In this document: piece by piece, positions 1 through 64,000 of the stretch | How the letters are laid out: the number at the start of each line of letters is the position of its first letter | Numbering within the stretch: the first letter of the stretch is position 1 | NCBI RefSeq assembly: GCF_011065895.1 | Contig: NZ_JAALCR010000014.1 | Span: 1-64,000, forward strand | Direction of reading: 5' to 3' | Origin: Paludisphaera rhizosphaerae | Lineage (GTDB): Bacteria; Planctomycetota; Planctomycetia; Isosphaerales; Isosphaeraceae | Length of the DNA: 64,000 nt | The notes under the pieces: generated by a model | Seen by the model: the letters and a program-made list of their open reading frames with translations, nothing else | Database searches by the model: none | What the model was told of the DNA's origin: nothing | Position numbers and translations under genes: made by a program

Positions 1-133
1 GTGGCCCGAAGGGCCGGATGAGGGGGCGGCCGGCATGGGATCCGTGTCCGATGCGTTGCTCGTCGGTCCACACCGATCGCCCCCTCATCTGACCGCTTCG
101 CGGTCTGTCTTCCCCCGCGAGGGGGGAAGACCG
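1..133. repeat. BIME-like inverted pair of intergenic repeats (left copy cut by window edge)
   Basis: Bases 79-133 carry a GC-rich element with its own short palindromes (GACCGCTTCGCGGTC at 91-105 and TTCCCCC-GCGA-GGGGGGAA at 110-127). Bases 1-30 look like the end of the same element in the opposite orientation. The two copies flank about 50 bases of unrelated sequence. The same arrangement recurs at 15879-16034. It lies downstream of the DUF1553 gene, so it could act as a transcript-end hairpin. It resembles the REP/BIME-type repeats dispersed in GC-rich genomes. Confidence 0.7.
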
Positions 134-168
134 TCGAACTGCAGTCCTTTCCTCGAGGACACAATGAG

Positions 169-3100
169 TCAATGCTTCGTCACGGTCTCATCGTAGTTGA
201 GCAGCGCCTGGGCGACGACGGTCATCGCCGCGGCTTCGGCGGCGGGGATCGAGGCGTCGCGAGGGGCGTCGCCCACGGCCAGGAGCTTGTCGGCCTGGGC
301 GCGGCCGGCGGCGAACTCGTCGTACTGCTCGCGGTACATGGCGTCGAGCAGGTCGGCTTCGGCTGGGGAGGCTCGGCGGCCGGTTAGAACGCGAAAGAGG
401 AAGCCGACGCGATCGCGCGTCGTCTCGCCTCCCTCACGGAAGGCCCGTTCCGCCAGCGCCCGCGCGGCCTCGACGAACTGGGGGTCGTTCAGGAGGACGA
501 GCGCCTGGAGGGGCGTCGCCGTGGGCTGCCGTTTAACGGCGCAGACCTCGCGGTTGGCGGCGTCGAACGTAAGCATGGCCGGCGGCGGCGACGTCCGCTT
601 CCAGTAAGTGTAAAGACTGCGCCGATGGCTCCCCGCGCCGACGTCTCGGGTGTACTTCAGATTCGACTTCTCCTCCCAGAGCCCGTCCGGCTGGAAGGGT
701 TTCACCGGCGGCCCGCCGATCGTTCCGACAAGTAGGCCGGACGCTGCGAGGGCGTTGTCGCGGGCCATCTCGGCGGTGAGGCGTTCGTGCGGACCCCGGG
801 CGAGCAACATGTTGTCCGGGTCGCGCGCGTGCAACTCGGGCGAGGCGTCGGAGGACTGTTTATAGGTGGCGGATTCCACCATCAGCCGCCAGACGTGCTT
901 CACATCCCAGCCGGAGTCGATCAACTCGCGGGCCAGCCAGTCGAGGAGTTCCGGATGCGACGGCGGCCGGCCTTGCGAGCCGAAATCCTCAGGCGTCGCC
1001 ACCAGGCCGCGGCCGAAAAGCGACTGCCACCAGCGGTTCACCGTCACCCGAGCCGTGAGCGGGTTCTTCGGGTCAGTCGTCCAGCGGGCCAGGCCCAGGC
1101 GGTTTCGGGGCTCCCCGTTGGGGAACGGGAGGAGGCTGTGGGGCGTGTCGGCCGTAACGGGATCGCCCGGGGCGTCGTAGGCTCCGCGTCTCAGGACGAA
1201 CGACTCCCGAGGCTGGGGCATCTCGCGCATGACCATGATCTCGGCGATCGCGTCGGCGATTCGCGCCTGTTTCATGCGAGCGTCGCGAACGGCCGCCAAC
1301 TCGGCCTTGTTCTTGGCGTCGACGTCGGCGAAGAAGTAGTCGCGGAGGCTGTCTTGGTCGGCCTGGGAGAGCGTACTCGGATCGGCCGCGAGCAGATCGA
1401 GGAGCGTCCGGCCGTCGTGAATCTGGGCGGCCTCCACGGGGGCCAGGGCGCGGTCGAATACCTGGAGTTCGTCGACCTCGCCGTCCTTGAAGCCCCGGTC
1501 GCGGAACCGATGGCCGACGGCCAGGTCGTCGGCGCCGCCGCCGGTGATCGTCCTGGTCAGACCGTCTCGAACGACCTCAACCTCGGCCGGCCGGCCGTCG
1601 ATGTACAACTTGAGGCCCGACGCCCGGCTCGACCCGTCGTAGGTCAGGACGACGTGGGTCCATTGGTTGATGGGCACCTGCTCGCGGGCGGCGATCCCGA
1701 TCGCGTTGCCCGGCCAGAAGTGGACGAGGGACGCCGTCAATCGGCCGTCCTCGATGAGGACCTGATAGCCTCGGCTGCCCGCGTCGGTCCAGGCCATCGA
1801 CCGTCGCAGGATCACGGCTCGATCCTTTCGATCAGGCGACTTGATCCAGAGAGCCAGAGAGAACGGCTGATAGCGATCGAAGTTCCCCATCGGCAGAGTC
1901 GCGCCGTCCTCGCCGTCCAGCTTCAGCGCCTTGCCGACGCGGCCCTCGACGAGCGACGGTCCCTCGACGGCCTTGCCCGGCTTGCCCGCGTCGGCGCGGT
2001 TGGCAAGCTTACCGTCGGTCAGGTCGTCGAACGAGAAATCGCCGATCCGTCCTGTCGGGGAGTACACAGGCGGGCGAGAGCGATCGAGTTTGCGGAGCCA
2101 CTCGTCGAACTCGTCCCGACGGCGAAGCCGCATCTGAATCTGGTTCGCGTCGGTGACTTCCACACCGGCCTTGGCTGCGGCCAGGGCGCTTTCCTGGCCG
2201 GCCTCGGCGAGCCAGAGAGTCGGGGTGGGGACGGCGTTGGTGAAGTGCGAGTAAAGGCCCGATTCATCGATGTTGTTGAAGAAGCTGAACAGCGAATAGA
2301 AATCGGCCTGCGTGATCGGGTCGTACTTGTGGGTATGGCAGCGGGCGCATTCGAGCGTCAGGCCGAGGAAGGCCGAGCCGTAGGTGATGGTGCGGTCGGC
2401 GACGTACTCGGTCCGCCACTCGGCCTCGATCGAGCCCCCCTCGTTGGTCTGGCGGTGCATGCGGTTGAAGGCCGTGGCCAGGATCATGTCGCGCGAGGGG
2501 GCCGGCAAAAGGTCGCCGGCGAGCTGCCAGGTGATGAAGCGGTCGTACGGCAGATTTTGGTTGAAGGCGCGGACGACCCAGTCGCGCCACGGCCAGACGG
2601 CGCGGTAGACGTCGGCCTGGTAGCCGAAGGTGTCGGCGTAGCGGGCGACGTCCAGCCAGTCGACGGCCATCCGCTCGCCGAAGCGAGGGGAGGCCAGCAG
2701 GCGATCGACAAGGCGTTCGTAGGCGTCCGGCGCGCCGTCGGTGAGGAAGGCGTCGATTTCAGCGAGCGTCGGCGGCAGCCCGGTCAGGTCAAAGGTCAGG
2801 CGGCGGATCAGGCGTTCGCGCGAGGCTTCGGGAGAGGGGGCCAGGCCCTCGCCCTCAAGCCGGTTGAGGATGAAGCGGTCGATGGGGTTGATCGGCCACG
2901 CCTTGCGGGCGACGTTGGGCGTCGCAGGCCGCTCGGGAGGAATGAACGCCCAGTGTTCCTTCCATTCGGCGCCCTGTTCGATCCAGCGCCGGAGGACGTC
3001 GACGTCTCCGGGAGCCAACTCGCGGCCCGAGTCTCGAGGAGGCATCCGTTCGGAGTCGTCCTCGGAGGCGATTCGAGCGAGGAGTTCGCTCTCCTCAAGG

Positions 3101-3363
3101 TTCCCCGGCACGACGGCGCGGATGCCCGACTTGGTTTCGGCGAGGGCTCCTTCGCGAGTGTCGAGCCGGAGGCCGGCCTTGCGGTTCTTCGGGTCGGGAC
3201 CGTGGCAGTGGAAACATTTGTCCGAGAGGATCGCGCGGACCTGGCGATCGAAATCGACCCGCGCAGCCGGCTGGGGCCCCTCGGCGGCGAGGGCGCTGGA
3301 AACAGCCGGGAGGACGCAGCAGACCACCATCCACCCGAGAAGGGGGCGTTCGCCTCTCGACAT
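169..3363 (-). CDS. Secreted planctomycete DUF1549/DUF1553 protein with cytochrome c-like and LamG domains
   Basis: A protein of about 1064 residues with an N-terminal signal peptide (residues 1-27). A planctomycete-type cytochrome c motif follows, CFHCHGPD (C50, C53, H54), then a DUF1549 region (about 150-350) containing a second CARCH motif near residue 341. A LamG/concanavalin-like insert lies at about 440-650 and the DUF1553 domain at about 745-1020. This order is characteristic of large planctomycete paralogous families. The proteins are exported, and their role in haem binding or polysaccharide handling is inferred, not proven. An ATG at 3363 is preferred over the in-frame GTG at 3366 because GAGGAG lies about 9 bases upstream. 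No sulfatase or DUF1501 partner, common beside such genes, is adjacent. Confidence 0.93.
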   Translation of the reverse strand: MSRGERPLLGWMVVCCVLPAVSSALAAEGPQPAARVDFDRQVRAILSDKCFHCHGPDPKNRKAGLRLDTREGALAETKSGIRAVVPGNLEESELLARIASEDDSERMPPRDSGRELAPGDVDVLRRWIEQGAEWKEHWAFIPPERPATPNVARKAWPINPIDRFILNRLEGEGLAPSPEASRERLIRRLTFDLTGLPPTLAEIDAFLTDGAPDAYERLVDRLLASPRFGERMAVDWLDVARYADTFGYQADVYRAVWPWRDWVVRAFNQNLPYDRFITWQLAGDLLPAPSRDMILATAFNRMHRQTNEGGSIEAEWRTEYVADRTITYGSAFLGLTLECARCHTHKYDPITQADFYSLFSFFNNIDESGLYSHFTNAVPTPTLWLAEAGQESALAAAKAGVEVTDANQIQMRLRRRDEFDEWLRKLDRSRPPVYSPTGRIGDFSFDDLTDGKLANRADAGKPGKAVEGPSLVEGRVGKALKLDGEDGATLPMGNFDRYQPFSLALWIKSPDRKDRAVILRRSMAWTDAGSRGYQVLIEDGRLTASLVHFWPGNAIGIAAREQVPINQWTHVVLTYDGSSRASGLKLYIDGRPAEVEVVRDGLTRTITGGGADDLAVGHRFRDRGFKDGEVDELQVFDRALAPVEAAQIHDGRTLLDLLAADPSTLSQADQDSLRDYFFADVDAKNKAELAAVRDARMKQARIADAIAEIMVMREMPQPRESFVLRRGAYDAPGDPVTADTPHSLLPFPNGEPRNRLGLARWTTDPKNPLTARVTVNRWWQSLFGRGLVATPEDFGSQGRPPSHPELLDWLARELIDSGWDVKHVWRLMVESATYKQSSDASPELHARDPDNMLLARGPHERLTAEMARDNALAASGLLVGTIGGPPVKPFQPDGLWEEKSNLKYTRDVGAGSHRRSLYTYWKRTSPPPAMLTFDAANREVCAVKRQPTATPLQALVLLNDPQFVEAARALAERAFREGGETTRDRVGFLFRVLTGRRASPAEADLLDAMYREQYDEFAAGRAQADKLLAVGDAPRDASIPAAEAAAMTVVAQALLNYDETVTKH

Positions 3364-3762
3364 CACACGAGTCTCCTCGCCGCAAAGGACCTTCGGGCCA
3401 GTGTATCAACACGTGCGCGGTCCAGCAAAGTCGCACCATGCTGCCGAGACCATCCTCGTCTCGGTGGTTCAGGTCGGCCCGATGCGAGTCGCCCCCGTTC
3501 TAGTCGTGACGTCCTGATCGCTGAGGAATCGCCGCTTTCCTTGTCGCTCGGATCGATCTTCGGACCATATTGTCTGTAGGAAGGTCGTTCGGGTTGCATG
3601 ATCCGCCCGATGGATGAGCGTTCTTCGAGATCGACGAAACTCGTCAATCAAACCCAATTCGATCAACTCCCCAAATCACCACTGAACCAGCCTGCCGAAG
3701 CCTCCGGCGACGGCTTTTCGACCTGATTCATCGGTGTCGATCGAACCCAAAGGAACCCGCTC
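3364..3762. other. Divergent intergenic region, no gene seen
   Basis: This 399-base gap separates the DUF1553 gene from the oppositely transcribed gene at 3763. It must hold both promoters, but no convincing -35/-10 pair or operator was found by eye. Open frames crossing it on the minus strand lack start signals and look like non-coding readthrough. Confidence 0.5.
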
Positions 3763-4278
3763 GTGACGATCGAACCGGATCTCCACAACCAGGCTCGCTC
3801 GCAGGTCGTGGTGGTTCTACATGAACGCTCCGGCGTCTGGGCCCGGCAACTCCGAGCCCGATTGGACGGAGCCCCGGTACGATGGGCCGAGACGCGGTCG
3901 ACGGCCGGTTTGCTGGAGGCGGTCATAGGGGATGCCACTCCGGTCGTTTTAATCGAGGGCGGACCGGATCCCGAAAAGGCCCTTCGCGAAGTCGCGCAGG
4001 TCGTCGAACGAGGCTCGTCGCCTCTCATCATGTTCATCGATCCGTTCGACCGTCTGGATGTGATGGATGCTGCAAGAGATCTTGGTGTGACGCGTGCTGT
4101 GTCTGGGCGGGTCGCCCCGCCTGAGGTCGCTGAGTTGATCGGCCGTTGGATTGGATTGTCGGCCAAGGCGTACGCCAGTGAGGGGTGGTCTCGGCCACGG
4201 CCCGCAGACCCATCGCGCGATCCCTCGGCCTGGATCGAGGAGGTGATCGCCGCGGCCGCCCAGCGGGCGGACTGCTAG
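3763..4278 (+). CDS. Hypothetical protein with degenerate receiver-like fold
   Basis: A 171-residue soluble protein starting at GTG, with AAAGGA about 9 bases upstream. The first 125 residues alternate hydrophobic strands (QVVVVLH, TPVVLIEGG, PLIMFID) with helices, as in a response-regulator receiver or Rossmann-like domain. An MFIDPFDRLDVMDAARDLG segment resembles the strand 4 to helix 4 region of receivers. The usual acidic pocket and phosphoacceptor Asp are not evident, so any phosphotransfer role is doubtful. There is no output domain; the C-terminus is a polar tail. It precedes mrp by about 75 bases on the same strand. No family was recognised with certainty. Confidence 0.7.
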   Translation: MTIEPDLHNQARSQVVVVLHERSGVWARQLRARLDGAPVRWAETRSTAGLLEAVIGDATPVVLIEGGPDPEKALREVAQVVERGSSPLIMFIDPFDRLDVMDAARDLGVTRAVSGRVAPPEVAELIGRWIGLSAKAYASEGWSRPRPADPSRDPSAWIEEVIAAAAQRADC

Positions 4279-4352
4279 TCGTCGGGGACGCTTCCGCGTA
4301 CTATAGGTGGACGTGACTCGAGCGTCCTGGCGAAGCCGTAACCTGGGGAAAT

Positions 4353-5525
4353 ATGGGAATGTCGGGCGAGACGGATATTGTGGTGACCGAGAAGGACGTG
4401 CTGGCCGCGCTGAAGGGCGTCAAGGATCCCGACCTGGGTCGTGACCTCGTTGACCTGGGGATGATCCGAGACGTCCGGGTGGGGCCCGGCAAGGTCGCGC
4501 TCACCGTCAACCTGACGACCCCGGCGTGCCCTCTCAAGGGGAAGATCGAGGCCGACGTCCGCCAGGCGTTGGAGAGCCGCCTCCCCGCGGGGCTTGAGAT
4601 CGAGATCCGGATGACGGCCGAGGTCCGCGGCAAGGGCGCCGCCGAGACCGGCGACATCCCAGGCGTGAAAAACGTGATCGCCGTGGGCTCGGGCAAGGGG
4701 GGCGTGGGCAAGTCGACGATGGCGGCCTCGATCGCCCTCGGTCTGAAGGCGCACGGGGCGGCGGTCGGCCTGATGGACGCGGACGTCTACGGGCCTTCGA
4801 TCCCCCATCTTGTCGGCGCGTCGGGTCGGCCGATGGCCCGGGGCGATCAGATCGTGCCGGTCGAGGCCGCCGGCTTGAAGCTGATGTCGATGGGCTTTCT
4901 GCTGGAGCCCGACCAGGCCGTCGTCATGCGCGGGCCCATGCTCCACGGGATCATGCAGCAGTTCCTCCGCAAGGTGGAGTGGGGCAACCTCGACTATCTG
5001 ATCATCGACCTTCCTCCCGGGACCGGCGACATCCCGCTGACCCTGGCCCAGACGTTGCCGCTGACCGGCGCGGTGGTCGTCTGCACGCCTCAGGAAGTCG
5101 CCCTGCTGGACGCCGCGCGGGCCGTGGCGATGTTCCGCCAGCTTCGCGTGCCGCTCCTGGGAATGATTGAGAACATGGCGTACTTCGACGTCATGGCCTA
5201 CCTTCAGGAGCGTGGAGGGCCCCAGGCCCGGCAGCTCGTGGAGGGGAAAGCCTGCTTTGATGAGGAGGGGGACGAACGCGTCTACCTCTTCGGCCGGGGC
5301 GGCGCCCGCCGCAAGGCCGAAGCGATGAATGTGCCGTTCCTGGGGGAGGTTCCGCTCAACCTGTTCCTCCGCGAGACGGGGGACATGGGTCGGCTGGACG
5401 CCGCGCTCAAGGAGGGCTCGCCCTCGAAGGCTGCTCTCATGGGCGTCGTCGAGAAGCTTGCCGCGCAGGTGAGCATCCGTAACCTGAAGAACCCCAAGAT
5501 GCCCAAGCTTGAGATCCTCAACTAA
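4353..5525 (+). CDS. mrp: Mrp/ApbC-family P-loop ATPase (Fe-S cluster carrier type)
   Basis: The 390 residues form a MIP18/DUF59 domain (about 12-90, with conserved C59 in NLTTPACP) and a Mrp/NBP35 ATPase domain. The ATPase has the deviant Walker A GSGKGGVGKST (P-loop at 114-121), the switch DADVYGPS and the Walker B-like DYLIIDLPPGTGD. Family members carry and transfer Fe-S clusters in the cytosol. The region that is usually ENMSYF followed by CxxC reads ENMAYFDVMAYLQERG here, so the cluster-binding Cys pair is missing. Either the protein lost classical carrier activity or it uses other ligands. ATG at 4353 is used; an in-frame ATG at 4359 is an alternative. Confidence 0.93.
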   Translation: MGMSGETDIVVTEKDVLAALKGVKDPDLGRDLVDLGMIRDVRVGPGKVALTVNLTTPACPLKGKIEADVRQALESRLPAGLEIEIRMTAEVRGKGAAETGDIPGVKNVIAVGSGKGGVGKSTMAASIALGLKAHGAAVGLMDADVYGPSIPHLVGASGRPMARGDQIVPVEAAGLKLMSMGFLLEPDQAVVMRGPMLHGIMQQFLRKVEWGNLDYLIIDLPPGTGDIPLTLAQTLPLTGAVVVCTPQEVALLDAARAVAMFRQLRVPLLGMIENMAYFDVMAYLQERGGPQARQLVEGKACFDEEGDERVYLFGRGGARRKAEAMNVPFLGEVPLNLFLRETGDMGRLDAALKEGSPSKAALMGVVEKLAAQVSIRNLKNPKMPKLEILN

Positions 5526-5562
5526 GGACGGGGATCGTTCCATCGACAGGAGGGAAGTTCCG

Positions 5563-5940
5563 ATGCGAATCATCAAGACGTGCCTTCTGACCGCGGCTCT
5601 GGCTGCTCTTTCGACGGCTTCGGCCCAGGCTCAGTACTGGGGCGGAACGACGGTCGTCACGAGGGGCCCCGGGGTGGTGGTCGGGCCGACTTACGCCCCG
5701 GTCGTCGCCAACCCTTATGTTGTGCCCTCGACGGTGGTCGTTCGCCGTCCGGCGGTGTACGCGGCCCCGACCGTGGTCGCCTCGCCGGTCGTGGCATCAC
5801 CGGTGATCGCCTCGCCGGTCATCGCGGCCCCGATGGTCGCCACGCCGGGCCCGGTCTTGATGTCGCCCGGCGTGACGGTCGTTCGTCCGGGCTGGGGATG
5901 GGGGCCGGGGCCGAGGCCCTGGGGCTGGCGTCGCTGGTGA
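5563..5940 (+). CDS. Small secreted Val/Pro/Ala-rich repeat protein
   Basis: The 125-residue product begins MRIIKTCLLTAALAAL, a signal peptide ending near ASAQA. The mature part is low-complexity, with VAxP/VIASPV-type repeats from about residue 65 to 100 and a Gly/Trp/Arg-rich end. The ATG at 5563 is chosen because AGGAGGG sits about 9 bases upstream; a longer frame reaching into mrp adds only non-signal sequence. Similar short exported, repeat-rich proteins are common in planctomycetes and may be cell-surface components. No enzymatic domain is visible. It follows mrp by 37 bases and may share its transcript. Confidence 0.8.
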   Translation: MRIIKTCLLTAALAALSTASAQAQYWGGTTVVTRGPGVVVGPTYAPVVANPYVVPSTVVVRRPAVYAAPTVVASPVVASPVIASPVIAAPMVATPGPVLMSPGVTVVRPGWGWGPGPRPWGWRRW

Positions 5941-5992
5941 GCTGAGTTCGGATCTGGATCTGGACGAGACGGAAATCAGGGGCGGCATCTCG

Positions 5993-7258
5993 ATGAACTT
6001 CTCCCGATTCGCGGCCGCGGCTTCCGTTTGCTTCTGTTGCTGCTGGGCGTCGCTCGTCCGCGCCCAGCAGCCCGTTTCGGTTGCGGTCGACGACCTCTCG
6101 AAGGTCGGCGTCGCGGCCGAGCGACTGCCGCGGATCTCGGACGTCGTCCGACGTCGGATCCAGGATCGCGAGATCGCCGGCGCGGTTACGTTGGTGTCGC
6201 GCCACGGCAAGGTCGTCCACTACGAGGCTCAGGGAGTCCTGGACGTCGAGAACGGTCGTCCCATGACTCCCGACGCCCTCTTCCACATGGCCTCGACGAC
6301 CAAGCCGGTGACGGCCGTCGCGGTGGTCATGCTGGTCGAGGAGGGGAAGGTCCGGCTGACTGACCCTGTTTCTCGGTTCATTCCCGAATTCAAGGACAAG
6401 AAGGTCGCCGTCGAACGGGACGGCCGGGTCGAGTTGGTCGCCCCGAAGCGGGAGGTTCAGGTCCTCGACCTGCTGACCCACACCTCCGGCCTGCTCAGCG
6501 GCGGACTCGGCCAGAAGCAATTCCCAGCCGATTCGACGTTTCCGCGCAAGGGCGATACGCTGGCGGATTACGTCAACCGGATCGCGCCGGCGCCGCTCGA
6601 TTTCGAGCCCGGGACGAAGTGGTCGTACAGCCCGTTCGGGGGGATCGACACGCTGGCTCGAATCGTGGAGATCGCCTCGGGCGAGTCGTTCGACGCGTTC
6701 CTGCGCAGACGGCTCTTCGAGCCGCTTGGGATGAACGACACCTTCTTTCACACTCCGGCCGACAAGGAATCACGGCTGGCCTCCTTCCACTCGCGGAAGG
6801 GGAAAGAGCTGAAGAAGGGGGATTACTCGTTCGGGTTCGTCGAGCCATACACCTCGGGCGCGGCGGGCCTGATCTCGACGGCTGCCGACTTTCATCGCTT
6901 CGGCCTGATGCTGGCCAACGGCGGCGAATTGGACGGGAAGCGGATCCTCAGCCCGCGCGGCGTGGCCGTATTGTCGGCGAATCACGTCGGCGACAAGTTC
7001 CCGGGGAACCTCGGCCGACCCGAGGGGATGGGGTTCGGGTTCGCGATGGAGGTTGTCGTCGATCCGATCCGCGCGGCCACGTTCCGGAGCGCTGGGAGCT
7101 ATGGGTGGGATGGCGCGTTCGGCACCCAGATCTGGGTCGACCCGAGCCAGGGGATCGTCGCCGTCTTCATGATCCAGGGGTCGAACGCCCGCCAGATGCA
7201 GAACGACTTCGGGACGGCCGTGATGCAGGCCGTGGCCGAGTTGGATCGCCCGCGCTGA
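5993..7258 (+). CDS. Serine hydrolase of the beta-lactamase (class C/esterase-like) family
   Basis: A 421-residue exported protein: the signal peptide runs to about residue 25 (ending LVRAQ) and a single beta-lactamase-family domain follows. The catalytic SxxK is S101-T-T-K104 in HMASTTKP and the second motif is Tyr212 in WSYSPFGG, which matches the YxN/YxS position. The third motif is probably in GYGWDGAFGT-like sequence near the end (SYGWDGAFGT), replacing KTG. Such proteins are usually esterases, D-aminopeptidases or peptide hydrolases, not drug-resistance enzymes. The substrate cannot be read from sequence. It ends convergently, 3 bases from the glycosylase gene. Confidence 0.92.
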   Translation: MNFSRFAAAASVCFCCCWASLVRAQQPVSVAVDDLSKVGVAAERLPRISDVVRRRIQDREIAGAVTLVSRHGKVVHYEAQGVLDVENGRPMTPDALFHMASTTKPVTAVAVVMLVEEGKVRLTDPVSRFIPEFKDKKVAVERDGRVELVAPKREVQVLDLLTHTSGLLSGGLGQKQFPADSTFPRKGDTLADYVNRIAPAPLDFEPGTKWSYSPFGGIDTLARIVEIASGESFDAFLRRRLFEPLGMNDTFFHTPADKESRLASFHSRKGKELKKGDYSFGFVEPYTSGAAGLISTAADFHRFGLMLANGGELDGKRILSPRGVAVLSANHVGDKFPGNLGRPEGMGFGFAMEVVVDPIRAATFRSAGSYGWDGAFGTQIWVDPSQGIVAVFMIQGSNARQMQNDFGTAVMQAVAELDRPR

Positions 7259-7261
7259 GCG

Positions 7262-7879
7262 TCACTTGAGTTCCAGGCTCCGCCAGAGATACCAACTGGC
7301 GACCGAGCGATACGGCCGCCAGGCCTCGCCCAGAGCGTGGCACTCGGCGGGGGTCGGAAGCTCGGCGAGCCCGTGCTTGTTCCGAAGCGCCGAGCGGACG
7401 CCCAGATCGCCGACTGGAAAGACGTCCGGGCGATTGAGGGCGAAGATCAGGAACATGTGAGCCGTCCAGACGCCGATCCCCTTCACGGCCGTCAAGGAGG
7501 CGATGATCGCGTCGTCGTCCCAGCCGTCGTCGATCCGGTCGACGGGGAGCGAGCCGTCGACGACGGCCCCGGCCAGGTTCAGGACGTATCGGGCTTTGGG
7601 GCGGGAGAGCCCGCAGGTTCGCAGGGCGTCCTCGCCCAGGGCGATCAGCCGGGTTGGATCGTAGGGGCGGCCGGCCAACTCGTGAAGCCGGCCGCTGATC
7701 GACGCCGCGGCCTTGGTCGAGATCTGCTGGGAGACGATCGACCCGACGAGCGCCCCCAGGCGATCCTCCCTGGGGGCGAGCCGACACGGGCCGACGCGCC
7801 GGATCACATCCTTGAGGTGTGGGTCGACCTTCCGAAGGTGGCGGAGGGCCTTGGACCACGGGTCGGCGGGTCGGCTCAT
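7262..7879 (-). CDS. alkA: DNA-3-methyladenine glycosylase II (AlkA-like, HhH-GPD)
   Basis: A 205-residue base-excision repair enzyme that removes alkylated bases from DNA. It has the HhH-GPD core: GSIVSQQIS (about 46-54), the helix-hairpin-helix VKGIGVWTA (132-140) and the catalytic Asp158 in FPVGDLGV. It lacks the N-terminal beta domain of E. coli AlkA and the C-terminal Fe-S cluster of Nth/MutY, so it belongs to the short bacterial 3-methyladenine glycosylases. It lies 16 bases downstream of the hypothetical gene at 7896 on the same strand and may be co-transcribed with it. Confidence 0.93.
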   Translation of the reverse strand: MSRPADPWSKALRHLRKVDPHLKDVIRRVGPCRLAPREDRLGALVGSIVSQQISTKAAASISGRLHELAGRPYDPTRLIALGEDALRTCGLSRPKARYVLNLAGAVVDGSLPVDRIDDGWDDDAIIASLTAVKGIGVWTAHMFLIFALNRPDVFPVGDLGVRSALRNKHGLAELPTPAECHALGEAWRPYRSVASWYLWRSLELK

Positions 7880-7895
7880 CGGACGACTCCGGACC

Positions 7896-8642
7896 TCAGC
7901 GTGAGGCGATCACCTGGGCCAGCGGGCGGACGACGCGGGGGATGACCGACCGCTGGAGGATGTCCTCGCCGATCTCGCGCTGGCGGCGGAACGATTCCAG
8001 GAACGACAGATCGGGCCCGTTGCCCCAGTATTGGCGGATCGTGAGATACAGGCTGATCTGGTCGTCGCCGAACTCGCCGGTCCGAAGCTGGTAGGCGCTG
8101 GTGCGGGTCTCGACTGAGAGCCGGGCCTGGAGCTGACAGGACTCGTCCAGGGCCACCGTCAGGGAGGGCTCGAAGTTCACGACCTTCTTGGAGAGGGGAG
8201 TTTCCAGCAGCCCCTCGAAGGCGGAGCCCATGCCAAGAGCCTCGGCGACGACCTCGTCATGATTGCCGTCATACGTGAAGTCGAAGCCGAACGTGACGTC
8301 GAGGGCCTCGCAGTCCAGCAGGCTGATCGACAGCAGGTGGGGGGCGATGTCCAGGAGCAGTTCGTGCTGGCGATAGGCGTCCGAGAGCTGCTCGGGATTG
8401 GTGCAGCCAGACGCCAGCCGCCGGGCCTCGATGGAGATCGAGCGATGGGTTTCCGCGTCCTTGTCGCTCTCAAGGACGAGGTCCCCGTTCTCGCGGGACT
8501 GGAAGTCGCGAAGCTCGGGAAAGCCCTTCCTCATCTGCTCGAAGAAGTGCAGGACGGTGTCGCGGTTGCTGGGCAGCTCCATCTCGGTATTCAGATTGAC
8601 GTTAACGTAGAAATCGTCGGCGTCTCTGTTGTATCGGTTCAT
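7896..8642 (-). CDS. Hypothetical protein, unknown family
   Basis: A 248-residue acidic, soluble protein with no signal peptide or membrane segment. It starts MNRYNRDADDFYVNVNLNTEM. The sequence alternates predicted beta strands (SLYLTIRQYW, LSVETRTSAY) with polar turns, and no Cys or catalytic motif stands out. No family was recognised; it may be planctomycete-restricted. Codon use matches its neighbours, and the frame is uninterrupted with an AlkA gene 16 bases downstream. A role linked to alkylation repair would be guilt by position only. Confidence 0.8.
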   Translation of the reverse strand: MNRYNRDADDFYVNVNLNTEMELPSNRDTVLHFFEQMRKGFPELRDFQSRENGDLVLESDKDAETHRSISIEARRLASGCTNPEQLSDAYRQHELLLDIAPHLLSISLLDCEALDVTFGFDFTYDGNHDEVVAEALGMGSAFEGLLETPLSKKVVNFEPSLTVALDESCQLQARLSVETRTSAYQLRTGEFGDDQISLYLTIRQYWGNGPDLSFLESFRRQREIGEDILQRSVIPRVVRPLAQVIASR

Positions 8643-8862
8643 CCGTCGTGCCTCGTCGCGTTCGTCTCGATTCGCCGTGGCGGCCTGGGAACGTCATCGC
8701 CGTTCCGTCCGGTCGAGCGGCGGCTTTCAGTGTACATCCAGCTGAACAAAGGATTGTACCAGATCCGGGCCCGAGGGGAAATGAACGGAGAGGCGCTCGA
8801 AGCCCTTTCGTGGGTGTAAAATCAGTCGAGATAGCGATTTGCGTCGATCGTGGGAGGTGGCG

Positions 8863-11800
8863 TCAAACGCGGGTGCGGCCGGTTTCGGGGTGACGAATGC
8901 GGATGGGGGGGATGACGTCGGGGTCGCGCCCGGGGTCCAGGAAGGCGCGGACGCCGTCCTCGGTCAATCGTGGGTCGGGCGGGACGGAATGGGAGACGCC
9001 GTCGCGACCGGCGGGAAGGCGTGCGACGACCTCGCCGTCCTCGACGGAGACCGGCACGGCTCGGGAGTTCGCCACGACGACCAGCGGCGGAACCTCCGCG
9101 CCGGGGGGCTCGGTTCGGACGGTCAGGGTCCAGGGGCGGCCGGGGAACCAGGATCGTTTCCACTGGTAGGACAGGGTGATCTCGGGATGAGGCCCCGGCG
9201 CGACGGTCTCGGCCGAGGGCTCCACACCCGGAGAATGAAGCAAGGCTCCGTCGGAGGCGTCCTGGGCGTAGACCCGGACGTGCCAGTGGTTTGCGCCCGG
9301 CGAGGCCGTCGGTTCAGCGCCAGCGGGGGTTGGAGCGTTAAGAATCCACGAGCCCGCCCGTTGGTAGTCGTCGCGCCGGACGTCGAAGCGGAGGGCTTCG
9401 GAATCGTCGGGGCCGGCGGGAGGGGCCCCGCGACGGGCTGCGACACGGGCCGATCGGGCGTCCGGGGGCCAGGTCCAGCGGAGCTGGATTCGAGCGACGT
9501 CCGGCGAGGCGGCGATCGGATCCAGTCGCACAGCGCGGAGGTCGGTCGGATCGACGAGCCGGGCGAGCCAGGCTCCCCGGCCGACGATCAGGTGGCCGTT
9601 CAGCGCGGTCAGCGGCGTGTAATAGCGTCCGGTCGGGCCGAGGGGATCGAAGTCCTCGGCGAGTCCGGGTCCCGTTGGTTCGATCCAGTCGCCGCCGAGG
9701 GCCTCGATCTCGGCCGGCGCAACGGCCGATCCCGGCGGTTGGGGCAGGGGACTGCTCGTCCGTCGCAGTCGGATCGTCCCTCGCGGCGGGGCGGCCCATT
9801 CGATCCGGATCCGACCGGTCGGATCGACGATGGTCCGAGGAGGGCCCGTTGGGGAGGCCGGCGGGGTGGCGGCCACGGAGATCGTCACCCCGGCCGAGGG
9901 GAATCGCCGGTCCTCGGGGGTCCGGAAGATGGCGAAGACGGCGTAGTGGTAGACGCGTCCTTCGGCGACGTCGCGGTCGAGGGCCGAGTCGTGAGCGGCT
10001 GCGATTCGATCGCCGTGGCGGGGCGTCCGGGGGACGACCTCGGCGTTCCGGACGACGCGTATCTCCGCCGCGCCGGGGGGGGCGTCCCAGGAGAGGGTGA
10101 TTGCGCCGTCGCCGGCCTCGGCGCGGAGGTTGCGGACGTCCGGCAGGAAGACGATCGGCCCCGCGGCCACGGCGGCGAGCGACTCAGCCTGCCCGCGACG
10201 GCTGAGGACGGCATAGCTGACGGTCGAGCCCGGCTCGACGGTCTGGTCGAGGAACTCGGCCCCGGCCGTCTCGGCGATCCGGGTGCCGTCGGCAGGGTGC
10301 TGAGGGAGGTCGCCGGGCTTCCGGAGGATCACGAACGACGGTGGCGCGAGGTCGTCGGGCGAGGGGGGGAGCCAGGAGAGCCGGACTCCCTCAGCCGTGA
10401 CGCGGGCGTCGAGGTTCGTTGGGGCGTCGGGCGGGCAGCGTTCCAGGCCGGTCAGTGCGGCGGGGAGGTCTGCGGCCAGTCCAAGGCTGCGAAGGTACAG
10501 CCGACGGGCCTCGGGCGGATCGACCCGTTCCAACTTCTTGGCTCGTGCGGCCAGCACTTCCGCCTTGCGGAGTCGATCGGCGATCCGGCCGTGGGCCGAG
10601 GCGATCGCCGGCGAGTCGGGCGCGACGATCTTCCGCCAGGCGGCCAGCGTCCGAGCCGCCGACCAGATCCGGCCGCCGGCCTCGGCCAACTCGAAGGCCA
10701 TCCGCAGTTGGTCGATTTCCTGTTCACGCTCGGCGACTCGGGCCATGCCGTTGCGGGCGCCGACGTGCTGCGGGGCGTACTTCTGGACCTCCTCCAGGTT
10801 TCGCCGCGCCTCGGCCAGGTCGTGCGTTCGATAGGCGTGGAGGGCCGCCGCGAATCGACGGATCAGGGCTTCCCTCAGCGACAGTCGGAACCCGCAGACG
10901 CATTTCGGGGTGTCGACCAGGTTGGACCGTTTGCAAACCGGGCAGTCCCACCGCAACGAGGCACCACAATGCTTGCAACGTGCTGTCGCGGCGCGGGCGG
11001 TCGGGCTCAACTCGGTCACGCCGGCGCAGCTTCGGCAGCGAAGGAACCTGTAGCCGTCCCCCTTCGAGAGACCGGTCTTCGACGCGGCGGCTTTCGGAGC
11101 TGGTCCGCTGTCGGCGGCGACTCCGACCTTGCGAGCGGCTCGGAGGATCAGCCGGTGCGCACGGTCGGGGGGGATCCCGCGTGAGCCTGCCTCGTCCACC
11201 AGGGCGACATGCGTTCCCGAGTCGATCCGCGACAGGCCACGGACGGCGAATGCGGCGGTTTGCTCGAAGGCTTCCTCGGCCTCAAGGGCGAGCGTCCGGT
11301 CGTATCGGGCGCGAGTCTTCGGGTTGGCGAGGTGGGTCTGGGCGTGGGAGACGATCTCCAGCCAGGCCGTCTTCTCGGCGGTGACCTGGGCTTTTTTCAT
11401 CCAGCGCTGGCGTTCCTCGTCGGCTCGGCCGGCGATCACGATCAGCGGAGCGTCCCGGAAGAGCCCGAGCGCGTCGTAGAGGTCGCGACGGTCAAGGTGA
11501 TCCAGAGCCATCCGGATCTGGCGGCGGGTGGAGGCGTCGAGCACGTCGGGAGGCGGGCCGTGGTCCTCGGCGTCGTCGCGGCTACCCTCCTCGTCGATCA
11601 GGAAGGGGAACGGTTTGGTCAGGCGGTCGAGCGTCTCGGCCTCGATTCCAACCCGAGCGGCCTCGGCCTTGAGCAGATCGCGGTCGGTGGAGTTCAAGCC
11701 CCCCTTCGCGGCCCGTAGTTTGATCAGCCGTTGCAACTCGTCGAGCTTCGCCTCGCGGCGGGCGACGTCGGCGGCGGACAACTCGGCGTCGTAGGCGGCG

Positions 11801-11994
11801 CGATTGATGGGGCCGCTCAGGAGGGCGGCGCGGAGGGAGGGGATCTCGTCGAGGAAAAGCTGGTTGGTGTGGCGCGTCTTCGGGTTTCGAGTCCCCATCG
11901 ACCATGCCGGCTGCTTCTTCTTGAGCGCGGCCTCGATCTCGGCGACGGTCGCCCCTGGTTCGACGCCCAGTCGTTCGTAGTAATCTGCGATCAT
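8863..11994 (-). CDS. Giant J-domain-like / zinc-ribbon / fibronectin type III protein
   Basis: The 1043 residues start with a J-domain-like helical segment (ADYYERLGVEPGATVAEIEAALKK). The HPD that activates DnaK is absent, with QPAW nearby. The following helical region contains a second J-like segment (MALDHLDRRDLYDALGLF, about 158-175). Residues about 315-371 hold paired zinc ribbons (CRSC...CKHCG, CPVCK...CVCG), and a helical TPR-like stretch follows. The C-terminal half has several fibronectin-type III-like beta domains with PxAPTNLDA and ITLSWDAPPGAAEI signatures. There is no signal peptide or clear membrane span, so it is probably cytosolic. It may be a scaffold that recruits partners, but no catalytic site is visible. 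Confidence 0.85.
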   Translation of the reverse strand: MIADYYERLGVEPGATVAEIEAALKKKQPAWSMGTRNPKTRHTNQLFLDEIPSLRAALLSGPINRAAYDAELSAADVARREAKLDELQRLIKLRAAKGGLNSTDRDLLKAEAARVGIEAETLDRLTKPFPFLIDEEGSRDDAEDHGPPPDVLDASTRRQIRMALDHLDRRDLYDALGLFRDAPLIVIAGRADEERQRWMKKAQVTAEKTAWLEIVSHAQTHLANPKTRARYDRTLALEAEEAFEQTAAFAVRGLSRIDSGTHVALVDEAGSRGIPPDRAHRLILRAARKVGVAADSGPAPKAAASKTGLSKGDGYRFLRCRSCAGVTELSPTARAATARCKHCGASLRWDCPVCKRSNLVDTPKCVCGFRLSLREALIRRFAAALHAYRTHDLAEARRNLEEVQKYAPQHVGARNGMARVAEREQEIDQLRMAFELAEAGGRIWSAARTLAAWRKIVAPDSPAIASAHGRIADRLRKAEVLAARAKKLERVDPPEARRLYLRSLGLAADLPAALTGLERCPPDAPTNLDARVTAEGVRLSWLPPSPDDLAPPSFVILRKPGDLPQHPADGTRIAETAGAEFLDQTVEPGSTVSYAVLSRRGQAESLAAVAAGPIVFLPDVRNLRAEAGDGAITLSWDAPPGAAEIRVVRNAEVVPRTPRHGDRIAAAHDSALDRDVAEGRVYHYAVFAIFRTPEDRRFPSAGVTISVAATPPASPTGPPRTIVDPTGRIRIEWAAPPRGTIRLRRTSSPLPQPPGSAVAPAEIEALGGDWIEPTGPGLAEDFDPLGPTGRYYTPLTALNGHLIVGRGAWLARLVDPTDLRAVRLDPIAASPDVARIQLRWTWPPDARSARVAARRGAPPAGPDDSEALRFDVRRDDYQRAGSWILNAPTPAGAEPTASPGANHWHVRVYAQDASDGALLHSPGVEPSAETVAPGPHPEITLSYQWKRSWFPGRPWTLTVRTEPPGAEVPPLVVVANSRAVPVSVEDGEVVARLPAGRDGVSHSVPPDPRLTEDGVRAFLDPGRDPDVIPPIRIRHPETGRTRV

Positions 11995-12185
11995 GTCTCG
12001 ATCGATCGCTCCGCCAAGCCTAGGGCTGGTTCCGCCGATTCTCTATTTTCAGACGTCGGGAGGCGATCGTCCAGCCCCCCGGAAACCCTTGTCGGGCTGG
12101 CCGACGCCTACTACGCTGGTTCGCGTCGGCCGCGAAGGGGCCGGCGTCCTGGACACTCCCTGCCAAGAGAAAGCGACTCGCAGCC

Positions 12186-12620
12186 ATGACCTCCAAGGTG
12201 AAGATCACGACGACTCACGAGAACGGCCGGACGCTCGCCTCCAGCGGATCGCCGTGGGAAGGGAAGATCGGCTACTCCCGGGCCGTTCGGGTTCGCGACC
12301 AGATCCACGTCACCGGCACGGTCGGGATCGAGGCCGACGGCACCTACGCTCCGACCTTGGCGGGTCAGACGCGACGCGCCTTCGATATCATCGTCGCGGC
12401 GCTTGAAGCCCTGGGCGGCAAGCCTGCGGACGTCGTGCGTACGCGGATCTACGTCACCGACGTCTCGAAGTGGCAGGAAGTCGGCGAGGTCCACGGCGAA
12501 CTCTTCGGCGACATCCGCCCGGCCCTGACGATGGTTCAGGTCTCCGCCCTGATCGACAAGGAAGCTGTGGTCGAGATCGAGGTGGAAGCCCTCGTGCAGG
12601 ACGAGGCGCGACCAGCCTGA
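12186..12620 (+). CDS. RidA family (YjgF/YER057c/UK114) protein
   Basis: A 144-residue member of the RidA superfamily, whose archetype hydrolyses reactive enamine/imine intermediates from PLP enzymes. The family pattern is visible: GSPWEGKIGYSRAVRV at the N-terminus, QTRRAFDIIVAALEALGG, the VVRTRIYVTDVSKW block and the C-terminal RPALTMVQVSALIDKEAVVEIEVEA strand. The substrate-anchoring Arg is present as the R of RPALTMV. It may be one of the RidA subfamilies that lack imine deaminase activity. It stands alone and ends convergently with the cytochrome gene. Confidence 0.92.
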   Translation: MTSKVKITTTHENGRTLASSGSPWEGKIGYSRAVRVRDQIHVTGTVGIEADGTYAPTLAGQTRRAFDIIVAALEALGGKPADVVRTRIYVTDVSKWQEVGEVHGELFGDIRPALTMVQVSALIDKEAVVEIEVEALVQDEARPA

Positions 12621-12648
12621 TTCCTGGATAAAGACGCCGGGCCGCGGC

Positions 12649-13125
12649 TCAGAGCGGCTCGGCCTTCCGGAGCGATTCCGGCACGGGCTGCCGCGACAGG
12701 GCGTAGCAATACCCGGCGACGGCCCGGATCTGGGCCTCGTCCAGCAGTGGCCCCCAGGCGGCCATCCGCGAGCCGGGGACGCCGACGCGGATCACCCGCA
12801 AGACGTCCGCCGGCTTGTCGCCGTGCTTCCACTTACCGTCGGTGAGGTCGCCGATCTGCTCCCCGCCGAAGCTCGCCGACAACGGCCCGTTCCCCTTGCC
12901 CGACGTCCCATGACAGGGGACGCACCGCGTCAAGAAGACTGATCGGCCCTCCATCAGGAAGTCGTCGTCGCGGATCTCCATCGGCGGCGGCTCGACCTCC
13001 GGCGCGAAGCTGAGATAACCAACCGCCCCCGAGACCAGCATCAGGACAAGGCCGAGCAGGATCCAGGGGAGGGGCGAGGAGGTTGTCTGGGAAACGGGCG
13101 ACGGAGCGGGGTCAGGGTTCGACAA
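12649..13125 (-). CDS. Membrane-anchored c-type cytochrome
   Basis: A 158-residue protein: residues 20-41 are a single N-terminal membrane helix (WILLGLVLMLVSGAVGYLSF) and the rest is a periplasmic haem domain. The covalent haem site is C68-V-P-C71-H72, and the axial Met is probably in PGSRMAAWGPLL. This organisation matches small electron-carrying monohaem cytochromes of the cbb3-subunit/cytochrome c class I type. No oxidase genes are nearby, so it is a stand-alone carrier. The gene ends convergently to the RidA gene with a 28-base gap. Confidence 0.9.
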   Translation of the reverse strand: MSNPDPAPSPVSQTTSSPLPWILLGLVLMLVSGAVGYLSFAPEVEPPPMEIRDDDFLMEGRSVFLTRCVPCHGTSGKGNGPLSASFGGEQIGDLTDGKWKHGDKPADVLRVIRVGVPGSRMAAWGPLLDEAQIRAVAGYCYALSRQPVPESLRKAEPL

Positions 13126-13233
13126 GGTGGGGACCGGGGATCAAGCCATCGGGATCAACGCGAACGACGCCGCACGGGGCTGAGTGTCCAACTTACCCGC
13201 CGCGCAGTCTCGCCCACAAGGCGAGCCGATCTC

Positions 13234-14457
13234 TCACACGTCGGAGACCGGCGCCGGCTTCTTCCTCGATATGAGGAGTCGTCGAATCCAGAGCGGCGCG
13301 GTGACCAGCCCGACGAAGCCGACGACGAATCCGATCTGGGACAGCCGAGCGTCTCGCTTGTCTTTCCTCACGGCCTGCTCATAGGCCGCCTTCGGAGATA
13401 GCGACGGGAGTTCCGGCGCCGACGTCTCGGTGTAGCCCGTCCAGAAGGCGGGGTCGTCGTCCGGGTGTCGGCCTTGCTGGAGGCGGTCCATCATGAACTT
13501 CGTCCGCGCGGCCTGCCAGGCGTCAGCCTCGGCGCGAAGCGACCGGTAGTCTGGTTCCATAACCTGGACGGCTTGAGGAGCAACCTGGGGGCCCGGTAGG
13601 GCATCCATGAGTCGCTGACCGCCCGGAGCGTCGGGCAGCATCGAGCCTTTACCGTCCCGGATCAACTCGCGACACCTCAGCCAGGCGAAGAGGGCGAGCG
13701 AATTTCGCCCCGAGCCGTCGTCGATCGGGAATCCTTCCGTATCCTGAGCGAGCGCGAGTTGGAGGGCGTAGTAGACGTCCACGCTTTCCCAGGCGTTCCC
13801 AAGCACGATCAGACCTGTCAACCCGCGGACGGCCTTGTGGGCCTCCGCAGGCCGGATAGCTCCAGGGCTGCTGTAGGGCTCAAGTCCCAGGAAGTTCGGC
13901 AGTTCTTGAAATGGTCCCGAGGGTGGATCGATCAGCCAATCAAGAATCCGAAGCTGGTACGACTCGCGGCCGAAGTGAGCATTGGGATTGATCCGGATCG
14001 CCTCCGCGATCTCTTGACGAGCCGCCCTCACCTCGTCGATCTTCTCGCGGTCGGCCCCGCCGCGGATCCAGCGGTGGACCAGGAAGGTGCCGAGGTTCGC
14101 GTGGTAACGATACTCGTGGTCGCGGCGTTCCGGAGAATCGGGCGATGCGTCCAACCGCCTCCCTTTCCTCGTCATCCAGCCGATCGCCTCGTCGCCGAGG
14201 CCGAGACGGTCGCAGGCGACACCTGCGTCGTCATAGGCTTCCAGGTCTTCCGGGTGCTGCTCGAGACGCTTCGCCACGCGGGTCAGCCGCATCTCATAGT
14301 AGAGTGGCGGATTCCGAGGGAATCGACCGGTCAGTACGGCGACCTCTTCAGGCATGCCCCGTGCCTCCTCAGCCGGCGTGTCCCGGTCCCACAGGCAGGC
14401 GAAGACGAGCGGCGGAGAGGCGAGCAGTGCGGCCGCAAGGACCCAGGCTTGGCGCAT
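13234..14457 (-). CDS. Secreted hypothetical protein with TPR-like helical region
   Basis: A 407-residue protein beginning MRQAWVLAAALLASPPLVFA, a signal peptide cut after VFA or at Cys of FACLWDRD (possible lipoprotein). Helical repeats follow (RLEQHPEDLEAYDDAGVACDRLGLGDEAIGWM), as in a tetratricopeptide protein. A C-terminal hydrophobic segment (IGFVVGFVGLVTAPLWI) and a basic end suggest a membrane anchor with a short cytoplasmic tail. The start at 14457 is chosen over a longer frame to 14511 because it begins directly with the signal peptide. Function unknown. Confidence 0.8.
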   Translation of the reverse strand: MRQAWVLAAALLASPPLVFACLWDRDTPAEEARGMPEEVAVLTGRFPRNPPLYYEMRLTRVAKRLEQHPEDLEAYDDAGVACDRLGLGDEAIGWMTRKGRRLDASPDSPERRDHEYRYHANLGTFLVHRWIRGGADREKIDEVRAARQEIAEAIRINPNAHFGRESYQLRILDWLIDPPSGPFQELPNFLGLEPYSSPGAIRPAEAHKAVRGLTGLIVLGNAWESVDVYYALQLALAQDTEGFPIDDGSGRNSLALFAWLRCRELIRDGKGSMLPDAPGGQRLMDALPGPQVAPQAVQVMEPDYRSLRAEADAWQAARTKFMMDRLQQGRHPDDDPAFWTGYTETSAPELPSLSPKAAYEQAVRKDKRDARLSQIGFVVGFVGLVTAPLWIRRLLISRKKPAPVSDV

Positions 14458-14535
14458 GGGAGAGGCTCCAGGAAGTCCGAGACGTGACAACCCCTTTCTT
14501 GAATATGACAACTGTAAGACGATGGCTCGCGTCCG

Positions 14536-15858
14536 TCAAGCGGCGGGCTCGGGCTTCTCGGCGAGGTCGCGTCGCGGGCGGATGGCGAGGACGACGGCGG
14601 CGGAGGCCAACGCGATGAGAGCGAAGCCGCCGAAGATCATCGTGAGGGGGATGTTGCGGTCGCGGAGTGCGCCAAAGCCCCAGTCTGCGAAGCCGCCGGT
14701 GCTGATGCTCACCAGGTTCATCAGCCCGTAGCCCAGGGCACGCCTGTCGGCCGGGACGATCTGTGAGAGGATCGGCATGTTGTTGCAGTCGAAGAAGCCC
14801 CAGCCGATGCCGTAAAGCACCAGGAACGCCACGGCCAGCCCCAGGTGCTCGGAGAAGCCGACGCCGAACAGGGACGGCAGGAACAGGATCATGCCGGCCG
14901 CGCTCACGAGGATCCGGCCCCGGTCGGTGCGGCGCATCCCCATATCGGCCAGCCAACCGCCCAGGACCACCCCGGCCATTGAGGCCAACTGCACGGGGAG
15001 CACGGCGTAGACGCCCGCGTTCCCCTGGGTCAGGCTGAACCGCTCCTTGAGGATGTCGGGCATCCAGTCGCGGACGACCCAGCCGGCGATGGCAGGAAGC
15101 GTGAAGTAAATGACGAGCAGGCGATAATCGCGGTTCCTCAGCAACTCCCCCAGCGCGGAGAACATCGAGGCCTCTCGATGCTTCTCTTCCGCCGGCTTTG
15201 TGGGCCGATCGCGGAGGATCAACAGAAGTGGTAGGGCGTAAATCATTCCGATCACCCCGCACGCCTGGAAGGCGAACCGCCAGCCCAGGGCGGGAGAGTC
15301 GGCGACGTGTCCTGCATAGGCGCCGATGATCTGCCCCGCATAGATGCCCGCCTGATGGACGCCGACCGCCCGGGATCGCGTCGACCCGCGGTGGTAGTCG
15401 GCGATCAACGCCAGCGCCGCGGGGATGTAAAAGGCCTCGCTGATCCCCATCAATGCCCGGGTGGCGACCAGGCCGTGGTAGTCGGTCACGAAGCCCGTCG
15501 CCATCGTCACGGCCGACCAGACCAGCAGGCTGCCGCCGATCACCAGCCGTCGCCCGAAGCGGTCCGCAATGTAGCCTCCAAATGGGCTCAACACCGCGTA
15601 GATCCACTTGAACGATCCGAGCATGAATCCCCATTGCGCCCGGTCCTCAAGCCCCGGCACGTCGGCCATGATCGACGTCTTCATCGTCGCGACCATTTGC
15701 CGATCGAGGTAGTTCAGCAGCGCGACCGGGATGAGCATCGCCACCACCAACCAGGCGATTCGCGAGGGCGGCTGCGGGTCCTGGGGGAAGTCGGAGTCGA
15801 GGGGCATTGGAACACCAGGGGGAGGTGAACGGAATGTGCGCGGAGCGTTCGTCGCCAT
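14536..15858 (-). CDS. Major facilitator superfamily transporter
   Basis: A 440-residue integral membrane protein with about 12 hydrophobic segments, the first near residues 33-50 (IAWLVVAMLIPVALLNYLDR). NYLDRQ and the loop motif GGYIADRFGRR (MFS motif A, G-[x]-[x]-[x]-D-R-x-G-R-R) fit the anion:cation symporter/sugar-phosphate branch. The substrate is unknown; sugar acids are common for this branch. ATG at 15858 is annotated; an in-frame ATG at 15807 (MPLDSDF) would remove 17 residues and is equally plausible, as neither has a clear Shine-Dalgarno sequence. The BIME-like repeat lies just upstream, so its promoter is close to or within that element. Confidence 0.88.
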   Translation of the reverse strand: MATNAPRTFRSPPPGVPMPLDSDFPQDPQPPSRIAWLVVAMLIPVALLNYLDRQMVATMKTSIMADVPGLEDRAQWGFMLGSFKWIYAVLSPFGGYIADRFGRRLVIGGSLLVWSAVTMATGFVTDYHGLVATRALMGISEAFYIPAALALIADYHRGSTRSRAVGVHQAGIYAGQIIGAYAGHVADSPALGWRFAFQACGVIGMIYALPLLLILRDRPTKPAEEKHREASMFSALGELLRNRDYRLLVIYFTLPAIAGWVVRDWMPDILKERFSLTQGNAGVYAVLPVQLASMAGVVLGGWLADMGMRRTDRGRILVSAAGMILFLPSLFGVGFSEHLGLAVAFLVLYGIGWGFFDCNNMPILSQIVPADRRALGYGLMNLVSISTGGFADWGFGALRDRNIPLTMIFGGFALIALASAAVVLAIRPRRDLAEKPEPAA

Positions 15859-15878
15859 CCGGAGGAGTCGACCCGCTG

Positions 15879-16034
15879 ACGCCTTCTCCCCTTGAGGGAG
15901 AAGGTGCCCCGCAGGGGCGGAGGAGGGGTGGACGTACGGAAGCTATCGACCTCGATATCCTCAATGACCCGACGCCGGTCGCCCCCTCATCCGGCCGCTT
16001 CGCGGCCACCTTCCCCCGCGAGGGGAGAAGGCCG
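15879..16034. repeat. BIME-like inverted pair of intergenic repeats (complete)
   Basis: Bases 15879-15934 carry the element in one orientation (CCTTCTCCCC-TTGA-GGGAGAAGG, then GCCCCGCAGGGGC). Bases 15980-16034 carry it in the other (GGCCGCTTCGCGGCC, then TTCCCCC-GCGA-GGGGAGAA). About 45 bases of unique sequence lie between. The two halves can fold back on each other. The right half is closely similar to 79-133. It sits between the 5' end of the MFS gene and the 3' end of the DUF4832 gene. Confidence 0.8.
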
Positions 16035-16129
16035 TTATGGTCTCGGCTTCGGAGGGTCGAAGGCTTCGGGTCGACGGATGACGAGGCCGCATTATCGCGG
16101 CCCGCGCCGATCGGTTCCATCCCCCCGCG

Positions 16130-17599
16130 TCAGGACTTTCGGCCGGTCAGAGTGATCCGCCCCAGCTTGTAGCGGCGGGCACCGTCGTCGTTGGGCAAGG
16201 GAAGGGCGAGGACAGGGGCGCCGTCACGGCGGCCGACGGAGATGAACACGTCGTACGTCCCCGGCGAGGTCGAGACGGTGAAGACCCCCATCGGATCGCG
16301 GTGAGGCATCGCCACGACGACCTCCGAGCGAACAGCTTTGACGGGAGCGGCCTCGGGAGGGCCGACCTCCAGCGTGCGGACGTCGAACGATTCGTCGACG
16401 TTCACCGAGACGATTCCGCCCTTCTCGTCCTTGAGCGTCAGCGCCGGAAAGCCTGTGGGATAGCAGGGGGCGACGCCCGCGTTCGCCCATGAGGTTTCCA
16501 GGGTGAACGGGTCGCCGAGCGCCGTCTCGCGCGGCCACGAAGCCGAGCGGAGTTGAATCCGGTAGCCCATCCGCCGATTGATTCGGTCGATGGTCTCGCG
16601 GTTCTCCTCCAGCTCGATCCGCGGCCACCAGTGGATCGACATGTAGCTCGCGTGGTAGTCCTCAACCGACTTCAGCAGCAGGCCGCCGTCCCAGGCATTC
16701 CGCTGCTTGGAGCCGCCGTAGTGCTCGTGCTCCAGGACGACGGGGAGTTTCGGCCAGAATGCCTGGGCCATTTCGGCGTGATACCAGGAGCGAGGCGGCG
16801 GCTGGACGAGGATGCTGTCGTCGCGGAGCGTGACGCCCTTTGAGAGGGCGTAATCCGTTGCCGGCTGGTGGGCTCCAGGTTTGTCGGGGCCGGCGACGTC
16901 GTCGCTGATCGCCAGGAGCGTCCGGGGGAAGTGCTTGCGGTAGAGGTCGACGTGGACCTTTACGGCGGCCAGCGTCTGTGCGTCGTCAAGCTGGGCCCCG
17001 AAGCCGGTGTGGCCCTCTCCCCACATGCCGAACGAACCGACGTCGATGAACGCGACGTCGGGGTTGCCGTCGTAACGCTTCGCCATCGCGGCGAGGAACG
17101 CGTCGAGCTTCGCGAGGAAAACCGGGTCCAGGTAGTCCGGCTCCCAGAGCGGCCCGTCCTTGGCCGGCCCCTTGCCGAAGGCGAAATTCACCCCCTTCGC
17201 CCCGGCCGCCTGGACCCATCGCGGGGTCGCGTCGCGCATCCAGCTTTCGGTGGACGTCACCCGGATCGCGACCTTGATCCCCCGTGCGCCGAACCGGCGG
17301 GCGGGGGTGTCGAAGAGCGACCAGTTGAACTTGCCTTCCTCGGGTTCCAGGAACGCCCAGGGGACGCGCAGGTAGACCGTGGACAGACCGGGGAAATCCG
17401 CCAGCGTGTCCGAGGGCTCCAGCTTCGAGCCGTAATTCGTGATGATGTTCGAGTAGTAATGGAGCGTCCAGCCCATGTCCGGATTCACCAACGCCCGTCC
17501 GTCGTCGACAGGATGGACGACCTCGCGGGGGGGATCCTCGGCGAACGCGGGGTGGAGTGTTAGGGCGAGGATGGTCGCGATCGCCGCGAATCGGTTCAT
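16130..17599 (-). CDS. Secreted DUF4832 domain protein (glycoside hydrolase-like TIM barrel)
   Basis: The 489 residues begin with a signal peptide (MNRFAAIATILALTLHPAFA). A beta/alpha barrel-like region follows that starts with NPDMGWTLHYYSN and contains STVYLRVPWAFLEPEEGKFNW, the typical glycosidase-like sequence of DUF4874/DUF4832 proteins. The C-terminal DUF4832 part is beta-rich. Such proteins are probably polysaccharide-active, but no reaction is established, so the catalytic acids cannot be assigned. GAGGAG precedes the ATG at 17599. The gap to the DeoR gene upstream is only 18 bases and contains that ribosome site, so the two are very likely co-transcribed. Confidence 0.88.
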   Translation of the reverse strand: MNRFAAIATILALTLHPAFAEDPPREVVHPVDDGRALVNPDMGWTLHYYSNIITNYGSKLEPSDTLADFPGLSTVYLRVPWAFLEPEEGKFNWSLFDTPARRFGARGIKVAIRVTSTESWMRDATPRWVQAAGAKGVNFAFGKGPAKDGPLWEPDYLDPVFLAKLDAFLAAMAKRYDGNPDVAFIDVGSFGMWGEGHTGFGAQLDDAQTLAAVKVHVDLYRKHFPRTLLAISDDVAGPDKPGAHQPATDYALSKGVTLRDDSILVQPPPRSWYHAEMAQAFWPKLPVVLEHEHYGGSKQRNAWDGGLLLKSVEDYHASYMSIHWWPRIELEENRETIDRINRRMGYRIQLRSASWPRETALGDPFTLETSWANAGVAPCYPTGFPALTLKDEKGGIVSVNVDESFDVRTLEVGPPEAAPVKAVRSEVVVAMPHRDPMGVFTVSTSPGTYDVFISVGRRDGAPVLALPLPNDDGARRYKLGRITLTGRKS

Positions 17600-17617
17600 G
17601 GGAGGCTCCTCGATCAG

Positions 17618-18373
17618 TCAGACGGCGACGACTTCGACGCCCATCTCGCGATAGGGGGCGAGCAGGTCGTCGGCTGCGGCCGAATCGGTGATCAGGTGGG
17701 TGAGCCGGCCGGCCGGGGTGATGAGATGGGGCGCGACCGTGCCGAGCTTCTCGCTGGCGACGACCACGGCGACCCTCGCGGCATGGGCGATCATCGCACG
17801 TTTGACCTCAGCCTCCTCACTGTCGAAGGTCGTCACGCCGGCCTCGGGATGGAGGCCGGCTGCGCCCAGGATGCAGAGGTCGGGACGGAGGAGACGGTAG
17901 GCGTCGACCGTGGCCACACCCACTCCGGCCCGCGCCGACTTGAATAGACGGCCGCCGATGACGACGACCTCGATCCTGGGGTGCTCCGCCAGAACGGTCG
18001 CCGCCGGCAGGCTGTGAGTGACGATCGTCAGCGAGAGGTCGGGCGCCAGCCGATCCAGAACGGCCAGCGGCGTCGTGCCGGCGTCGAGCGCCACAAGCTG
18101 GCCCTGGCGCAGAAGCTGCGCCGCCGCCGCGCCGATTCGCTTCTTGGCGTCGGTCGACTCCTTCTGTCTCGCCTTGTGCTCAACCGACGTCGGCGTCCGG
18201 GGCAAGGCTCCACCATGGACGCGTTGGAGGAAGCCCGCGCGGTCCAACTCGCGAAGGTCGCGGCGGACGGTGTCTTCCGAGACCCCGAACCGCCGGCTCA
18301 ACTCCGAGGCCAGGATCTTCCCCTCGCTCTGGAGGACCTCCAGAAGCTTCCGCTTACGTTCCGCCGTGAGCAT
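17618..18373 (-). CDS. DeoR-family transcriptional regulator
   Basis: A 251-residue regulator with the DeoR winged helix at residues 1-57 (MLTAERKRKLLEVLQSEG, FGVSEDTVRRDLRELDRAG) and the DeoR C-terminal sensor domain (LDAGTTPLAVLDRL, VVIGGRLFKSARAGVG). DeoR proteins usually repress sugar catabolism genes and are released by a phosphorylated sugar. ATG at 18373 is chosen because the HTH begins there; an upstream in-frame extension of 66 residues shows no domain. It lies in front of the DUF4832 gene and divergently from an MFS carrier and HAD phosphatase. This suggests local control of uptake and processing of one sugar. Confidence 0.92.
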   Translation of the reverse strand: MLTAERKRKLLEVLQSEGKILASELSRRFGVSEDTVRRDLRELDRAGFLQRVHGGALPRTPTSVEHKARQKESTDAKKRIGAAAAQLLRQGQLVALDAGTTPLAVLDRLAPDLSLTIVTHSLPAATVLAEHPRIEVVVIGGRLFKSARAGVGVATVDAYRLLRPDLCILGAAGLHPEAGVTTFDSEEAEVKRAMIAHAARVAVVVASEKLGTVAPHLITPAGRLTHLITDSAAADDLLAPYREMGVEVVAV

Positions 18374-18496
18374 CGCAACCCCCGCAGACCACCCGATCAC
18401 CTCCGTTGGATCGTCGCATTCGCCGGCTCTTGCGTCAATCCTGCACGATATTGCGGCAGTCTGCGTCAAGATTCCATGAAAAACCGACTCCTCGAC

Positions 18497-18524
18497 TTGA
18501 GGTTGAGCGTTCCGGACGTAGAAT
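18497..18524 (+). promoter_or_regulatory. Candidate sigma70-type promoter for the MFS/HAD genes
   Basis: TTGAGG at 18497-18502 and TAGAAT at 18519-18524 are separated by 16 bases, about 50 bases before the MFS start. It lies in the divergent region shared with the DeoR gene, which probably also holds the DeoR operator. A clear operator palindrome was not identified. Confidence 0.45.
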
Positions 18525-18573
18525 CGACGTGAACTCGGAAACTTCGTGCAGATAACCGCAGGGTCCCGCAAGG

Positions 18574-19845
18574 GTGAACGACTCCTCCATGGATGCTTCG
18601 ACGGCTTTGAAGAGGTTCCCCTTTCTCCCCTCGGCGCTGGCCGGACCGGAGCGGCTGGCGACCTTCGGATTGTTCGCGCTCGACGGCGTTGGATTCGGCT
18701 CGTGGGCGGCGTATCTGCCGACCTACAAGGCGAGCCTCGGCCTCAGAGACGGCCAACTAAGCATCGCGCTGTTCGCGATGGTCGTTGGAAGCATGGCCTC
18801 GATGCCCTTGTCGGGGCGGGTGCTCGCGCAACGAAGTACGCGGGTCGTGGTGCTGGCCGGGGCGTCGTCGTTCTGCCTGACGATTCCGCTCGTGGCCTTC
18901 GCCGCCGTGACGTTCGGGAGCATGGCCGGGTTCGTGCTGGCGGCGTTGCTGTTCGGTGCAACCAAGGGGATCATCGACGTCTCCGCGAACGCCCATGCGA
19001 TCGGCGTTGAGCATGACGGGGCAGGGCCGTTGCTGTCGACCTGCCACGGCGGCTGGAGTTTGGGCGTCCTCTGCGGGGCGACGGCCGTTGCAGGGGCGCT
19101 GAAGATCGGGATGCCCCCCTTGCTGGCGACATTCCTGATCGCCGCCGCCTTGCTGGGCCTGACGGCCGCGGCCTCACGCGTGTTGACGGAGACGAAACCT
19201 GAGGCCGTCGCCGATCGTCCAGCACGCTCCGTCTGGCCTCGCGGGCGGTTGATTCCGCTGGCCGCGCTGGCGTTCCTCGGCCTCTTCTGCGAAGGGGCGA
19301 TGGGAGACTGGGCTACGATCTTCCTCTCGGACGTGGCGCGGGCTTCGGCCTCGGCCGCGGCGATGGGGTTCGCGGCCTACTCGCTGGTGATGATGTGCGG
19401 CCGGTTCGCCGGCGACCGTTTCGTCGCCAAACTCGGGCCCGTGGGATTGCTGGCGAGCAGCGGATTGAGCGTCGCCCTGGGCCTGGGATTGGCTGTCCTC
19501 TTCCGCGGCTACTGGCCGACCGTCGCCGGCTTCGCATTCGTGGGGCTGGGCGTCTCAAACATGGTCCCGATTCTCTTCCGCGCCGCCGGCCGCGACGGCG
19601 ATTCTGGCGCGGCGATCGCGTCGGTCTCGATCGTCGGCTACCTCGGCTTCCTCGTCGGCCCGCCGCTGATTGGAGCCCTCAGCCAGTACGTCGGCCTTGC
19701 GTCCGCCCTCTCCGTGGTGATCCTCTTCGGCCTGACCATCGCCGCCGGCGCGAAGTTCGTCGGCGACTCGACCAAACCCGAAATCGACCTGTCAAAAAAC
19801 CCTCCAGAAAGAACCACTCATGTCCAGTGCGAACCGACCCTTTGA
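18574..19845 (+). CDS. MFS transporter, fucose-permease-like
   Basis: A 423-residue membrane protein with about 12 helices. The family features are LFALDGVGFGSWAAYLPTYKASLGL at the first helix and a long conserved pair of six-helix halves, with LFATKGIIDVSANAHA-type helix 4-5 sequence (DVSANAHAIGVEH) as in FucP-like and YbjJ-like carriers. It starts at GTG 18574; an ATG at 18589 is an alternative. Its last 26 bases overlap the HAD gene in another frame, so the two are translationally linked. Placement opposite a DeoR regulator suggests uptake of a sugar or sugar derivative. Confidence 0.88.
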   Translation: MNDSSMDASTALKRFPFLPSALAGPERLATFGLFALDGVGFGSWAAYLPTYKASLGLRDGQLSIALFAMVVGSMASMPLSGRVLAQRSTRVVVLAGASSFCLTIPLVAFAAVTFGSMAGFVLAALLFGATKGIIDVSANAHAIGVEHDGAGPLLSTCHGGWSLGVLCGATAVAGALKIGMPPLLATFLIAAALLGLTAAASRVLTETKPEAVADRPARSVWPRGRLIPLAALAFLGLFCEGAMGDWATIFLSDVARASASAAAMGFAAYSLVMMCGRFAGDRFVAKLGPVGLLASSGLSVALGLGLAVLFRGYWPTVAGFAFVGLGVSNMVPILFRAAGRDGDSGAAIASVSIVGYLGFLVGPPLIGALSQYVGLASALSVVILFGLTIAAGAKFVGDSTKPEIDLSKNPPERTTHVQCEPTL

Positions 19846-20659
19846 ATATGCCCTCGCCGCCATCGACATCGACGAGACTCTGATCGGACCCGACAAGAAG
19901 ATCGGATTGGCCAACCGGAAGGCGATCGCCGAATTGCAATCGCGCGGCTGCCGCGTGGTGCTGGCTTCCGGACGTCGGCACGCGAACATGTTGCCGTACT
20001 ACGCGGAGTTGGGCCTGGACGACTACGTCGTCTCCTGCCAGGGGGCTCGCGTTCAGCACGCGACGACCGGCGAAATCCTCCACCGCGCCGAGGTCGACCC
20101 AGCGTCGGCCGCCTCGCTCGTCGCCGAGGGCCTGGCCCGCGGCTTTGGAATCCTCCTCTGGCTCGACGACCAGGTGTTGGGCCAGGGCGATTCCAGGTTG
20201 ATCGGCAAGTACGAACACCTGGCCGACGATCCCGTGGCGCGCGTCGACCTGGCCGCGGCCGTCCCCCAATCGGCCGAGAAGGTCGTCTGGCTCGGCGAGC
20301 CTGATCTCATCAATAAGACCAGGGCCGAGATGCACGATCGGCTCGACAACAAGCTCCTGACCACGATCACCGAGTCCTGGTCGCTCGAATTCACGGCCCT
20401 TGAAGCGGACAAGCGCCACGGTCTGGCGGCGTTGGCGCTTCGGCTGGGAATCCCGCGTGAGGCCGTTCTCGCCTTCGGCGACGGCAACAACGACGCCGGG
20501 ATGCTGGCCTGGGCCGGGATGGGAGTCGCCATGCCCCACGGCCGAGCCTCAGCCCACGCCGCCGCCCGTATCGTCGCCCCGGAAGGAGATCGGGAATCGG
20601 CCCTGGCGCGGGGCGTCGAGCACTTGCTTCGCCGGCCCGACGGGGTCATGGTGGCTTGA
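19820..20659 (+). CDS. Cof-type HAD-superfamily hydrolase (sugar-phosphate phosphatase-like)
   Basis: A 279-residue cytosolic phosphatase-like protein of the Cof/YbjI subfamily. Motif I is AIDIDETLIGPDKK, motif II VVLASGRRHANM, motif III has the Lys of EADKRHGLAAL, and motif IV is FGDGNNDAGML. The C2-type cap domain lies between (about 85-190). Related enzymes dephosphorylate sugar phosphates and cofactors. It overlaps the 3' end of the MFS carrier gene by 26 bases. With the DeoR regulator opposite, the unit resembles a sugar uptake plus sugar-phosphate clearance cassette; the substrate is not readable. Confidence 0.92.
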   Translation: MSSANRPFEYALAAIDIDETLIGPDKKIGLANRKAIAELQSRGCRVVLASGRRHANMLPYYAELGLDDYVVSCQGARVQHATTGEILHRAEVDPASAASLVAEGLARGFGILLWLDDQVLGQGDSRLIGKYEHLADDPVARVDLAAAVPQSAEKVVWLGEPDLINKTRAEMHDRLDNKLLTTITESWSLEFTALEADKRHGLAALALRLGIPREAVLAFGDGNNDAGMLAWAGMGVAMPHGRASAHAAARIVAPEGDRESALARGVEHLLRRPDGVMVA

Positions 20660-20701
20660 TGAAAGAGGCTCGTTTATCGACCTGACTCGGGAGGGGAACC
20701 A

Positions 20702-22054
20702 ATGCGGCTCCTTCGATTCGTGATCGCCTGGCTGCTCCTCGTCACCGGGGAGGCGGTCGCCGATGACGGCCCCATCGCCCTCACTCACGTCCGGTTGATC
20801 GACGGAAGCGGTGGACCGGCGATCGACGATACGACGATCGTGATCGCCGGCGGACGGGTCCTCGCTGCTGGACCTGCCGCGACAGTCCCTCCCGGCGCGG
20901 CGGTCCGCGAACTTCGAGGCAAGACGGTGACTCCCGGTCTGATTTCGGATCACAGTCACATCGGCCAGGTCCGCGGCGTGAGCGTCGGCGCGCAGAATTA
21001 CACTCGTGAGACGATTGAGGGCGAGCTTCGGCAGTATCGCAACTACGGCGTGACGACGATCACGGCCCTGGGGAACAACGGCCCGCTGTTCGAGACGATC
21101 CGCGCCGAGGCCCACGCCGGCAAGACCGACGGCGCGGACCTGTTCGGCGTCGACCGGGCCATCGGCGTGCCCGACGGCGCGCCGCCGCAGGCGATGATCA
21201 AGGTCGGCGCCGACCAGTTGTTTCGACCGCGCAACGCCGACGAAGCCCGCGCGGCGGTCGACGCGATGGCAGACCGCAAGACCGACCTCGTGAAGATCTG
21301 GCTCGACGACTTCGGCGGCGGCGTCCCGGCCAAGATGAGCCCGGCCGTTTACCAGGCGGTCATCGACCAGTCCCACAAGCGGGGCGTTCGCGTGGCTGCC
21401 CACATCCACGACCTGGCCGACGCCAGGGCGATCGTCGCCGCTGGCGCGGATATCATCGCCCACGGCGTTCGAGACCAACCCGTCGACGCCGAGTTCATCG
21501 CGGCTCTGAAGGCGAAGGGCGTCTGGTACATCCCGACGCTCGCCCTCGACGACGCATCCTTCGCCTGGGCCGATCAGGCCGCCTGGACTCAGACCGCGTT
21601 CGCAAAGGCCGCGATTTCGCCGGAGTTGGCCCATCAGATCGACGATTCGGAATGGCGAGCGAAGATCCTGGGCGATCCGAAGTTGAAAGGGTCGCGGACG
21701 TCGCTCGTCATGAATCAGAAGAACCTGAAGACGCTGTTCGACGCGGGCGTCAAAATCGGCTTCGGCACGGACAGCGGAGCCACTCCCTTGCGAGTCGCCG
21801 GCATCGCCGAGCACCGTGAACTGGCCCTGATGGTCGAGGCGGGCCTGACTCCGATGCAGGCCCTGACCATCGCCACGACTCACGCCGCTGAACTGCTCGG
21901 TCTGCACGACCGCGGCCGAATTGCTGCGGGCCTTCGCGCCGACCTCATCGTCTTCGACGCCGATCCCTTGCAGGAGATCGGGAACAGCAAGACGATCCGC
22001 GAGACCTGGGTTCTCGGCCGCGCGTATCCCCGCGCGGCCGAAGCGAAGCCCTGA
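20702..22054 (+). CDS. Secreted amidohydrolase-family metal-dependent hydrolase
   Basis: A 450-residue exported enzyme. The signal peptide is MRLLRFVIAWLLLVTGEAVA, followed by the imidazolonepropionase/prolidase-like amidohydrolase fold. The first metal site is DHSHIG in place of the usual DxHxH, the likely carboxylated Lys is in TDLVKIWLDD, the next His is in VRVAAHIHD, then ADIIAHGV, and the last Asp is in GFGTDSGATP. Such periplasmic enzymes cleave cyclic amides or dipeptides. GGGAGGGG precedes the ATG. It follows the HAD gene by 42 bases on the same strand and may share its transcript. It ends convergently to hmp. Confidence 0.92.
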   Translation: MRLLRFVIAWLLLVTGEAVADDGPIALTHVRLIDGSGGPAIDDTTIVIAGGRVLAAGPAATVPPGAAVRELRGKTVTPGLISDHSHIGQVRGVSVGAQNYTRETIEGELRQYRNYGVTTITALGNNGPLFETIRAEAHAGKTDGADLFGVDRAIGVPDGAPPQAMIKVGADQLFRPRNADEARAAVDAMADRKTDLVKIWLDDFGGGVPAKMSPAVYQAVIDQSHKRGVRVAAHIHDLADARAIVAAGADIIAHGVRDQPVDAEFIAALKAKGVWYIPTLALDDASFAWADQAAWTQTAFAKAAISPELAHQIDDSEWRAKILGDPKLKGSRTSLVMNQKNLKTLFDAGVKIGFGTDSGATPLRVAGIAEHRELALMVEAGLTPMQALTIATTHAAELLGLHDRGRIAAGLRADLIVFDADPLQEIGNSKTIRETWVLGRAYPRAAEAKP

Positions 22055-22062
22055 CCGGGTGC

Positions 22063-23295
22063 TCAGGCCGACGCCAGCGCCGGGGCGGTCACGTCCTGGC
22101 GAGGGCCGAAGAACTCGTAGCGGATTCGATCCTCGTCGACGCCGAGTTCCTTGAGCGCGGTATAGACGCCTCGCATGAATGGTCGGGGACCGCAAAAGTA
22201 GAAGACAGCCTTGTCGACCGGAGCCCAGCGCCGGAGGAAGTCGGCGCTCACCACCCCGACGCCGTCGCAAAGCCCGTTGTCGAGATCGTCGGCCAGGGGT
22301 TGGTCGAAGAGGACGTGCGTCGTGACGTTCGGCAACTCGTCCAGCTTCTTGATCTCGTCGGCGAAAGCTCGGGCCCGGCTGTTCCTCGCGGCATGCAGGA
22401 GATGCAGCGGGGCGCGCCGGCCGGTATGGACGTGGTGCTTGGCCATCGACAGCAGCGGCGTCACGCCGATACCGCCCGCGAGCAGGACGACCGGTCGATC
22501 GTCTTCAGAGAGGGTGAATTCGCCGCAGGGGGGGCCGATCTCCAGCCTGTCGCCGACCTGGACGTCGTCGTGCAGGTGGTTGGAGACCAGGCCGTCCGGC
22601 GCGTCCACGGCGAGCTTCGACTCACGCTTGACGCTGATCCGATAGTGATCCAGCCCAGGACGATCCGAGAGGCTGTAATTGCGGGGGGACGTCGGCGTCC
22701 TGGGGAGGTCGACGCGGATCGTGAGATACTGACCTGGCTCGAATGTCGGCAGCGGTCCGCCGTCGGCCGGCCGGAGGTACAGCGAGGTCACCTCCGCGCT
22801 TTCGGGGACCTTGCGATCGACGATGAACTCGCGATAGCCGTTCCAGCCTCCGACCGCCTCGCGCTGGGCCTGATAGATCGTGGCCTCGCGGTTGATGCAG
22901 ACGTCCGCCAGGAAGCCGTACGCTTCCGCGACAGCCCCGATCACCTCGTCGGTGGCCGCCTCGCCGAAGACGTCGCGGATCGCCGCCAGGAGGTGCTTGC
23001 CGACGATCGGATAATGTTCCGGCTTGATCCCCAGGGAACAGTGCTTCTGAGCGATCAATTCGATCGCCGGGGCGAGCACCGCGGGGTTGTCGATGTGCGC
23101 GAAATAGGCGCAGATCGACCCCGCCAACGCTCGCTGCTGCCCTCCAGAATGCTGGTGCGCCTGGTTGAAGTACGCCAGGACCTCGGGGTTGCCGGCGAAC
23201 ATCCGGGGGTAGAACCGCCGGGTGATCGCCTCGGCGTTCGCCGCCACGGCGGGCGTGATTCGCTTGATGATCTCGATCGTCTCGGGCCGAAGCAT
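22063..23295 (-). CDS. hmp: Flavohemoprotein (nitric oxide dioxygenase)
   Basis: A 410-residue cytosolic enzyme that converts NO and O2 to nitrate with NAD(P)H. The globin domain (1-140) has the distal Tyr29 (RRFYPRMF), Gln53 and the proximal His85 in [16 protein letters not shown], at the positions known in E. coli Hmp. The FAD domain shows [11 protein letters not shown] and the NAD domain [11 protein letters not shown] and [13 protein letters not shown] at 23295 is used; 26 extra upstream residues in a longer frame would overlap the promoter. It is divergent from an Rrf2-family regulator, with an operator-like palindrome inside its promoter. Confidence 0.97.
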
Positions 23296-23334
23296 GGTGA
23301 GAGGACTCCCTGGAGAGCGGTAGGCGACCTCGTC

Positions 23335-23386
23335 TTGAAACCTGCACCTGAATATACAGAATAGATTCTGCACGTCAAGGTGCAGG
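23335..23386. promoter_or_regulatory. Divergent hmp/rrf2 promoters with nested operator palindromes
   Basis: On the minus strand, TTGACG (23373-23378) and TATATT (23351-23356) are 16 bases apart and drive hmp. The palindrome CAGAATAGATTCTG (23357-23370) fills that spacer. On the plus strand TTGAAA (23335-23340) and CAGAAT (23357-23362), also 16 bases apart, could drive the regulator. An outer inverted repeat, CCTGCACCT (23341-23349) and AGGTGCAGG (23378-23386), encloses it all. One bound repressor could close both promoters. Confidence 0.75.
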
Positions 23387-23416
23387 ATCTGGTTGGCGAC
23401 CTGGAGACGGCGATCA

Positions 23417-23848
23417 ATGTTGCCGAAGACGGCGGAATATGCCTTGCGGGCTGCGGTCTGTCTGGCGGGAATGCCAGGACGGCCGGCGTCGGCTGACGTG
23501 CTGGCGGAGCGGACGAAGACGCCCCGGTCCTATCTGAACCGGGTCTTGCAGGACATGGCGAAGGCGGGGCTGGTCCATTCGCGATCCGGCCCGGGCGGCG
23601 GTTATGAGCTGGCCAGGGCCACGGAGGACGTGACGATTCTCGACGTGGTTGAGGCTGTGGCTCCCATCGAGCGGATTCGCCACTGTCCACTCGGTCTGCC
23701 GTCGCATACGACGCTCTGTCCGTTGCATCGCGAGCTGGATCGGGCCTATGCCACGGTCGAGGCTGCGTTCCGAGGGGTGACGCTCAAGGATCTGATCGAC
23801 TCCACCGACCCGATCGTCCCTCTGTGCGACATCAAACGGGAGGGGTAG
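23417..23848 (+). CDS. Rrf2-family transcriptional regulator (NsrR-like)
   Basis: A 143-residue winged-helix regulator. The Rrf2 pattern is complete: [18 protein letters not shown] at the N-terminus, [39 protein letters not shown], then DVVEAV. Cysteines lie in [20 protein letters not shown] and near the end in PLCDIK. The spacing (C-x10-C) is wider than in classical NsrR, so ligands of any Fe-S cluster are uncertain. ATG at 23417 is chosen as the family start. Divergence from hmp strongly suggests NO-responsive control of hmp and its own gene. Confidence 0.93.
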
Positions 23849-24809
23849 GGGGGCGACGGCCGAACCAGCGGCCCGCCAGGCCGGGAGCGATGGCCAGCGA
23901 TGCCATTTGAGCGGCCAGTTTCGGATCAGCGAGAATCGTTCCCAGGATCGTCGGCGAGATGTGCAGAGCTCGGCCGAGCGCCCGCCGGGCCAGGTCGACG
24001 CGGCCGGCGCGGAGGGCGTCGTGAGCGCGGTTGAGGTAGGCGCGGGCGAGGCGCCGGCCGGGGCGAACGCCTCGACGGGTGAGTAGCCCCTGGGTCTCCT
24101 CCAGATCGTCGAGACTCGCCTTGAAGCGGTGCGTTTCGCTGGCGCCGTGCCAGCGGACGGAGACTTTGGGCTCGCCGTTGATCCAGGCGACTCCGAAGCG
24201 ATCGGCGACGCGGAGCCAGAAGTCCCAGTCGACGACGTACCGCAGCTTCGGGTCGAACCCGCCGACCGCCTGGTGAGCCTCCCGGTTCGTCGTCACGGCC
24301 GAACACCGCAGGACATTTCCTTCGGCCAGGTGTGCGACGAAAGCGCCGGGAGGGAATTCGACGGCCGGCTCGGTGAAAGTTCCCACAAGACCGCCAGGCT
24401 CGACCACGTCCGACGCGAGAGGACGGCCCGCTCCGTCGATCACGTCGGCCGGCTCGGCGATCAGGCCCGGCGGGTTTGTCCAGGGTCTTTCCAGAACCTC
24501 GAAACGGCGGGCGAGGTCGCCGGGCCGCATCACGTCGTCCTGGTGGAAGACGGCGACCCAGGGCGTTCGCGCGAGCCTGATGCAGCGGTTCCAGTTGCCG
24601 GCGAGGCCCAGACGCTCAGGGTTGACCTCGACTCGGGCCCGGTCGCCGGTCAGGGCGCGAACCATCGCGGCGGTCTCGTCGTCCGATCGGTCGTCGCAGA
24701 CGAGCAGGTCGAACGGGCGGCATTCCTGGCTCAGGATCCCCGACAGGGCTTCCGCCAGGTGACGCTCGCCGTTGAACGTGGGGATCGCGAGGGTGAGCTT
24801 GGGGGTCAT
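23832..24809 (-). CDS. Family 2 glycosyltransferase
   Basis: A 325-residue cytosolic GT-A enzyme starting [18 protein letters not shown]. The nucleotide-sugar motifs are [10 protein letters not shown] near residue 40 and the DxD-like VFHQDDVM near 95. The region with [12 protein letters not shown] matches the acceptor-side acidic motif of the family. A C-terminal helical part (about 245-325) follows. The start at 24809 overlaps the DUF971 stop by four bases (ATGA), so translation is probably coupled. It ends convergently and overlaps the 3' end of the Rrf2 gene by 17 bases. The acceptor is unknown. Confidence 0.9.
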
Positions 24810-25120
24810 CCCGACGTGGGGAGGTTGTGGGCCGCTTCGCGGAGCAACTCCCAGGTGAAGATGCCCGTGGAGTGGCCGTCGCTCCACGAGGGCTGGATCG
24901 CGTAGGAGCCGACGGCCTCGATCCCCTCCAGCTTGACGTCTTCGCGAACGTGCTCGATCTGGATGATGCGCTCGCCGGTCCACTCGTCGCGGCAACTCGC
25001 GCAGGGGCACTCAGCGCGGAGGTAGCGATAGGGGAGGCGGTGGACCTCGCCGTCGGGCCAGGAGACCTCAAGGATCTGCTCGGCTTGATGGGCTCGGATG
25101 TTGGTGGGAGGATCGATCAT
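24806..25120 (-). CDS. DUF971 domain protein
   Basis: A 104-residue protein matching DUF971, the domain also found at the N-terminus of gamma-butyrobetaine hydroxylase. The features are LEVSWPDGEVHRLPYRYLRAECPCASC, with a Cys cluster typical of the family, and a C-terminal SWSDGHSTGIFTWELLR block. In other bacteria DUF971 is often near mrp/apbC and may bind iron or act in Fe-S assembly; that link is known only by neighbourhood, and here its partner is a glycosyltransferase. ATG 25120 gives the usual family length. In-frame starts further upstream (25156) lack ribosome sites. Confidence 0.9.
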   Translation of the reverse strand: MIDPPTNIRAHQAEQILEVSWPDGEVHRLPYRYLRAECPCASCRDEWTGERIIQIEHVREDVKLEGIEAVGSYAIQPSWSDGHSTGIFTWELLREAAHNLPTSG

Positions 25121-25154
25121 GGGCCGGTCGTCTATCGGGAGGGGAGGAACTGTC

Positions 25155-25448
25155 ATGGACGTCCAGCGTAACACGACGAGGGCGGGCGACGAAGAGGAGA
25201 CGTCGGCCGCGATCGCCGAGGCTGCCGCGACCTCGTTGCGTTTCTACGTCGCCGCGCCCAGCGTCAGCGCGGTTCGGAGGGCTCTTCATCGGGCCCCCGG
25301 CGGCGCCCGCGTGATGGGTCGGCACGATCGGGAGACGATCGCTTGCTCTCACACGATGGACGCTCACAGCTTCAGCCGCCACTGGCCGGTCATTCTCAGC
25401 CGGCTGGAGAAGGCCGGTCTGAGGACGACGCCTCGGCCGTCAGTTTGA
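25155..25448 (+). CDS. Small hypothetical protein
   Basis: A 97-residue basic protein starting MDVQRNTTRAGDEEETSAAI. The ATG has GGGAGGGGAGGA about 6 to 9 bases upstream, which is among the stronger ribosome sites in this window. The body (FYVAAPSVSAVRRALHRAPGG) is partly helical with a His/Arg-rich end and no motif that I recognise. It is divergent from DUF971, with a 34-base gap. It could be a real short gene; the alternative is a chance frame, since GC-rich DNA gives many of this size. Confidence 0.5.
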   Translation: MDVQRNTTRAGDEEETSAAIAEAAATSLRFYVAAPSVSAVRRALHRAPGGARVMGRHDRETIACSHTMDAHSFSRHWPVILSRLEKAGLRTTPRPSV

Positions 25449-25460
25449 GCCGAGGGTGAG

Positions 25461-28124
25461 TCAGGGGCGGGTCGGCCGCTTCGGTTGAGGAGCGAGTTGA
25501 TTCAGGTTGGCGACTCGGATCTCGATGGGCTGCCCGGTGCCGGCTTCCGCCACGAGCCAGGACGTCGACGGATTCCTGAGGGCGAAGGCCGGGCCGAGGA
25601 GCACCTTGTAGGTCCCTTCGGAGAGCGTGCTGACGCGAAAACGACCGTCCTCGTCGGTGCGAGTCTGGGCGTGGACTCGTCCATCAGACGTGGATTGAAC
25701 CTCGATGTTCGCCTGCGGGATCGGCCATCCGGTGACGGTCTCCACCACCCTCCCCTCCAGGACCCGCCCTCGCTGGGCTTTCAATTCCAGCGGTGGTCCG
25801 CCGAGTTTGAGTGGGACGGTGATTCGCTGATAGTCGTTCGCGAAACGGATGCTCAGGTCGTAGCCTTGCTCATCCACGGCGAGTCCGTCGATGACAGCCT
25901 TGCCGTCGATGTCCGTGGAGCCCACCGCCCATTCGTTCCGTTCCGAGTTCCGGGTGAGGCCGACGATCACCGGAGCGCTCGACAGCGGACGGCCGTCAGC
26001 GTCGAGGAGATGAATCGTCGCGGTCGTCGTTCGGGGGAGTTCAACCTTCACTTCAGGAGGGAGGCCCGAAGCACGGACATAGACGGGAGCGACGGCCCCT
26101 TCAGCGCAGCCGCAGGCGACGGAGATACGGCCGGGGAAATCGATCGGCCAGGCGTCGATCATGAATGTCCCCTCGGCGTCGGTCGTCGCCGAGCCCCGGG
26201 GAAGAAACTTGGAGATGCTGGAGACGTTCATGCTCGCGCCCGAGTCTGGAGAGGCCGGCGGTGGGGCTGCAGCCGCCGGTCCCGCCGGCTGGCCAGGGAC
26301 CTCGAACGACGGAGAGGCCCTGGGAGATTGAACGTCCGGTGGATTCCCATTCCGGTCAGGTTGGGAGACAGGCGCCGTCATGCGAGCTTCGGCGATCGAG
26401 ACCTTCACTCCGGCGCCGACCGGCGAACCATTGGAATCGACGACGCGGCCGCGGATCGGCCGGGCCGGGACGGTGCGAACGATGCTCGGATGCGGGGAGT
26501 CGCTGAGAGTGGGGAATATCGTGCCGGGAATGGTCCAGTAGCCGGGAATGGCTGCGTTGCCGTATTGGAAGACCTCGTTTCGAAGGCAGGTGAAGCTCGC
26601 CGCGCCGTTCCGGATTTCGACGAGTCGCGGCACGCTCTGAAGCCTGCGTTCGGGGGGGCCGTTCATGAGTGTGAGGGTCAACGTCCCATCGACGGCCTGA
26701 CCCGTTTCTTCGACCTCGACCCGAAGGCGGACCTCCCGTTCGGTGGGCTGGGAGATCCTGGGGCCTTCGAATTCGACGGGTGCCGAGGGAGGCGGCCAGG
26801 GAATTTCTGCGGGCTGCCCCCCGACCTTGAGCTCGACGTGGGACGGGTCCCAGACGGGGAACTCGAAATGACCGTCGGGAGTGACTGAGACCGTCACCGT
26901 CCAGTGAATGACGGAGTCCTCGCCGGTTTCGGAGCGTCGACCCTCAAAGCCGGTGGGGATGGTGTAGACGAGAGTGACCACCGTCCGCCGATCACCGACG
27001 AGCACGCCGCGTAGGATTCGGCGGCGAAGCGTCTCGACGCGGATCTCGGAATCGGACGCTCGAACCCCGCCGGCGAAGCCGAGCGAGCCGTCGGCCCCTT
27101 CAACGCGAATCAGATACGAAGAGTCACGGTGGAGGTTCGGGAGCCGGAACTTCCCCTGGGAGTCGGTCTTCGCGGCGAAGATCCGCTCAAGGGGATGGGC
27201 GCTCTCCTGACGGTTGATTTCGTCGAATTCGCTGGCGATCAAGACGAGCGCGTCGGCGGACGGGCGCCCCTCCTCGTCGACGACGATGCCCGTCGTCGCG
27301 GACCGCGGAAGCTTGATCACCGTGTCGATCCCGGGCTCCGGTCGAACGAAGACGGTGTCGTCCGGGAGCATGCAGTTATAGACCGTCACGGCGAACTCGT
27401 AGTCCGTCTCGCTGCGCACATGCGGGATGACCGCCCAACCGTCCGCGTCGGTCGAGATCAGCGTTCTCAGGGGGCCGGCGATCGAGTCGAACGCCCCCTG
27501 CTGATTCGGGTCGACTGCTGGGTGATCGGACGGTGGCGTGATCGTTAGACCGGCGTGGACCGAGGCCCCCGAGATCGGGGAACCTTCCGCGTCGACGACC
27601 CGCACCCGATGCGGGAAGCCCTCCTGGAGCACGACGTCGACCGGCGGGTCGTCCGGCTTGAGATCCTCGGACTTGAGCGGTCCGATCAATCCCGGGGCGT
27701 AGTCGGCGGCGTCGATGATGATCCAGGTGAGGTCGTTCTGAGGAGGCAGAGTAAAAGTCGGCCCGCCTCCATTCGATTCATGCATGAGGGGGCCACGGCC
27801 GATTCGACCTCGAAACCCCATCCTGTGAATCCTGGAATGGACTGCGCCAAGGGCGTAAAGACCCTCGTAGGGTGATCCGTCCGGCTTCCGAATGAATCCG
27901 TGGATCAACGCCGATGGAGCTGGTGGGGTATCGGGCGGGCCGGGCGGCCTCGGCAGGTACTGCCTCGGCGCGGCCGGTTGCGACCAAATGATGTGGGATA
28001 CGCGATCCGTTAGGCCGATGATCTGCTGGGGCCAGGCTGAGACCGCTCCGGCAACGGCCAGGAGCAACACGGGCGGCATGAGCAAACCTGCCCAGAGGAA
28101 CCGTGAACCCCATGGTCCGTTCAT
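25461..28124 (-). CDS. Membrane-anchored protein with carboxypeptidase-regulatory-like beta domains
   Basis: 887 residues. A short cytoplasmic start precedes an N-terminal membrane helix (FLWAGLLMPPVLLLAVAGAVSAW), followed by a long extracytoplasmic part. Several beta-sandwich repeats read GIVVDEEGRPSADALVLI, GRVVDSNGSPVGAGVKVSI and GRVVETVTGWPIPQANIEV, each then DEDGRFRVSTL-like. These are CarboxypepD_reg-type modules, common in large planctomycete surface proteins. A Pro/Ala-rich linker lies at about 585-630. GAGGAG is about 10 bases before the ATG at 28124; a longer frame to 28184 has no such site. No enzymatic domain is seen, so it is probably structural or adhesive. Confidence 0.85.
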   Translation of the reverse strand: MNGPWGSRFLWAGLLMPPVLLLAVAGAVSAWPQQIIGLTDRVSHIIWSQPAAPRQYLPRPPGPPDTPPAPSALIHGFIRKPDGSPYEGLYALGAVHSRIHRMGFRGRIGRGPLMHESNGGGPTFTLPPQNDLTWIIIDAADYAPGLIGPLKSEDLKPDDPPVDVVLQEGFPHRVRVVDAEGSPISGASVHAGLTITPPSDHPAVDPNQQGAFDSIAGPLRTLISTDADGWAVIPHVRSETDYEFAVTVYNCMLPDDTVFVRPEPGIDTVIKLPRSATTGIVVDEEGRPSADALVLIASEFDEINRQESAHPLERIFAAKTDSQGKFRLPNLHRDSSYLIRVEGADGSLGFAGGVRASDSEIRVETLRRRILRGVLVGDRRTVVTLVYTIPTGFEGRRSETGEDSVIHWTVTVSVTPDGHFEFPVWDPSHVELKVGGQPAEIPWPPPSAPVEFEGPRISQPTEREVRLRVEVEETGQAVDGTLTLTLMNGPPERRLQSVPRLVEIRNGAASFTCLRNEVFQYGNAAIPGYWTIPGTIFPTLSDSPHPSIVRTVPARPIRGRVVDSNGSPVGAGVKVSIAEARMTAPVSQPDRNGNPPDVQSPRASPSFEVPGQPAGPAAAAPPPASPDSGASMNVSSISKFLPRGSATTDAEGTFMIDAWPIDFPGRISVACGCAEGAVAPVYVRASGLPPEVKVELPRTTTATIHLLDADGRPLSSAPVIVGLTRNSERNEWAVGSTDIDGKAVIDGLAVDEQGYDLSIRFANDYQRITVPLKLGGPPLELKAQRGRVLEGRVVETVTGWPIPQANIEVQSTSDGRVHAQTRTDEDGRFRVSTLSEGTYKVLLGPAFALRNPSTSWLVAEAGTGQPIEIRVANLNQLAPQPKRPTRP

Positions 28125-28268
28125 CGTCCATGCTCCTCGACAGGGGCCGATCCGGCTCCGACCTACTGCTCTCGCCGCCGACATCAGGAGTCCGCTCGCG
28201 CGCTCCGGTCGACGGGCCTCGGTTTGATTCTTGCATGAAGCGTGGGAGGACCGTCAAGGGATCGCCCC

Positions 28269-29240
28269 ATGAATCAGTTGTCGCTGTTCGGATCTCAGGA
28301 CGATTTGCCGCCCCAGGCCGCCTCCCTGGCCGCGAAACTTCGCGCGCTGACGGAGAAGGGCCTCTTCTTCGGGACTTCATCCTGGAAGTACGAGGGATGG
28401 CTCGGGACCATCTACGACCCGGTGAAGTATCAGACGCGGGGCAAACTCTCGACCAAGAAGTTCGAGTCGGAATGCCTCCACGAGTACGCACGAATCTTTC
28501 CGGTCGTCGGGGGGGACTTCAGCTTCTACCAGTTCCCGTCCGCCGAATACTGGAAGGCCCTGTTTGAAGGTAGCGACGCAGGCCTGCGGTTCGGCCTCAA
28601 GGTTCCGGAAGAGGTCACCGTTCCTCGCTGGCCGCAGCACGCTCGGTACGGGAGCCGGGCCGGCAAGCTCAACGAGGGCTTCCTCAATCCAAAACTCTTC
28701 AAGGAATTATTCGCACGACCCCTCTGGAGACATCGCGACCGCGTGGCCGTCCTCATGTTCGAGTTCGGTACGATGTCTAAATCGGTCATGTCCGGGGTCG
28801 ACGAGTTCCGAGAACGCCTGGGGGCGTTTCTCAACGAGATGCCGCCTGGATTTCGCTATGGAGTCGAAATCCGGAACCCGGAATATCTGGCAGAGCCTTA
28901 CTTCGACGTGCTCCGCGGTCGCAACGTCGCCCACGTTTTCAATTCCTGGACGCGCATGCCCGAACTCATCGAGCAGGTCGAGACGCCCGGGATCCATACG
29001 GCCGATTTCACCGTCGTCCGGGCGCTCCTGAGGAGGGGCCAGGCGTACGAGGATGCGGTCGAGAAGTTCAGCCCTTACCGAACCGTTCAGGCGCCGGTCC
29101 CTGCCGTCCGCGAAGCGTTGCGTCGGCTGTCCGAGCGGGCCTGGAAAAAAGCCCAGCCGGCGTTCACGTTTGTGAACAACCGGCTGGAGGGAAACGCGCC
29201 GGGGACCATTGAGGCGGTCGCCGATATGTTGACGGAGTGA
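28269..29240 (+). CDS. DUF72 (YecE-like) protein
   Basis: A 323-residue cytosolic TIM-barrel protein of the DUF72 family. The signature is FGTSSWKYEGWLGTIYDP near residue 35, then VGGDFSFYQFPSAEYW, LRFGLKVPEEVT and the C-terminal FVNNRLEGNAPGT. Function in bacteria is not established. ATG at 28269 is chosen because MNQLSLFGS is the common start of such proteins; an in-frame start at 28242 adds nine residues. It is divergent from the large surface protein gene and convergent with the DUF1559 gene. Confidence 0.92.
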   Translation: MNQLSLFGSQDDLPPQAASLAAKLRALTEKGLFFGTSSWKYEGWLGTIYDPVKYQTRGKLSTKKFESECLHEYARIFPVVGGDFSFYQFPSAEYWKALFEGSDAGLRFGLKVPEEVTVPRWPQHARYGSRAGKLNEGFLNPKLFKELFARPLWRHRDRVAVLMFEFGTMSKSVMSGVDEFRERLGAFLNEMPPGFRYGVEIRNPEYLAEPYFDVLRGRNVAHVFNSWTRMPELIEQVETPGIHTADFTVVRALLRRGQAYEDAVEKFSPYRTVQAPVPAVREALRRLSERAWKKAQPAFTFVNNRLEGNAPGTIEAVADMLTE

Positions 29241-29255
29241 GCTGGGCGATTCGGC

Positions 29256-30215
29256 TTACTTGGTCTCGTCGGCGGAGATGGTTTCGCCGCCGTTGCGGGT
29301 CATCAACTTGTTGAGGACGGCCTTGTTGATCGTCTGGCTGACGGTCCGCACGCTGCCGTCGCAGTTGGCGAAGTTCACCAGGCCGGGGTGCTTGCTCGAC
29401 CAGTAGGTCCAGAAGTTGGTGGTCCCCGAGACGATCGGCCGGTTGATCGTCCGGTCCGTGTTGGTGCGCACGCAGCAGCTGGTGGCCGGAGCCCAAACGC
29501 CGGTCGGCGCGATGGTCTCACCCATCAGGCAGGTATTGGTGGTGCCGTCGGTGATGTCGGCCATCCCCACGCTGGAGTTCTGGTAGGTGATTCCGTTGTC
29601 GAAGTTCAGGCAGTAGACGTTCGTCGGGTCCTGCTTGGGGCAGTTGCCGCTCGCGTCTGGGAGGATCATGCCGGCCGCCATGTTGCCGCGGTAGTCCGAG
29701 GGGCCCATCTTCTGGGCGGAGCCCGTCTGCGTCGTCGCTTCCGGACGGCGGTTCGACGGGCAGACGAAGTTCGTCAGCGTGCGTCGAACGGCCGTCGTGT
29801 TGACGACGCTGTTAGGGGCGTAGTCGAAGTTGATCTCATTGAACAGGTTTCCCTGTTCCATCTTGTTGAAGACGCCCACCAGCCCGCTCCACTGGTACGA
29901 CTGGTAAGGCGTGCTGACCGTCGCGCACCCGGTGACGTCGCCGCCGATCACCGTGTTGGGATTCGCCGGGTCGTACATCGGCGGCATGCAGTACCAGCCG
30001 GCCGGGAACGCGTTGAACGTGTCGTGATACGACTGGGCCGCAAGCCCGAACTGTTTCAGATTGTTCTGGCACTGCGACCGGTTCGCAGCCTCGCGAGCCG
30101 CCTGCACCGCCGGCAAGAGCAGGGCCACCAGAACGCCGATGATGGCGATGACGACGAGCAGCTCAATCAGCGTGAAGCCGAAGCGGAGGTCTCGTCCGTG
30201 GAGATTGCGGCGCAT
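29256..30215 (-). CDS. DUF1559 prepilin-like (type II secretion/pseudopilin-leader) protein
   Basis: A 319-residue protein of the planctomycete DUF1559 family. The type IV prepilin leader is [23 protein letters not shown] (cleavage expected before Phe, methylated afterwards), followed by [20 protein letters not shown]. The globular domain has paired cysteines. The C-terminal marker resembles the H-x9-DG block: [30 protein letters not shown] lies 7 bases before the ATG. It probably goes to the periplasmic face or to the pilus system. It is a single copy here, distant in sequence from the array at 59.9-64 kb. A function beyond this targeting is not known. Confidence 0.93.
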
Positions 30216-30429
30216 CGTGAAATCCTTCCTCGGCCAGGGAGAAGGCGTGTACGGTCCAAGCCGTCCATTCAGCCGGACAATCGTCCTATCGTCAACCTAC
30301 ACCATTACCGCCAACCCCGCCACGCGATTCAGCTAAGCATGCCTAATTCGTGCGGGGAATGCATGCACTTATAAATTGTTCGGCTGAGATCGGTTGCTGT
30401 CAAGCGTGCAGAAACGGCTGTGCGATGGT

Positions 30430-31542
30430 TCAGTCCAGGGCTGCCAGGGCGGCCTTGCCGACTTCCGCCGTGGAGGACTTGCCGCCGAGGTCGGGCGTCC
30501 GGGGCGATCCCGCGGCGAGGACCGCGGCGACGGCCTTGCGGACGCTGTCGCCCGATTCGGAACGGCCGACATGATCGAGCATCATGGCGACTGAGAGGAT
30601 CGCGGCCAGCGGGTTGGCGATCCCCTTGCCGGCGATGTCGGGCGCGGAGCCGTGGACGGGCTCGAACATGCTGGGAGCGGTCTTGTCGGGGTTGAGGTTT
30701 CCGGAGGCCGCCAGGCCCATCCCCCCCTGAAGGACGGCGCCCAGGTCGGTGATGATGTCGCCGAACATGTTAGTGGTCACGATCACGTCGAACCACTCGG
30801 GGTTCGTGACCATCCGCATGCAGCAGGCGTCGACGTGCATGTAGGCCGGCTTGACGTCAGGATACTCGGCGGCGACCTCGTTGAAGGCCCGCATCCAGAG
30901 GTCGTGAGCGAAGGTCAGCACGTTCGTTTTGGCGACGAGCGTCACCTGCCGTTTGTAGCCCTTGGCCTTGTCGGCGGCCGAGAGCGAGCCGAAATCGCCC
31001 CGCTCGGCACGCTTCCGAGCGGCCTCGAAGGCGTAGCGAATGCAACGCTCGACGCCTGCGCGAGTGTTCATGGAGGTCTGGATGGCGACCTCCTCGGAGG
31101 TCCCCTTGTAGGTGAAGCCGCCGGCGCCGACGTACAGGTCCTCGTTGTTCTCACGGACGACGACCATGTCGATGTCGTCAGGTCCCTTGCCGGTGATCGG
31201 GCAAGGGGCGCCCGGGAAAAGGCGGACGGGGCGGAGGTTGATGTACTGGTGGAAGTCGAACCGGAGCTTCAGCAAAATCCCTTTTTCCAGCACCCCCGGC
31301 GCGACGCCAGGATGGCCGACGGCCCCCAGCAGGATCACGTCGCAGGCCCGGAGCCGGTCCTGTTCGGACTGCGGGAGCACGTCGCCGGTCTTGATATAGC
31401 GTTCGCCGCCGATGTCGAAGGGGATCAGTTCGTAGGCGAGACCGTCGCGCTTGGCGACCTTCTCCAGGACCGCCAGGCCGACCTCGGTCACTTCCGGCCC
31501 GACGCCGTCGCCGGGGATCACGCCGATCTTCAACAGGGACAT
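30430..31542 (-). CDS. leuB: Isocitrate/isopropylmalate dehydrogenase family protein (LeuB-like)
   Basis: 370 residues of the decarboxylating beta-hydroxyacid dehydrogenase family. The N-terminus [15 protein letters not shown], the substrate loop [31 protein letters not shown] and the metal/coenzyme part [17 protein letters not shown] with [21 protein letters not shown] are all present. The RLRF/NLRP block suggests 3-isopropylmalate oxidation to the leucine precursor, using NAD. The VVREN segment is also seen in tartrate and homoisocitrate enzymes, so substrate identity is probable, not certain. ATG at 31542 is used; 27 residues upstream in frame are not family sequence. No leuC/leuD genes are adjacent. 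Confidence 0.85.
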
Positions 31543-31891
31543 CGCTGCTCCAACCACTTCGACAGGGCCTTGGGAATCTGGGGCGGGACGCCTTCGACGT
31601 CGGGCGACGACGAGGCGCGGCACACGATTCGCCGATCATATCCAGCGTCCCGGAGACCCACAAGGATTCCGGTCGACTTGCAGGTCATGTAAGCAAGACA
31701 CAAACGTCGAGAACTCTGGTATCCTTAGGGCAGAGGTCGGTCGGCCGCGACGTCGAGCCGCCTGACCTTCGACGGGGCCTGTTCATTTCTCGGCCTCGTC
31801 TCCGACGCAGACTCGTTCAAGATCGATCCGTGGTTTCCAGACGAGGCGCCGCCCGACCGAACTTCGCCGGGCGTCGCTGCGGAGACGTCGC

Positions 31892-33253
31892 ATGGCCGCC
31901 CCTGCCGACGCCGAAAAGCCGACTATCAGCACGACCGCGACCACGAGCACCAGCGCGACGAGCGCCTCGCCCGGGTCCTCCACCGCGAAGGACGCCCGCG
32001 GGCTCTCGTCGCTCGACGAATCAAACCTGGAACGCTCGATCATACGCCGGGGGCTCGCCACGCCGGGGGAGGTCGAGGCGTGCAAGGCGTATCGCGCCAA
32101 GCAGGCGGCCCAGGTGGAAGGGACGCCGAACCAGAGCCTGCTCGACGTCATGGTCGCCGCCAAGGTTTTGACCAAGGGGCAGATGGCTCGCTTGCTCCAG
32201 GAGCGCGGCGAGGCGGCGAAGAAGCTGGAGATTCCCGGCTACACGATCATCGAAAAGCTGGGCAAGGGCTCGATGGGCGTCGTCTTCAAGGCCCGTCAGA
32301 TCAGCGTCAACCGGATCGTCGCGATCAAGATCCTGCTGGACGGCCTGGCGCAGAACAAGGAGTTCATCCGCCGCTTCGAACGTGAGGCTCAGATCGCCGC
32401 CAAGCTCTCGCACAACAACATCGTGAACGCGATCGACGCCGGCGAGGCCGGCGGCCGCTACTTCTTCGTCATGGAGTTCGTCGAGGGGCCGACGATCAAG
32501 GACTTCCTCGACAAGAACAAGGTCTTCGAGGAGAAGGACGCCGTCCGCATCGCCATGGCCGTCGCCGAGGCCCTCAAGCACGCCAACCAGCGCGGGTTGA
32601 TCCACCGCGACGTCAAGCCGGAGAACGTCATCCTCACCAAGGACGGCGGCGTGAAACTGGCCGACCTCGGTCTGGCACGACTGACCGGCGACGAAACGTG
32701 GGGCCTCTCCGAGGCCGGCATGGCCATCGGCACGCCGTACTACATCAGCCCGGAACAGGTCCGCGGCCAGACCGACGTCGACATACGGGCCGACATCTAC
32801 AGCCTGGGCGCCACCCTCTATCACATGGTGACCGGCAAGGTCCCGTACAGCGGCGACAATCCCCAGGAGGTCATGAAGAAGCACGTCGACCCGCGCGTCG
32901 AGCTGGTCCCTCCGGACCACCTCAACACGGGCATCTCCAGCGGCATGGGCATGGTGATCGAGACCATGCTTTCCAAGAACCGCGAAAACCGGTACACCAC
33001 GCCCGACGACCTGATTCTCGACCTGCAGTGCCTGCTGCAGGGCGATCCCCCAATGATTGCCGGCCAGAAGCCAGGCAGCCTGGAAGCGCTCTCCGAGGGG
33101 GATGCGGACGACTACGCCCCCTCGCTGGTCGACGACGCCCAGATGGCCGAGATGGCCGGCGTCGTCAACGCCCGCAATCAGATCATCGCCGCTCTCGCCG
33201 TCGTTCTGGCCGTCTCCATGGTGACGAACGTCATCATGCTCGTGGCGCGGTGA
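31892..33253 (+). CDS. Membrane-anchored Ser/Thr protein kinase (PknB-type)
   Basis: 453 residues. A Ser/Thr-rich N-terminus is followed by a helical domain at about 40-112 (IIRRGLATPGEVEACKAYR, SLLDVMVAAKVLTKGQMARLL), which is common in planctomycete kinases and resembles a GspE/MshE-N-like module. The kinase domain then shows G-loop GKGSMG (124-129), Lys146, HRD (238-240, HRDVKPEN) and DLG (258-260) in place of DFG. The activation segment ends GTPYYISPEQ. A single C-terminal helix (about 430-453, ending at the last residue) anchors it, so there is no large external sensor. It phosphorylates proteins on Ser/Thr at the cytoplasmic side. Catalytic residues are complete. Confidence 0.95.
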   Translation: MAAPADAEKPTISTTATTSTSATSASPGSSTAKDARGLSSLDESNLERSIIRRGLATPGEVEACKAYRAKQAAQVEGTPNQSLLDVMVAAKVLTKGQMARLLQERGEAAKKLEIPGYTIIEKLGKGSMGVVFKARQISVNRIVAIKILLDGLAQNKEFIRRFEREAQIAAKLSHNNIVNAIDAGEAGGRYFFVMEFVEGPTIKDFLDKNKVFEEKDAVRIAMAVAEALKHANQRGLIHRDVKPENVILTKDGGVKLADLGLARLTGDETWGLSEAGMAIGTPYYISPEQVRGQTDVDIRADIYSLGATLYHMVTGKVPYSGDNPQEVMKKHVDPRVELVPPDHLNTGISSGMGMVIETMLSKNRENRYTTPDDLILDLQCLLQGDPPMIAGQKPGSLEALSEGDADDYAPSLVDDAQMAEMAGVVNARNQIIAALAVVLAVSMVTNVIMLVAR

Positions 33254-33275
33254 CCGAGCGTCGGATCTCAACCGT

Positions 33276-33303
33276 CCGCTCCCTTCTCGGACGAAGGGAG
33301 CGG
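33276..33303. terminator. Bidirectional hairpin between convergent genes
   Basis: CCGCTCCCTTC (33276-33286) and GAAGGGAGCGG (33293-33303) form an 11-base perfect stem with a 6-base loop. It lies between the 3' ends of the kinase gene and the zinc-ribbon gene. No T-tract follows on either strand, so factor-assisted termination or a 3'-end stabilising role is possible. Confidence 0.6.
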
Positions 33304-33349
33304 GGCCGGTGATCCGATCTCGGACGAGGCGGAACGCCGCCCGCTCGGA

Positions 33350-33664
33350 TCAGTTCTTGCTGAAATCGAACACGCTAGCGTTCGACTTGCCGAGCGGGTC
33401 GCGCAGGAACTTGCGGTGGCAGTCGGGGCAGAGGTCGAAGCGGAAGCCTTTGCGGCGGCAGGCGTCGTCGGCGTGGTCCTGCGGGCCGAAGGCCTCGTCG
33501 CGACGGATCATGTCGGAGACGGCCTCCATCGGGTCGTCTTCGAGGTCCTCTTCCTTGATCTCGTTGGGGTCGAAGCCGGGGAAGGCTTCCATTTTGACCA
33601 CGAACCGGTCTTCCCCGGCGGAGGTGATGTCCTTGCCGCAGAGATCGCACGTGAAGTGGACCAT
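33350..33664 (-). CDS. Small zinc-ribbon protein
   Basis: A 104-residue acidic protein starting MVHFTCDLCGKDI. Two Cys pairs, CDLCG near residue 6 and CPDC near residue 80 (FRFDLCPDCHRKF), plus the C/D/H cluster DDACRRKGFRFDLC, look like a zinc ribbon split by an acidic helix. Such small proteins occur in planctomycetes without known role. ATG at 33664 is preferred; an in-frame extension of nearly 200 residues runs antisense through the YfhO gene and is not coding. It is the last gene of a convergent pair and sits 71 bases downstream of the YfhO-like gene. Confidence 0.8.
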   Translation of the reverse strand: MVHFTCDLCGKDITSAGEDRFVVKMEAFPGFDPNEIKEEDLEDDPMEAVSDMIRRDEAFGPQDHADDACRRKGFRFDLCPDCHRKFLRDPLGKSNASVFDFSKN

Positions 33665-33735
33665 CAGCGTTTCATCCTCAATGGCGAGCGACGCGCCGGT
33701 CTGATGCTCCGGCCAAGATCGATCTTCACTCGATC

Positions 33736-36084
33736 TTAACCGGCGGGCTCGGTTCCGTCCAAGCCCCCACCTGGCCATTCCATGAACGCCCATCGGCGGC
33801 GAACTGTCAAGGCGAGAACCGCCGCGGCGACCGCGCCGATCGACGTCGCCAGACTGATTCGAACCGGACCTGGCTGATATGCAAATTCGACGACGTGCGG
33901 ATTCGGCATGATCGATAAGGACATAAACACGTTGTCGTGGCAGTCGACGTCGACGGGTTTCCCGTCGACGCGAGCGGTCCATCCCTCGTCCCACGTCTCG
34001 CGGAGGATCAGACGGGCGGGACCATCGGCGGAGACGTCGACGCGGATCGCCGAGGCCGTCGAACGCGGGTCGACCGTCGCGCGGCCGGGTCCCTCGAGCG
34101 TGACCCGCTCCGGCCCGTCGAGCCAGGCGACCCAGGCCGCGCCGATCTTCTCGACGCGGTTGAAGAGCGACGGATCGGGCGGCGGCGAAGCGGCGACGAT
34201 GGCCCCAACGGCCGCCTCGCGAAGCTTCGGCAACGCCCTGGCGACAGTCCGCCACGACACCGTGCGACGGCTGCTCCGCGCCTCGTCGGTCTCCTCGTAC
34301 AGCGGCTCGAAGTAGTCGAGGTTCCGCGCCATCTCCACTGAGTCGTAGTTCCTCGGGTCGGCCAGGCCGAAGCGCATCAGCACGTTCGACGGCAGTTCGC
34401 CGCCGAGCCCCAGCGCGCGGCGGCCAGGCCTTAGATCCTCTCGAAGGCGCTTGATCAGCAGCGGCTCGAATTCCTGAACCTCGCGATCAATCGCCGGGTT
34501 GAGGCCGACGCCGAACGCGAAGAGATCGACGAGCGTCGCGGCGAGGAGCAGGGCGGGGAGCGAGCGGAGCAGGGTGATACCTCCCCGCGCCCCTTCCGCG
34601 ATCGTTAGCATCGCGCCGAAGGCCGCCGCGGCGATCCCCAGGTAGCGACGGCTGAAATCGAGCGTCGTCCGGACCTGGAGTTCCACTCGGCGGGCAATCT
34701 CCGGAGGCTCCAGGGGCTCGGTCGCGTTCTGATAATGCCGTTCGGCCCGTTGTCTCAGGGCGGATTCCGAGAAGGGAATGAGCAACGCCCCTGCGAAGAA
34801 TAGACACCCAACTGCGGTCCAGGCGTTCGACCATCGCTGGGAGAGCAACTCGCCCGAGGCCGTCCGGTCCAGCCCGATCCCTCCCAGGAACGTCAGCGCG
34901 AAGGCTACCCACAGAGTCAGCCGCCGGTTGTCCATGACGCCCACGACGGGCAAGGCGCGAAGGAGATTGTCGACCGGAGGGATTCGGAACGCGCCCATCG
35001 CGCCGATCGTCAGCAGCACGATCAGGAGTCGCGTCTCGGACTTCTTGCGAGCCCCGATCACAGCCAACGGCGCGAGCCACGCGAACGTTGCCAGACCGGC
35101 GAAGCCTCCCGCCGATTCGTTGAGGTTGTTCAGCCCGAGCCCGCGTGCCAGGTTGGGATGCCCCTGGCGCTGGCTGCCGTAAAGGTAGGGGAGGGCGGTA
35201 CAGGCGGCCTCCAGGATTCGCGGTCGGGTCGGTCGCCACCACGGCGGATGCTCGCGATGGCGTTCAGCCCAGACCGGGCTCTTGCCCAGATAGTCGGCCA
35301 GCGGGACGATCTGCACGGCCGCGATTCCGATCCCCAGCGCGACCCCCATTCCCCAGGACAGCGCCGGGGCTCTTCGCTCGTGAACGACCGCCAGGCGCCA
35401 GATCGCCAGCACCAAGGACGCCAGGAGAACGTGGGCGCTCGTCTGGATGTGCCCCGCGACCAGCACGCCGCCGACGCACAACGCCAGCAAGCCCGCTGAT
35501 CGAGCCGAGGGCGACGCGATCGCCCGGTCGGAGGCCAGCAGCACCCACGGCAGCCAGACGGCAGCCGGCGTGACGGGGTAGAGCAGCCAAACCACGAGGA
35601 AGCCGCAGAACGGAAACGTCAGGCCGACGAACCAGCGTCCCCACGGACCGAAGCCCCACGACCTCGCCAGCAGAAACGCCCCCAGGCCGGCGAACCAGAG
35701 ACGTGCCGCTGCCGTCCACGCCAGCGCGGTGGGCCAGGGACCGAGGACGATGATCAGGTTGAACGGGTCGAACACCGCGCTCTGGGCGTTCGCCAGGTGA
35801 GGGGCCCCGCAACCGGCGTATGGATTCCAAAGCGGGAGCCGACCGGCGCGGATTTCGGAGCGGTTGAAAGCCAGCCACGGCTGAAACTGGAGGACGGGAT
35901 CCATCAGCAGCCGATTGGCCGGCTCAAACGGGAGCGAGCCCGGTTCGCGGAAACTCGATTCGACGAGCAGCACGTCGGCCGGACTGAGGATCCGTCCGGG
36001 CCGAAGGGCGTCGTGGAGGAAGCCTCCGACGAGCGTCGCCAGCACCACGCCGAAGACGATCAACTCGGCGCGTCGTGAAGGCAT
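33736..36084 (-). CDS. YfhO-like large membrane protein
   Basis: 782 residues, with about 11-13 hydrophobic helices in the first 530 and a periplasmic beta-rich C-terminal part ending in one more helix (ISLATSIGAVAAAVLALTV). The motif FQPWLAFNRSEIRAGRLPLWNPYAGCGAPHLANAQSAVFDP is characteristic of YfhO/DUF6044-type membrane proteins, which are thought to be GT-C glycosyltransferases or O-acyl/teichoic acid modifying enzymes. The early acidic DxLL (SPADVLLVES) sits at the GT-C catalytic loop position. The substrate is unknown. It lies upstream of the zinc-ribbon gene on the same strand. Confidence 0.88.
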   Translation of the reverse strand: MPSRRAELIVFGVVLATLVGGFLHDALRPGRILSPADVLLVESSFREPGSLPFEPANRLLMDPVLQFQPWLAFNRSEIRAGRLPLWNPYAGCGAPHLANAQSAVFDPFNLIIVLGPWPTALAWTAAARLWFAGLGAFLLARSWGFGPWGRWFVGLTFPFCGFLVVWLLYPVTPAAVWLPWVLLASDRAIASPSARSAGLLALCVGGVLVAGHIQTSAHVLLASLVLAIWRLAVVHERRAPALSWGMGVALGIGIAAVQIVPLADYLGKSPVWAERHREHPPWWRPTRPRILEAACTALPYLYGSQRQGHPNLARGLGLNNLNESAGGFAGLATFAWLAPLAVIGARKKSETRLLIVLLTIGAMGAFRIPPVDNLLRALPVVGVMDNRRLTLWVAFALTFLGGIGLDRTASGELLSQRWSNAWTAVGCLFFAGALLIPFSESALRQRAERHYQNATEPLEPPEIARRVELQVRTTLDFSRRYLGIAAAAFGAMLTIAEGARGGITLLRSLPALLLAATLVDLFAFGVGLNPAIDREVQEFEPLLIKRLREDLRPGRRALGLGGELPSNVLMRFGLADPRNYDSVEMARNLDYFEPLYEETDEARSSRRTVSWRTVARALPKLREAAVGAIVAASPPPDPSLFNRVEKIGAAWVAWLDGPERVTLEGPGRATVDPRSTASAIRVDVSADGPARLILRETWDEGWTARVDGKPVDVDCHDNVFMSLSIMPNPHVVEFAYQPGPVRISLATSIGAVAAAVLALTVRRRWAFMEWPGGGLDGTEPAG

Positions 36085-36211
36085 GCGAGGGCTCCCGAAT
36101 CCCTGGGGGTCTTCTCAAGACGCGGGCAGGATACGCACGTTCCATCCCGGCAGGCAAGGTGAAGCTCGTTCGATCAGGCTCCAGGACCGTTTCATTTGTC
36201 CACCTTGTTCA

Positions 36212-36240
36212 TTGACAGGGCGGTGACGACGTGATCGAAA
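36212..36240 (+). promoter_or_regulatory. Possible promoter for the gene at 36330
   Basis: A perfect -35 hexamer TTGACA is at 36212-36217. The best -10 at 17 bases is the weak TCGAAA (36235-36240). Included because perfect TTGACA is rare in this GC-rich window. Confidence 0.3.
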
Positions 36241-36329
36241 TACAAGAGTGTTTCGATCTCTCCCCGTCGGCTGCGTGGATCGGTTTTCCCGATCCAGGGC
36301 CCGTCGCGAATCACCTCTGGAGATCACCC

Positions 36330-37016
36330 ATGCGCAAGTCGCGAGCCCACCTCCGCCCGGAGACCGAATCGCTGGAATCCCGGTGGCTGCCGACCTCCCT
36401 GGTCCCGACGCTGACCATGGCGCGGCTCCGGAGCGTGGACGGTGAGGTCCATCGGATCATGGGCACGCTGGCCAAGAACGGCGACTTCAACGCGGCCGAG
36501 ATCAACCTGGTCGCGCGATCGGCCAGCATCCCGTTCGGTCGTCAGCAGTTGGCGGGCGCGTGGCAGTCCGACCTCGCAACGGTCGATTCGTCGGTCCCTG
36601 GGTCGGGACTCTTTGCGCGGCGGCAGATGATCCAGGACCTTTACCAGCACGTTCAGGCCGGCGTCCAAAGCGGAGAGTTTCGAGTCGTCGGCCGCGGCTC
36701 CGAGGTGTTCAACGAGCCGAAGCCTCGCATGCCGAGCAGCGTCGTCAGCATCAAGTTCACGAACAAGACCACGAACACCCTCAGCGTGGGCGGCTACAGT
36801 CCCCAGGGGGTCTTGATTCCCGGCAGTCTGGTGACGCTCAAGCCCAACGAAACCAGGACCATGACAGCGCAACCTCCCGGCCAGTCGGGAGTTTGGACCG
36901 GAATCAAGGTCCCGCCGCAGACGAATTTCGTCTATTTCTCCGCCCTCCTCCAGAACGGTGGTTCGTACAACATCACTCACAATGGAGGTATGTGGCTGGT
37001 CTCTCCGGCCAGCTGA
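36330..37016 (+). CDS. Exported protein with LEPR-XLL-type leader motif
   Basis: A 228-residue protein. Instead of a hydrophobic signal peptide it starts MRKSRAHLRPETESLESRWLP. The LESRWLP element is the planctomycete LExR-x-L motif found at the N-terminus of many exported surface proteins (LEPR-XLL domain). A helical part (about 20-120) follows, then a beta-rich domain: SVVSIKFTNKTTNTLSVGGY, LKPNETRTMTAQ, GGSYNITHNGGMWLV. The C-terminal strand pattern suggests a lectin/immunoglobulin-like or lipid-binding fold. ATG at 36330 is preferred because it begins at the leader; the frame is open back to 36231. Confidence 0.82.
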   Translation: MRKSRAHLRPETESLESRWLPTSLVPTLTMARLRSVDGEVHRIMGTLAKNGDFNAAEINLVARSASIPFGRQQLAGAWQSDLATVDSSVPGSGLFARRQMIQDLYQHVQAGVQSGEFRVVGRGSEVFNEPKPRMPSSVVSIKFTNKTTNTLSVGGYSPQGVLIPGSLVTLKPNETRTMTAQPPGQSGVWTGIKVPPQTNFVYFSALLQNGGSYNITHNGGMWLVSPAS

Positions 37017-37107
37017 GACGGGTGGTGCGGCGGAGCATCGGCACGTTCTGGGGAGGCCCAACCGTCCGGTTGCACTGGGGGCGAGGCGTCTGATGCGCCG
37101 ATCGGGC

Positions 37108-37135
37108 TTGAAAACGGCGCGAGGGACGCGATAAT
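37108..37135 (+). promoter_or_regulatory. Promoter of rpmB
   Basis: TTGAAA (37108-37113) and GATAAT (37130-37135) are 16 bases apart, each matching five of six consensus bases. The expected transcript starts about 165 bases before the L28 start codon, leaving a long leader. Confidence 0.65.
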
Positions 37136-37211
37136 GGGACTCTTTCCCGCGATCTGTCGTGCGCCCTTGCGCAGCATGGCGACCGCGGGGCTCGCGGTGA
37201 GGGGGCGACGA

Positions 37212-37236
37212 GTCCGTCCCGGGAATCGCGACGGAC
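37212..37236 (+). promoter_or_regulatory. Hairpin in the rpmB leader
   Basis: GTCCGTC (37212-37218) pairs with GACGGAC (37230-37236) in the 5' leader of the L28 transcript. There is no T-tract, so it is not a simple attenuator. It is a candidate site for autogenous or growth-rate control. Confidence 0.35.
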
Positions 37237-37306
37237 GCCTCCAGACGCTTTTGAAACGCACAGAAACCGCGTCCGCCTGGGCGCTGGTAAGGCAGGAGTA
37301 GGAACG

Positions 37307-37627
37307 ATGGGCCGCGAGTGCCAAGTCAGCGGGAAGAAGACCTCGTTCGGCAACCACAAGACCGAGCGCGGCAAGGCGAAGTACCTCGGCGGCGTCGGTA
37401 AGAAGACGACCGGCATCAGCCGCCGCACCTTCAAGCCGAATTTGCAGTGGATCCGCGTCTGGCTGCCCAACGGCACCACGACCCAGGTCCGCGTCGCCAC
37501 CTCGGTCATCCGCAGCGGTCAGCTCACCCTGGAAGTCGACGGCAAGGTTCAGACCTTCCCGCTCATCAAGGCCTCCAAGGGAAGCGCCGAAGCTCGCAAG
37601 AACCTCAAGAACCTCTACCCGATCTGA
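37307..37627 (+). CDS. rpmB: Ribosomal protein L28 (bL28)
   Basis: A 106-residue basic protein. Bacterial L28 sequence is clear: MGRECQVSGKKTSFGNH, then RGKAKYLGGVGKKTTGISRRTF, KPNLQWIRVWLPNGT and VRVATSVIRSG. It is longer than the 62-78 residue L28 of E. coli and Firmicutes, with an added C-terminal strand and basic tail (TFPLIKASKGSAEARKNLKNL). It is a structural component of the large ribosomal subunit. AGGAGTAGGA precedes the ATG. It has its own promoter and terminator, so it is a single-gene unit. Confidence 0.95.
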   Translation: MGRECQVSGKKTSFGNHKTERGKAKYLGGVGKKTTGISRRTFKPNLQWIRVWLPNGTTTQVRVATSVIRSGQLTLEVDGKVQTFPLIKASKGSAEARKNLKNLYPI

Positions 37628-37658
37628 TCGGCCGAGCGTTCGAGGCTTGAATCACCAA

Positions 37659-37697
37659 ACGGAGTCTTTCGCCATCGGCGGGAGGCTCCGTTTTTTT
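37659..37697 (+). terminator. Rho-independent terminator of rpmB
   Basis: ACGGAG (37659-37664) pairs with CTCCGT (37686-37691). The stem extends with one mismatch, and an inner GCC/GGC pair adds to it. A run of seven T follows (37691-37697). It lies 32 bases after the L28 stop. Confidence 0.85.
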
Positions 37698-38032
37698 ATC
37701 AGCTTGCTGCAACGCCACCGAAGCGAGGTGGGTCTGAGTGCTATGGCCACGCTGGTGTGGCCACGAACCGGCGTGGGCGGTCGCTCGGCCGTTGCTCAGC
37801 GCATCGCCACGCTGGTGTGTCCACGGCATCCGATTCCGACCATCAACCCAGAAGGAACTTCCGGCGAGTCTTGGAGGTGTCGAGCAAGTAGGGGCTTTAG
37901 TTGCGTCGTCAGGGACTTGGGAGGAGAAACGGGCATCGGTCGGCGCTTGCAGTGCGCGCGAAAACGCCGACCCACCCATCTGTGGCTCGGCGGAATCCGC
38001 GTCGAGATCTTTTTGGTGATTCGATCGAAAGG
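37698..38032. other. Gene-free region between rpmB and rpmF with tandem palindromes
   Basis: This 335-base region holds the two palindromes described separately at 37744-37825 and a further CCACCgaagcgaGGTGG stem near 37715. Beyond 37830 I see no gene, promoter or repeat. Open frames on either strand here are unsupported. Confidence 0.5.
37744..37825. repeat. Tandem palindromic repeat, two copies 60 bases apart
   Basis: Copy one (37744-37765) contains TGGCCAC-GCTGGT-GTGGCCA, a seven-base stem. Copy two (37804-37825) reads CGCCACGCTGGTGTGTCCACG and differs at two positions. Both share the core GCCACGCTGGTGTG. They lie just after the rpmB terminator and mark the beginning of an accessory-looking patch. 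Confidence 0.7.
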
Positions 38033-38218
38033 TCAGAAGGCCATGCGGCCCGGAGCGCCGTTCTTGAGGTGCTCGGCCAGGCATTCCTCGTGGACCTTGT
38101 GGGTGGGCACGGACTGCTTGCACATGGGGCAGACAGTCAGATTGATCGGGGTGAGGGCGTCGTGACTCCGTCGCTTCCCCTTCGCGGACTTGGATTTACG
38201 TCTCTTGGGTACGGCCAC
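38033..38218 (-). CDS. rpmF: Ribosomal protein L32 (bL32)
   Basis: A 61-residue large-subunit protein. The bL32 start VAVPKRRKSKSAKGKRRSH and the C-terminal CPMCKQSVPTHKVHEEC are diagnostic. The cysteines and histidines of that segment can bind zinc. The start is GTG at 38218, with GGAG eight bases upstream; a longer frame from ATG 38239 adds seven residues that no L32 has. Usually rpmF sits before plsX or fabH, but here it stands alone and convergent with rpmB. A longer antisense frame covering it is not a gene. Confidence 0.93.
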   Translation of the reverse strand: MAVPKRRKSKSAKGKRRSHDALTPINLTVCPMCKQSVPTHKVHEECLAEHLKNGAPGRMAF

Positions 38219-38271
38219 GTCAACATCTCCGACTAGCAATTCGATCAGCGCGGACTTCAGACGAAAGGACC

Positions 38272-38299
38272 ATTATCCGGGATTTCCCGCGAATTGCAA
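38272..38299 (-). promoter_or_regulatory. Promoter of rpmF
   Basis: On the minus strand TTGCAA (38294-38299) and GATAAT (38272-38277) are 16 bases apart. The same -10 hexamer and spacer length occur in the rpmB promoter. The expected leader is about 50 bases. Confidence 0.55.
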
Positions 38300-38688
38300 C
38301 GTGATCCGCCGCCCTGAACGCCAGAGGGCGAGAAATCCAGGCCTTTTACGAGGGACTTTGGCGGCCGTTCACCTGGGCCAGGAGCCCGGGAACTCGAACT
38401 GACAGCGAAGGCCGCCTTCTTCATGGACGACGTTCCGCGCGATCGTCGCCGTGCATGTCCGCTCGGGCGGTCGGGGGGCCTCCATCAGTCGTTTGGATAT
38501 CCGAACCAACTCGTCACTCTGGGTAGGGGGGGCGAGACACTCCCGGCGCAGGAGAGCATTAGGCTCGTGGATCCGGCCTCCGCGTCACATCAAGGCGTTC
38601 TATCAGAGGCGCAGTAACAAGAACTGCTAGTTTTTGCCATTGGTGCTGGGTTGAGAGGAGATTGCGAATCAGGGTCAGGAGCGCGACG
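38300..38688. other. Gene-free region before the ParD gene
   Basis: These 389 bases between rpmF and the antitoxin gene show no supported gene. Short frames are present but lack ribosome sites and family sequence. A short AT-rich stretch near 38610-38650 probably includes the parD promoter, but I cannot assign hexamers. Confidence 0.4.
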
Positions 38689-38973
38689 ATGAACGTTCCG
38701 CTGACACCCGAGCTTGGAAAGGACGTGGAATCCAAGGTCCAAAGCGGCATGGACCACACCGCGAGCGAGGTTGTCTGCGAGGGGCTACGACTCCTTAAAG
38801 AACGTGAGGAACCTCATCAGCAGAAGCTCGCCGACCTTCGAGCCGCTCTCCAGGTCGGCCTCGACCAGGCCGACCGGGGCGAAGTCGTGCCGCTGAATCA
38901 GAAACTCATCGACGACGTGAAGCGTCGCGGTAGGGGACGTCAGGCGGCCCGCAAATCGGGGCGGAAAGCGTAA
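38689..38973 (+). CDS. ParD-family antitoxin
   Basis: A 94-residue protein with a ribbon-helix-helix N-terminus: MNVPLTPELGKDVESKVQSG, then ASEVVCEGLRLLKEREE, as in ParD/CC2985-type antitoxins. The rest is a basic tail that would bind the toxin. AGGAG precedes the ATG (38689) by about 9 bases. It would repress its own operon and neutralise ParE. The adjacent toxin frame downstream is broken, so it may now be an orphan antitoxin. Confidence 0.88.
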   Translation: MNVPLTPELGKDVESKVQSGMDHTASEVVCEGLRLLKEREEPHQQKLADLRAALQVGLDQADRGEVVPLNQKLIDDVKRRGRGRQAARKSGRKA

Positions 38974-39325
38974 GCGACGCCCTCGTCTCGCGCGAGGCGC
39001 TCGTCGACTTGGATGAAGTTTGCGAGTACCTGTCGCAGCTAAACGCCACCGCCGCCGACCGGCTTCTAGGCCGGTTCTTCGCCGCTGCTCGCCTGTACGC
39101 CCGATTTCCCCGGATGGGCCAGGCACTCGACGATCTTTCGTCCGGCCTGCGATGCTTTACCGCGCATCCCCACGTCGCGTTCTACCGCCTCGAGCGTGGG
39201 CCATCATCGTGCTCCGCTTCCTGCACGGCAGTCGAGACTTCAAACGGGTGATGAGTAGCGAATCGGAATGGAGCAGGACCGCTTTCACGGATGCAGCAAG
39301 AATTCACCCGCGATTCCCGACTTAA
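38970..39325 (+). pseudogene. ParE-family toxin, frameshifted and lacking a normal start
   Basis: The ParE/RelE sequence VSREALVDLDEVCEYLSQLNA, ARFPRMGQALDDLSSGLRC, HPHVAFYRLERG runs in one frame to about 39198. It continues in another frame as AIIVLRFLHGSRDFKRV. The join lies at GGG 39198-39200, where one G appears missing from a likely four-G run. The position where ATGA or GTGA coupling with parD would be expected is GTAA; the first usable codon is TTG at 39009. Both defects suggest decay of the toxin, unless the frameshift is a sequencing error. Confidence 0.8.
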
Positions 39326-39509
39326 CGCCGCGCTCGTCGCTTTATCATGTCCATCGTCGACCGAAGCAAACTTGAAGGGACATCGATTTAGCCTGTACAA
39401 CCTTTCTTCGACCCGTTTCCCATCCCTCCGGGCTAGGCCGAGCCCGTGGTGGAGGCCCGCGGGACGGCCAGGTGCCGGCCCTAAGCGTGGTAGGCATTTC
39501 ACGCTGTGA

Positions 39510-39941
39510 TCAATCTTTAGGAGCCAAACCTTTCGGGGCAAATTCCTCGTCATCATCAAATATATACATTCCTGGGATCCGCTCCTGCAACCATTTGTTG
39601 TTTGAGAATAATGACCAATGTCTTGTGCCTATATCCGAGCTGTCTAGTCGAATTCTCTTATTGGATAGCCAAGTGAGTTTCCAGCGATGTAGGACCGATG
39701 CATGTGTGTCAATGCTCTGTATGACGTCGCCTTTTGTGTCGCATATGTTAAAATGTATTATCGTTTTGTGCGGATCTTTCTCGGTCCCTTCGAGTCTCGT
39801 CTTCAGAATTAGTGTGCCGTCCGGAGATGGGATGGTCAGATTGCCCCCGAAGCATCCGCAGCATAAAACAGCGGCAAGCAGGCTGATCCAAAAATTGCTT
39901 CCATAACGGATTCGGCGCTTAAGACCTATGAATAGTCGCAG
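39510..39941 (-). CDS. Orphan lipoprotein-like hypothetical, start unresolved
   Basis: About 143 residues. It begins with a basic segment (LRLFIGLKRRIRYG), then NFWISLLAAVLCCGCFGGN, a lipoprotein-like signal with a Cys cluster, and a beta-rich body (TLILKTRLEGTEKDPHKTIIHFNICD). No in-frame ATG or GTG is close to the signal; a CTG at 39939-39941 is the nearest possible start, and an ATG in another frame (about 39906) could point to a frameshift. The DNA is much less GC-rich than its neighbours, as in recently acquired or decaying genes. No family was recognised. Confidence 0.4.
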   Translation of the reverse strand: MRLFIGLKRRIRYGSNFWISLLAAVLCCGCFGGNLTIPSPDGTLILKTRLEGTEKDPHKTIIHFNICDTKGDVIQSIDTHASVLHRWKLTWLSNKRIRLDSSDIGTRHWSLFSNNKWLQERIPGMYIFDDDEEFAPKGLAPKD

Positions 39942-40450
39942 GTGCCGAATCTGATGAATGCTGAACCCAGCCCTGTCTGGCGCGACGGTGAGACCTAAGT
40001 TCTGGGCTCGACTGCAATATCTTGGTTGCACGCACGTGGTCTCGTGGGCTTTTTTTGTTGAGCATGGGATTGATTTAGCGGCTTGGGGTATGGGTTTCCT
40101 TTGGCTCGGGGCCTCCAGGGCAGGGTCGCTTGTTGTTCCGAGTCGCCGGGTTTTTCGTCGTTCCTGCTCGTTTTGGACCATACTCCCTGTAGTGGGAGAT
40201 CCTTGGCAATTCAACATTCGGCATCTTCGCTCGGGCATGCCGGGCTTCGTCTGGCCGATGAAAAACGGTCGATCGGACCCACTGAGGGAGCAGGCGAAAC
40301 GTGTCAACATGATGTCGGAATTGGGATTGCGTCGATCGGGTTCGGTCGCCCTGCTGTGCGGACGAACCCGATCAAACCCAACACCGCGACGGCGGATGAC
40401 AACCCGGCCGGCGAGTTTCCTCTCCGACCGCCACCCCGAACGCGGCCCGG
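39942..40450. other. Gene-free, AT-richer region
   Basis: These 509 bases continue the lower-GC patch. A frame reads through on both strands, but without ribosome sites or recognisable family sequence. An 11-base inverted repeat lies at 40334-40373. I see no intact gene. Confidence 0.4.
40334..40373. repeat. Perfect inverted repeat near the 3' end of the sialidase-like gene
   Basis: GATCGGGTTCG (40334-40344) and CGAACCCGATC (40363-40373) form an 11-base stem with an 18-base loop. It lies 78 bases after the stop of the minus-strand gene at 40451. It has no T-tract, so it could be a factor-dependent terminator or a mobile-element end. Confidence 0.6.
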
Positions 40451-41428
40451 TTACGATTTCGCGGGCAGCTTGACGCGGGCCAGGTAGATGGATGTCTTGC
40501 CTTCGTGGGACGAGTAGTAGCTGACCCAGAGCGTCCCTTCGTGGAGGACGAGGCCCGGGTAGCTGGTGTCGCCGCCGGAGGGGAGGGCGAGGAACTCGGT
40601 GAGCTTGCCGGCCTCGGTGTCGAGCCAGCAGAGCGCGGTGTGAACCTTGGGGGCGTGGAGTCGACCGCCGGCGAGGAGTCGACCGTCCGGGAGGCGGAGC
40701 AGGGCGGGGCCTCCCAGGTGGACGCCCAGGTCCTTCCAGGTCCATTCGGTGTAGGGCGGCTTCGCCAGGCCAAGCTGGTTCGTGTTCGGCTTGCCGTCGC
40801 GACGCATCAGGCAGACGGCCGTCTCGTCGGGCAGCCAGGCGAGGGCGGACTCGTTGGGGAAGCCCTCGCTGAAGAGCGTCGGGACGAGGGTCTGGCCCTC
40901 CTCGCCGGGCTTCCGGGAATAGAGCCGGGTGGTTCGGGGCTCGACGGACGAATAGCCGACGGCATAGGCGGTTCCCTCATGCCAGGCCGGCCGCCAGACC
41001 CAGAAGTTCGGGTCGCCCACCGGATGCGGCTCCGACCACTCGCGCCCGTCGGAGGAGATCCAGACGTACGACTGATGCTTGATCGCGCTCGGCGGGTTGA
41101 GTGCCGAGGCTCCCGCGAGCATCAATCGGCCGTCGGGAGTGATCGAGAGCTTGGGGTCGCGGAGGTCGCCCGCGTCGGACGTCAACCGCGCGACCGACGT
41201 CCATTTCTCGCCGTCGTCCGACGTCAGCACACGGATCGCTCCGTCTGACGAGACGTGCTTCTGACCTTCGCGGAAGGTCAGGAACCAGTGGTCCTGGAAG
41301 CGGATCAGGTCCGTGAACGCATTGTGGTTCGCCGCGTCCCAGACGCGCCGGACGTCAATGATCTCGGCCTTCGGGGGCTCGGCCTGAAAAGCGACGAGAC
41401 TCAGAGTCAGGGTGAGGATCGTGGTCAT
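40451..41428 (-). CDS. Secreted sialidase-like (BNR repeat) protein
   Basis: 325 residues with a signal peptide (MTTILTLTLSLVAFQAEPP) and a six-bladed beta-propeller pattern. BNR/Asp-box-like loops are TSDDGEKWTSV, SSDGREWSEP and LDTEAGKLTEFL. The arginine of the first blade may be in FLTFREGQKH. Such proteins either hydrolyse sialic acid or glycosides, or bind them only; catalytic Tyr/Glu and the three Arg cannot be assigned by eye. ATG 41428 starts the signal peptide; a longer frame to 41638 has no signal. It lies alone between the AT-rich patch and the protease gene. Confidence 0.85.
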   Translation of the reverse strand: MTTILTLTLSLVAFQAEPPKAEIIDVRRVWDAANHNAFTDLIRFQDHWFLTFREGQKHVSSDGAIRVLTSDDGEKWTSVARLTSDAGDLRDPKLSITPDGRLMLAGASALNPPSAIKHQSYVWISSDGREWSEPHPVGDPNFWVWRPAWHEGTAYAVGYSSVEPRTTRLYSRKPGEEGQTLVPTLFSEGFPNESALAWLPDETAVCLMRRDGKPNTNQLGLAKPPYTEWTWKDLGVHLGGPALLRLPDGRLLAGGRLHAPKVHTALCWLDTEAGKLTEFLALPSGGDTSYPGLVLHEGTLWVSYYSSHEGKTSIYLARVKLPAKS

Positions 41429-41769
41429 CGGGAGGGCTCCGGACAGGCAGGCAGGTTCAATGGCCGGGGCCGACATCATCGACGATCCGATCTGGCCTTT
41501 CCAGGGGCTCGCACATCTGACTGTCAGGCGGCTTTGGGCAAACCAGCCTTCAAGATCGGGAATCGTTCGCCACATTCTCTTACAGAGGGGTCTATGCGCA
41601 CGGCTTGGCAGCGCAGGCGTGAAGGGCACCTTCAACATTCAGACGAAGTTCGCCGAACGAAGCCGCCTTCGGAGCCGGAACGATGGAGACAAGCTCTTGT
41701 AAGACAGGGAGATGTGGAAGACGGGTTGGTTCGTTGGGCCAGGAGAACGAACCCATTCGCGAGGCCGGC

Positions 41770-42846
41770 TTAGAGGACTGCTCCGACCCTCAAGTAAGGG
41801 GCGAATGCCAGGGCGGAGAGGGCGGCGACCAGAAAGGCGTACCACCCAAGTACGCCGGCGTCGGATTGCTCGGCAGGCTTATCGAAGATGGTTGCGGCAA
41901 CGGCCACGAAGATGAGCAGAAGGACGATTCCATCGTGGGTGACAGACCACGAGGTCGCCAACGCGGCGACCGCCAACCAACGCTGGGGGCGATTCAGCGA
42001 GCGAAACGCGCGGCCTCCGTCGAGTTGCCAGAATGGTATGAGGTTGAACAGATTGACGAACGCGCCGACCCTCGCCAGTGCTGCATACAGCGGCTGACCA
42101 GTGGCGTAGAAGATCCCGGCGCAAGCGACCGAGGCGGCAAGCCCCCAGATCGGTCCCGCCAAGCCCACGCGCGCATCCTGTCTCGGGTCGTGGAGAGCCT
42201 GCCCCAGTCGGACGACGGCGCCCAGGCCGGGGATGAACATCGGAGCGCTGGCTCTCACGCCGTATCGCCGAAGCGCGGCCACGTGCCCCATCTCGTGGAC
42301 GTAGATCGACAGGACCAGCCCGATCGCGAATGGCAGCCCGAAAGCCGTCCAGTAGACGCCGGTCGCGGCGAGCATCGTCCAGAATGTCGAGCCACCCTTG
42401 AGTAGCCCGCCGATCAGGAGCTTCCCCTTCGTGACCAAGGCGAGCAGCACGAACTTAAACTTCAGGGCGACCATGGCCAGCGCCCCGAGCCCTCCAGCCG
42501 CCGCACCGGCCGACCATCCGTTGGCGCTTGTAGATGGGTCAGCCTGTGCGGGAACAGGCGACGGCGTCGGCGAGGCGTCCGCCTTTCGGCCCAGGTCTGC
42601 GATCCGGGCCACGATTGTGTCGCGCTGGCGAGTCCCGTTGGGGAGGAGATCCACTGCGTCCCGCCAGAAACCCAGGGCGGTCGACCAATCGGCGCGGGTC
42701 TCGGCGGCCTGGGCCTCAGCGGCGAGTTCTGTCAATCGCTCGGCGTGGACCAGACGATGGCAGCTGGGGCAAACCAACATGCCGCGCCCCAGTTCAATCC
42801 CGCAACCGCGACACGCCCTTTCAGCCTCAGGCTCCATGGCCATCAT
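41770..42846 (-). CDS. Site-2 protease-family (M50) membrane metalloprotease with N-terminal zinc ribbon
   Basis: 358 residues. The N-terminus has a zinc ribbon (CRGCG near residue 13, CPSCH near 26). A Pro/Ser/Ala-rich linker precedes about six membrane helices carrying HEMGH, the zinc-binding motif of M50 proteases, and NLIPFWQLDGG, the conserved second motif. Such enzymes cut substrate proteins inside the membrane, often to release regulators. The start 42846 overlaps the end of the upstream gene by 20 bases; ATGs at 42843 and 42837 are close alternatives. The overlap suggests coupling with that membrane protein. Confidence 0.92.
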   Translation of the reverse strand: MMAMEPEAERACRGCGIELGRGMLVCPSCHRLVHAERLTELAAEAQAAETRADWSTALGFWRDAVDLLPNGTRQRDTIVARIADLGRKADASPTPSPVPAQADPSTSANGWSAGAAAGGLGALAMVALKFKFVLLALVTKGKLLIGGLLKGGSTFWTMLAATGVYWTAFGLPFAIGLVLSIYVHEMGHVAALRRYGVRASAPMFIPGLGAVVRLGQALHDPRQDARVGLAGPIWGLAASVACAGIFYATGQPLYAALARVGAFVNLFNLIPFWQLDGGRAFRSLNRPQRWLAVAALATSWSVTHDGIVLLLIFVAVAATIFDKPAEQSDAGVLGWYAFLVAALSALAFAPYLRVGAVL

Positions 42847-43804
42847 CCCGATGGGGGTTGTCTTCGATCACGACCTCGGGGGCGACCGCGGCGGGGCGCT
42901 CGACCTTGTACGGGCCGTTGAACATCGCCAACGCCGTGGGCCGGTTGATCTTCCAGGCTTCCCAGAGTGCGAATCCGTAGATCAAACCCGAGATCGGGGC
43001 GGAAGACCCTACGATAACCGGCAAGGAGAACGCCAGCCCCAGCAGCATGGCGATCATGACCAGCCTCGGCGCCGAGGGAGCGTCGTCCTCCTCATCCTCC
43101 TCAACGATCACCTCGGTCGGGCCTTCCGCGGCCGGTGGGGCGGCCTCGGCGACGGGCTTTTCGGTCAGATTCTCCGCCTTGGGCGCCTCGGCCGTTTTCG
43201 GTTCCTCGACCTTGGGGGCGTCTGTCGTGCCCGGGGCTTCGTCGCTCTTCGGCGCGTCCTTGGATTCGGCCTCGTGCTTCGCGATAGCGTCGTCGAGCAC
43301 CTTCTGGATTTGCTCAGTCTGTTGCTTCTCTTCGGCCTCCCGACGTTCCTGCAAACCTTCGAGGACCATCGGGATGAGCATGATGGCGATCGAAGTGTAT
43401 GTGAGGCCCACCGCAAGCAGTTGATATCCCAGGCCTCCGCGGCCTCCCGATCCCGCCTTAACGGCCATGCCGATCATGACGCCGACGACCACCGAAACCA
43501 GGCCGAGGTTGTACCCGGTCATTTTCGTGATCGCGTAATAGCCGATCGCCCCGACGATCGCAGCCAGGAAACCGAGGATCGACGCCTTGACCACCCGGCC
43601 GACCTTCGAGCCGCCGGTCCAAGTCTGCTCGATCCGGCCCCGGCACGACTCGCATACGATATGTCCATTCACCTCGTAGTACCTGTCGACGATCAGCGAT
43701 TTGCAGGTCGCGCAAACGACGCCGGCGGGAGCTTCCTTGGTGAATTCGGCCTGGTCGAACTGAAGGGGGTCGTTCGCGTCAGAGGAGGGGGAGGCGGTGG
43801 ACAT
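42827..43804 (-). CDS. Membrane protein with zinc-finger head and acidic linker
   Basis: 325 residues. An N-terminal LIM-like zinc motif, CATCKS and CESCRG (about residues 30-55), precedes several helices (GRVVKASILGFLAAIVGAIGYY, LGLVSVVVGVMIGMAV, LLAVGLTYTSIAIMLIPMVL). A long charged linker follows (KHEAESKDAPKSDEAPGTT), then two more helices (LVMIAMLLGLAFSLPVIVGS). ATG at 43804 is chosen; 43 residues upstream in frame are not coding-like. Its 3' end overlaps the M50 protease by 20 bases. It could be a substrate or partner of that protease. No family was recognised with certainty. Confidence 0.82.
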   Translation of the reverse strand: MSTASPSSDANDPLQFDQAEFTKEAPAGVVCATCKSLIVDRYYEVNGHIVCESCRGRIEQTWTGGSKVGRVVKASILGFLAAIVGAIGYYAITKMTGYNLGLVSVVVGVMIGMAVKAGSGGRGGLGYQLLAVGLTYTSIAIMLIPMVLEGLQERREAEEKQQTEQIQKVLDDAIAKHEAESKDAPKSDEAPGTTDAPKVEEPKTAEAPKAENLTEKPVAEAAPPAAEGPTEVIVEEDEEDDAPSAPRLVMIAMLLGLAFSLPVIVGSSAPISGLIYGFALWEAWKINRPTALAMFNGPYKVERPAAVAPEVVIEDNPHRDDGHGA

Positions 43805-44176
43805 GTTCTTGCCTATCTTAACGTATTGCAGGCGAAGGTGATGAAGCGGTTCGGGTTCGATCCATCCAGCATAACATCCCGGGCCGCGCTCTGATAGGAG
43901 GAGTGCAGCCGTACGAATTTGGGCGGAAGTCAAGGCGTTGGGGGATTTCGGTGACTGGGTTGACCTGTTGGATTAATGGAAATATGAGTTTTGACGAGTA
44001 TGCCGTAGGATTGATGGACTTTTCTAAGAAAGTGGACCTGAGGGGTTGGCATTCTGGGATCCATCTTATACCCTACGTTCCAGGCACACCTTGCGAACCT
44101 ACCGACGTCCTTCCGGGTGGTTCGACCCACGGTACAGAGATAAGACATCCCCTTGGAATTTGCAGGAGATTGTTCG
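43805..44176. other. Divergent intergenic region
   Basis: The 372-base gap between divergent genes holds the candidate promoter described below at 43960-43988. The remainder shows no gene and no clear repeat. A promoter for the minus-strand membrane gene must also lie here but is not apparent. Confidence 0.45.
43960..43988 (+). promoter_or_regulatory. Candidate promoter of the Cys/Pro-rich secreted protein gene
   Basis: TTGACC (43960-43965) and TATGAG (43983-43988) are 17 bases apart. The leader would be about 180 bases. A G-rich stretch separates it from AAGTGG at 44030. Confidence 0.35.
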
Positions 44177-44548
44177 ATGAAGCTGCATCTGCTGGGCCTC
44201 GCCCTCGGCGCTCTGGTTGGTTCTTTCGTCCTCGGCGGCGAAGCTTCGGCCTGTCACCTCAAGCTGAAGAAGTGCTCCGCCCCGACCTGCGCCCCGGCTC
44301 CCGAGCCGGTTTGCGTCCCCACCCCGCCGCCGTGCCCCCCGCCGGTCGTCGAGACCTGCGCCCCGGCTCCCAAGAAGCACTGCTTCGGCGGTCTCAAGTG
44401 CCTGAGCCTGCCCAAGTTCAAGGGCTTCGGCTGCCACAAGTCGGCCCCGGTCGAGACCTGCACCGAGACCGTCTACGCCCCGGCCGCGGTCTACGCCGCT
44501 CCGCAGGCCCCGGTCTACGCCGCCCCGCAGGCGTCGGGCCAGAACTGA
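44177..44548 (+). CDS. Small secreted Cys/Pro-rich protein
   Basis: 123 residues: the signal peptide is MKLHLLGLALGALVGSFVLGGEASA. The mature part has many Cys and Pro (APTCAPAPEPVCVPTPPPCPPPVVETC) and ends in duplicated AVYAAPQAP/VYAAPQAS. The even number of Cys suggests disulfide linkage, as expected of a planctomycete cell-wall or coat protein. GCAGGAGA is upstream of the ATG at 44177. It ends before two strong hairpins. No family was recognised. Confidence 0.82.
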   Translation: MKLHLLGLALGALVGSFVLGGEASACHLKLKKCSAPTCAPAPEPVCVPTPPPCPPPVVETCAPAPKKHCFGGLKCLSLPKFKGFGCHKSAPVETCTETVYAPAAVYAAPQAPVYAAPQASGQN

Positions 44549-44585
44549 GAACGCGGCGATCCTCTAGGGTCGCCCGTTTGAACCT

Positions 44586-44621
44586 CGGCCGGATGCGAGC
44601 CCTCGGCTTCGCATCCGGCCG
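44586..44621. terminator. First hairpin between convergent genes
   Basis: A 13-base perfect stem: CGGCCGGATGCGA (44586-44598) pairs with TCGCATCCGGCCG (44609-44621), with a 10-base loop. It lies 38 bases after the stop of the plus-strand gene and 80 bases after that of the minus-strand gene. A short T-rich stretch (TGTTCGTTT) follows on the plus strand. Confidence 0.75.
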
Positions 44622-44646
44622 TGTTCGTTTCGAAGGCCCGGAAACA

Positions 44647-44688
44647 CCCCGCCCCCTGGTCGAGGGGTCGTCTCGACCTGGGGCGGGG
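44647..44688. terminator. Second hairpin between convergent genes
   Basis: CCCCGCCCC (44647-44655) pairs with GGGGCGGGG (44680-44688), and inside it GGTCGAG (44658-44664) pairs with CTCGACC (4472-78 of the 44600 block, 44672-44678). Loop of seven. It ends 12 bases from the minus-strand gene stop. With the first hairpin this forms a double terminator for converging transcripts. Confidence 0.75.
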
Positions 44689-44700
44689 GCGCGGCCGAGG

Positions 44701-45423
44701 TCAGACCAGCGGCCGCGGGTGCCAATTCAGGCTGTTGAAGACGAATCCCCCCGGCTTGGGGACCGACCACGATCGCACGGCGTGGACGCCTTGAGGGCGA
44801 TACTCGGGCCGAGCCGCGACGGCCGCCTCGATCTCCTCGGTCGTCGGCTGGACGCCGTCGGCGATGTAGCCGGCCGCTGCGAATCGCGCAAGCTGCAGGG
44901 CGTCGGCGAGCGGAAGCTCGGCCGTGAGCCGCGCGGGGTTTTCGGCCAGGGCCGCGCTGAGGAGACGCGCGGCGAAGACGTCGCCGACGCCGGCAAGATG
45001 CCGCGGGTGGGAGACCGCAACGGGATCGGCCTCCAGGCATTCCCAGACGCCGCGGCTCTCCCGGACGAGGGCTATCGGCCGAGAGCCGCCGCCGGTCACA
45101 ACGCGGATCGCGCCAGCCTGCTTCGCGCGGCGGGAGAGGCCCAGCGCCAATTCGATCGTCGCAGTTTGGGATTCGGCGTCGAGCATCCGGATGGCGTCTT
45201 CACGGTTGACGACGACGATGGGGCAGACGGCCTCGAGGTCGTGGGGAAGGTCGCCGCCGCCGCACCAGGCGATCGGCGCGTTGCGGTCGCCGGTGTGCTG
45301 GAGGAGGTCGAGAACGCGCTCGGCCGGGATTCGACCGAGAACGGAGGGCGAGACATAGCCGACGCGCGTCCGTCGGGCTGCCGGAGAGGCTTTGGGTTCA
45401 GGGATGGTTTTGGATTTCGCCAT
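44701..45423 (-). CDS. PfkB-like carbohydrate kinase, N-terminal lobe missing
   Basis: A 240-residue protein that aligns only with the second half of the ribokinase/PfkB fold. It shows CPIVVVNREDAIRMLD, GAIRVVTGGGSRPIALV and, near residue 160, AGVGDVFAARLLSAAL, where the catalytic DG/AGDxF motif is expected (GAGDVF-type; here GVGDVF). The N-terminal sugar-binding lobe with its GG and N motifs is absent, replaced by a short segment (VGYVSPSVLGRIPAERVLDLLQH). It starts at ATG 45423 with AAGGAAG six bases upstream. It may bind nucleotide but lack sugar selectivity, or be a regulator. It lies 114 bases downstream of the HAD gene. Confidence 0.7.
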   Translation of the reverse strand: MAKSKTIPEPKASPAARRTRVGYVSPSVLGRIPAERVLDLLQHTGDRNAPIAWCGGGDLPHDLEAVCPIVVVNREDAIRMLDAESQTATIELALGLSRRAKQAGAIRVVTGGGSRPIALVRESRGVWECLEADPVAVSHPRHLAGVGDVFAARLLSAALAENPARLTAELPLADALQLARFAAAGYIADGVQPTTEEIEAAVAARPEYRPQGVHAVRSWSVPKPGGFVFNSLNWHPRPLV

Positions 45424-45537
45424 GAGTCTTCCTTTCATCAGAGAGTGGACCGTCGCGGTCCGGATCGGGCGAAGCGCGGAAGGCCCCGCCGCGCGGGAGA
45501 GGTCCCGGGCGCTGCTGTGTCGCGTTCGGGATCAGGG

Positions 45538-46482
45538 TCAGAGGACTTCCGAGGTGAGGACCACCTCGCGGCGGTGGGAGGAGTGCCGCCGGTCGTGACG
45601 TGGGAGAGAAGCAGGGAGAGGATCGGACGGGGTGTCGGCGGCTGCCGCCCCGAATTCGCAGGCGAGCTGCGTCGGGTCGAGGTCGGCGATCGAGTCGACG
45701 ATCTTGTCGGGGAGGTAGGCGTAGTCGCTCAGGTCCTCGCGGTTCGTGCCCCCGCTGAGGACGAGCACGGTCTTGAAGCCAAGCTGGACGCCGCCGAGGA
45801 TGTCGGTCTCCATCGTGTCGCCGATGACGACCGTCTGGTCGGTGGTCAGCCCAAGCTCCTTGCGGGCGCCTCGGAGCATCAGCGGGCTGGGCTTGCCAGG
45901 GCTGAACGCCTTCACGCCGCTGGCCGACTCGATCATCGCCACGATTGCACCGCAGCCGGGTCGAAGTCCCTGCTCGGTGGGGCAGTTCGGGTCGGGATTG
46001 GTGGCGATCAGTTTCGCCCCCTTGAGGATCATCCGGACGGCGGCCTCCACCATCTCAAAACTGATGGTGCGGCCTTCGCCGACGACGACGTAGTCCGGAT
46101 CCTTGTCCACCACGGCGTAGCCGTTTTCATGCAGAGCATTCAGCAGGCCGCCTTCGCCGATGACGTAGGCCGTCCCTCCCGGACGCTGGCGGGCCAGGTA
46201 TCGGGCCGTGGCCATCGCACAGGTGTAGACGTGCTCGTCGCGAACAGGGATCCCCATCCGCTGGAGCCTCGTGGCCACGTCGCGGCGCGTTCGCTGGCTG
46301 TTGTTGGTCAAGAACCGGAAAGGCGTCCCGGCCTCCAACAGCTTGGCGATGAACTGATCCGCGCCGGGGATCAGTCGGCCGCCGCGATAGATCACGCCGT
46401 CCATGTCGATCAGGTAACCCAACCCCGATGGGGCCGGCGGACGTCCTCGAAAGGCGCGGTTCATGGTGTCGCTATCCTGCAT
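45538..46482 (-). CDS. HAD-IIA family phosphatase (NagD-like)
   Basis: 314 residues. The motifs of NagD/phosphoglycolate-phosphatase-type HADs are YLIDMDGVIYRGGRLIPGA, FLTNNSQRTR, the cap-domain region TCAMATARYLA and DYVVVGEGRTISFEM, FSPGKPSPLM and VIGDTMETDILGG. Residues after about 275 (ACEFGAAAADTPSDP onwards) are a low-complexity basic tail. AGGAGG (46491-46496 on the plus strand, read on the minus strand) is eight bases upstream and fixes the start at 46482. It dephosphorylates a small sugar phosphate or nucleotide, unidentified. It lies upstream of the PfkB-like gene on the same strand. Confidence 0.92.
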   Translation of the reverse strand: MQDSDTMNRAFRGRPPAPSGLGYLIDMDGVIYRGGRLIPGADQFIAKLLEAGTPFRFLTNNSQRTRRDVATRLQRMGIPVRDEHVYTCAMATARYLARQRPGGTAYVIGEGGLLNALHENGYAVVDKDPDYVVVGEGRTISFEMVEAAVRMILKGAKLIATNPDPNCPTEQGLRPGCGAIVAMIESASGVKAFSPGKPSPLMLRGARKELGLTTDQTVVIGDTMETDILGGVQLGFKTVLVLSGGTNREDLSDYAYLPDKIVDSIADLDPTQLACEFGAAAADTPSDPLPASLPRHDRRHSSHRREVVLTSEVL

Positions 46483-46638
46483 TCCTTCAACCTCCTGGGC
46501 CAATGAACAAGGTGGGGGAACGCTTCACCCGCCTGTCAGCCGAAGTATAAATTCCCAGGGCGATGATGGCATTGGCGATTCGTATGGAATCTGTAAAATA
46601 GTTGTCATGGCTAATCGGGTTGATGGTCAGGTTCAATC

Positions 46639-47754
46639 ATGACGCTCGAACCAAAACACGAACGTGTCTCGCGAGAGCTGACGGCGGAGATCGCCGCGGG
46701 GAAGTTCGGGCCGTCCGGCCGATTACCCAGCGAGGCGCAACTTGTGGGACGGTTTGGCGTCTCGCGGCCGACCATCGCGCGGGCGATGCGAGACCTGCAG
46801 GATCAGGGTTTGGTGGAGCGCCGAGTTGGGGCGGGGAGTTTCGTCCGGCCTCAGGCTGTGACCGCGACGGCCGGCCATCAGCTTGGCTTCCTCGTCCCCG
46901 GATTGGGTACGACTGAGATCTTCGAGGCGATCGGCGGCGAACTGGCGGGGCTGGCCCGAGGTCGAGGCTATGGCCTGATCTGGGGGGCGGGGCGGCGGTC
47001 GTCGAGCGAGGATCTGGGCTTCCGCGACGCCGACGAGCTATGCGATCAGTTCGTTCGCAGCCGGGCCGCGGGCGTCTTCTTCGCCCCATTCGAGAACGCG
47101 TCGGAGGGCGCATCGGCCAATCGCGACCTTGTCGAGAAGCTGCGGCGGGAAGGGGTGGCGGTTGTCTTGATCGACCGCGATCTTGTCCCATTCCCCATGC
47201 GCGAGGGGTTGGACCTGGTGGGGTTGGACAACTTCGCCGCCGGCTTCATGGCGGCCGATCATCTACTGAAGCTGGGCTGTCGCTCGCTGGCCTTCGCTCG
47301 TCGACGGTTTTCCGCTCCGACTGTCGACGCCCGGATCGCCGGGGCCCGCGAGGCGATGCTGTCGCGAGGCCTCTCCACACCCGTCGACTTCGTTCGCGAG
47401 GGTGAGTTCGACGACCCGGAACAGGTCCGTGACTCGTTCCTCCGCGACCCTCTCGACGCGATCATTTGCGCCAATGATCGGATGGCGGCCGTTTTGATGC
47501 GATCGCTCCAACGCTGCGGCCGGCGCGTTCCCCAGGACGTCCGACTCGTCGGCTTCGACGACGTCCGTTATGCGACGCTGCTGTCCGTCCCCCTGACCAC
47601 GATTCATCAGCCCTGTCGCGAAATCGCGGCCGTCGCTTTCCGCACGATGCTCGACCGAATCGCCGACCCTCAACTTCCTGCTCGCACGATCCGACTCACT
47701 CCGCGACTGGTCGTTCGCGAGTCGTGCGGGGCCTACCTGCCAAGGTCCGGCTGA
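46639..47754 (+). CDS. GntR-type regulator with LacI-like sensor domain
   Basis: 371 residues. The GntR winged helix is at residues 1-70: ELTAEIAAGKFGPSGRLPSEAQLVGRFGVSRPTIARAMRDLQDQGLVERRVGAGSFV. The rest is a periplasmic-binding-protein-like sensor (from VTATAGHQLGFLVPG), as in LacI: VFFAPFENA, VVLIDRDLVPF, VGLDNFAAGFMAADHLLKLG and DAIICANDRMAAVLMRSL. Such GntR-LacI chimeras (AraR-like) answer to sugars. The divergent neighbour is the HAD-IIA/PfkB pair, the likely target. The 5' region contains no obvious operator by eye. Confidence 0.93.
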   Translation: MTLEPKHERVSRELTAEIAAGKFGPSGRLPSEAQLVGRFGVSRPTIARAMRDLQDQGLVERRVGAGSFVRPQAVTATAGHQLGFLVPGLGTTEIFEAIGGELAGLARGRGYGLIWGAGRRSSSEDLGFRDADELCDQFVRSRAAGVFFAPFENASEGASANRDLVEKLRREGVAVVLIDRDLVPFPMREGLDLVGLDNFAAGFMAADHLLKLGCRSLAFARRRFSAPTVDARIAGAREAMLSRGLSTPVDFVREGEFDDPEQVRDSFLRDPLDAIICANDRMAAVLMRSLQRCGRRVPQDVRLVGFDDVRYATLLSVPLTTIHQPCREIAAVAFRTMLDRIADPQLPARTIRLTPRLVVRESCGAYLPRSG

Positions 47755-47831
47755 GGGAGACGCGATCCAAACGCCCGTGCTATGCTCGAAATCGACGAGA
47801 GTCCAACCGTCGCCGTTGTGGGAGAATCGCC

Positions 47832-48599
47832 ATGCCCTCGCCGTTCCCGGGGATGAATCCGTGGCTTGAGCACCCGCTCGTCTGGCACGGGTTCCATCAT
47901 CTTTATCTGTCGCGTCTCTGCCGTCAGATTGCGAGTCAGATCTCTCCCCGGTACGTCGTCGATGTCGATGACAACGTCTACATCAACAACGAAGACGAGG
48001 AACGCGTGGGCTGGTTCCGCCCCGACCTTGGCGTGAGGCGAACGGACGAGCAGCGCCCGGCTTGCGGCACGGCCGTCGCCCAGATCGAGGCTCCCGTTTA
48101 CCTGGAGCTTCCTCGGGAGAATGAGGAACGGCTCCCTTATCTCCGGATCACGGATGCCGACGGTCAGTATCTCGTGACCGTCGTCGAACTCTTGAGCCCT
48201 ACGAACAAGCGGCCGGGCGACAACCGGACGAGCTATCTCAACAAGCGACGAACGATCCTGGCGGCCGACGTCAACCTCGTCGAGATCGACTTCTTGCGGG
48301 CACATCCGCCGATGCCGACGAGCGCCCGCCCCCCTTGCGCCTATTCGGTCCTCGTGGTTCGCGCCGAGCGACAGAGTCGGGCTGGGTTCTGGCCGATCGG
48401 CCTACGCGATCCGCTGCCGATCATCCCGATCCCACTGAAGTCCGAAGACGTCCCGGCCCGCGTTGATCTCCGGGCGGCTCTCGATGAAGCCTACGAGGAC
48501 GCAGCCTATCAGTATCGCCTCTACAAGCGCGACCCCGAACCGCCGCTCTCGCCCGAGGACGACGTCTGGGCTCGCGGGCTCTTGCCAACGACCAGTTGA
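47832..48599 (+). CDS. DUF4058 domain protein
   Basis: A 255-residue cytosolic protein. The DUF4058 signature is MPSPFPGMNPWLEHPLVWHGFHH at the start, RPDLGVRR, APVYLELPRENEERLPYLRITD and VVELLSPTNKRPGDNRTSYLNKR. It has a predicted restriction-endonuclease-like (PD-(D/E)XK-type) core, with E and K in VELLSPTNK, but without biochemical evidence. GGAGAA precedes the ATG at 47832. It ends convergently, seven bases before the DAC-like gene. It is abundant in planctomycetes and cyanobacteria; function unknown. Confidence 0.92.
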   Translation: MPSPFPGMNPWLEHPLVWHGFHHLYLSRLCRQIASQISPRYVVDVDDNVYINNEDEERVGWFRPDLGVRRTDEQRPACGTAVAQIEAPVYLELPRENEERLPYLRITDADGQYLVTVVELLSPTNKRPGDNRTSYLNKRRTILAADVNLVEIDFLRAHPPMPTSARPPCAYSVLVVRAERQSRAGFWPIGLRDPLPIIPIPLKSEDVPARVDLRAALDEAYEDAAYQYRLYKRDPEPPLSPEDDVWARGLLPTTS

Positions 48600-48605
48600 T
48601 GGTCG

Positions 48606-50081
48606 TCAGAATTCCCAGACGCGGCGACCCTTGAGGAACATCGACACGTAACCGTCCTCGCTCACTTTCAGCACGGGGCCGAATTGCGAGGCCGCCAGCG
48701 CGGCGAGAGTCCGGGCGCCCTGAACGGAACGGCCCATGTCGAGGACTTCGGGGTTGATCCGGAGGATCGCGCCGAAGGTCAGCAGGTTGCCGTCGGGGTC
48801 GGCGACGACAGCGCCGTCGAGGCTGGCGATCGATTCCAGCACGGTCGGTTCCAACTGGCCGACGGTCATCCCGCGGACCGCGTGGTGTAGTGCCCTCTTC
48901 GCCAGGCGCGGCGAGAGGTTCTCCGGGTCCTGAGGGTCGTCGAAGGCGATCTCCTCAGCCATCCTGTCGACCGGGGCGATGAGCTGGGGGACGGACTTCT
49001 CGGGGTCTCGGGCGACCACCAGCAAGGCTCCGACGCGGGCCTCGCTGAGATTCAGCGCCGCCTGGAAGAGACGGCGGGCGAGGTCGCCGTCGCTCGATCG
49101 TTTCACGGCCTCGCGCCAGACGGCGAACTTGTTGGGGATGTCCAGCAGGCGCCAGCGGCCGTCACTGAAGCTGAAGGCCAATTCCCCCTCGGCGAAGACC
49201 TTGATCTCTTGCTGAGGTGTGAGAACCAGGCAGACGTGGCCGCCGGTGATCGTCGCTCGGGCGTGGCTCTGGTAAGGCCGGGGGCAGAGATGCGCGAGCG
49301 GACGCTGGAGCTGCGTCCGTTCAGCCCACTCGGCGATGTCGGCGATTCGGACCAACTCCCCTTGAGGGTCGACCACGAAGACCGTTCGGGTTCCATCGCA
49401 AAGGCGGTGGAACCCCTTGATGGCCGTCAGACGGGCGTTGAACTGCGGAGCGCCCTGCATGTTCTCCCGACCGGGCGTCGTCGGATCGTGAGGCGTCCCC
49501 AGGAGCAGGGCCCCGGTGGTGACTCGTTTGTTCTCATAGGTGGACAACGCGGCGACCCGCAGGGCTTCGAGCGCCGCCGGGATCCGAAAGGGACCGACCG
49601 TCGACAGGAAGTCGGCGATGATCAGGTCTTCGGTCAGGTAACTGAACCGCTCGACGCGGTCGGCGACCTCGTGATCGAAGAGGGCGCGGAAGCGGAAGTC
49701 GAGAGCCCGCACGATGACGTCGATCATCCGACGCTCGGCCGGGAAGAGCGGGACGGGGCTTCCGGGCTGGAAGGTCAGTCGGGTCCCGCGCCATTCGATA
49801 TCGATGGCGAGTCGGTCCGGGTCGTCGATGAGGCGGTAGGGGGCTTCCTGCATGACGACGTCGCCGTCGATGATCGTACGGTCCCCCTGGATCTCCAGGA
49901 TGGAGTCCGGGAAGAAGTGCTCCAGGGTGCGCCGCATCACCGATTGGTAGAGTCCGACGACCTTGGAGACGGGTCCGAGATGCCGGTCGGATCGAGCCTG
50001 CAAGGTGTACTCCGCCATCGTCATCGTCGCGATCGAGGCCGGGTCGAACCGGACCGCCCGCCTGACTGCATGATCCATCAT
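48606..50081 (-). CDS. DisA_N (DAC)-like C-terminal domain protein lacking the RHR motif
   Basis: 491 residues. The C-terminal part (about 390-491) has the DisA_N diadenylate cyclase pattern: DGA at 422-424 and TFGAILRIN, followed by GARTLAALAASQFGPVLKVSEDG at 455-477. The catalytic RHR of the family (GTRHRAA) reads GARTLAA, so the histidine and second arginine are absent. The first 390 residues form a separate alpha/beta domain that may be a sensor (IDIEWRGTRLTFQPG, CDGTRTVFVVDPQGELVRI). It probably binds adenine nucleotides and may not make c-di-AMP. Start at ATG 50081 with GGAGG ten bases upstream; the ATG at 50078 is an alternative. Confidence 0.75.
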   Translation of the reverse strand: MMDHAVRRAVRFDPASIATMTMAEYTLQARSDRHLGPVSKVVGLYQSVMRRTLEHFFPDSILEIQGDRTIIDGDVVMQEAPYRLIDDPDRLAIDIEWRGTRLTFQPGSPVPLFPAERRMIDVIVRALDFRFRALFDHEVADRVERFSYLTEDLIIADFLSTVGPFRIPAALEALRVAALSTYENKRVTTGALLLGTPHDPTTPGRENMQGAPQFNARLTAIKGFHRLCDGTRTVFVVDPQGELVRIADIAEWAERTQLQRPLAHLCPRPYQSHARATITGGHVCLVLTPQQEIKVFAEGELAFSFSDGRWRLLDIPNKFAVWREAVKRSSDGDLARRLFQAALNLSEARVGALLVVARDPEKSVPQLIAPVDRMAEEIAFDDPQDPENLSPRLAKRALHHAVRGMTVGQLEPTVLESIASLDGAVVADPDGNLLTFGAILRINPEVLDMGRSVQGARTLAALAASQFGPVLKVSEDGYVSMFLKGRRVWEF

Positions 50082-50415
50082 CGCCGACGGTCCTCCGGCG
50101 GTTTTCGCCCAGGTTAACCCAATCCTAGGAGACGGGGGGAAGAATACCAAGGGGGCGGAATTTGACGACGTGAAAAACCGCTTCCTGCGCGTCGGCGCTG
50201 AATTTTCTCAACCAGGCCGCACCTGGGGACCGATGTCCAGGGGATGTCGCCGCCGTCGAGGTTCGAGGGGCCTGCGCGTCCCCCTTGTCGAGGTCTGCGT
50301 CTCCTGCTAGGATTCGCCGCCCCCGTCCGGCCGTCGGTCGCGAGGGAGCCCCAGGGAAGGGGAGCGTCAAGGCGGGTCGAGCCCGTCGGTCGGCTGATGA
50401 GGGAGTATTCGCCCG
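50082..50415. other. Divergent intergenic region
   Basis: 334 bases between the DAC-like gene and the phosphatase gene. A candidate promoter for the latter is at 50285-50313. No other element is evident, and there is no short gene. Confidence 0.45.
50285..50313 (+). promoter_or_regulatory. Candidate promoter of the phosphatase gene
   Basis: TTGTCG (50285-50290) and TAGGAT (50308-50313) with 17 bases between. The leader is about 95 bases to the ATG at 50416. Confidence 0.4.
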
Positions 50416-51045
50416 ATGACCAATCGTCGTAAGTGGCTGCGTGGCGGGCTGGCGATCGGATTGACCGGCCTGGCCGGCCACCAGCTCTGGCGTCACGGCC
50501 ACGATTACGTCTTCGCCGAGCAGTTCGCGGAGGTCGTCCCCGGCAAGATCTACCGCGGCGCCTGGCAGAAGGAATGGCCCATGCGGCGGATCGCCCGCGA
50601 CTACAAGATCAAGTCGATCCTCGCGCTCGCCCACCCATATGACAGCGCCATCGCCGTCAAGGAACGGGCCCTCGCCAAGGAACTGGGGATCAACTGGATC
50701 CACAAGCCGATCATCGACCAGCGCAACGAGGCGGTGCCGAAGACGATCTTCGACATCCTCGACGAGGCCGCTTCGGTCCTGAACGACCCGGCCAACTACC
50801 CGATCTTCTTCCACTGCCACCACGGGCTGAACCGGGTCTCGATGGCCCAGATCGCCTACCGGACCAAATACTGCGGGTGGACGCTGGACCGGGCGACTGA
50901 CGAGGTGGCGTCGAGCTTCGGGCTGGTGAAGGTCAACCACGGGCCCGACTATCGGACGATGATCCAGTACTACGACAAGAACGTCCTTCCGTACCGCGAG
51001 AACACGCAGGCCATCGCCGCCAAGGACGCCCCCGCGACCCGCTAA
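50416..51045 (+). CDS. Dual-specificity/tyrosine phosphatase-like protein
   Basis: 209 residues. A short twin-Arg-like basic N-terminus (TNRRKWLRG) and a hydrophobic stretch (GLAIGLTGLAGHQLW) suggest a membrane tether or signal. The catalytic signature C134-x5-R140 lies in FFHCHHGLNRVS, the DSP/atypical PTP pattern. The general acid is possibly in IDQRNEAVP. KIYRGAWQKEWPMRRI is the usual start of the fold. It acts on phosphorylated proteins, inositols or similar. A rho-independent terminator follows at 51141. Confidence 0.88.
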   Translation: MTNRRKWLRGGLAIGLTGLAGHQLWRHGHDYVFAEQFAEVVPGKIYRGAWQKEWPMRRIARDYKIKSILALAHPYDSAIAVKERALAKELGINWIHKPIIDQRNEAVPKTIFDILDEAASVLNDPANYPIFFHCHHGLNRVSMAQIAYRTKYCGWTLDRATDEVASSFGLVKVNHGPDYRTMIQYYDKNVLPYRENTQAIAAKDAPATR

Positions 51046-51140
51046 AGATCACGGCGTCGCCCGGTTCCAGGATATCGACGGAACAACGCTTGATTCCCCG
51101 GCCGTGCGCGCTAAAATGAGTGTTCCAGGCCGATCCATGC

Positions 51141-51165
51141 GCCGAGGCGTCGTCTCGGCTTTTTT
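51141..51165 (+). terminator. Rho-independent terminator
   Basis: GCCGAG (51141-51146) pairs with CTCGGC (51154-51159) and is followed by TTTTTT (51160-51165). It ends the phosphatase transcript. Its position shows that the acetyltransferase does not start upstream of it. Confidence 0.8.
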
Positions 51166-51215
51166 CTGGGCCTGTGATTTGCAAGTTCCCCTGCAAACGG
51201 CTGCTAAGCCGATTC

Positions 51216-51221
51216 GGGAGG
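51216..51221 (+). promoter_or_regulatory. Ribosome site that fixes a TTG start
   Basis: GGGAGG eight bases before TTG 51230. It supports the rare TTG start for the acetyltransferase, since the open frame also extends back to 51104 across the terminator. Confidence 0.65.
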
Positions 51222-51229
51222 TTCCTCGA

Positions 51230-51739
51230 TTGAACATCCGCACCGCACGCGTCGGCGACGTTCCCGCCATCTATGAGCTGATTCGCAAGTTCGCGGACCG
51301 CAAGGTCATGATCCGCAGGTCCATGGGCGAACTGTACGAGTCGATTCGAGAATTCCTCGTCGCGGTGGACGAGGAAGGGAGAGTTGTGGGCTGTGTGGCG
51401 TTGCATGTGTTCTGGGAGGACCTTGCCGAGTTGAAGTGTCTGGCCGTCGCCGAGGAAGCTCAGGGCATGGGGGTCGGCCGCAAGCTGGTCGACGCCTGCT
51501 GGGAGCAAGCGAGCGACCTGGAGATCAACTCGGTCTTTGCGCTGACCTACGCCGTCGGGTTTTTCGAGCGTTGCGGCTACGCCCAGATCGATAAGGCGGA
51601 ACTGCCGCACAAGATCTGGAACGAGTGCGTCCGCTGCCCGCTCTTCCCGAACTGCACGGAAGTCGCCCTGATCCGCTCGCATGAGCCGATCGTGAAGACC
51701 GCCGAGCCCGCCAACGGCCTGGTGCTCGCGCCCGTCTGA
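51230..51739 (+). CDS. GNAT N-acetyltransferase (ArgA-type)
   Basis: A 169-residue GNAT-fold protein starting at TTG: LNIRTARVGDVPAIYELIRKFADRK. Motif A for acetyl-CoA is CLAVAEEAQGMGVGRKLVD (V-x-x-x-x-Q/R-x-x-G-x-G/A), and the C-terminal YAVGFFERCGYAQIDK follows. The sequence style resembles the short bacterial N-acetylglutamate synthases (ArgA-like, with FFERCGY). The substrate cannot be confirmed. Two late Cys pairs (CVRCP, FPNC) near the C-terminus suggest metal binding. It is followed by the GT39 gene. Confidence 0.88.
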   Translation: MNIRTARVGDVPAIYELIRKFADRKVMIRRSMGELYESIREFLVAVDEEGRVVGCVALHVFWEDLAELKCLAVAEEAQGMGVGRKLVDACWEQASDLEINSVFALTYAVGFFERCGYAQIDKAELPHKIWNECVRCPLFPNCTEVALIRSHEPIVKTAEPANGLVLAPV

Positions 51740-51764
51740 CGATCCATCGATCGGAGCGGCGTCC

Positions 51765-53531
51765 GTGAGCGGTCCTGAAGCGAAACGAAACGGCCCGGGA
51801 AGTCCGACGATCCCCGTCGATTCTCCCGGGCCTTCCTCTGCGCCGAGCCTTCCAGGAAGGCGCTTGTTCATCGCCTCGCTGCTCGTCGGCGCGGCGACGC
51901 TCGTCCTGATGCTGGCGACCGAGCCTCGGTTGGCGATCGCCTGGGATGAGAGTTACAGCCTTGGCCGCGAGGCTCGATTACGGCTCTGGTTCCAGGCTCT
52001 CCGCGATCCGACCGCATTCGCGGCGAGTTGGAAGCCGCCGGTCGAGGAGTTGGTCCAGCAGGAGGGGGCTCCACCCCCGCCGGCTTCGAGGGTCGACTCT
52101 CGGTGGAAACTGCTCACCGACCCGGACGTCCTCGCCTGGTTCTGGCCGTTCGCCCGCGAGGAACCCCACGGCCATCCCCCGTTCTACGCCTTGCTGGGGC
52201 TGATCGGCGACGTGCTGACGCCTGGCCGATCCGACCTCGCGCGGGGACGCCTGGGGCCGATTCTCCTGTTCAGCTTCTGTGCGGGGGCCTTGTTCCACTT
52301 CGTCGGTCGACGCTGGGGATGGTGGGCGGCGGCGGCTTCGGCCGGAGCGTGGGTTTTGCACCCCCAGATGTTCGGCTACGGCCACTACGCCACGTATGAC
52401 GGTCCTCTCACGTGCGTCTGGCTGTTGGCCGTCATGGCTTTCGCCAAGGCCGTCGAACAGGAACCAGCGGCAGGTGGGAGGCGAGCCGAATTGCTCTGGG
52501 CCGTCGTCCTCGGGGCGGTGCTCGGTTGTGCGATGGCGAACAAGCTGACGGGCTGGTTCCTCCCCTTGCCGTTTCTCGTCTGGGCGGTGATCTATCGGAG
52601 CGGGCAGGCGTTTCGCACGCTTGCGTTCGGAGTGTGCATCGGTCTGGCCGTCGCCTATCTGCTTCAGCCGCCATGGTGGTCCGAGCCGATCGCTGGGCCG
52701 CTGCGGTTCTTCCGATCGAACCTGACTCGGGACCAGACGATTCGGATCGAGGTCCAGTTCCTGGGGACCATTTACCAGACGCCGAAAGAATCGCTCCCCT
52801 GGTTCAACACGATCGTACTGACGGCGTTCACCACGCCCGTCGGCTTTCTTCTGCTAGCCCTGGCGGGGGCGTGGCGGGCGGTCGCGAGGTGGAAGGTCGA
52901 GCCGATTCTTCTGCTCTTTCTTGGACACTGGCTCTTTCTGCTCGCCCTCCGAGCGATGCCTCACGTGCCGGGCCACGACGGAGTCCGGCTGTTTCTGCCG
53001 GCCTTCGGAATGCTCGCGCTGCTGGCAGGGCCTGGGGCGGAGCAAATCCGGGCGTGGTTCGGGCGGTTTTCGCGCTGGATCGTCGGGGCGAGCTTGCTGG
53101 AAGGGGCTTTGAGCGTCGCTGTCATGCTGCCTGTTCCGCTCTCGTACTACAGCCCGCTCGTCGGCGGTCTACCGGGGGCCTCGAAGCTGGGCATGGAGCC
53201 CACATACTACTGGGACGCCCTCGACGCCGACGCCCTCGCCTGGCTCCGGGAGAAGACCGACCAGGGGCGGACGATCCGGTTTTCCACATTCCCCACTTCC
53301 TGGTTGTACCTCCGGCGCACAGGCGACTTGCCGCAGAAGCTCGCCCCGATCGATCCGGGACAGCCGCAGTGGTACGTCTTTCAGAACCGGCCCGGGGCGA
53401 TGCACCCCTGGGATCGCATCTTGATCTCCAGAACCCAGCCAGCCTACGTCGTGACCAAGCTCGGGGTGCCGCTCGTTTGGGTCTATCCCTATGAGGCCGT
53501 CGAGCAAGCGATGCGCGAGGTCGGCCGGTGA
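51765..53531 (+). CDS. GT39-type dolichyl/undecaprenyl-P-sugar mannosyltransferase-like membrane protein
   Basis: 588 residues with about 11 membrane helices. The first periplasmic loop has the acidic IAWDESYSLGREARL, a GT-C pattern with D and E, and further on EEPHGHPPFYALLGL, typical of ArnT/PMT-like GT39 proteins. The long soluble C-terminal part begins about 465. It probably transfers a sugar from a polyprenyl phosphate to a protein or lipid on the outer face. It starts at GTG 51765. Its stop overlaps the miaA start by four bases (GTGA). Neighbouring miaA is functionally unrelated, so the link is only translational. Confidence 0.88.
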   Translation: MSGPEAKRNGPGSPTIPVDSPGPSSAPSLPGRRLFIASLLVGAATLVLMLATEPRLAIAWDESYSLGREARLRLWFQALRDPTAFAASWKPPVEELVQQEGAPPPPASRVDSRWKLLTDPDVLAWFWPFAREEPHGHPPFYALLGLIGDVLTPGRSDLARGRLGPILLFSFCAGALFHFVGRRWGWWAAAASAGAWVLHPQMFGYGHYATYDGPLTCVWLLAVMAFAKAVEQEPAAGGRRAELLWAVVLGAVLGCAMANKLTGWFLPLPFLVWAVIYRSGQAFRTLAFGVCIGLAVAYLLQPPWWSEPIAGPLRFFRSNLTRDQTIRIEVQFLGTIYQTPKESLPWFNTIVLTAFTTPVGFLLLALAGAWRAVARWKVEPILLLFLGHWLFLLALRAMPHVPGHDGVRLFLPAFGMLALLAGPGAEQIRAWFGRFSRWIVGASLLEGALSVAVMLPVPLSYYSPLVGGLPGASKLGMEPTYYWDALDADALAWLREKTDQGRTIRFSTFPTSWLYLRRTGDLPQKLAPIDPGQPQWYVFQNRPGAMHPWDRILISRTQPAYVVTKLGVPLVWVYPYEAVEQAMREVGR

Positions 53532-54466
53532 CTCTCGCTCCCGAGCATCGCGCCATCTATCTGACCGGACCGACGGCCTCCGGCAAGTCAGCGGTCGGCG
53601 TTCATCTGGCCCGTCTCCTCGACGCCGAGATCCTCGCGCTCGACTCGATGACGCTTTACCGCGGCATGGACGTCGGCACGGCCAAACCGACGAGGGAAGA
53701 GCAGGGGGGCGTCCCTCACCATCTGATCGACGTCCTCGATCCCTGGGAGTCGGCGAGCGTCGCGCAGTATCGCGGCTGGGCCCTGGAGATGATCCAAGCC
53801 GTTGAGTCGCGGGGGCGACGAGTTCTGTTCGTCGGCGGCACCGCTCTCTATTTGAAGGCGATGCTCCGGGGGCTGTTCGACGGGCCCGGGGCCGTGCCCG
53901 AGGTTCGCGGCCGGCTCGAAGCCGAGGCGGAAAGCCTGGGCGACGCCGTCATGCACGCCCGGCTCGCAACCCTTGACCCGGCGACGGCCGCGCGATTGCA
54001 TCCCAACGACCGCCGTCGGATCGTCCGGGCGCTTGAGGTGATCGAGACGACCGGCTCTCCCTTCAGCACCCTTCAGTGCGAACACGACCGCGCCGCGCCG
54101 GCCAGCGTTCGAGTCTTCGCACTGACGCCTCCCCGACCCTGGTTGTACGACCGCATCAACCGTCGTGTTCTGGGAATGTTCGATGCTGGGCTCATCGACG
54201 AGGTCCAACGCCTTCAGGCTGGTCCAAGGCCGATGGGGTCGGTCGCCGCGCAGGGGGTTGGATACAAGGAAGTGATCGCCCACCTGGCGGGGGGGGCTGA
54301 TCTGCGTCAGACCATCGACCTGATCCAGACCCGAACGCGGCAGTTCGCCAAGCGGCAGGGGACTTGGTTCCGGGGGCTCTCCGAGGTCTCGCCGATTTCG
54401 ATCGAGCCGGTCGAGTCGGCGGAGGTCGTGGCGCAGAGGCTGGCGGCGGAGATCGTCGGCGATTGA
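53528..54466 (+). CDS. miaA: tRNA dimethylallyltransferase
   Basis: 312 residues. MiaA adds a dimethylallyl group to A37 of tRNAs that read codons beginning with U. The P-loop is LTGPTASGKSAVGVHLARLL, followed by LDSMTLYRGMDVGTAKPT (normally DSMQVYRGMDIGTAK), PHHLIDVLDPWES, VGGTALYLKAMLRGL, and the tRNA-binding TRQFAKRQGTWFRGL. All family regions are present and the length is normal. It starts at GTG 53528, overlapping the GT39 stop by four bases, so translation is coupled. Met/Thr at the DSM-T-LYR position is a small deviation. Confidence 0.97.
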   Translation: MTLAPEHRAIYLTGPTASGKSAVGVHLARLLDAEILALDSMTLYRGMDVGTAKPTREEQGGVPHHLIDVLDPWESASVAQYRGWALEMIQAVESRGRRVLFVGGTALYLKAMLRGLFDGPGAVPEVRGRLEAEAESLGDAVMHARLATLDPATAARLHPNDRRRIVRALEVIETTGSPFSTLQCEHDRAAPASVRVFALTPPRPWLYDRINRRVLGMFDAGLIDEVQRLQAGPRPMGSVAAQGVGYKEVIAHLAGGADLRQTIDLIQTRTRQFAKRQGTWFRGLSEVSPISIEPVESAEVVAQRLAAEIVGD

Positions 54467-54638
54467 CCTTCCGGCCTGGGCGGGGTTGTGCTATCAAACC
54501 GGCGGAGGATCGGCCGAGGTCCCGACACGCGCCGACGCGCGCCGGTCGCCGGGGCCGTTCCCGACCGGATCGCACTCGAACCCGTCGCGACGCACGGCGT
54601 CGCATTGGGCGGGCGTCCCAAGGAGGGGATGGTAAACC

Positions 54639-56519
54639 ATGGGCCGGCGACTCTTCTTTCTGCTCGGCATGGTGTTGTTGATCGCCTGCGGCCCCGCACG
54701 CATTCTGGGCGCGCAGGAGGCGTTCCCCGTCGACGCCCCCGCTCCCGCTCCGGCATCGCCCGGAACGGCCGGCCTGGAACAGTTTCCGGCCGAGGCCGCG
54801 CCGGCGCCGACCGCTCCCGCCCCCTCCACCCGCGAGCCCCTCCCCGGCATGGAAGACGCCCCGCTGGCCCCCCGCGCCGGGACCGGCGTCGCCCCGCGCG
54901 ATGAAGAAGTCGAGCAGGTTCAGGCCGGCGGAAAGGGGCCGGCAGCAGCCCCAGCGCCGGCCGCTGCGGCCTCGGCTTCTGGAATCGTCCCCGACGGCGG
55001 TTACCTTGCGCCCATCGAGCGGCTCCCGCTAGGGAAACACGAGGTCCTCGTCAACGTCGAGGTTCAGGCCCCGGCCGAGATGAACGTGAACAAGGAATCG
55101 ACGGTCAAAATCATCGTCGTCAACAGCGGTTCGACGGACGCGCTCGGCGTTTGCGTCCGCGATGAACTGCCCCAGGGCCTGAAGTTCATCTCCAGCTCGC
55201 CCCCGCCCGAGACCGACGCCCAGGGCCTCCTGACCTGGCGGCTGGGGACGCTTCCCGCCGGTTCCCCCAAGACGATCCTGTTGCGCGTCGTTCCGACTTC
55301 GGTGACCCATATGGATCATGCGGCGACCGTCTCGTTCCAGGCCGGCAGCAAGGCGAGGACTCGGGTTCTGGAGCCGAAGTTGAAGGTTGAGGTCGTCCAG
55401 CGGCCGAGTCTGTCCAAGCAGCTCAAAGGGAAGCCGGTGGAGTTCCAGATCTCGGTCTTCAACACGGGCGACGGCCCGGTGCGGAACATCATGGTGCTGG
55501 CGAAGCTCAGCCCGGGGCTTTCGTACGAGACCAAGGATCGCGGCGGCGACCCGAGCAGCCTTGAACACCCGATTGAGGGGCTTGAGCCGGGCGGACGCAT
55601 CGACCTGCCGGCTCTCAGCGTCGACGCCAGACAGGGGGGGCGACAAACCTGCACGGTGAAGGTCACCAGCCCCGACGTCGTCTTCAACGCCGCCGACGCC
55701 GAGGTCGAACGCGCCGTGGACGTCATCGAGCCCAAGCTTAAGCTCCAACTGGCTGCTCCTGATAAGCGTTACACCGATACGGTCGCCCAGTACGAACTGA
55801 CCATCGAGAACCCCGGCACGGCGACCGCGAAGAACGTTCGAGTGTCGATCGCCCTGCCGGTCAGCGGCAAGTTGATCTCCGTCCCCTCGGGCGTCGACTA
55901 CGACCGCACGTCCAAGCGATTGATCTGGTCTGTTCCCGAACTTCCTCCGACCGATCCGGCCAACGCCGCCGCCAAGCCTCGCGTGCTGCCGTTCGAGGTC
56001 CGGATGCTTGACGTCGGCTTCTACGAGGTGACCGCCGAGGCGAAGGCCGACGGCGTGGCCGTCGTGCGGGACAAACAATCAACGGACGTGCAGGGGATGG
56101 CCGACCTCGACATCTACGTCACCGAAAAACGACGGGTCGTCGACGAGGGCAACGAAACGACGTTCTTCATCCGCCTTGAAAATCGAGGCACCAAGGAAGC
56201 GTCGAACGTCGCCGTGGTCGCCGAGGTCTCCAAGAACCTCCAGCCGACGGAGACCTCCGGCGGGCCCGAAGGGGAGAGCCAAAGGTCCCCCGATGGATCC
56301 CAGGTCCAATTCCCGGTCATCGATCGGATCGGACCCGGCGCCTACGTGCTGCTGGGCGTTAAGGTGAAGGTCAAGGGAGTCGCCGACGGGATCGGGACCT
56401 GCACGGTCAACGTGAAGCACGACGACCTGGGAGCCAGCGCGGTCCTGAAGGGGATGGCCAACGTCAAGGTCGCGGCGGGCCGTCGCACGGCCGACGCCTC
56501 CGACCCCGGCGCCAGATGA
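54639..56519 (+). CDS. Secreted protein with repeated DUF11/CARDB-like beta domains
   Basis: 626 residues with a signal peptide (MGRRLFFLLGMVLLIACGPARILGA). A Pro/Ala-rich linker follows (about 30-115). Then come four or five beta-sandwich domains with DUF11-like signatures: NVNKESTVKIIVVNSGSTDAL, VEFQISVFNTGDGPVRNIM, DTVAQYELTIENPGTATAKN and NETTFFIRLENRGTKEASN. This is typical of cell-surface adhesins or structural proteins. AAGGAGGGG precedes the ATG by about 12 bases. It has no anchor at the C-terminus. It stands as a single gene. Confidence 0.9.
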   Translation: MGRRLFFLLGMVLLIACGPARILGAQEAFPVDAPAPAPASPGTAGLEQFPAEAAPAPTAPAPSTREPLPGMEDAPLAPRAGTGVAPRDEEVEQVQAGGKGPAAAPAPAAAASASGIVPDGGYLAPIERLPLGKHEVLVNVEVQAPAEMNVNKESTVKIIVVNSGSTDALGVCVRDELPQGLKFISSSPPPETDAQGLLTWRLGTLPAGSPKTILLRVVPTSVTHMDHAATVSFQAGSKARTRVLEPKLKVEVVQRPSLSKQLKGKPVEFQISVFNTGDGPVRNIMVLAKLSPGLSYETKDRGGDPSSLEHPIEGLEPGGRIDLPALSVDARQGGRQTCTVKVTSPDVVFNAADAEVERAVDVIEPKLKLQLAAPDKRYTDTVAQYELTIENPGTATAKNVRVSIALPVSGKLISVPSGVDYDRTSKRLIWSVPELPPTDPANAAAKPRVLPFEVRMLDVGFYEVTAEAKADGVAVVRDKQSTDVQGMADLDIYVTEKRRVVDEGNETTFFIRLENRGTKEASNVAVVAEVSKNLQPTETSGGPEGESQRSPDGSQVQFPVIDRIGPGAYVLLGVKVKVKGVADGIGTCTVNVKHDDLGASAVLKGMANVKVAAGRRTADASDPGAR

Positions 56520-56705
56520 CGACGGTCGCGCCGGCGGGTTGGCTCGCCGGCCTGATCCAAGTACAATCGAGGCGGCTCGTTCGCGCGTTGCGGGCGGGTT
56601 GAAAGCGGCCTTATCCCCTGACGACGAGCCGATGTGACCTCCGCTGCGTCGTTGCTTTCCGCCCGCGAACCCCCGACCATCGCCTAACACGGCCCACTTG
56701 CGACC

Positions 56706-58406
56706 TTGGACCTCTCCGATCCCCATCTGTCTCGAAGCCTCCACCGGCGGACCGTCTTAAAATGGCTGGCCCTCTTCGTGCTGGCGCTGGTTGCGGCGTT
56801 GGGGGTGAGTCTGGCGCTGGCTCTTCCTGACCTATTGCCGATCCTCTCGCGGGACGTCCGGCGTGGGTTGGCCGAGGCCTTGCTCTCGGGGGCCATCATC
56901 CTCCGCACGGCTCTGGTCGTGGCTAGCGTCTTCGGTCTGCCGATCGCCGCCTGGAACGCCCTGAGCGCCCGGCGGCGGGGTCAGCCCGCGGGACGGGCGG
57001 GGCAGGCCTTCCTCATGGCGCTTTCGTGCCTGTCTTCGCTGGTCGCCCTGGAACTGGGAGCGGCCGTCGTCCTGGCCTGGGTTCACCGGTTCCCGGTCCT
57101 CCCCACGACGTTTCCGGCTGAGGAGCCCGGCGTCTACCGCCTCCTGGTCCTTGGCGGATCGAGCGCGTTGGGCGAGCCCTACCGGGCCTGTGTTTCGGTG
57201 GGGCAGATCGTGGCGTGGAAGCTGGCCGAGGCCGCGCCGGAGCGTCGCTTCGAGGTGGAGACGCTCGCCTGGCTGGGCGACTCGCTGGAGCTTCAGCACC
57301 AGAAGCTCGCCCGGATCGTCCGGAAGCCGGACGCCGTGATCGTCTACTCGGGCCACAACGAATTCGCCGCACGGTTCGAGTCGGATCGGGTCTATGAAGT
57401 GGGCATGGAATCGACCTCGGCCTTCGTCGCCGGGGTCCACCGTCTCGACGGCGGCTCGCCGTTCGGGCGCCTCGTCCGCGAACTCCTCAGCAAGATCCGG
57501 CTGGATTCGCCGCCGTCGTTGAAAAACCGCCATCAGGTCGTCGACCCCCCCCTCTGCGGACCGGCCGAAACCGCCGCCGTGCTCGCCGACTTCACGGCGC
57601 GGCTGGAGGAGATCGTCGCCTACTGCGAGCGGATCGGGGCCCAACCCATCCTGATCATCCCCCCCGCCAACGAGGCCGACTACGAACCGAGCCGTTCGAC
57701 CGTCGAGCCGGGCGTCGGCGGGGAAGAGCGGCGTCGAATTGCGGATACGTTGCTGGAGGCTCGATCGCGGGAAGCCTCCGAACCCCTCCACGCCGAGGGC
57801 GTCTATCGATCGATCATCGACCGTCACCCGGAGTTCGCCGAGGCGCACTACCGACTCGGAGGGCGGCTTCGAGCCGCGGGAAAGTCGGACGAGGCTCGCG
57901 AGGAGTTCATGAAGGCCCTCGATCTCGACGGCCTGCCGATCCGCTGCCCATCGCCGTTCCGCGACGTTTACCGCCGCGTGGCGGAGAGGCATGCCAACTG
58001 CATTCTCATCGATGGTCGTCGCGAACTGATGGAGACCAGCCCGGCGGGGATGCTGGACGACTCGGTCGTCGAGGACACGCACCACCCGAACCTGAGGGGA
58101 TACGTCGCGCTGGCCGCCGCGGTGCTCCGAGAGTTGGCGGGGCGATCCGCTTTCGGGGCGGCGGCCGTCTCCAGGCCCGACGTTTCCTCGTGCGCCGCCC
58201 ATTTCGGTCTCGACTCCACTCGGCTGGCTGAGGCCTGTGATCGAACGAGCGTCCATTACCGTCGGGTCGCTGGCTATCGCTACGACCCGACCGAACGATT
58301 GGCCAAGTCCGAGCGATTCGCCGAAGCCGCTCGCAGACTACGTGCGGGGGAACCGATCGATGCGGTCGGCCTCCCCGCCTTTCCACCTGAGGGCCGTTCC
58401 CAGTGA
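56706..58406 (+). CDS. SGNH/GDSL-type hydrolase with N-terminal membrane helices
   Basis: 566 residues. Three or four N-terminal helices (about 15-130) precede a SGNH-like domain: LLVLGGSSALGEPY with the catalytic Ser, VIVYSGHNEFAARF with the Gly/Asn elements, and the C-terminal EDTHHPNLRGYVALAAA with the Asp/His pair. Between them, TPR-like helices (EAHYRLGGRLRAAGKSDEAREEF) are inserted. Such proteins are O-acetylesterases or acyltransferase partners acting on surface polymers. The start is TTG 56706, without a clear ribosome site. Its stop overlaps the truB start by four bases (GTGA). Confidence 0.85.
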   Translation: MDLSDPHLSRSLHRRTVLKWLALFVLALVAALGVSLALALPDLLPILSRDVRRGLAEALLSGAIILRTALVVASVFGLPIAAWNALSARRRGQPAGRAGQAFLMALSCLSSLVALELGAAVVLAWVHRFPVLPTTFPAEEPGVYRLLVLGGSSALGEPYRACVSVGQIVAWKLAEAAPERRFEVETLAWLGDSLELQHQKLARIVRKPDAVIVYSGHNEFAARFESDRVYEVGMESTSAFVAGVHRLDGGSPFGRLVRELLSKIRLDSPPSLKNRHQVVDPPLCGPAETAAVLADFTARLEEIVAYCERIGAQPILIIPPANEADYEPSRSTVEPGVGGEERRRIADTLLEARSREASEPLHAEGVYRSIIDRHPEFAEAHYRLGGRLRAAGKSDEAREEFMKALDLDGLPIRCPSPFRDVYRRVAERHANCILIDGRRELMETSPAGMLDDSVVEDTHHPNLRGYVALAAAVLRELAGRSAFGAAAVSRPDVSSCAAHFGLDSTRLAEACDRTSVHYRRVAGYRYDPTERLAKSERFAEAARRLRAGEPIDAVGLPAFPPEGRSQ

Positions 58407-59302
58407 GTCTTGCAGACGTGGGCGTGGGCCCGGAGCTTTCCGGGATCCTGAACCTCGACAAGCCCCCCGGCGTGACCTCGCGCGACGTCGTCAACCGCGT
58501 CGTTCGCCTGCTGCCGCGCAAGGTGAAGGCCGGACACGCCGGCACGCTCGATCCGTTGGCGACCGGCGTTCTGGTCGTCTGCGTCGGCTCGGCCACCCGA
58601 CTGATCGAGTTCGTCCAGCGGATGGGGAAGACCTACCGATCGACGTTCCGCCTCGGCGCCCGAAGCGACACGCACGACGTCGACGGCACCGTGGTCGCCA
58701 CGGCTGATCCGCGCGTGCCGAGCCTTGACGAGATCGAGGCGGTCCTGGCTTCCCAGGTCGGTGAGATCCTGCAGCACCCCCCCTCGTTTTCGGCCCTGAA
58801 AGTCGAGGGCCGGCGGGCTTATGAACTGGCCCGCGCCGGTGAGGCCGTCGAACTGGCTCCGCGCCCGGTTCGCATCGATGCGATCCGGATTCTGGATTAC
58901 ACCTGGCCCCGGCTCGATCTGGAGATCGACTGTGGGAGCGGGACCTACATCCGATCGATCGCACGCGACCTGGGAGAGACGCTCGGCTGCGGGGCCGTCA
59001 TGGAGACGCTGGCGCGAACGCGGATCGGCGTCTTCGCCCAGGCCGACGCCGTCGCTCCCGCCGATCTCGACCGGGGCACCCTTTTTGAGACCATCCGCCC
59101 GGCGCTCGACGCCGTCCCCGACCTTCCTCGCCTTCCCCTCGACGAGGAGAACCTGGCCGACGTGCTGCTCGGCCGGAAGCTGAACCTGGACGCCCCACCC
59201 GCGTGCGATGTCGCACTCATCGCCCCGGATGGTCGGCTGGTGGCCATCGGCGAAGTCGCGCCAGATGGCCACATCATCCAACCGAGGAAGGTGCTGGGAT
59301 AG
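58403..59302 (+). CDS. truB: tRNA pseudouridine-55 synthase
   Basis: 299 residues. TruB isomerises U55 in the T-loop of tRNAs. The core motifs are GILNLDKPPGVTSRDVVNRV, the catalytic Asp in AGHAGTLDPLATGVLVVCVG, KTYRSTFRLGARSDTHDVDG, and RSIARDLGETLGCGAVMETLARTRIG. The C-terminal part is a PUA-like extension (VALIAPDGRLVAIGE). It starts at GTG 58403, overlapping the upstream stop by four bases. It is the second tRNA-modification gene in this window to be stop/start-coupled to a surface-modification gene (see miaA). Confidence 0.96.
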   Translation: MSLADVGVGPELSGILNLDKPPGVTSRDVVNRVVRLLPRKVKAGHAGTLDPLATGVLVVCVGSATRLIEFVQRMGKTYRSTFRLGARSDTHDVDGTVVATADPRVPSLDEIEAVLASQVGEILQHPPSFSALKVEGRRAYELARAGEAVELAPRPVRIDAIRILDYTWPRLDLEIDCGSGTYIRSIARDLGETLGCGAVMETLARTRIGVFAQADAVAPADLDRGTLFETIRPALDAVPDLPRLPLDEENLADVLLGRKLNLDAPPACDVALIAPDGRLVAIGEVAPDGHIIQPRKVLG

Positions 59303-59989
59303 GACCGGACCGGCCTTCAATCGGCACAAGATTTGACGTGAACCGCCCGGAATGTCTTCATGATAGATAGCGCTGCGCTCTGAGCCACCCTGGTTCGGAG
59401 CAGCAACCGGCCCAGTGTCGGGGAAGCATCGAGCAGGGGCCGAGGCTGGACGCATGTTTCCACGTATCGGCATGTCTGGTTTTCTCGTCAGGACCTCCGA
59501 GGAAATTAAGAAAGCCTCCACGCGTCTGCAAACAGGGTTTAACAGCTCGTTAATCGAGGTTGGAAGTTGACTAATCGCGGCTTGAGCTATAACATCTTAA
59601 TGATCGTGGGAACAAGTAATCGTTGCTGGACCCTTCCTCTCTCTCCAGCCAGCGATTAATTCGATTCGGGGTCGGTCTCGTGCCGAGTCTTGAAGCTCTC
59701 CGCCTTGCTTCCCTCCTCTATCAACGTCTGCCTAGCTCATAACATCCTAATCCCCCTGCTGATCGCTGGGCCGTTCTCGTTTATGGAGAACCGGCTTATC
59801 GCGTGATTTCATGGGTGATCAGGGTCGATTCTTGAATTCATGCAGCCCTGATTTCGCTCCGCCGCCACGAATCAGCGATCGTCATCGATCGCTGTTCCGT
59901 CATGTGCATTGATTCAGCCGTTTGGTTGAGTTTGTGCATTCATGTATTTTGATAAGTAATTCGGTTCGTCTTCTCTTTCGAGGAAGCCC
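59303..59989. other. Large AT-richer intergenic region before the DUF1559 array
   Basis: 687 bases without a gene. It includes two similar segments with AACATC(T/C)TAAT, at 59585-59601 and 59734-59751, each preceded by AGCT. The promoter of the DUF1559 gene at 59990 must be near 59920-59980, where AT-rich DNA is densest, but no clean hexamer pair was found. No RNA gene recognised. Confidence 0.5.
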
Positions 59990-61054
59990 ATGTCGTTGAG
60001 CTCGGTTCCGCGTCGCGGATTCACGCTGATCGAACTGCTGGTCGTCATTGCCATTATCGCTGTGTTGATCGCCCTGCTGCTCCCGGCCGTACAGGCTGCG
60101 CGCGAGGCCGCCCGCCGCGCCCAGTGCGTGAACAACCTCAAGCAGGTTGGGCTGGCTCTCGCCAATTACGAGAGCTCCAACGGCACGTTTCCGCCCGGTT
60201 CCATCGGCAACGGCAGCAAGCCGACTTCCGACTGCAGCGTTCGTCGACGGCATACGTTCTTCACCATGATCCTGCCGATGATGGAGCAGACCCAGATCTA
60301 TAATTCGGTGAACTTCCTGGTTCCCGCCATCGACACGGGGAATCCGTTCGGGACGGTCGCGGTCAACGGCGGCGCCTGCAACCTGACGGCCCTGAACACG
60401 ACGATCGGCTCGCTGATCTGCCCTTCGGACAACGTCCTGCCGCCCGCCGCCACGACCACCCGTGGTCGAGCCCAGTCTTCCTACTCGGGATCGACGGGTC
60501 ACAAGGACGTCCGTCACTGGTGGTACGGCTGCCCTGCCAGCCCCTCGATCATCCAGTCGGACGGCATGTTCAACGCCGACTACAACTACGCGGTGAGCGA
60601 CGTCTCCGACGGCCTGAGCAACACGCTGTTCGTCGGCGAGGTTTCGGCCTACCGTACCGACCCGGATGCGGCGACCTACACCAACCAGTGGGGCAACGAC
60701 GCCTACACCTCGTCCTCGGTGACGGGCGTCACCCGGCCCAACGCCCTGGCTTTCACGCTCTCCAAGCCTAACGCCAGCATGCTCGTCCCGGACGTTCCCT
60801 CGGACAGCTCCTACACCACCAACTGGGAGCGGAATCCCAGCACGCGATTCCAGGACTTCGGCCAGTGGGGTTTCCGTAGCCGTCACTCCGGCGGCGTGAA
60901 CTTCCTCTTCGGCGACGGCAGCGTCCACTTCATCAAGGACTCCATCGAGGTCGTCTCGGGGACCAATCCGACCAACGGATGGGCTCAGAACGGCGTCTAT
61001 CGCAAGCTGGCCACCCGCGGCTCCAACGAGACCGTCAGCGCGGACGCCTATTGA
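59990..61054 (+). CDS. DUF1559 prepilin-like protein, array copy 1
   Basis: 354 residues. The prepilin leader is [25 protein letters not shown], followed by [20 protein letters not shown]. The central part is variable ([20 protein letters not shown]), with C-rich loops. The C-terminal block [18 protein letters not shown] is the family end motif. GAGGAAG is four bases before the ATG at 59990. It should be cleaved by a prepilin peptidase and placed in the cell envelope. It is followed by a tiny lipoprotein gene, then by a paralogue in the same order. A 58-base stretch is identical to copy 2. Confidence 0.94.
60896..60953 (+). repeat. 58-base perfect repeat shared with DUF1559 copy 2
   Basis: This stretch, encoding the C-terminal [18 protein letters not shown] part, is identical to 62353-62410. 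The first half of the same genes differs at many synonymous sites, so the identity is local and fits gene conversion. Confidence 0.85.
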
Positions 61055-61105
61055 GCGAAGTCCGGTTGAAACCGACCCTCTCGACCACCTAGCAGGATTT
61101 GTTTC

Positions 61106-61318
61106 ATGCGGCATCGAAGATTGGTCCTGGCGGCGTTTCTGGGTTCGTGCCTGGTCGGCCTGACCGGCTGCGGCGAGGAAGGCGGGGGAGGCGCGTCGGC
61201 GACCTCGGGCGGTGAAGAGGCGGGTGTGGCGAAGGCGTCCCGCGCACCGGCTGCTCCGCCCCCGCCGCCTACCGGCAACTCCAAGGCCCAGCAGGCCCCG
61301 CTCGAGACCTACAACTGA
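61106..61318 (+). CDS. Tiny lipoprotein, array copy 1
   Basis: 70 residues. The lipoprotein signal is MRHRRLVLAAFLGSCLVGLTGC, with lipobox LTGC (Cys22). The mature part is short and low-complexity: GEEGGGGASATSGGEEAG, then a Pro-rich APAAPPPPPTGNSK and a polar end. It sits 51 bases after the DUF1559 copy 1 stop. AGGA precedes the ATG. An equivalent gene follows copy 2 (62570), so the pair is a repeated unit. No function is known. Confidence 0.75.
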   Translation: MRHRRLVLAAFLGSCLVGLTGCGEEGGGGASATSGGEEAGVAKASRAPAAPPPPPTGNSKAQQAPLETYN

Positions 61319-61443
61319 TCCACGGTGTACGCCGGGCCTCGCCTGCCAAAGCCGAGGCTGCGGCCGCCGGGACTTGAATCATTAAGCTTCGACATAAATG
61401 CGAATTCCGACTCGTCCCCATCAGTCATGAGGTTTTTCCGAGA

Positions 61444-62511
61444 ATGAGTCTTCCTGAACAGAACCGCGTTCGAGGCTTCACGCTGATCGAGCTGCTGGTC
61501 GTCATCGCCATCATCGCCGTGCTCATCGCCTTGCTGCTTCCGGCCGTGCAGTCGGCCCGCGAGGCGGCCCGTCGCGCCCAGTGCGTCAACAACCTCAAGC
61601 AGATCGGCCTGGGCCTGGCGAACTACGAGAGCGCCCAGGGCACCTATCCCCTGGGCTCGCTCCGCTACGGCGGAGGGGCCGGCAAGGATACCAGCTTCCC
61701 CCGCCGTCACACCTTCTTCGCCTTCATTCTGCCGCAGATCGAGCAGTCGGCGATCTACAACTCCATCAACTTCATGGTGGGATCGCTCGACAACGGCAGT
61801 GTCATGGGGGTGGTTCCCTCCTTCGGTAAGGAGATGAACAGCACGGCTTACAACTCGATGATCGCCACGTACATCTGCCCCTCCGACCTCAAGTCGAGGT
61901 CTTATCCGACCAACGTCGCGGGACGGTCGCAGAGCTCTTACGGCGGCTCTATGGGCAACAAGGACATCACCCACTGGTGGAACGGCGCAAGCGCGAACGT
62001 GCCTTCGGCCCAGAGCGACGGCATGTTCATGCCCGACTATAACTACGGCGTCTCGGCCGTCACCGATGGCTTGAGCAACACCCTCTTCGTCGGCGAGACC
62101 TCCAAGTTCCGCAACGACGCCGACGGCGACTGGTTCTATCAGTGGAACATGGACGCCTGGTACGGCTCGAACATCGCCAGCGGCGTGAGCCGAATCTTCG
62201 CCTTCGCGACCACCGTGGCCAAGCCCAACGCCAGCGTCCTGATTCCTGAGCCGGGCGGCGATGGCACTTACTACACCGACTGGGATCTCAACCCGACGTC
62301 CCAGCTCCAGAACATGGGCCAATGGGGCTTCCGCAGCATGCACTCGGGCGGGGTGAACTTCCTCTTCGGCGACGGCAGCGTCCACTTCATCAAGGACTCC
62401 ATCGAGGTCGCGGGCGGCATCAATCCGGCCAACGGTCAGCGCCTTGCGGGCGTCTATCGCAAGCTGGCCACTCGCTCCGGCGGCGAACTGATCAGCTCGG
62501 ACGCGTATTGA
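61444..62511 (+). CDS. DUF1559 prepilin-like protein, array copy 2
   Basis: 355 residues. Leader [24 protein letters not shown], then [20 protein letters not shown]. The middle part (GSLRYGGGAGKDTSF) differs from copy 1, and the C-terminal [18 protein letters not shown] is identical. No Shine-Dalgarno sequence stands out before the ATG at 61444. Like copy 1 it is followed by a tiny lipoprotein gene. Export by the type II secretion/pilus system is expected. Divergence in the middle with conserved ends suggests different binding partners. Confidence 0.94.
   Translation: MSLPEQNRVRGFTLIELLVVIAIIAVLIALLLPAVQSAREAARRAQCVNNLKQIGLGLANYESAQGTYPLGSLRYGGGAGKDTSFPRRHTFFAFILPQIEQSAIYNSINFMVGSLDNGSVMGVVPSFGKEMNSTAYNSMIATYICPSDLKSRSYPTNVAGRSQSSYGGSMGNKDITHWWNGASANVPSAQSDGMFMPDYNYGVSAVTDGLSNTLFVGETSKFRNDADGDWFYQWNMDAWYGSNIASGVSRIFAFATTVAKPNASVLIPEPGGDGTYYTDWDLNPTSQLQNMGQWGFRSMHSGGVNFLFGDGSVHFIKDSIEVAGGINPANGQRLAGVYRKLATRSGGELISSDAY
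62353..62410 (+). repeat. 58-base perfect repeat shared with DUF1559 copy 1
   Basis: Identical to 60896-60953; see there. Confidence 0.85.
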
Positions 62512-62569
62512 TCTTCGACGATCGCCCGGCCGAAGGCGGCCGGGTTTCGAACAGGAGCCACGAAAGAGT

Positions 62570-62788
62570 ATGAAGATTCGATCGCTCGTCCTGACGGCCG
62601 TCGCCTCCGCCTTCTGCCTCTGCATGAGCGGCTGCGATTCGGGCGGTGTGGATGCCATCTCGGCGAGCAGCAAGACCGGCCCGGCCGACGCCGCCGCCAC
62701 GACCCCTGCCACCGCTCCCAAGGCACTCCCTGTGCACAAGCATCGGTCCAATGAGGCCCCCGGCCCCCTCCCACCGCCCGAAGTCTGA
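62570..62788 (+). CDS. Tiny lipoprotein, array copy 2
   Basis: 72 residues. The signal is MKIRSLVLTAVASAFCLCMSGC with lipobox MSGC (Cys22, as in copy 1). The mature part is Ala/Thr/Pro-rich (GPADAAATTPATAPKALPV), with a His/Lys patch (VHKHRSNEAPG) and the Pro-rich end PLPPPEV. AGGAGCC precedes the ATG. It lies 58 bases after DUF1559 copy 2. A tandem 16-base duplication includes its stop codon region, and a strong terminator follows, so the array's first transcript ends here. Confidence 0.75.
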   Translation: MKIRSLVLTAVASAFCLCMSGCDSGGVDAISASSKTGPADAAATTPATAPKALPVHKHRSNEAPGPLPPPEV

Positions 62789-62815
62789 TCAAGCCGAAGT
62801 CTGATCAAGCCGAAG
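62780..62815 (+). repeat. Tandem 16-base duplication at the lipoprotein stop
   Basis: The unit GAAGTCTGATCAAGCC occurs twice in a row (62780-62811) and continues with GAAGTC. It includes the TGA stop of the lipoprotein gene. A slippage duplication is the simplest explanation. Confidence 0.85.
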
Positions 62816-62836
62816 TCGGAACTGCGATTTCCAAGT

Positions 62837-62870
62837 AAGGCCCGGACGGTTGATTCCGTCCGGGCCTTTT
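62837..62870 (+). terminator. Rho-independent terminator of the array's first part
   Basis: AAGGCCCGGACGG (62837-62849) pairs with CCGTCCGGGCCTT (62856-62868), with a six-base loop and a TTTT end. It is the strongest terminator in this window, and separates copies 1-2 from copy 3. Confidence 0.9.
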
Positions 62871-63472
62871 CGCGCGCCGGCCTTCGGCTTTCGGGCGATT
62901 CAATGGAGAGCAATTGACGCGGCTCCGGTGAGTTCAGCGTGCCGCTCTCAAGGATTATAAAGTCTTTGTTCATATCGACTTCAGATATCCTTTTGCAGGG
63001 CCGTGTCCCGAGAGTAGCCATCCCGCGCATCTCCATGAGGGCACAATCGAGCTATTCCGCATGAGGCGGCCTCTCCTATGCGCCATCGAGCTTGGGACTG
63101 GACACCGCGGCTTTCAGATGCCATAACATTGGCTTGGGCGTGCCTCCATGCTAGTGGAGATCCTGAAGCATCAAAAGCTTGTCGGGCTTCGCTTCCGACG
63201 GGTTTTGTCTTCCGATGAATCTGGCCTTCTGAAGTTGTTTTATTTGGAAGGAGAGCTTCTCCTCCTGCGGCTTGCCGTGGGTTGGAGGGCTGGTCCGGTC
63301 GTAAACTTCATGGGGTTTTCTCGTTTTTTGGTGAAATCAAGACACTCTGTTTCCGTAGCAGATTGAAAAGGGCCATCGCTGAAACTCGCCTCGTTCAGGA
63401 TTCCGGTTCAGAGTGATGCGGCTCATGACGTGAACGTGATTCGGATCGCTCCTATAGCCTAGAGAAACAGCC
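62871..63472. other. Gene-free region before DUF1559 copy 3
   Basis: 602 bases, AT-richer than average. A frame at 63148-63366 has no ribosome site and an unusual residue composition, so it is not called. Copy 3 must have its own promoter here, but no hexamer pair was identified. Confidence 0.45.
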
Positions 63473-64000
63473 ATGTCGCCTAGGTTTGACCGCTCTCGCG
63501 GCTTCACCTTGATCGAGTTGCTGGTCGTGATTGCGATCATCGCGGTCCTCATCGCTTTGCTGCTCCCCGCAGTCCAGGCTGCGCGCGAAGCCGCTCGACG
63601 CGCTCAGTGCGTCAACAACCTGAAGCAGATGGGGCTTGGGTTGGCGAATTACGAGAGCGCAATGGGCAAGTACCCGATGGGGACGATCAAGTACGACTCG
63701 ACGAGCTGCTCGCGCTCCTATCTGGTGTATTACAATGTATTTGAAATGATTTTGCCATTTATTGAGCAGAAGGTTGTCTTTGACGCGGCCAACTTCATGA
63801 GCGCGTCTGGGTATGCCTCGAGCTTTAACACGACCGCGTTCAACACCAAGATCCCCAGCTATATCTGCCCGTCCGACTTGCCGATCAACCCTCTGGATCC
63901 AAGCCAGGGGCAGATCCCCACGCCGCAGGTGAGTTATGCGTTCTGCATCGGTCTGACCGATTGCATGTACTACACCGTCGCCGCGACCAGTCCCAATTGC
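63473..64000 (+). CDS. DUF1559 prepilin-like protein, array copy 3 (partial, runs off window)
   Basis: The first 176 codons, with no stop before the window end. Leader [24 protein letters not shown], then [20 protein letters not shown] as in copies 1 and 2. The middle part diverges ([24 protein letters not shown]) and has extra Cys. AGAGAAACAG precedes the ATG at 63473. Whether it also is followed by a tiny lipoprotein gene cannot be seen. It has a separate leader region, since a terminator lies before it. Confidence 0.9.

Follow-up and report, generated by a model that had tools for sequence, protein, structure and literature searches.

The hmp gene of Paludisphaera rhizosphaerae and the divergent gene of an Rrf2-family regulator are separated by only about 120 bases, which raises the question of how one short stretch of DNA could control both genes, and in answer to which signal. 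The original prediction saw here a single 14-base palindrome, enclosed by an outer inverted repeat, on which one Rrf2 dimer with an Fe-S cluster would close both promoters and open them with NO. Based on a comparison of this locus with its counterparts in the phylum, we propose instead that two tandem 24-bp operators, dyads A and B, lie between the genes, that a dimer of the Rrf2 regulator represses hmp and probably itself, and that NO releases the dimer; we consider this the probable reading, held with reasonable confidence. The features are collected in the table, where positions refer to the window, the whole stretch of 64,000 nucleotides that was analysed.

Table. Features of the hmp/Rrf2 locus and their positions in the window.
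Feature	Position	Strand	Description
hmp, NO-inducible flavohaemoprotein	22063..23295	minus	410 aa; NCBIfam NF009805, 512.5 bits (cut-off 432)
Rrf2-family regulator gene	23417..23848	plus	start ATG 23417; TIGR00738 and Pfam PF02082
Candidate operator, dyad A (ATTCTGCACGTC/AAGGTGCAGGAT)	23365..23388		from de novo motif; score 34.0, best 24-mer of the window
Candidate second operator, dyad B (AACCTGCACCTG/AATATACAGAAT)	23339..23362		score 22.8, second-best 24-mer of the window
14-mer of the original prediction (CAGAATAGATTCTG)	23357..23370		right arm of B facing left arm of A
Outer repeat, left arm (CCTGCACCT)	23341..23349		left arm of dyad B
Outer repeat, right arm (AGGTGCAGG)	23378..23386		right arm of dyad A
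hmp -35 box, TTGACG	23373..23378	minus	hexamer match; TTGAC kept in 16/18 loci
hmp -10 box, TATATT	23351..23356	minus	hexamer match; 16-nt spacer to TTGACG
Possible regulator promoter, TTGAAA-16-CAGAAT	23335..23362	plus	9/12 to consensus; weak

The hmp product carries globin, FAD-binding and NAD-binding domains (Pfam), and an Rfam search of 23200-23500 matched no RNA element. Its divergent neighbour, 86% identical to the Paludisphaera soli counterpart, passes the cut-offs of the Rrf2 superfamily (TIGR00738, 102.2 against 73.3; PF02082, 105.8 against 30). With the NsrR equivalog model NF008240 it reaches 46.7 bits where 182 would be needed, and it falls far under the cut-offs of the IscR, RirA and CymR models. 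The same genome has two more Rrf2 genes about 1.5 kb apart (G000:C20:126526 and 128075; L001 and L004). When residues are numbered with position 1 at the TTG at 23420, not at ATG 23417, E6, R10, C89, H96, C100 and H103 are invariant in all 28 aligned proteins and C136 is nearly so (Phe in L072). According to the available part of PMC5411485, the cluster of Streptomyces coelicolor NsrR is held by C93, C99 and C105 together with D8 of the other subunit, and D8 pairs with R12. By the ranges of the profile match, E6 and R10 fall on this Asp8 and Arg12, giving a carboxylate near residue 8 with an Arg four positions on, and at most two of the three cluster cysteines are matched; in their place stand C89, H96 and C100, with the middle Cys probably replaced by H96. 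That the Cys spacing would depart from classical NsrR had been predicted, and this C/H/C set bears it out. As for the NsrR operator, even the closest fit between the two genes departs from it at 6 of 14 positions, and at 3 mismatches or fewer there is no match near that stretch. Judged by model score, cluster Cys and operator, the regulator is not a member of NsrR.

The top profile match of the regulator is RsrR, a redox-sensing member of the superfamily, and in a Foldseek search with the predicted structure (pLDDT 83.3, from 5 sequences) RsrR (6hsd) had the lowest E-value and the highest listed TM-score by query, 0.76, belonged to NsrR (7b0c). In the RsrR alignment, E6 stands opposite E8 and C100 opposite the Cys of the ACP motif; C89 faces no Cys, and R10 faces His12. 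RsrR has a Glu and two Cys (and a His) as cluster ligands. A reference title in the accessible part of PMC9338935 names Cys, Glu and His. The same two operators could answer to redox state, iron or cluster supply, as with RsrR, RirA or IscR. The two RsrR matches speak for such a signal, as do relatives of the regulator that adjoin c-type-cytochrome-like genes besides globins, but most of the neighbours whose role is known have to do with NO (hmp, protoglobin, NorB and the hmpA of Deinococcus radiodurans), and we regard a redox or iron signal as unlikely. NO is a plausible signal from the linkage of hmp with the regulator gene.

The operators themselves came from comparison. The regulator was used as the query over 45 genomes of the family, our own included; 30 loci were fetched and their neighbours examined, and hmp lay divergent beside the regulator in seven of these (the window and six others). 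The upstream regions of these seven and of the close relatives L013 and L023 (L012 and L014, which duplicate L017 and L023, were removed) yielded de novo a palindromic motif, the 24-bp dyad ATnCTGCACCTnnAGGTGCAGnAT, with a log-likelihood of 138.9 over the nine regions (60 iterations), compared with 39.0-47.0 in 12 dinucleotide-shuffled sets (30 iterations). Dyads A and B are its two best places in the window; they stand in tandem, 2 bp apart. The third-best 24-mer, with a score of 16.9, is a weaker dyad-like stretch inside the hmp coding region (22555-22578) and probably arises by chance. Part of dyad A, CTGCAC-GTCAAG-GTGCAG at 23368-23385, is a dyad that the original prediction missed; it overlaps the 14-mer and extends to the full 24 bp. 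Since L013 and L023 have dyad A although their fetched flanks contain no hmp, such a regulator could have targets other than hmp. Beside these hmp-less relatives are genes for proteins with C..CH motifs (L014 3487-4662; L013 1548-2924, the latter with no Pfam match), which perhaps bind c-type haem.

Loci outside the discovery set gave the same picture. A search of 392 genomes of the phylum with Hmp at 1e-60 matched 16, our own included, and in 11 of the other 15 the regulator (59-71% identical) lay divergent beside hmp. These 11 test loci belong to two other families of the class, and none was used to build the matrix; the nine-region matrix finds the dyad in every one, with best scores per locus of 25.3-33.4 that 0 of 2000 mononucleotide shuffles reached in any locus. 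Of the 18 divergent loci, all have dyad A and 14 have dyad B, which is weak in two of them (7.8 and 8.7). Some of these loci are near copies: L064, L066 and L069 resemble one another closely, and L074 hardly differs from L075. The two-dyad signal in this comparison goes beyond chance, the expected control region common to hmp and the divergent Rrf2 gene is supported, and an Rrf2 switch with two candidate operators common to both genes is well supported by the comparison. At hmp loci with no adjoining regulator, the matrix scan finds a dyad in L063 (22.7), a borderline one in L070 (13.7, reached by 1 of 2000 shuffles) and none in L076 and L077. In G351 a single contig carries both genes, with 3.8 Mb between them; hmp retains dyad A (22.7), and at the regulator gene itself nothing convincing is seen (best 2.4), so autorepression would not be general. 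Two loci have features of their own. In L017 (G030, P. soli-like) the gap between hmp and the regulator is 546 bases and holds, by eye, an extra open frame on the regulator strand right after dyad A, so that two genes may be under the control of the switch there; and a second regulator copy, L092 (G068:C1:2181179), 62% identical to that of the window and in a genome that also has an hmp-linked one, has its own two dyads 118 bp apart with scores of 23.8 and 21.7.

Comparison also explains what the original prediction had seen. It had a single dimer sit on the central palindrome and shut both promoters, with the outer repeat as an accessory. The outer repeat is present, its arms complementary at 9 of 9 positions. 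The 14-base palindrome is there as well, but its centre, AG, is non-palindromic, which leaves 6-bp arms and 6 of 7 pairs, and it occupies 14 of the 16 bases of the hmp promoter spacer rather than filling it exactly. When the 124 bp from 23296 to 23419 were shuffled 2000 times by mononucleotides, a repeat with arms of 6 or longer and a spacer of 0-8 turned up in 17% of the shuffles, and 4% had at least two; the real stretch has two or more. Taken alone, the 14-mer is not beyond chance. As a genome-wide operator it was set aside, with 63 places at 2 mismatches or fewer against 36 for the reversed control; the genome holds one exact match to the pattern and four with one mismatch. All four arms noticed at first are variants of a single half-site, ATNCTGCACC: CCTGCACC on the left of B, ATTCTGCAC on the left and GTGCAGGAT on the right of A, and on the right of B CAGAAT, which reads inward on the other strand as ATTCTG. 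The 14-mer is thus, to judge from these arms, the seam between two dyads, mistaken for a unit. Because the spacing between the centres of A and B varies (26 bp in six loci, 27 in five, 29 in three), the 14-mer pairs well only at spacing 26, at 4-7 of 7 positions in those six of the 18 loci. In L019 its version is even perfect (CAGATTTAAATCTG), and at spacings of 27 or 29 the arms still face each other across a wider gap, two points in favour of a single dimer on the 14-mer; but the distance separating these arms changes with the locus (2, 3 or 5 nt) while each dyad keeps its 24-bp frame, pairing drops to 1-3 of 7 in the other 12 loci, and the four of these with no second dyad (L021, L022, L074 and L075) retain A and lack the 14-mer. 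We therefore think a single-dimer operator at this place very improbable.

Both dyads overlap promoter elements, as had been expected of the operator. The hexamers of the hmp promoter are found on the minus strand just as predicted, matching the consensus at 10 of 12 positions, and the centre of dyad A lies inside the -35 box and that of dyad B beside the -10 box. In the five genus loci with both dyads the -10 box is TATATT in four and TACATT in one. The hexamers proposed for a second promoter on the plus strand, TTGAAA (23335-23340) and CAGAAT (23357-23362), are likewise in place, the latter within dyad B, but the promoter that they would form is weak: CAGAAT agrees with a -10 box at 4 of 6 positions, and TTGAAA is kept in four of the five genus loci (GGCAAA in L019). 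A plus-strand promoter for the regulator is thus weakly supported. In the range 22000-25000 no promoter-like sites were found besides these two (shuffle mean 0.3, sd 0.7). That the conserved block is the hmp promoter alone, with incidental symmetry, is scarcely credible: TTGAC does lie inside dyad A in 16 of the 18 loci, and members of the genus are close relatives, but the dyad is not merely a promoter because L021 and L022 retain it with no GTCAA (TTGAC) box, and bases beyond the hexamers are also conserved, both arms changing together in part of the loci (CTGCAC/GTGCAG in L016, CTACACC/GGTGTAG in L022).

The dyad consensus at 2 mismatches or fewer has a single place in the 8.05-Mb genome, this locus, compared with 5 for the reversed control. 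Relaxed to 3 mismatches, it gives 30 places against 66 in the control, no excess that would indicate a wider regulon, and in the five other genomes of the genus the counts are likewise below control. Counts at this level exceed the control in G005 (46 against 17) and G034 (61 against 29); the matches listed for G005 include many copies of one sequence. The dyad switch looks local and dedicated. A dyad-like place in G028 (C1:2893396) was rejected by eye, as it lies at the start of an ORF resembling a DksA-type zinc-finger protein, whose ribosome-binding site AGGAGGT would be. Across the 392 genomes, hmp occurs in 16 and the regulator in 15, and 13 have both; three have an Hmp match and no regulator (G417, G389 and G418), and two have the regulator with no Hmp match at the cut-off (G318 and G377). 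The co-occurrence gives a Fisher p of 8.5e-20, uncorrected for relatedness.

Taking this together, we suggest a mechanism for the switch. The dimeric regulator made from the adjoining gene would bind dyads A and B. At A it would cover the -35 box of hmp, and at B the -10 box together with the weak plus-strand promoter region. With both dyads occupied hmp would be repressed, and because the regulator bound at B would cover that plus-strand region, it probably represses its own gene too, provided that this weak promoter is real. The cofactor is probably an Fe-S cluster, for which one subunit would supply C89, C100 and perhaps H96 as ligands and its partner E6. NO would damage or modify this cofactor, upon which the dimer would release the DNA and Hmp would be made. 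Binding, repression, cluster and NO signal are what we infer from the arrangement of the locus.

The regulator may belong to a wider family. Regulators about 50% identical have protoglobin as a neighbour in L015 and L028, where Pfam identifies it, and in L024-L027 and L029, where it was recognised by eye from the similarity of the N-termini; in L032 the neighbour is NorB. Protoglobin itself has a role in NO. A TGGAT-type motif lies upstream, the 24-bp dyad AAAnTGGATnTnnAnATCCAnTTT, mostly centred on GTCAA or TTCAA and scoring 235.9 against at most 46.1 in 10 mononucleotide-shuffled sets; its 17 of 23 loci were picked after inspection of the upstream regions, leaving out L031, L038, L040, L042, L043 and L044, so that the score speaks for the motif in those loci and not for how often it occurs. 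The tree unites the CTRCAC-type regulators in a single clade with a long branch (20 rows, support 100/99), and one change of half-site fits this tree, in which the Deinococcus rows are weakly placed. In D. proteolyticus (L096) hmpA and the regulator gene are not a divergent pair, and the scanned stretches, from a locus that excluded the DNA upstream of hmpA, held no dyad (best -2.3). For an Agrobacterium match, H9, no NO-related neighbour was named. We offer, tentatively and at somewhat less than even chances, a broader reading: a separate Rrf2 branch for NO defence in Planctomycetota and Deinococcota, in which a Glu/Cys/His/Cys cluster would sense NO in place of the three-Cys cluster of NsrR and one 24-bp operator frame over the -35 box would be retained. 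The half-site would have changed from TGGAT (at protoglobin, NorB and Deinococcus hmp) to CTRCACC (at planctomycete hmp) on one long branch; and since the spacing of the paired operators differs among lineages, two dimers would act side by side with no fixed phasing.

Rrf2 control of hmp has been described for proteobacteria, bacilli and actinobacteria, and the available part of PMC1274295 gives the NsrR motif and assigns hmp-linked Rrf2 proteins to NsrR; a BadM/Rrf2 regulator is also named in a denitrification gene cluster of Thermus in what is accessible of PMC3235269. In the open literature, with subscription papers largely outside its scope, we found no paper joining Rrf2, flavohemoglobin and Planctomycetes, nor one joining Rrf2 and protoglobin. 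The regulator described here fills the role of NsrR at hmp and yet departs from it in model score, cluster Cys and operator. Should it prove to be a sensor of NO, the idea of a cluster with fewer Cys ligands could be put to the test, for example with the relative from D. radiodurans, and a recognisable 24-bp operator frame offers a means of annotating switches of this kind in a phylum for which regulatory data are scarce.

How, then, does this switch compare with known systems? It shares with NsrR of E. coli and S. coelicolor the Rrf2 fold and the linkage to hmp (described in PMC1274295), but its half-site, ATnCTRCACC, differs from the NsrR operator, which PMC1274295 gives as gATGyAT-N5-ATrCATc. 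For RsrR of Streptomyces venezuelae, the available part of PMC5015018 describes a pair of dyads with one base pair between them, in the space between divergent genes, an arrangement that is, by analogy, a published precedent for dyads A and B; for operator structure we drew on the accessible part of PMC9338935. The RsrR dyads differ in their 11-3-11 form and in the divergent target (PMC5015018, same part), whereas our motif model, from a run at 24-bp width, has a 24-bp frame with an even centre. The Rrf2/hmpA pair of D. radiodurans (NZ_OV024759.1) is similar in its divergent regulator, 49% identical and carrying HCPLG..H..LCPLH, and in two 24-bp candidate dyads, one with GTCAA, found by a scan with no shuffle control (L097 3879-3953); it differs in its TGGAT-type half-sites, dyad starts 51 bp apart and the lack of a C-terminal PLC. 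The planctomycete Rrf2 proteins beside protoglobin and NorB (L015, L028 and L032) have the same C/H/C/H pattern and an upstream 24-bp dyad in the same frame, and differ in the TGGAT half-site and in a neighbour gene other than hmp. Most likely, the regulator acts in a mode like that of NsrR, with another DNA specificity and probably other cluster ligands.
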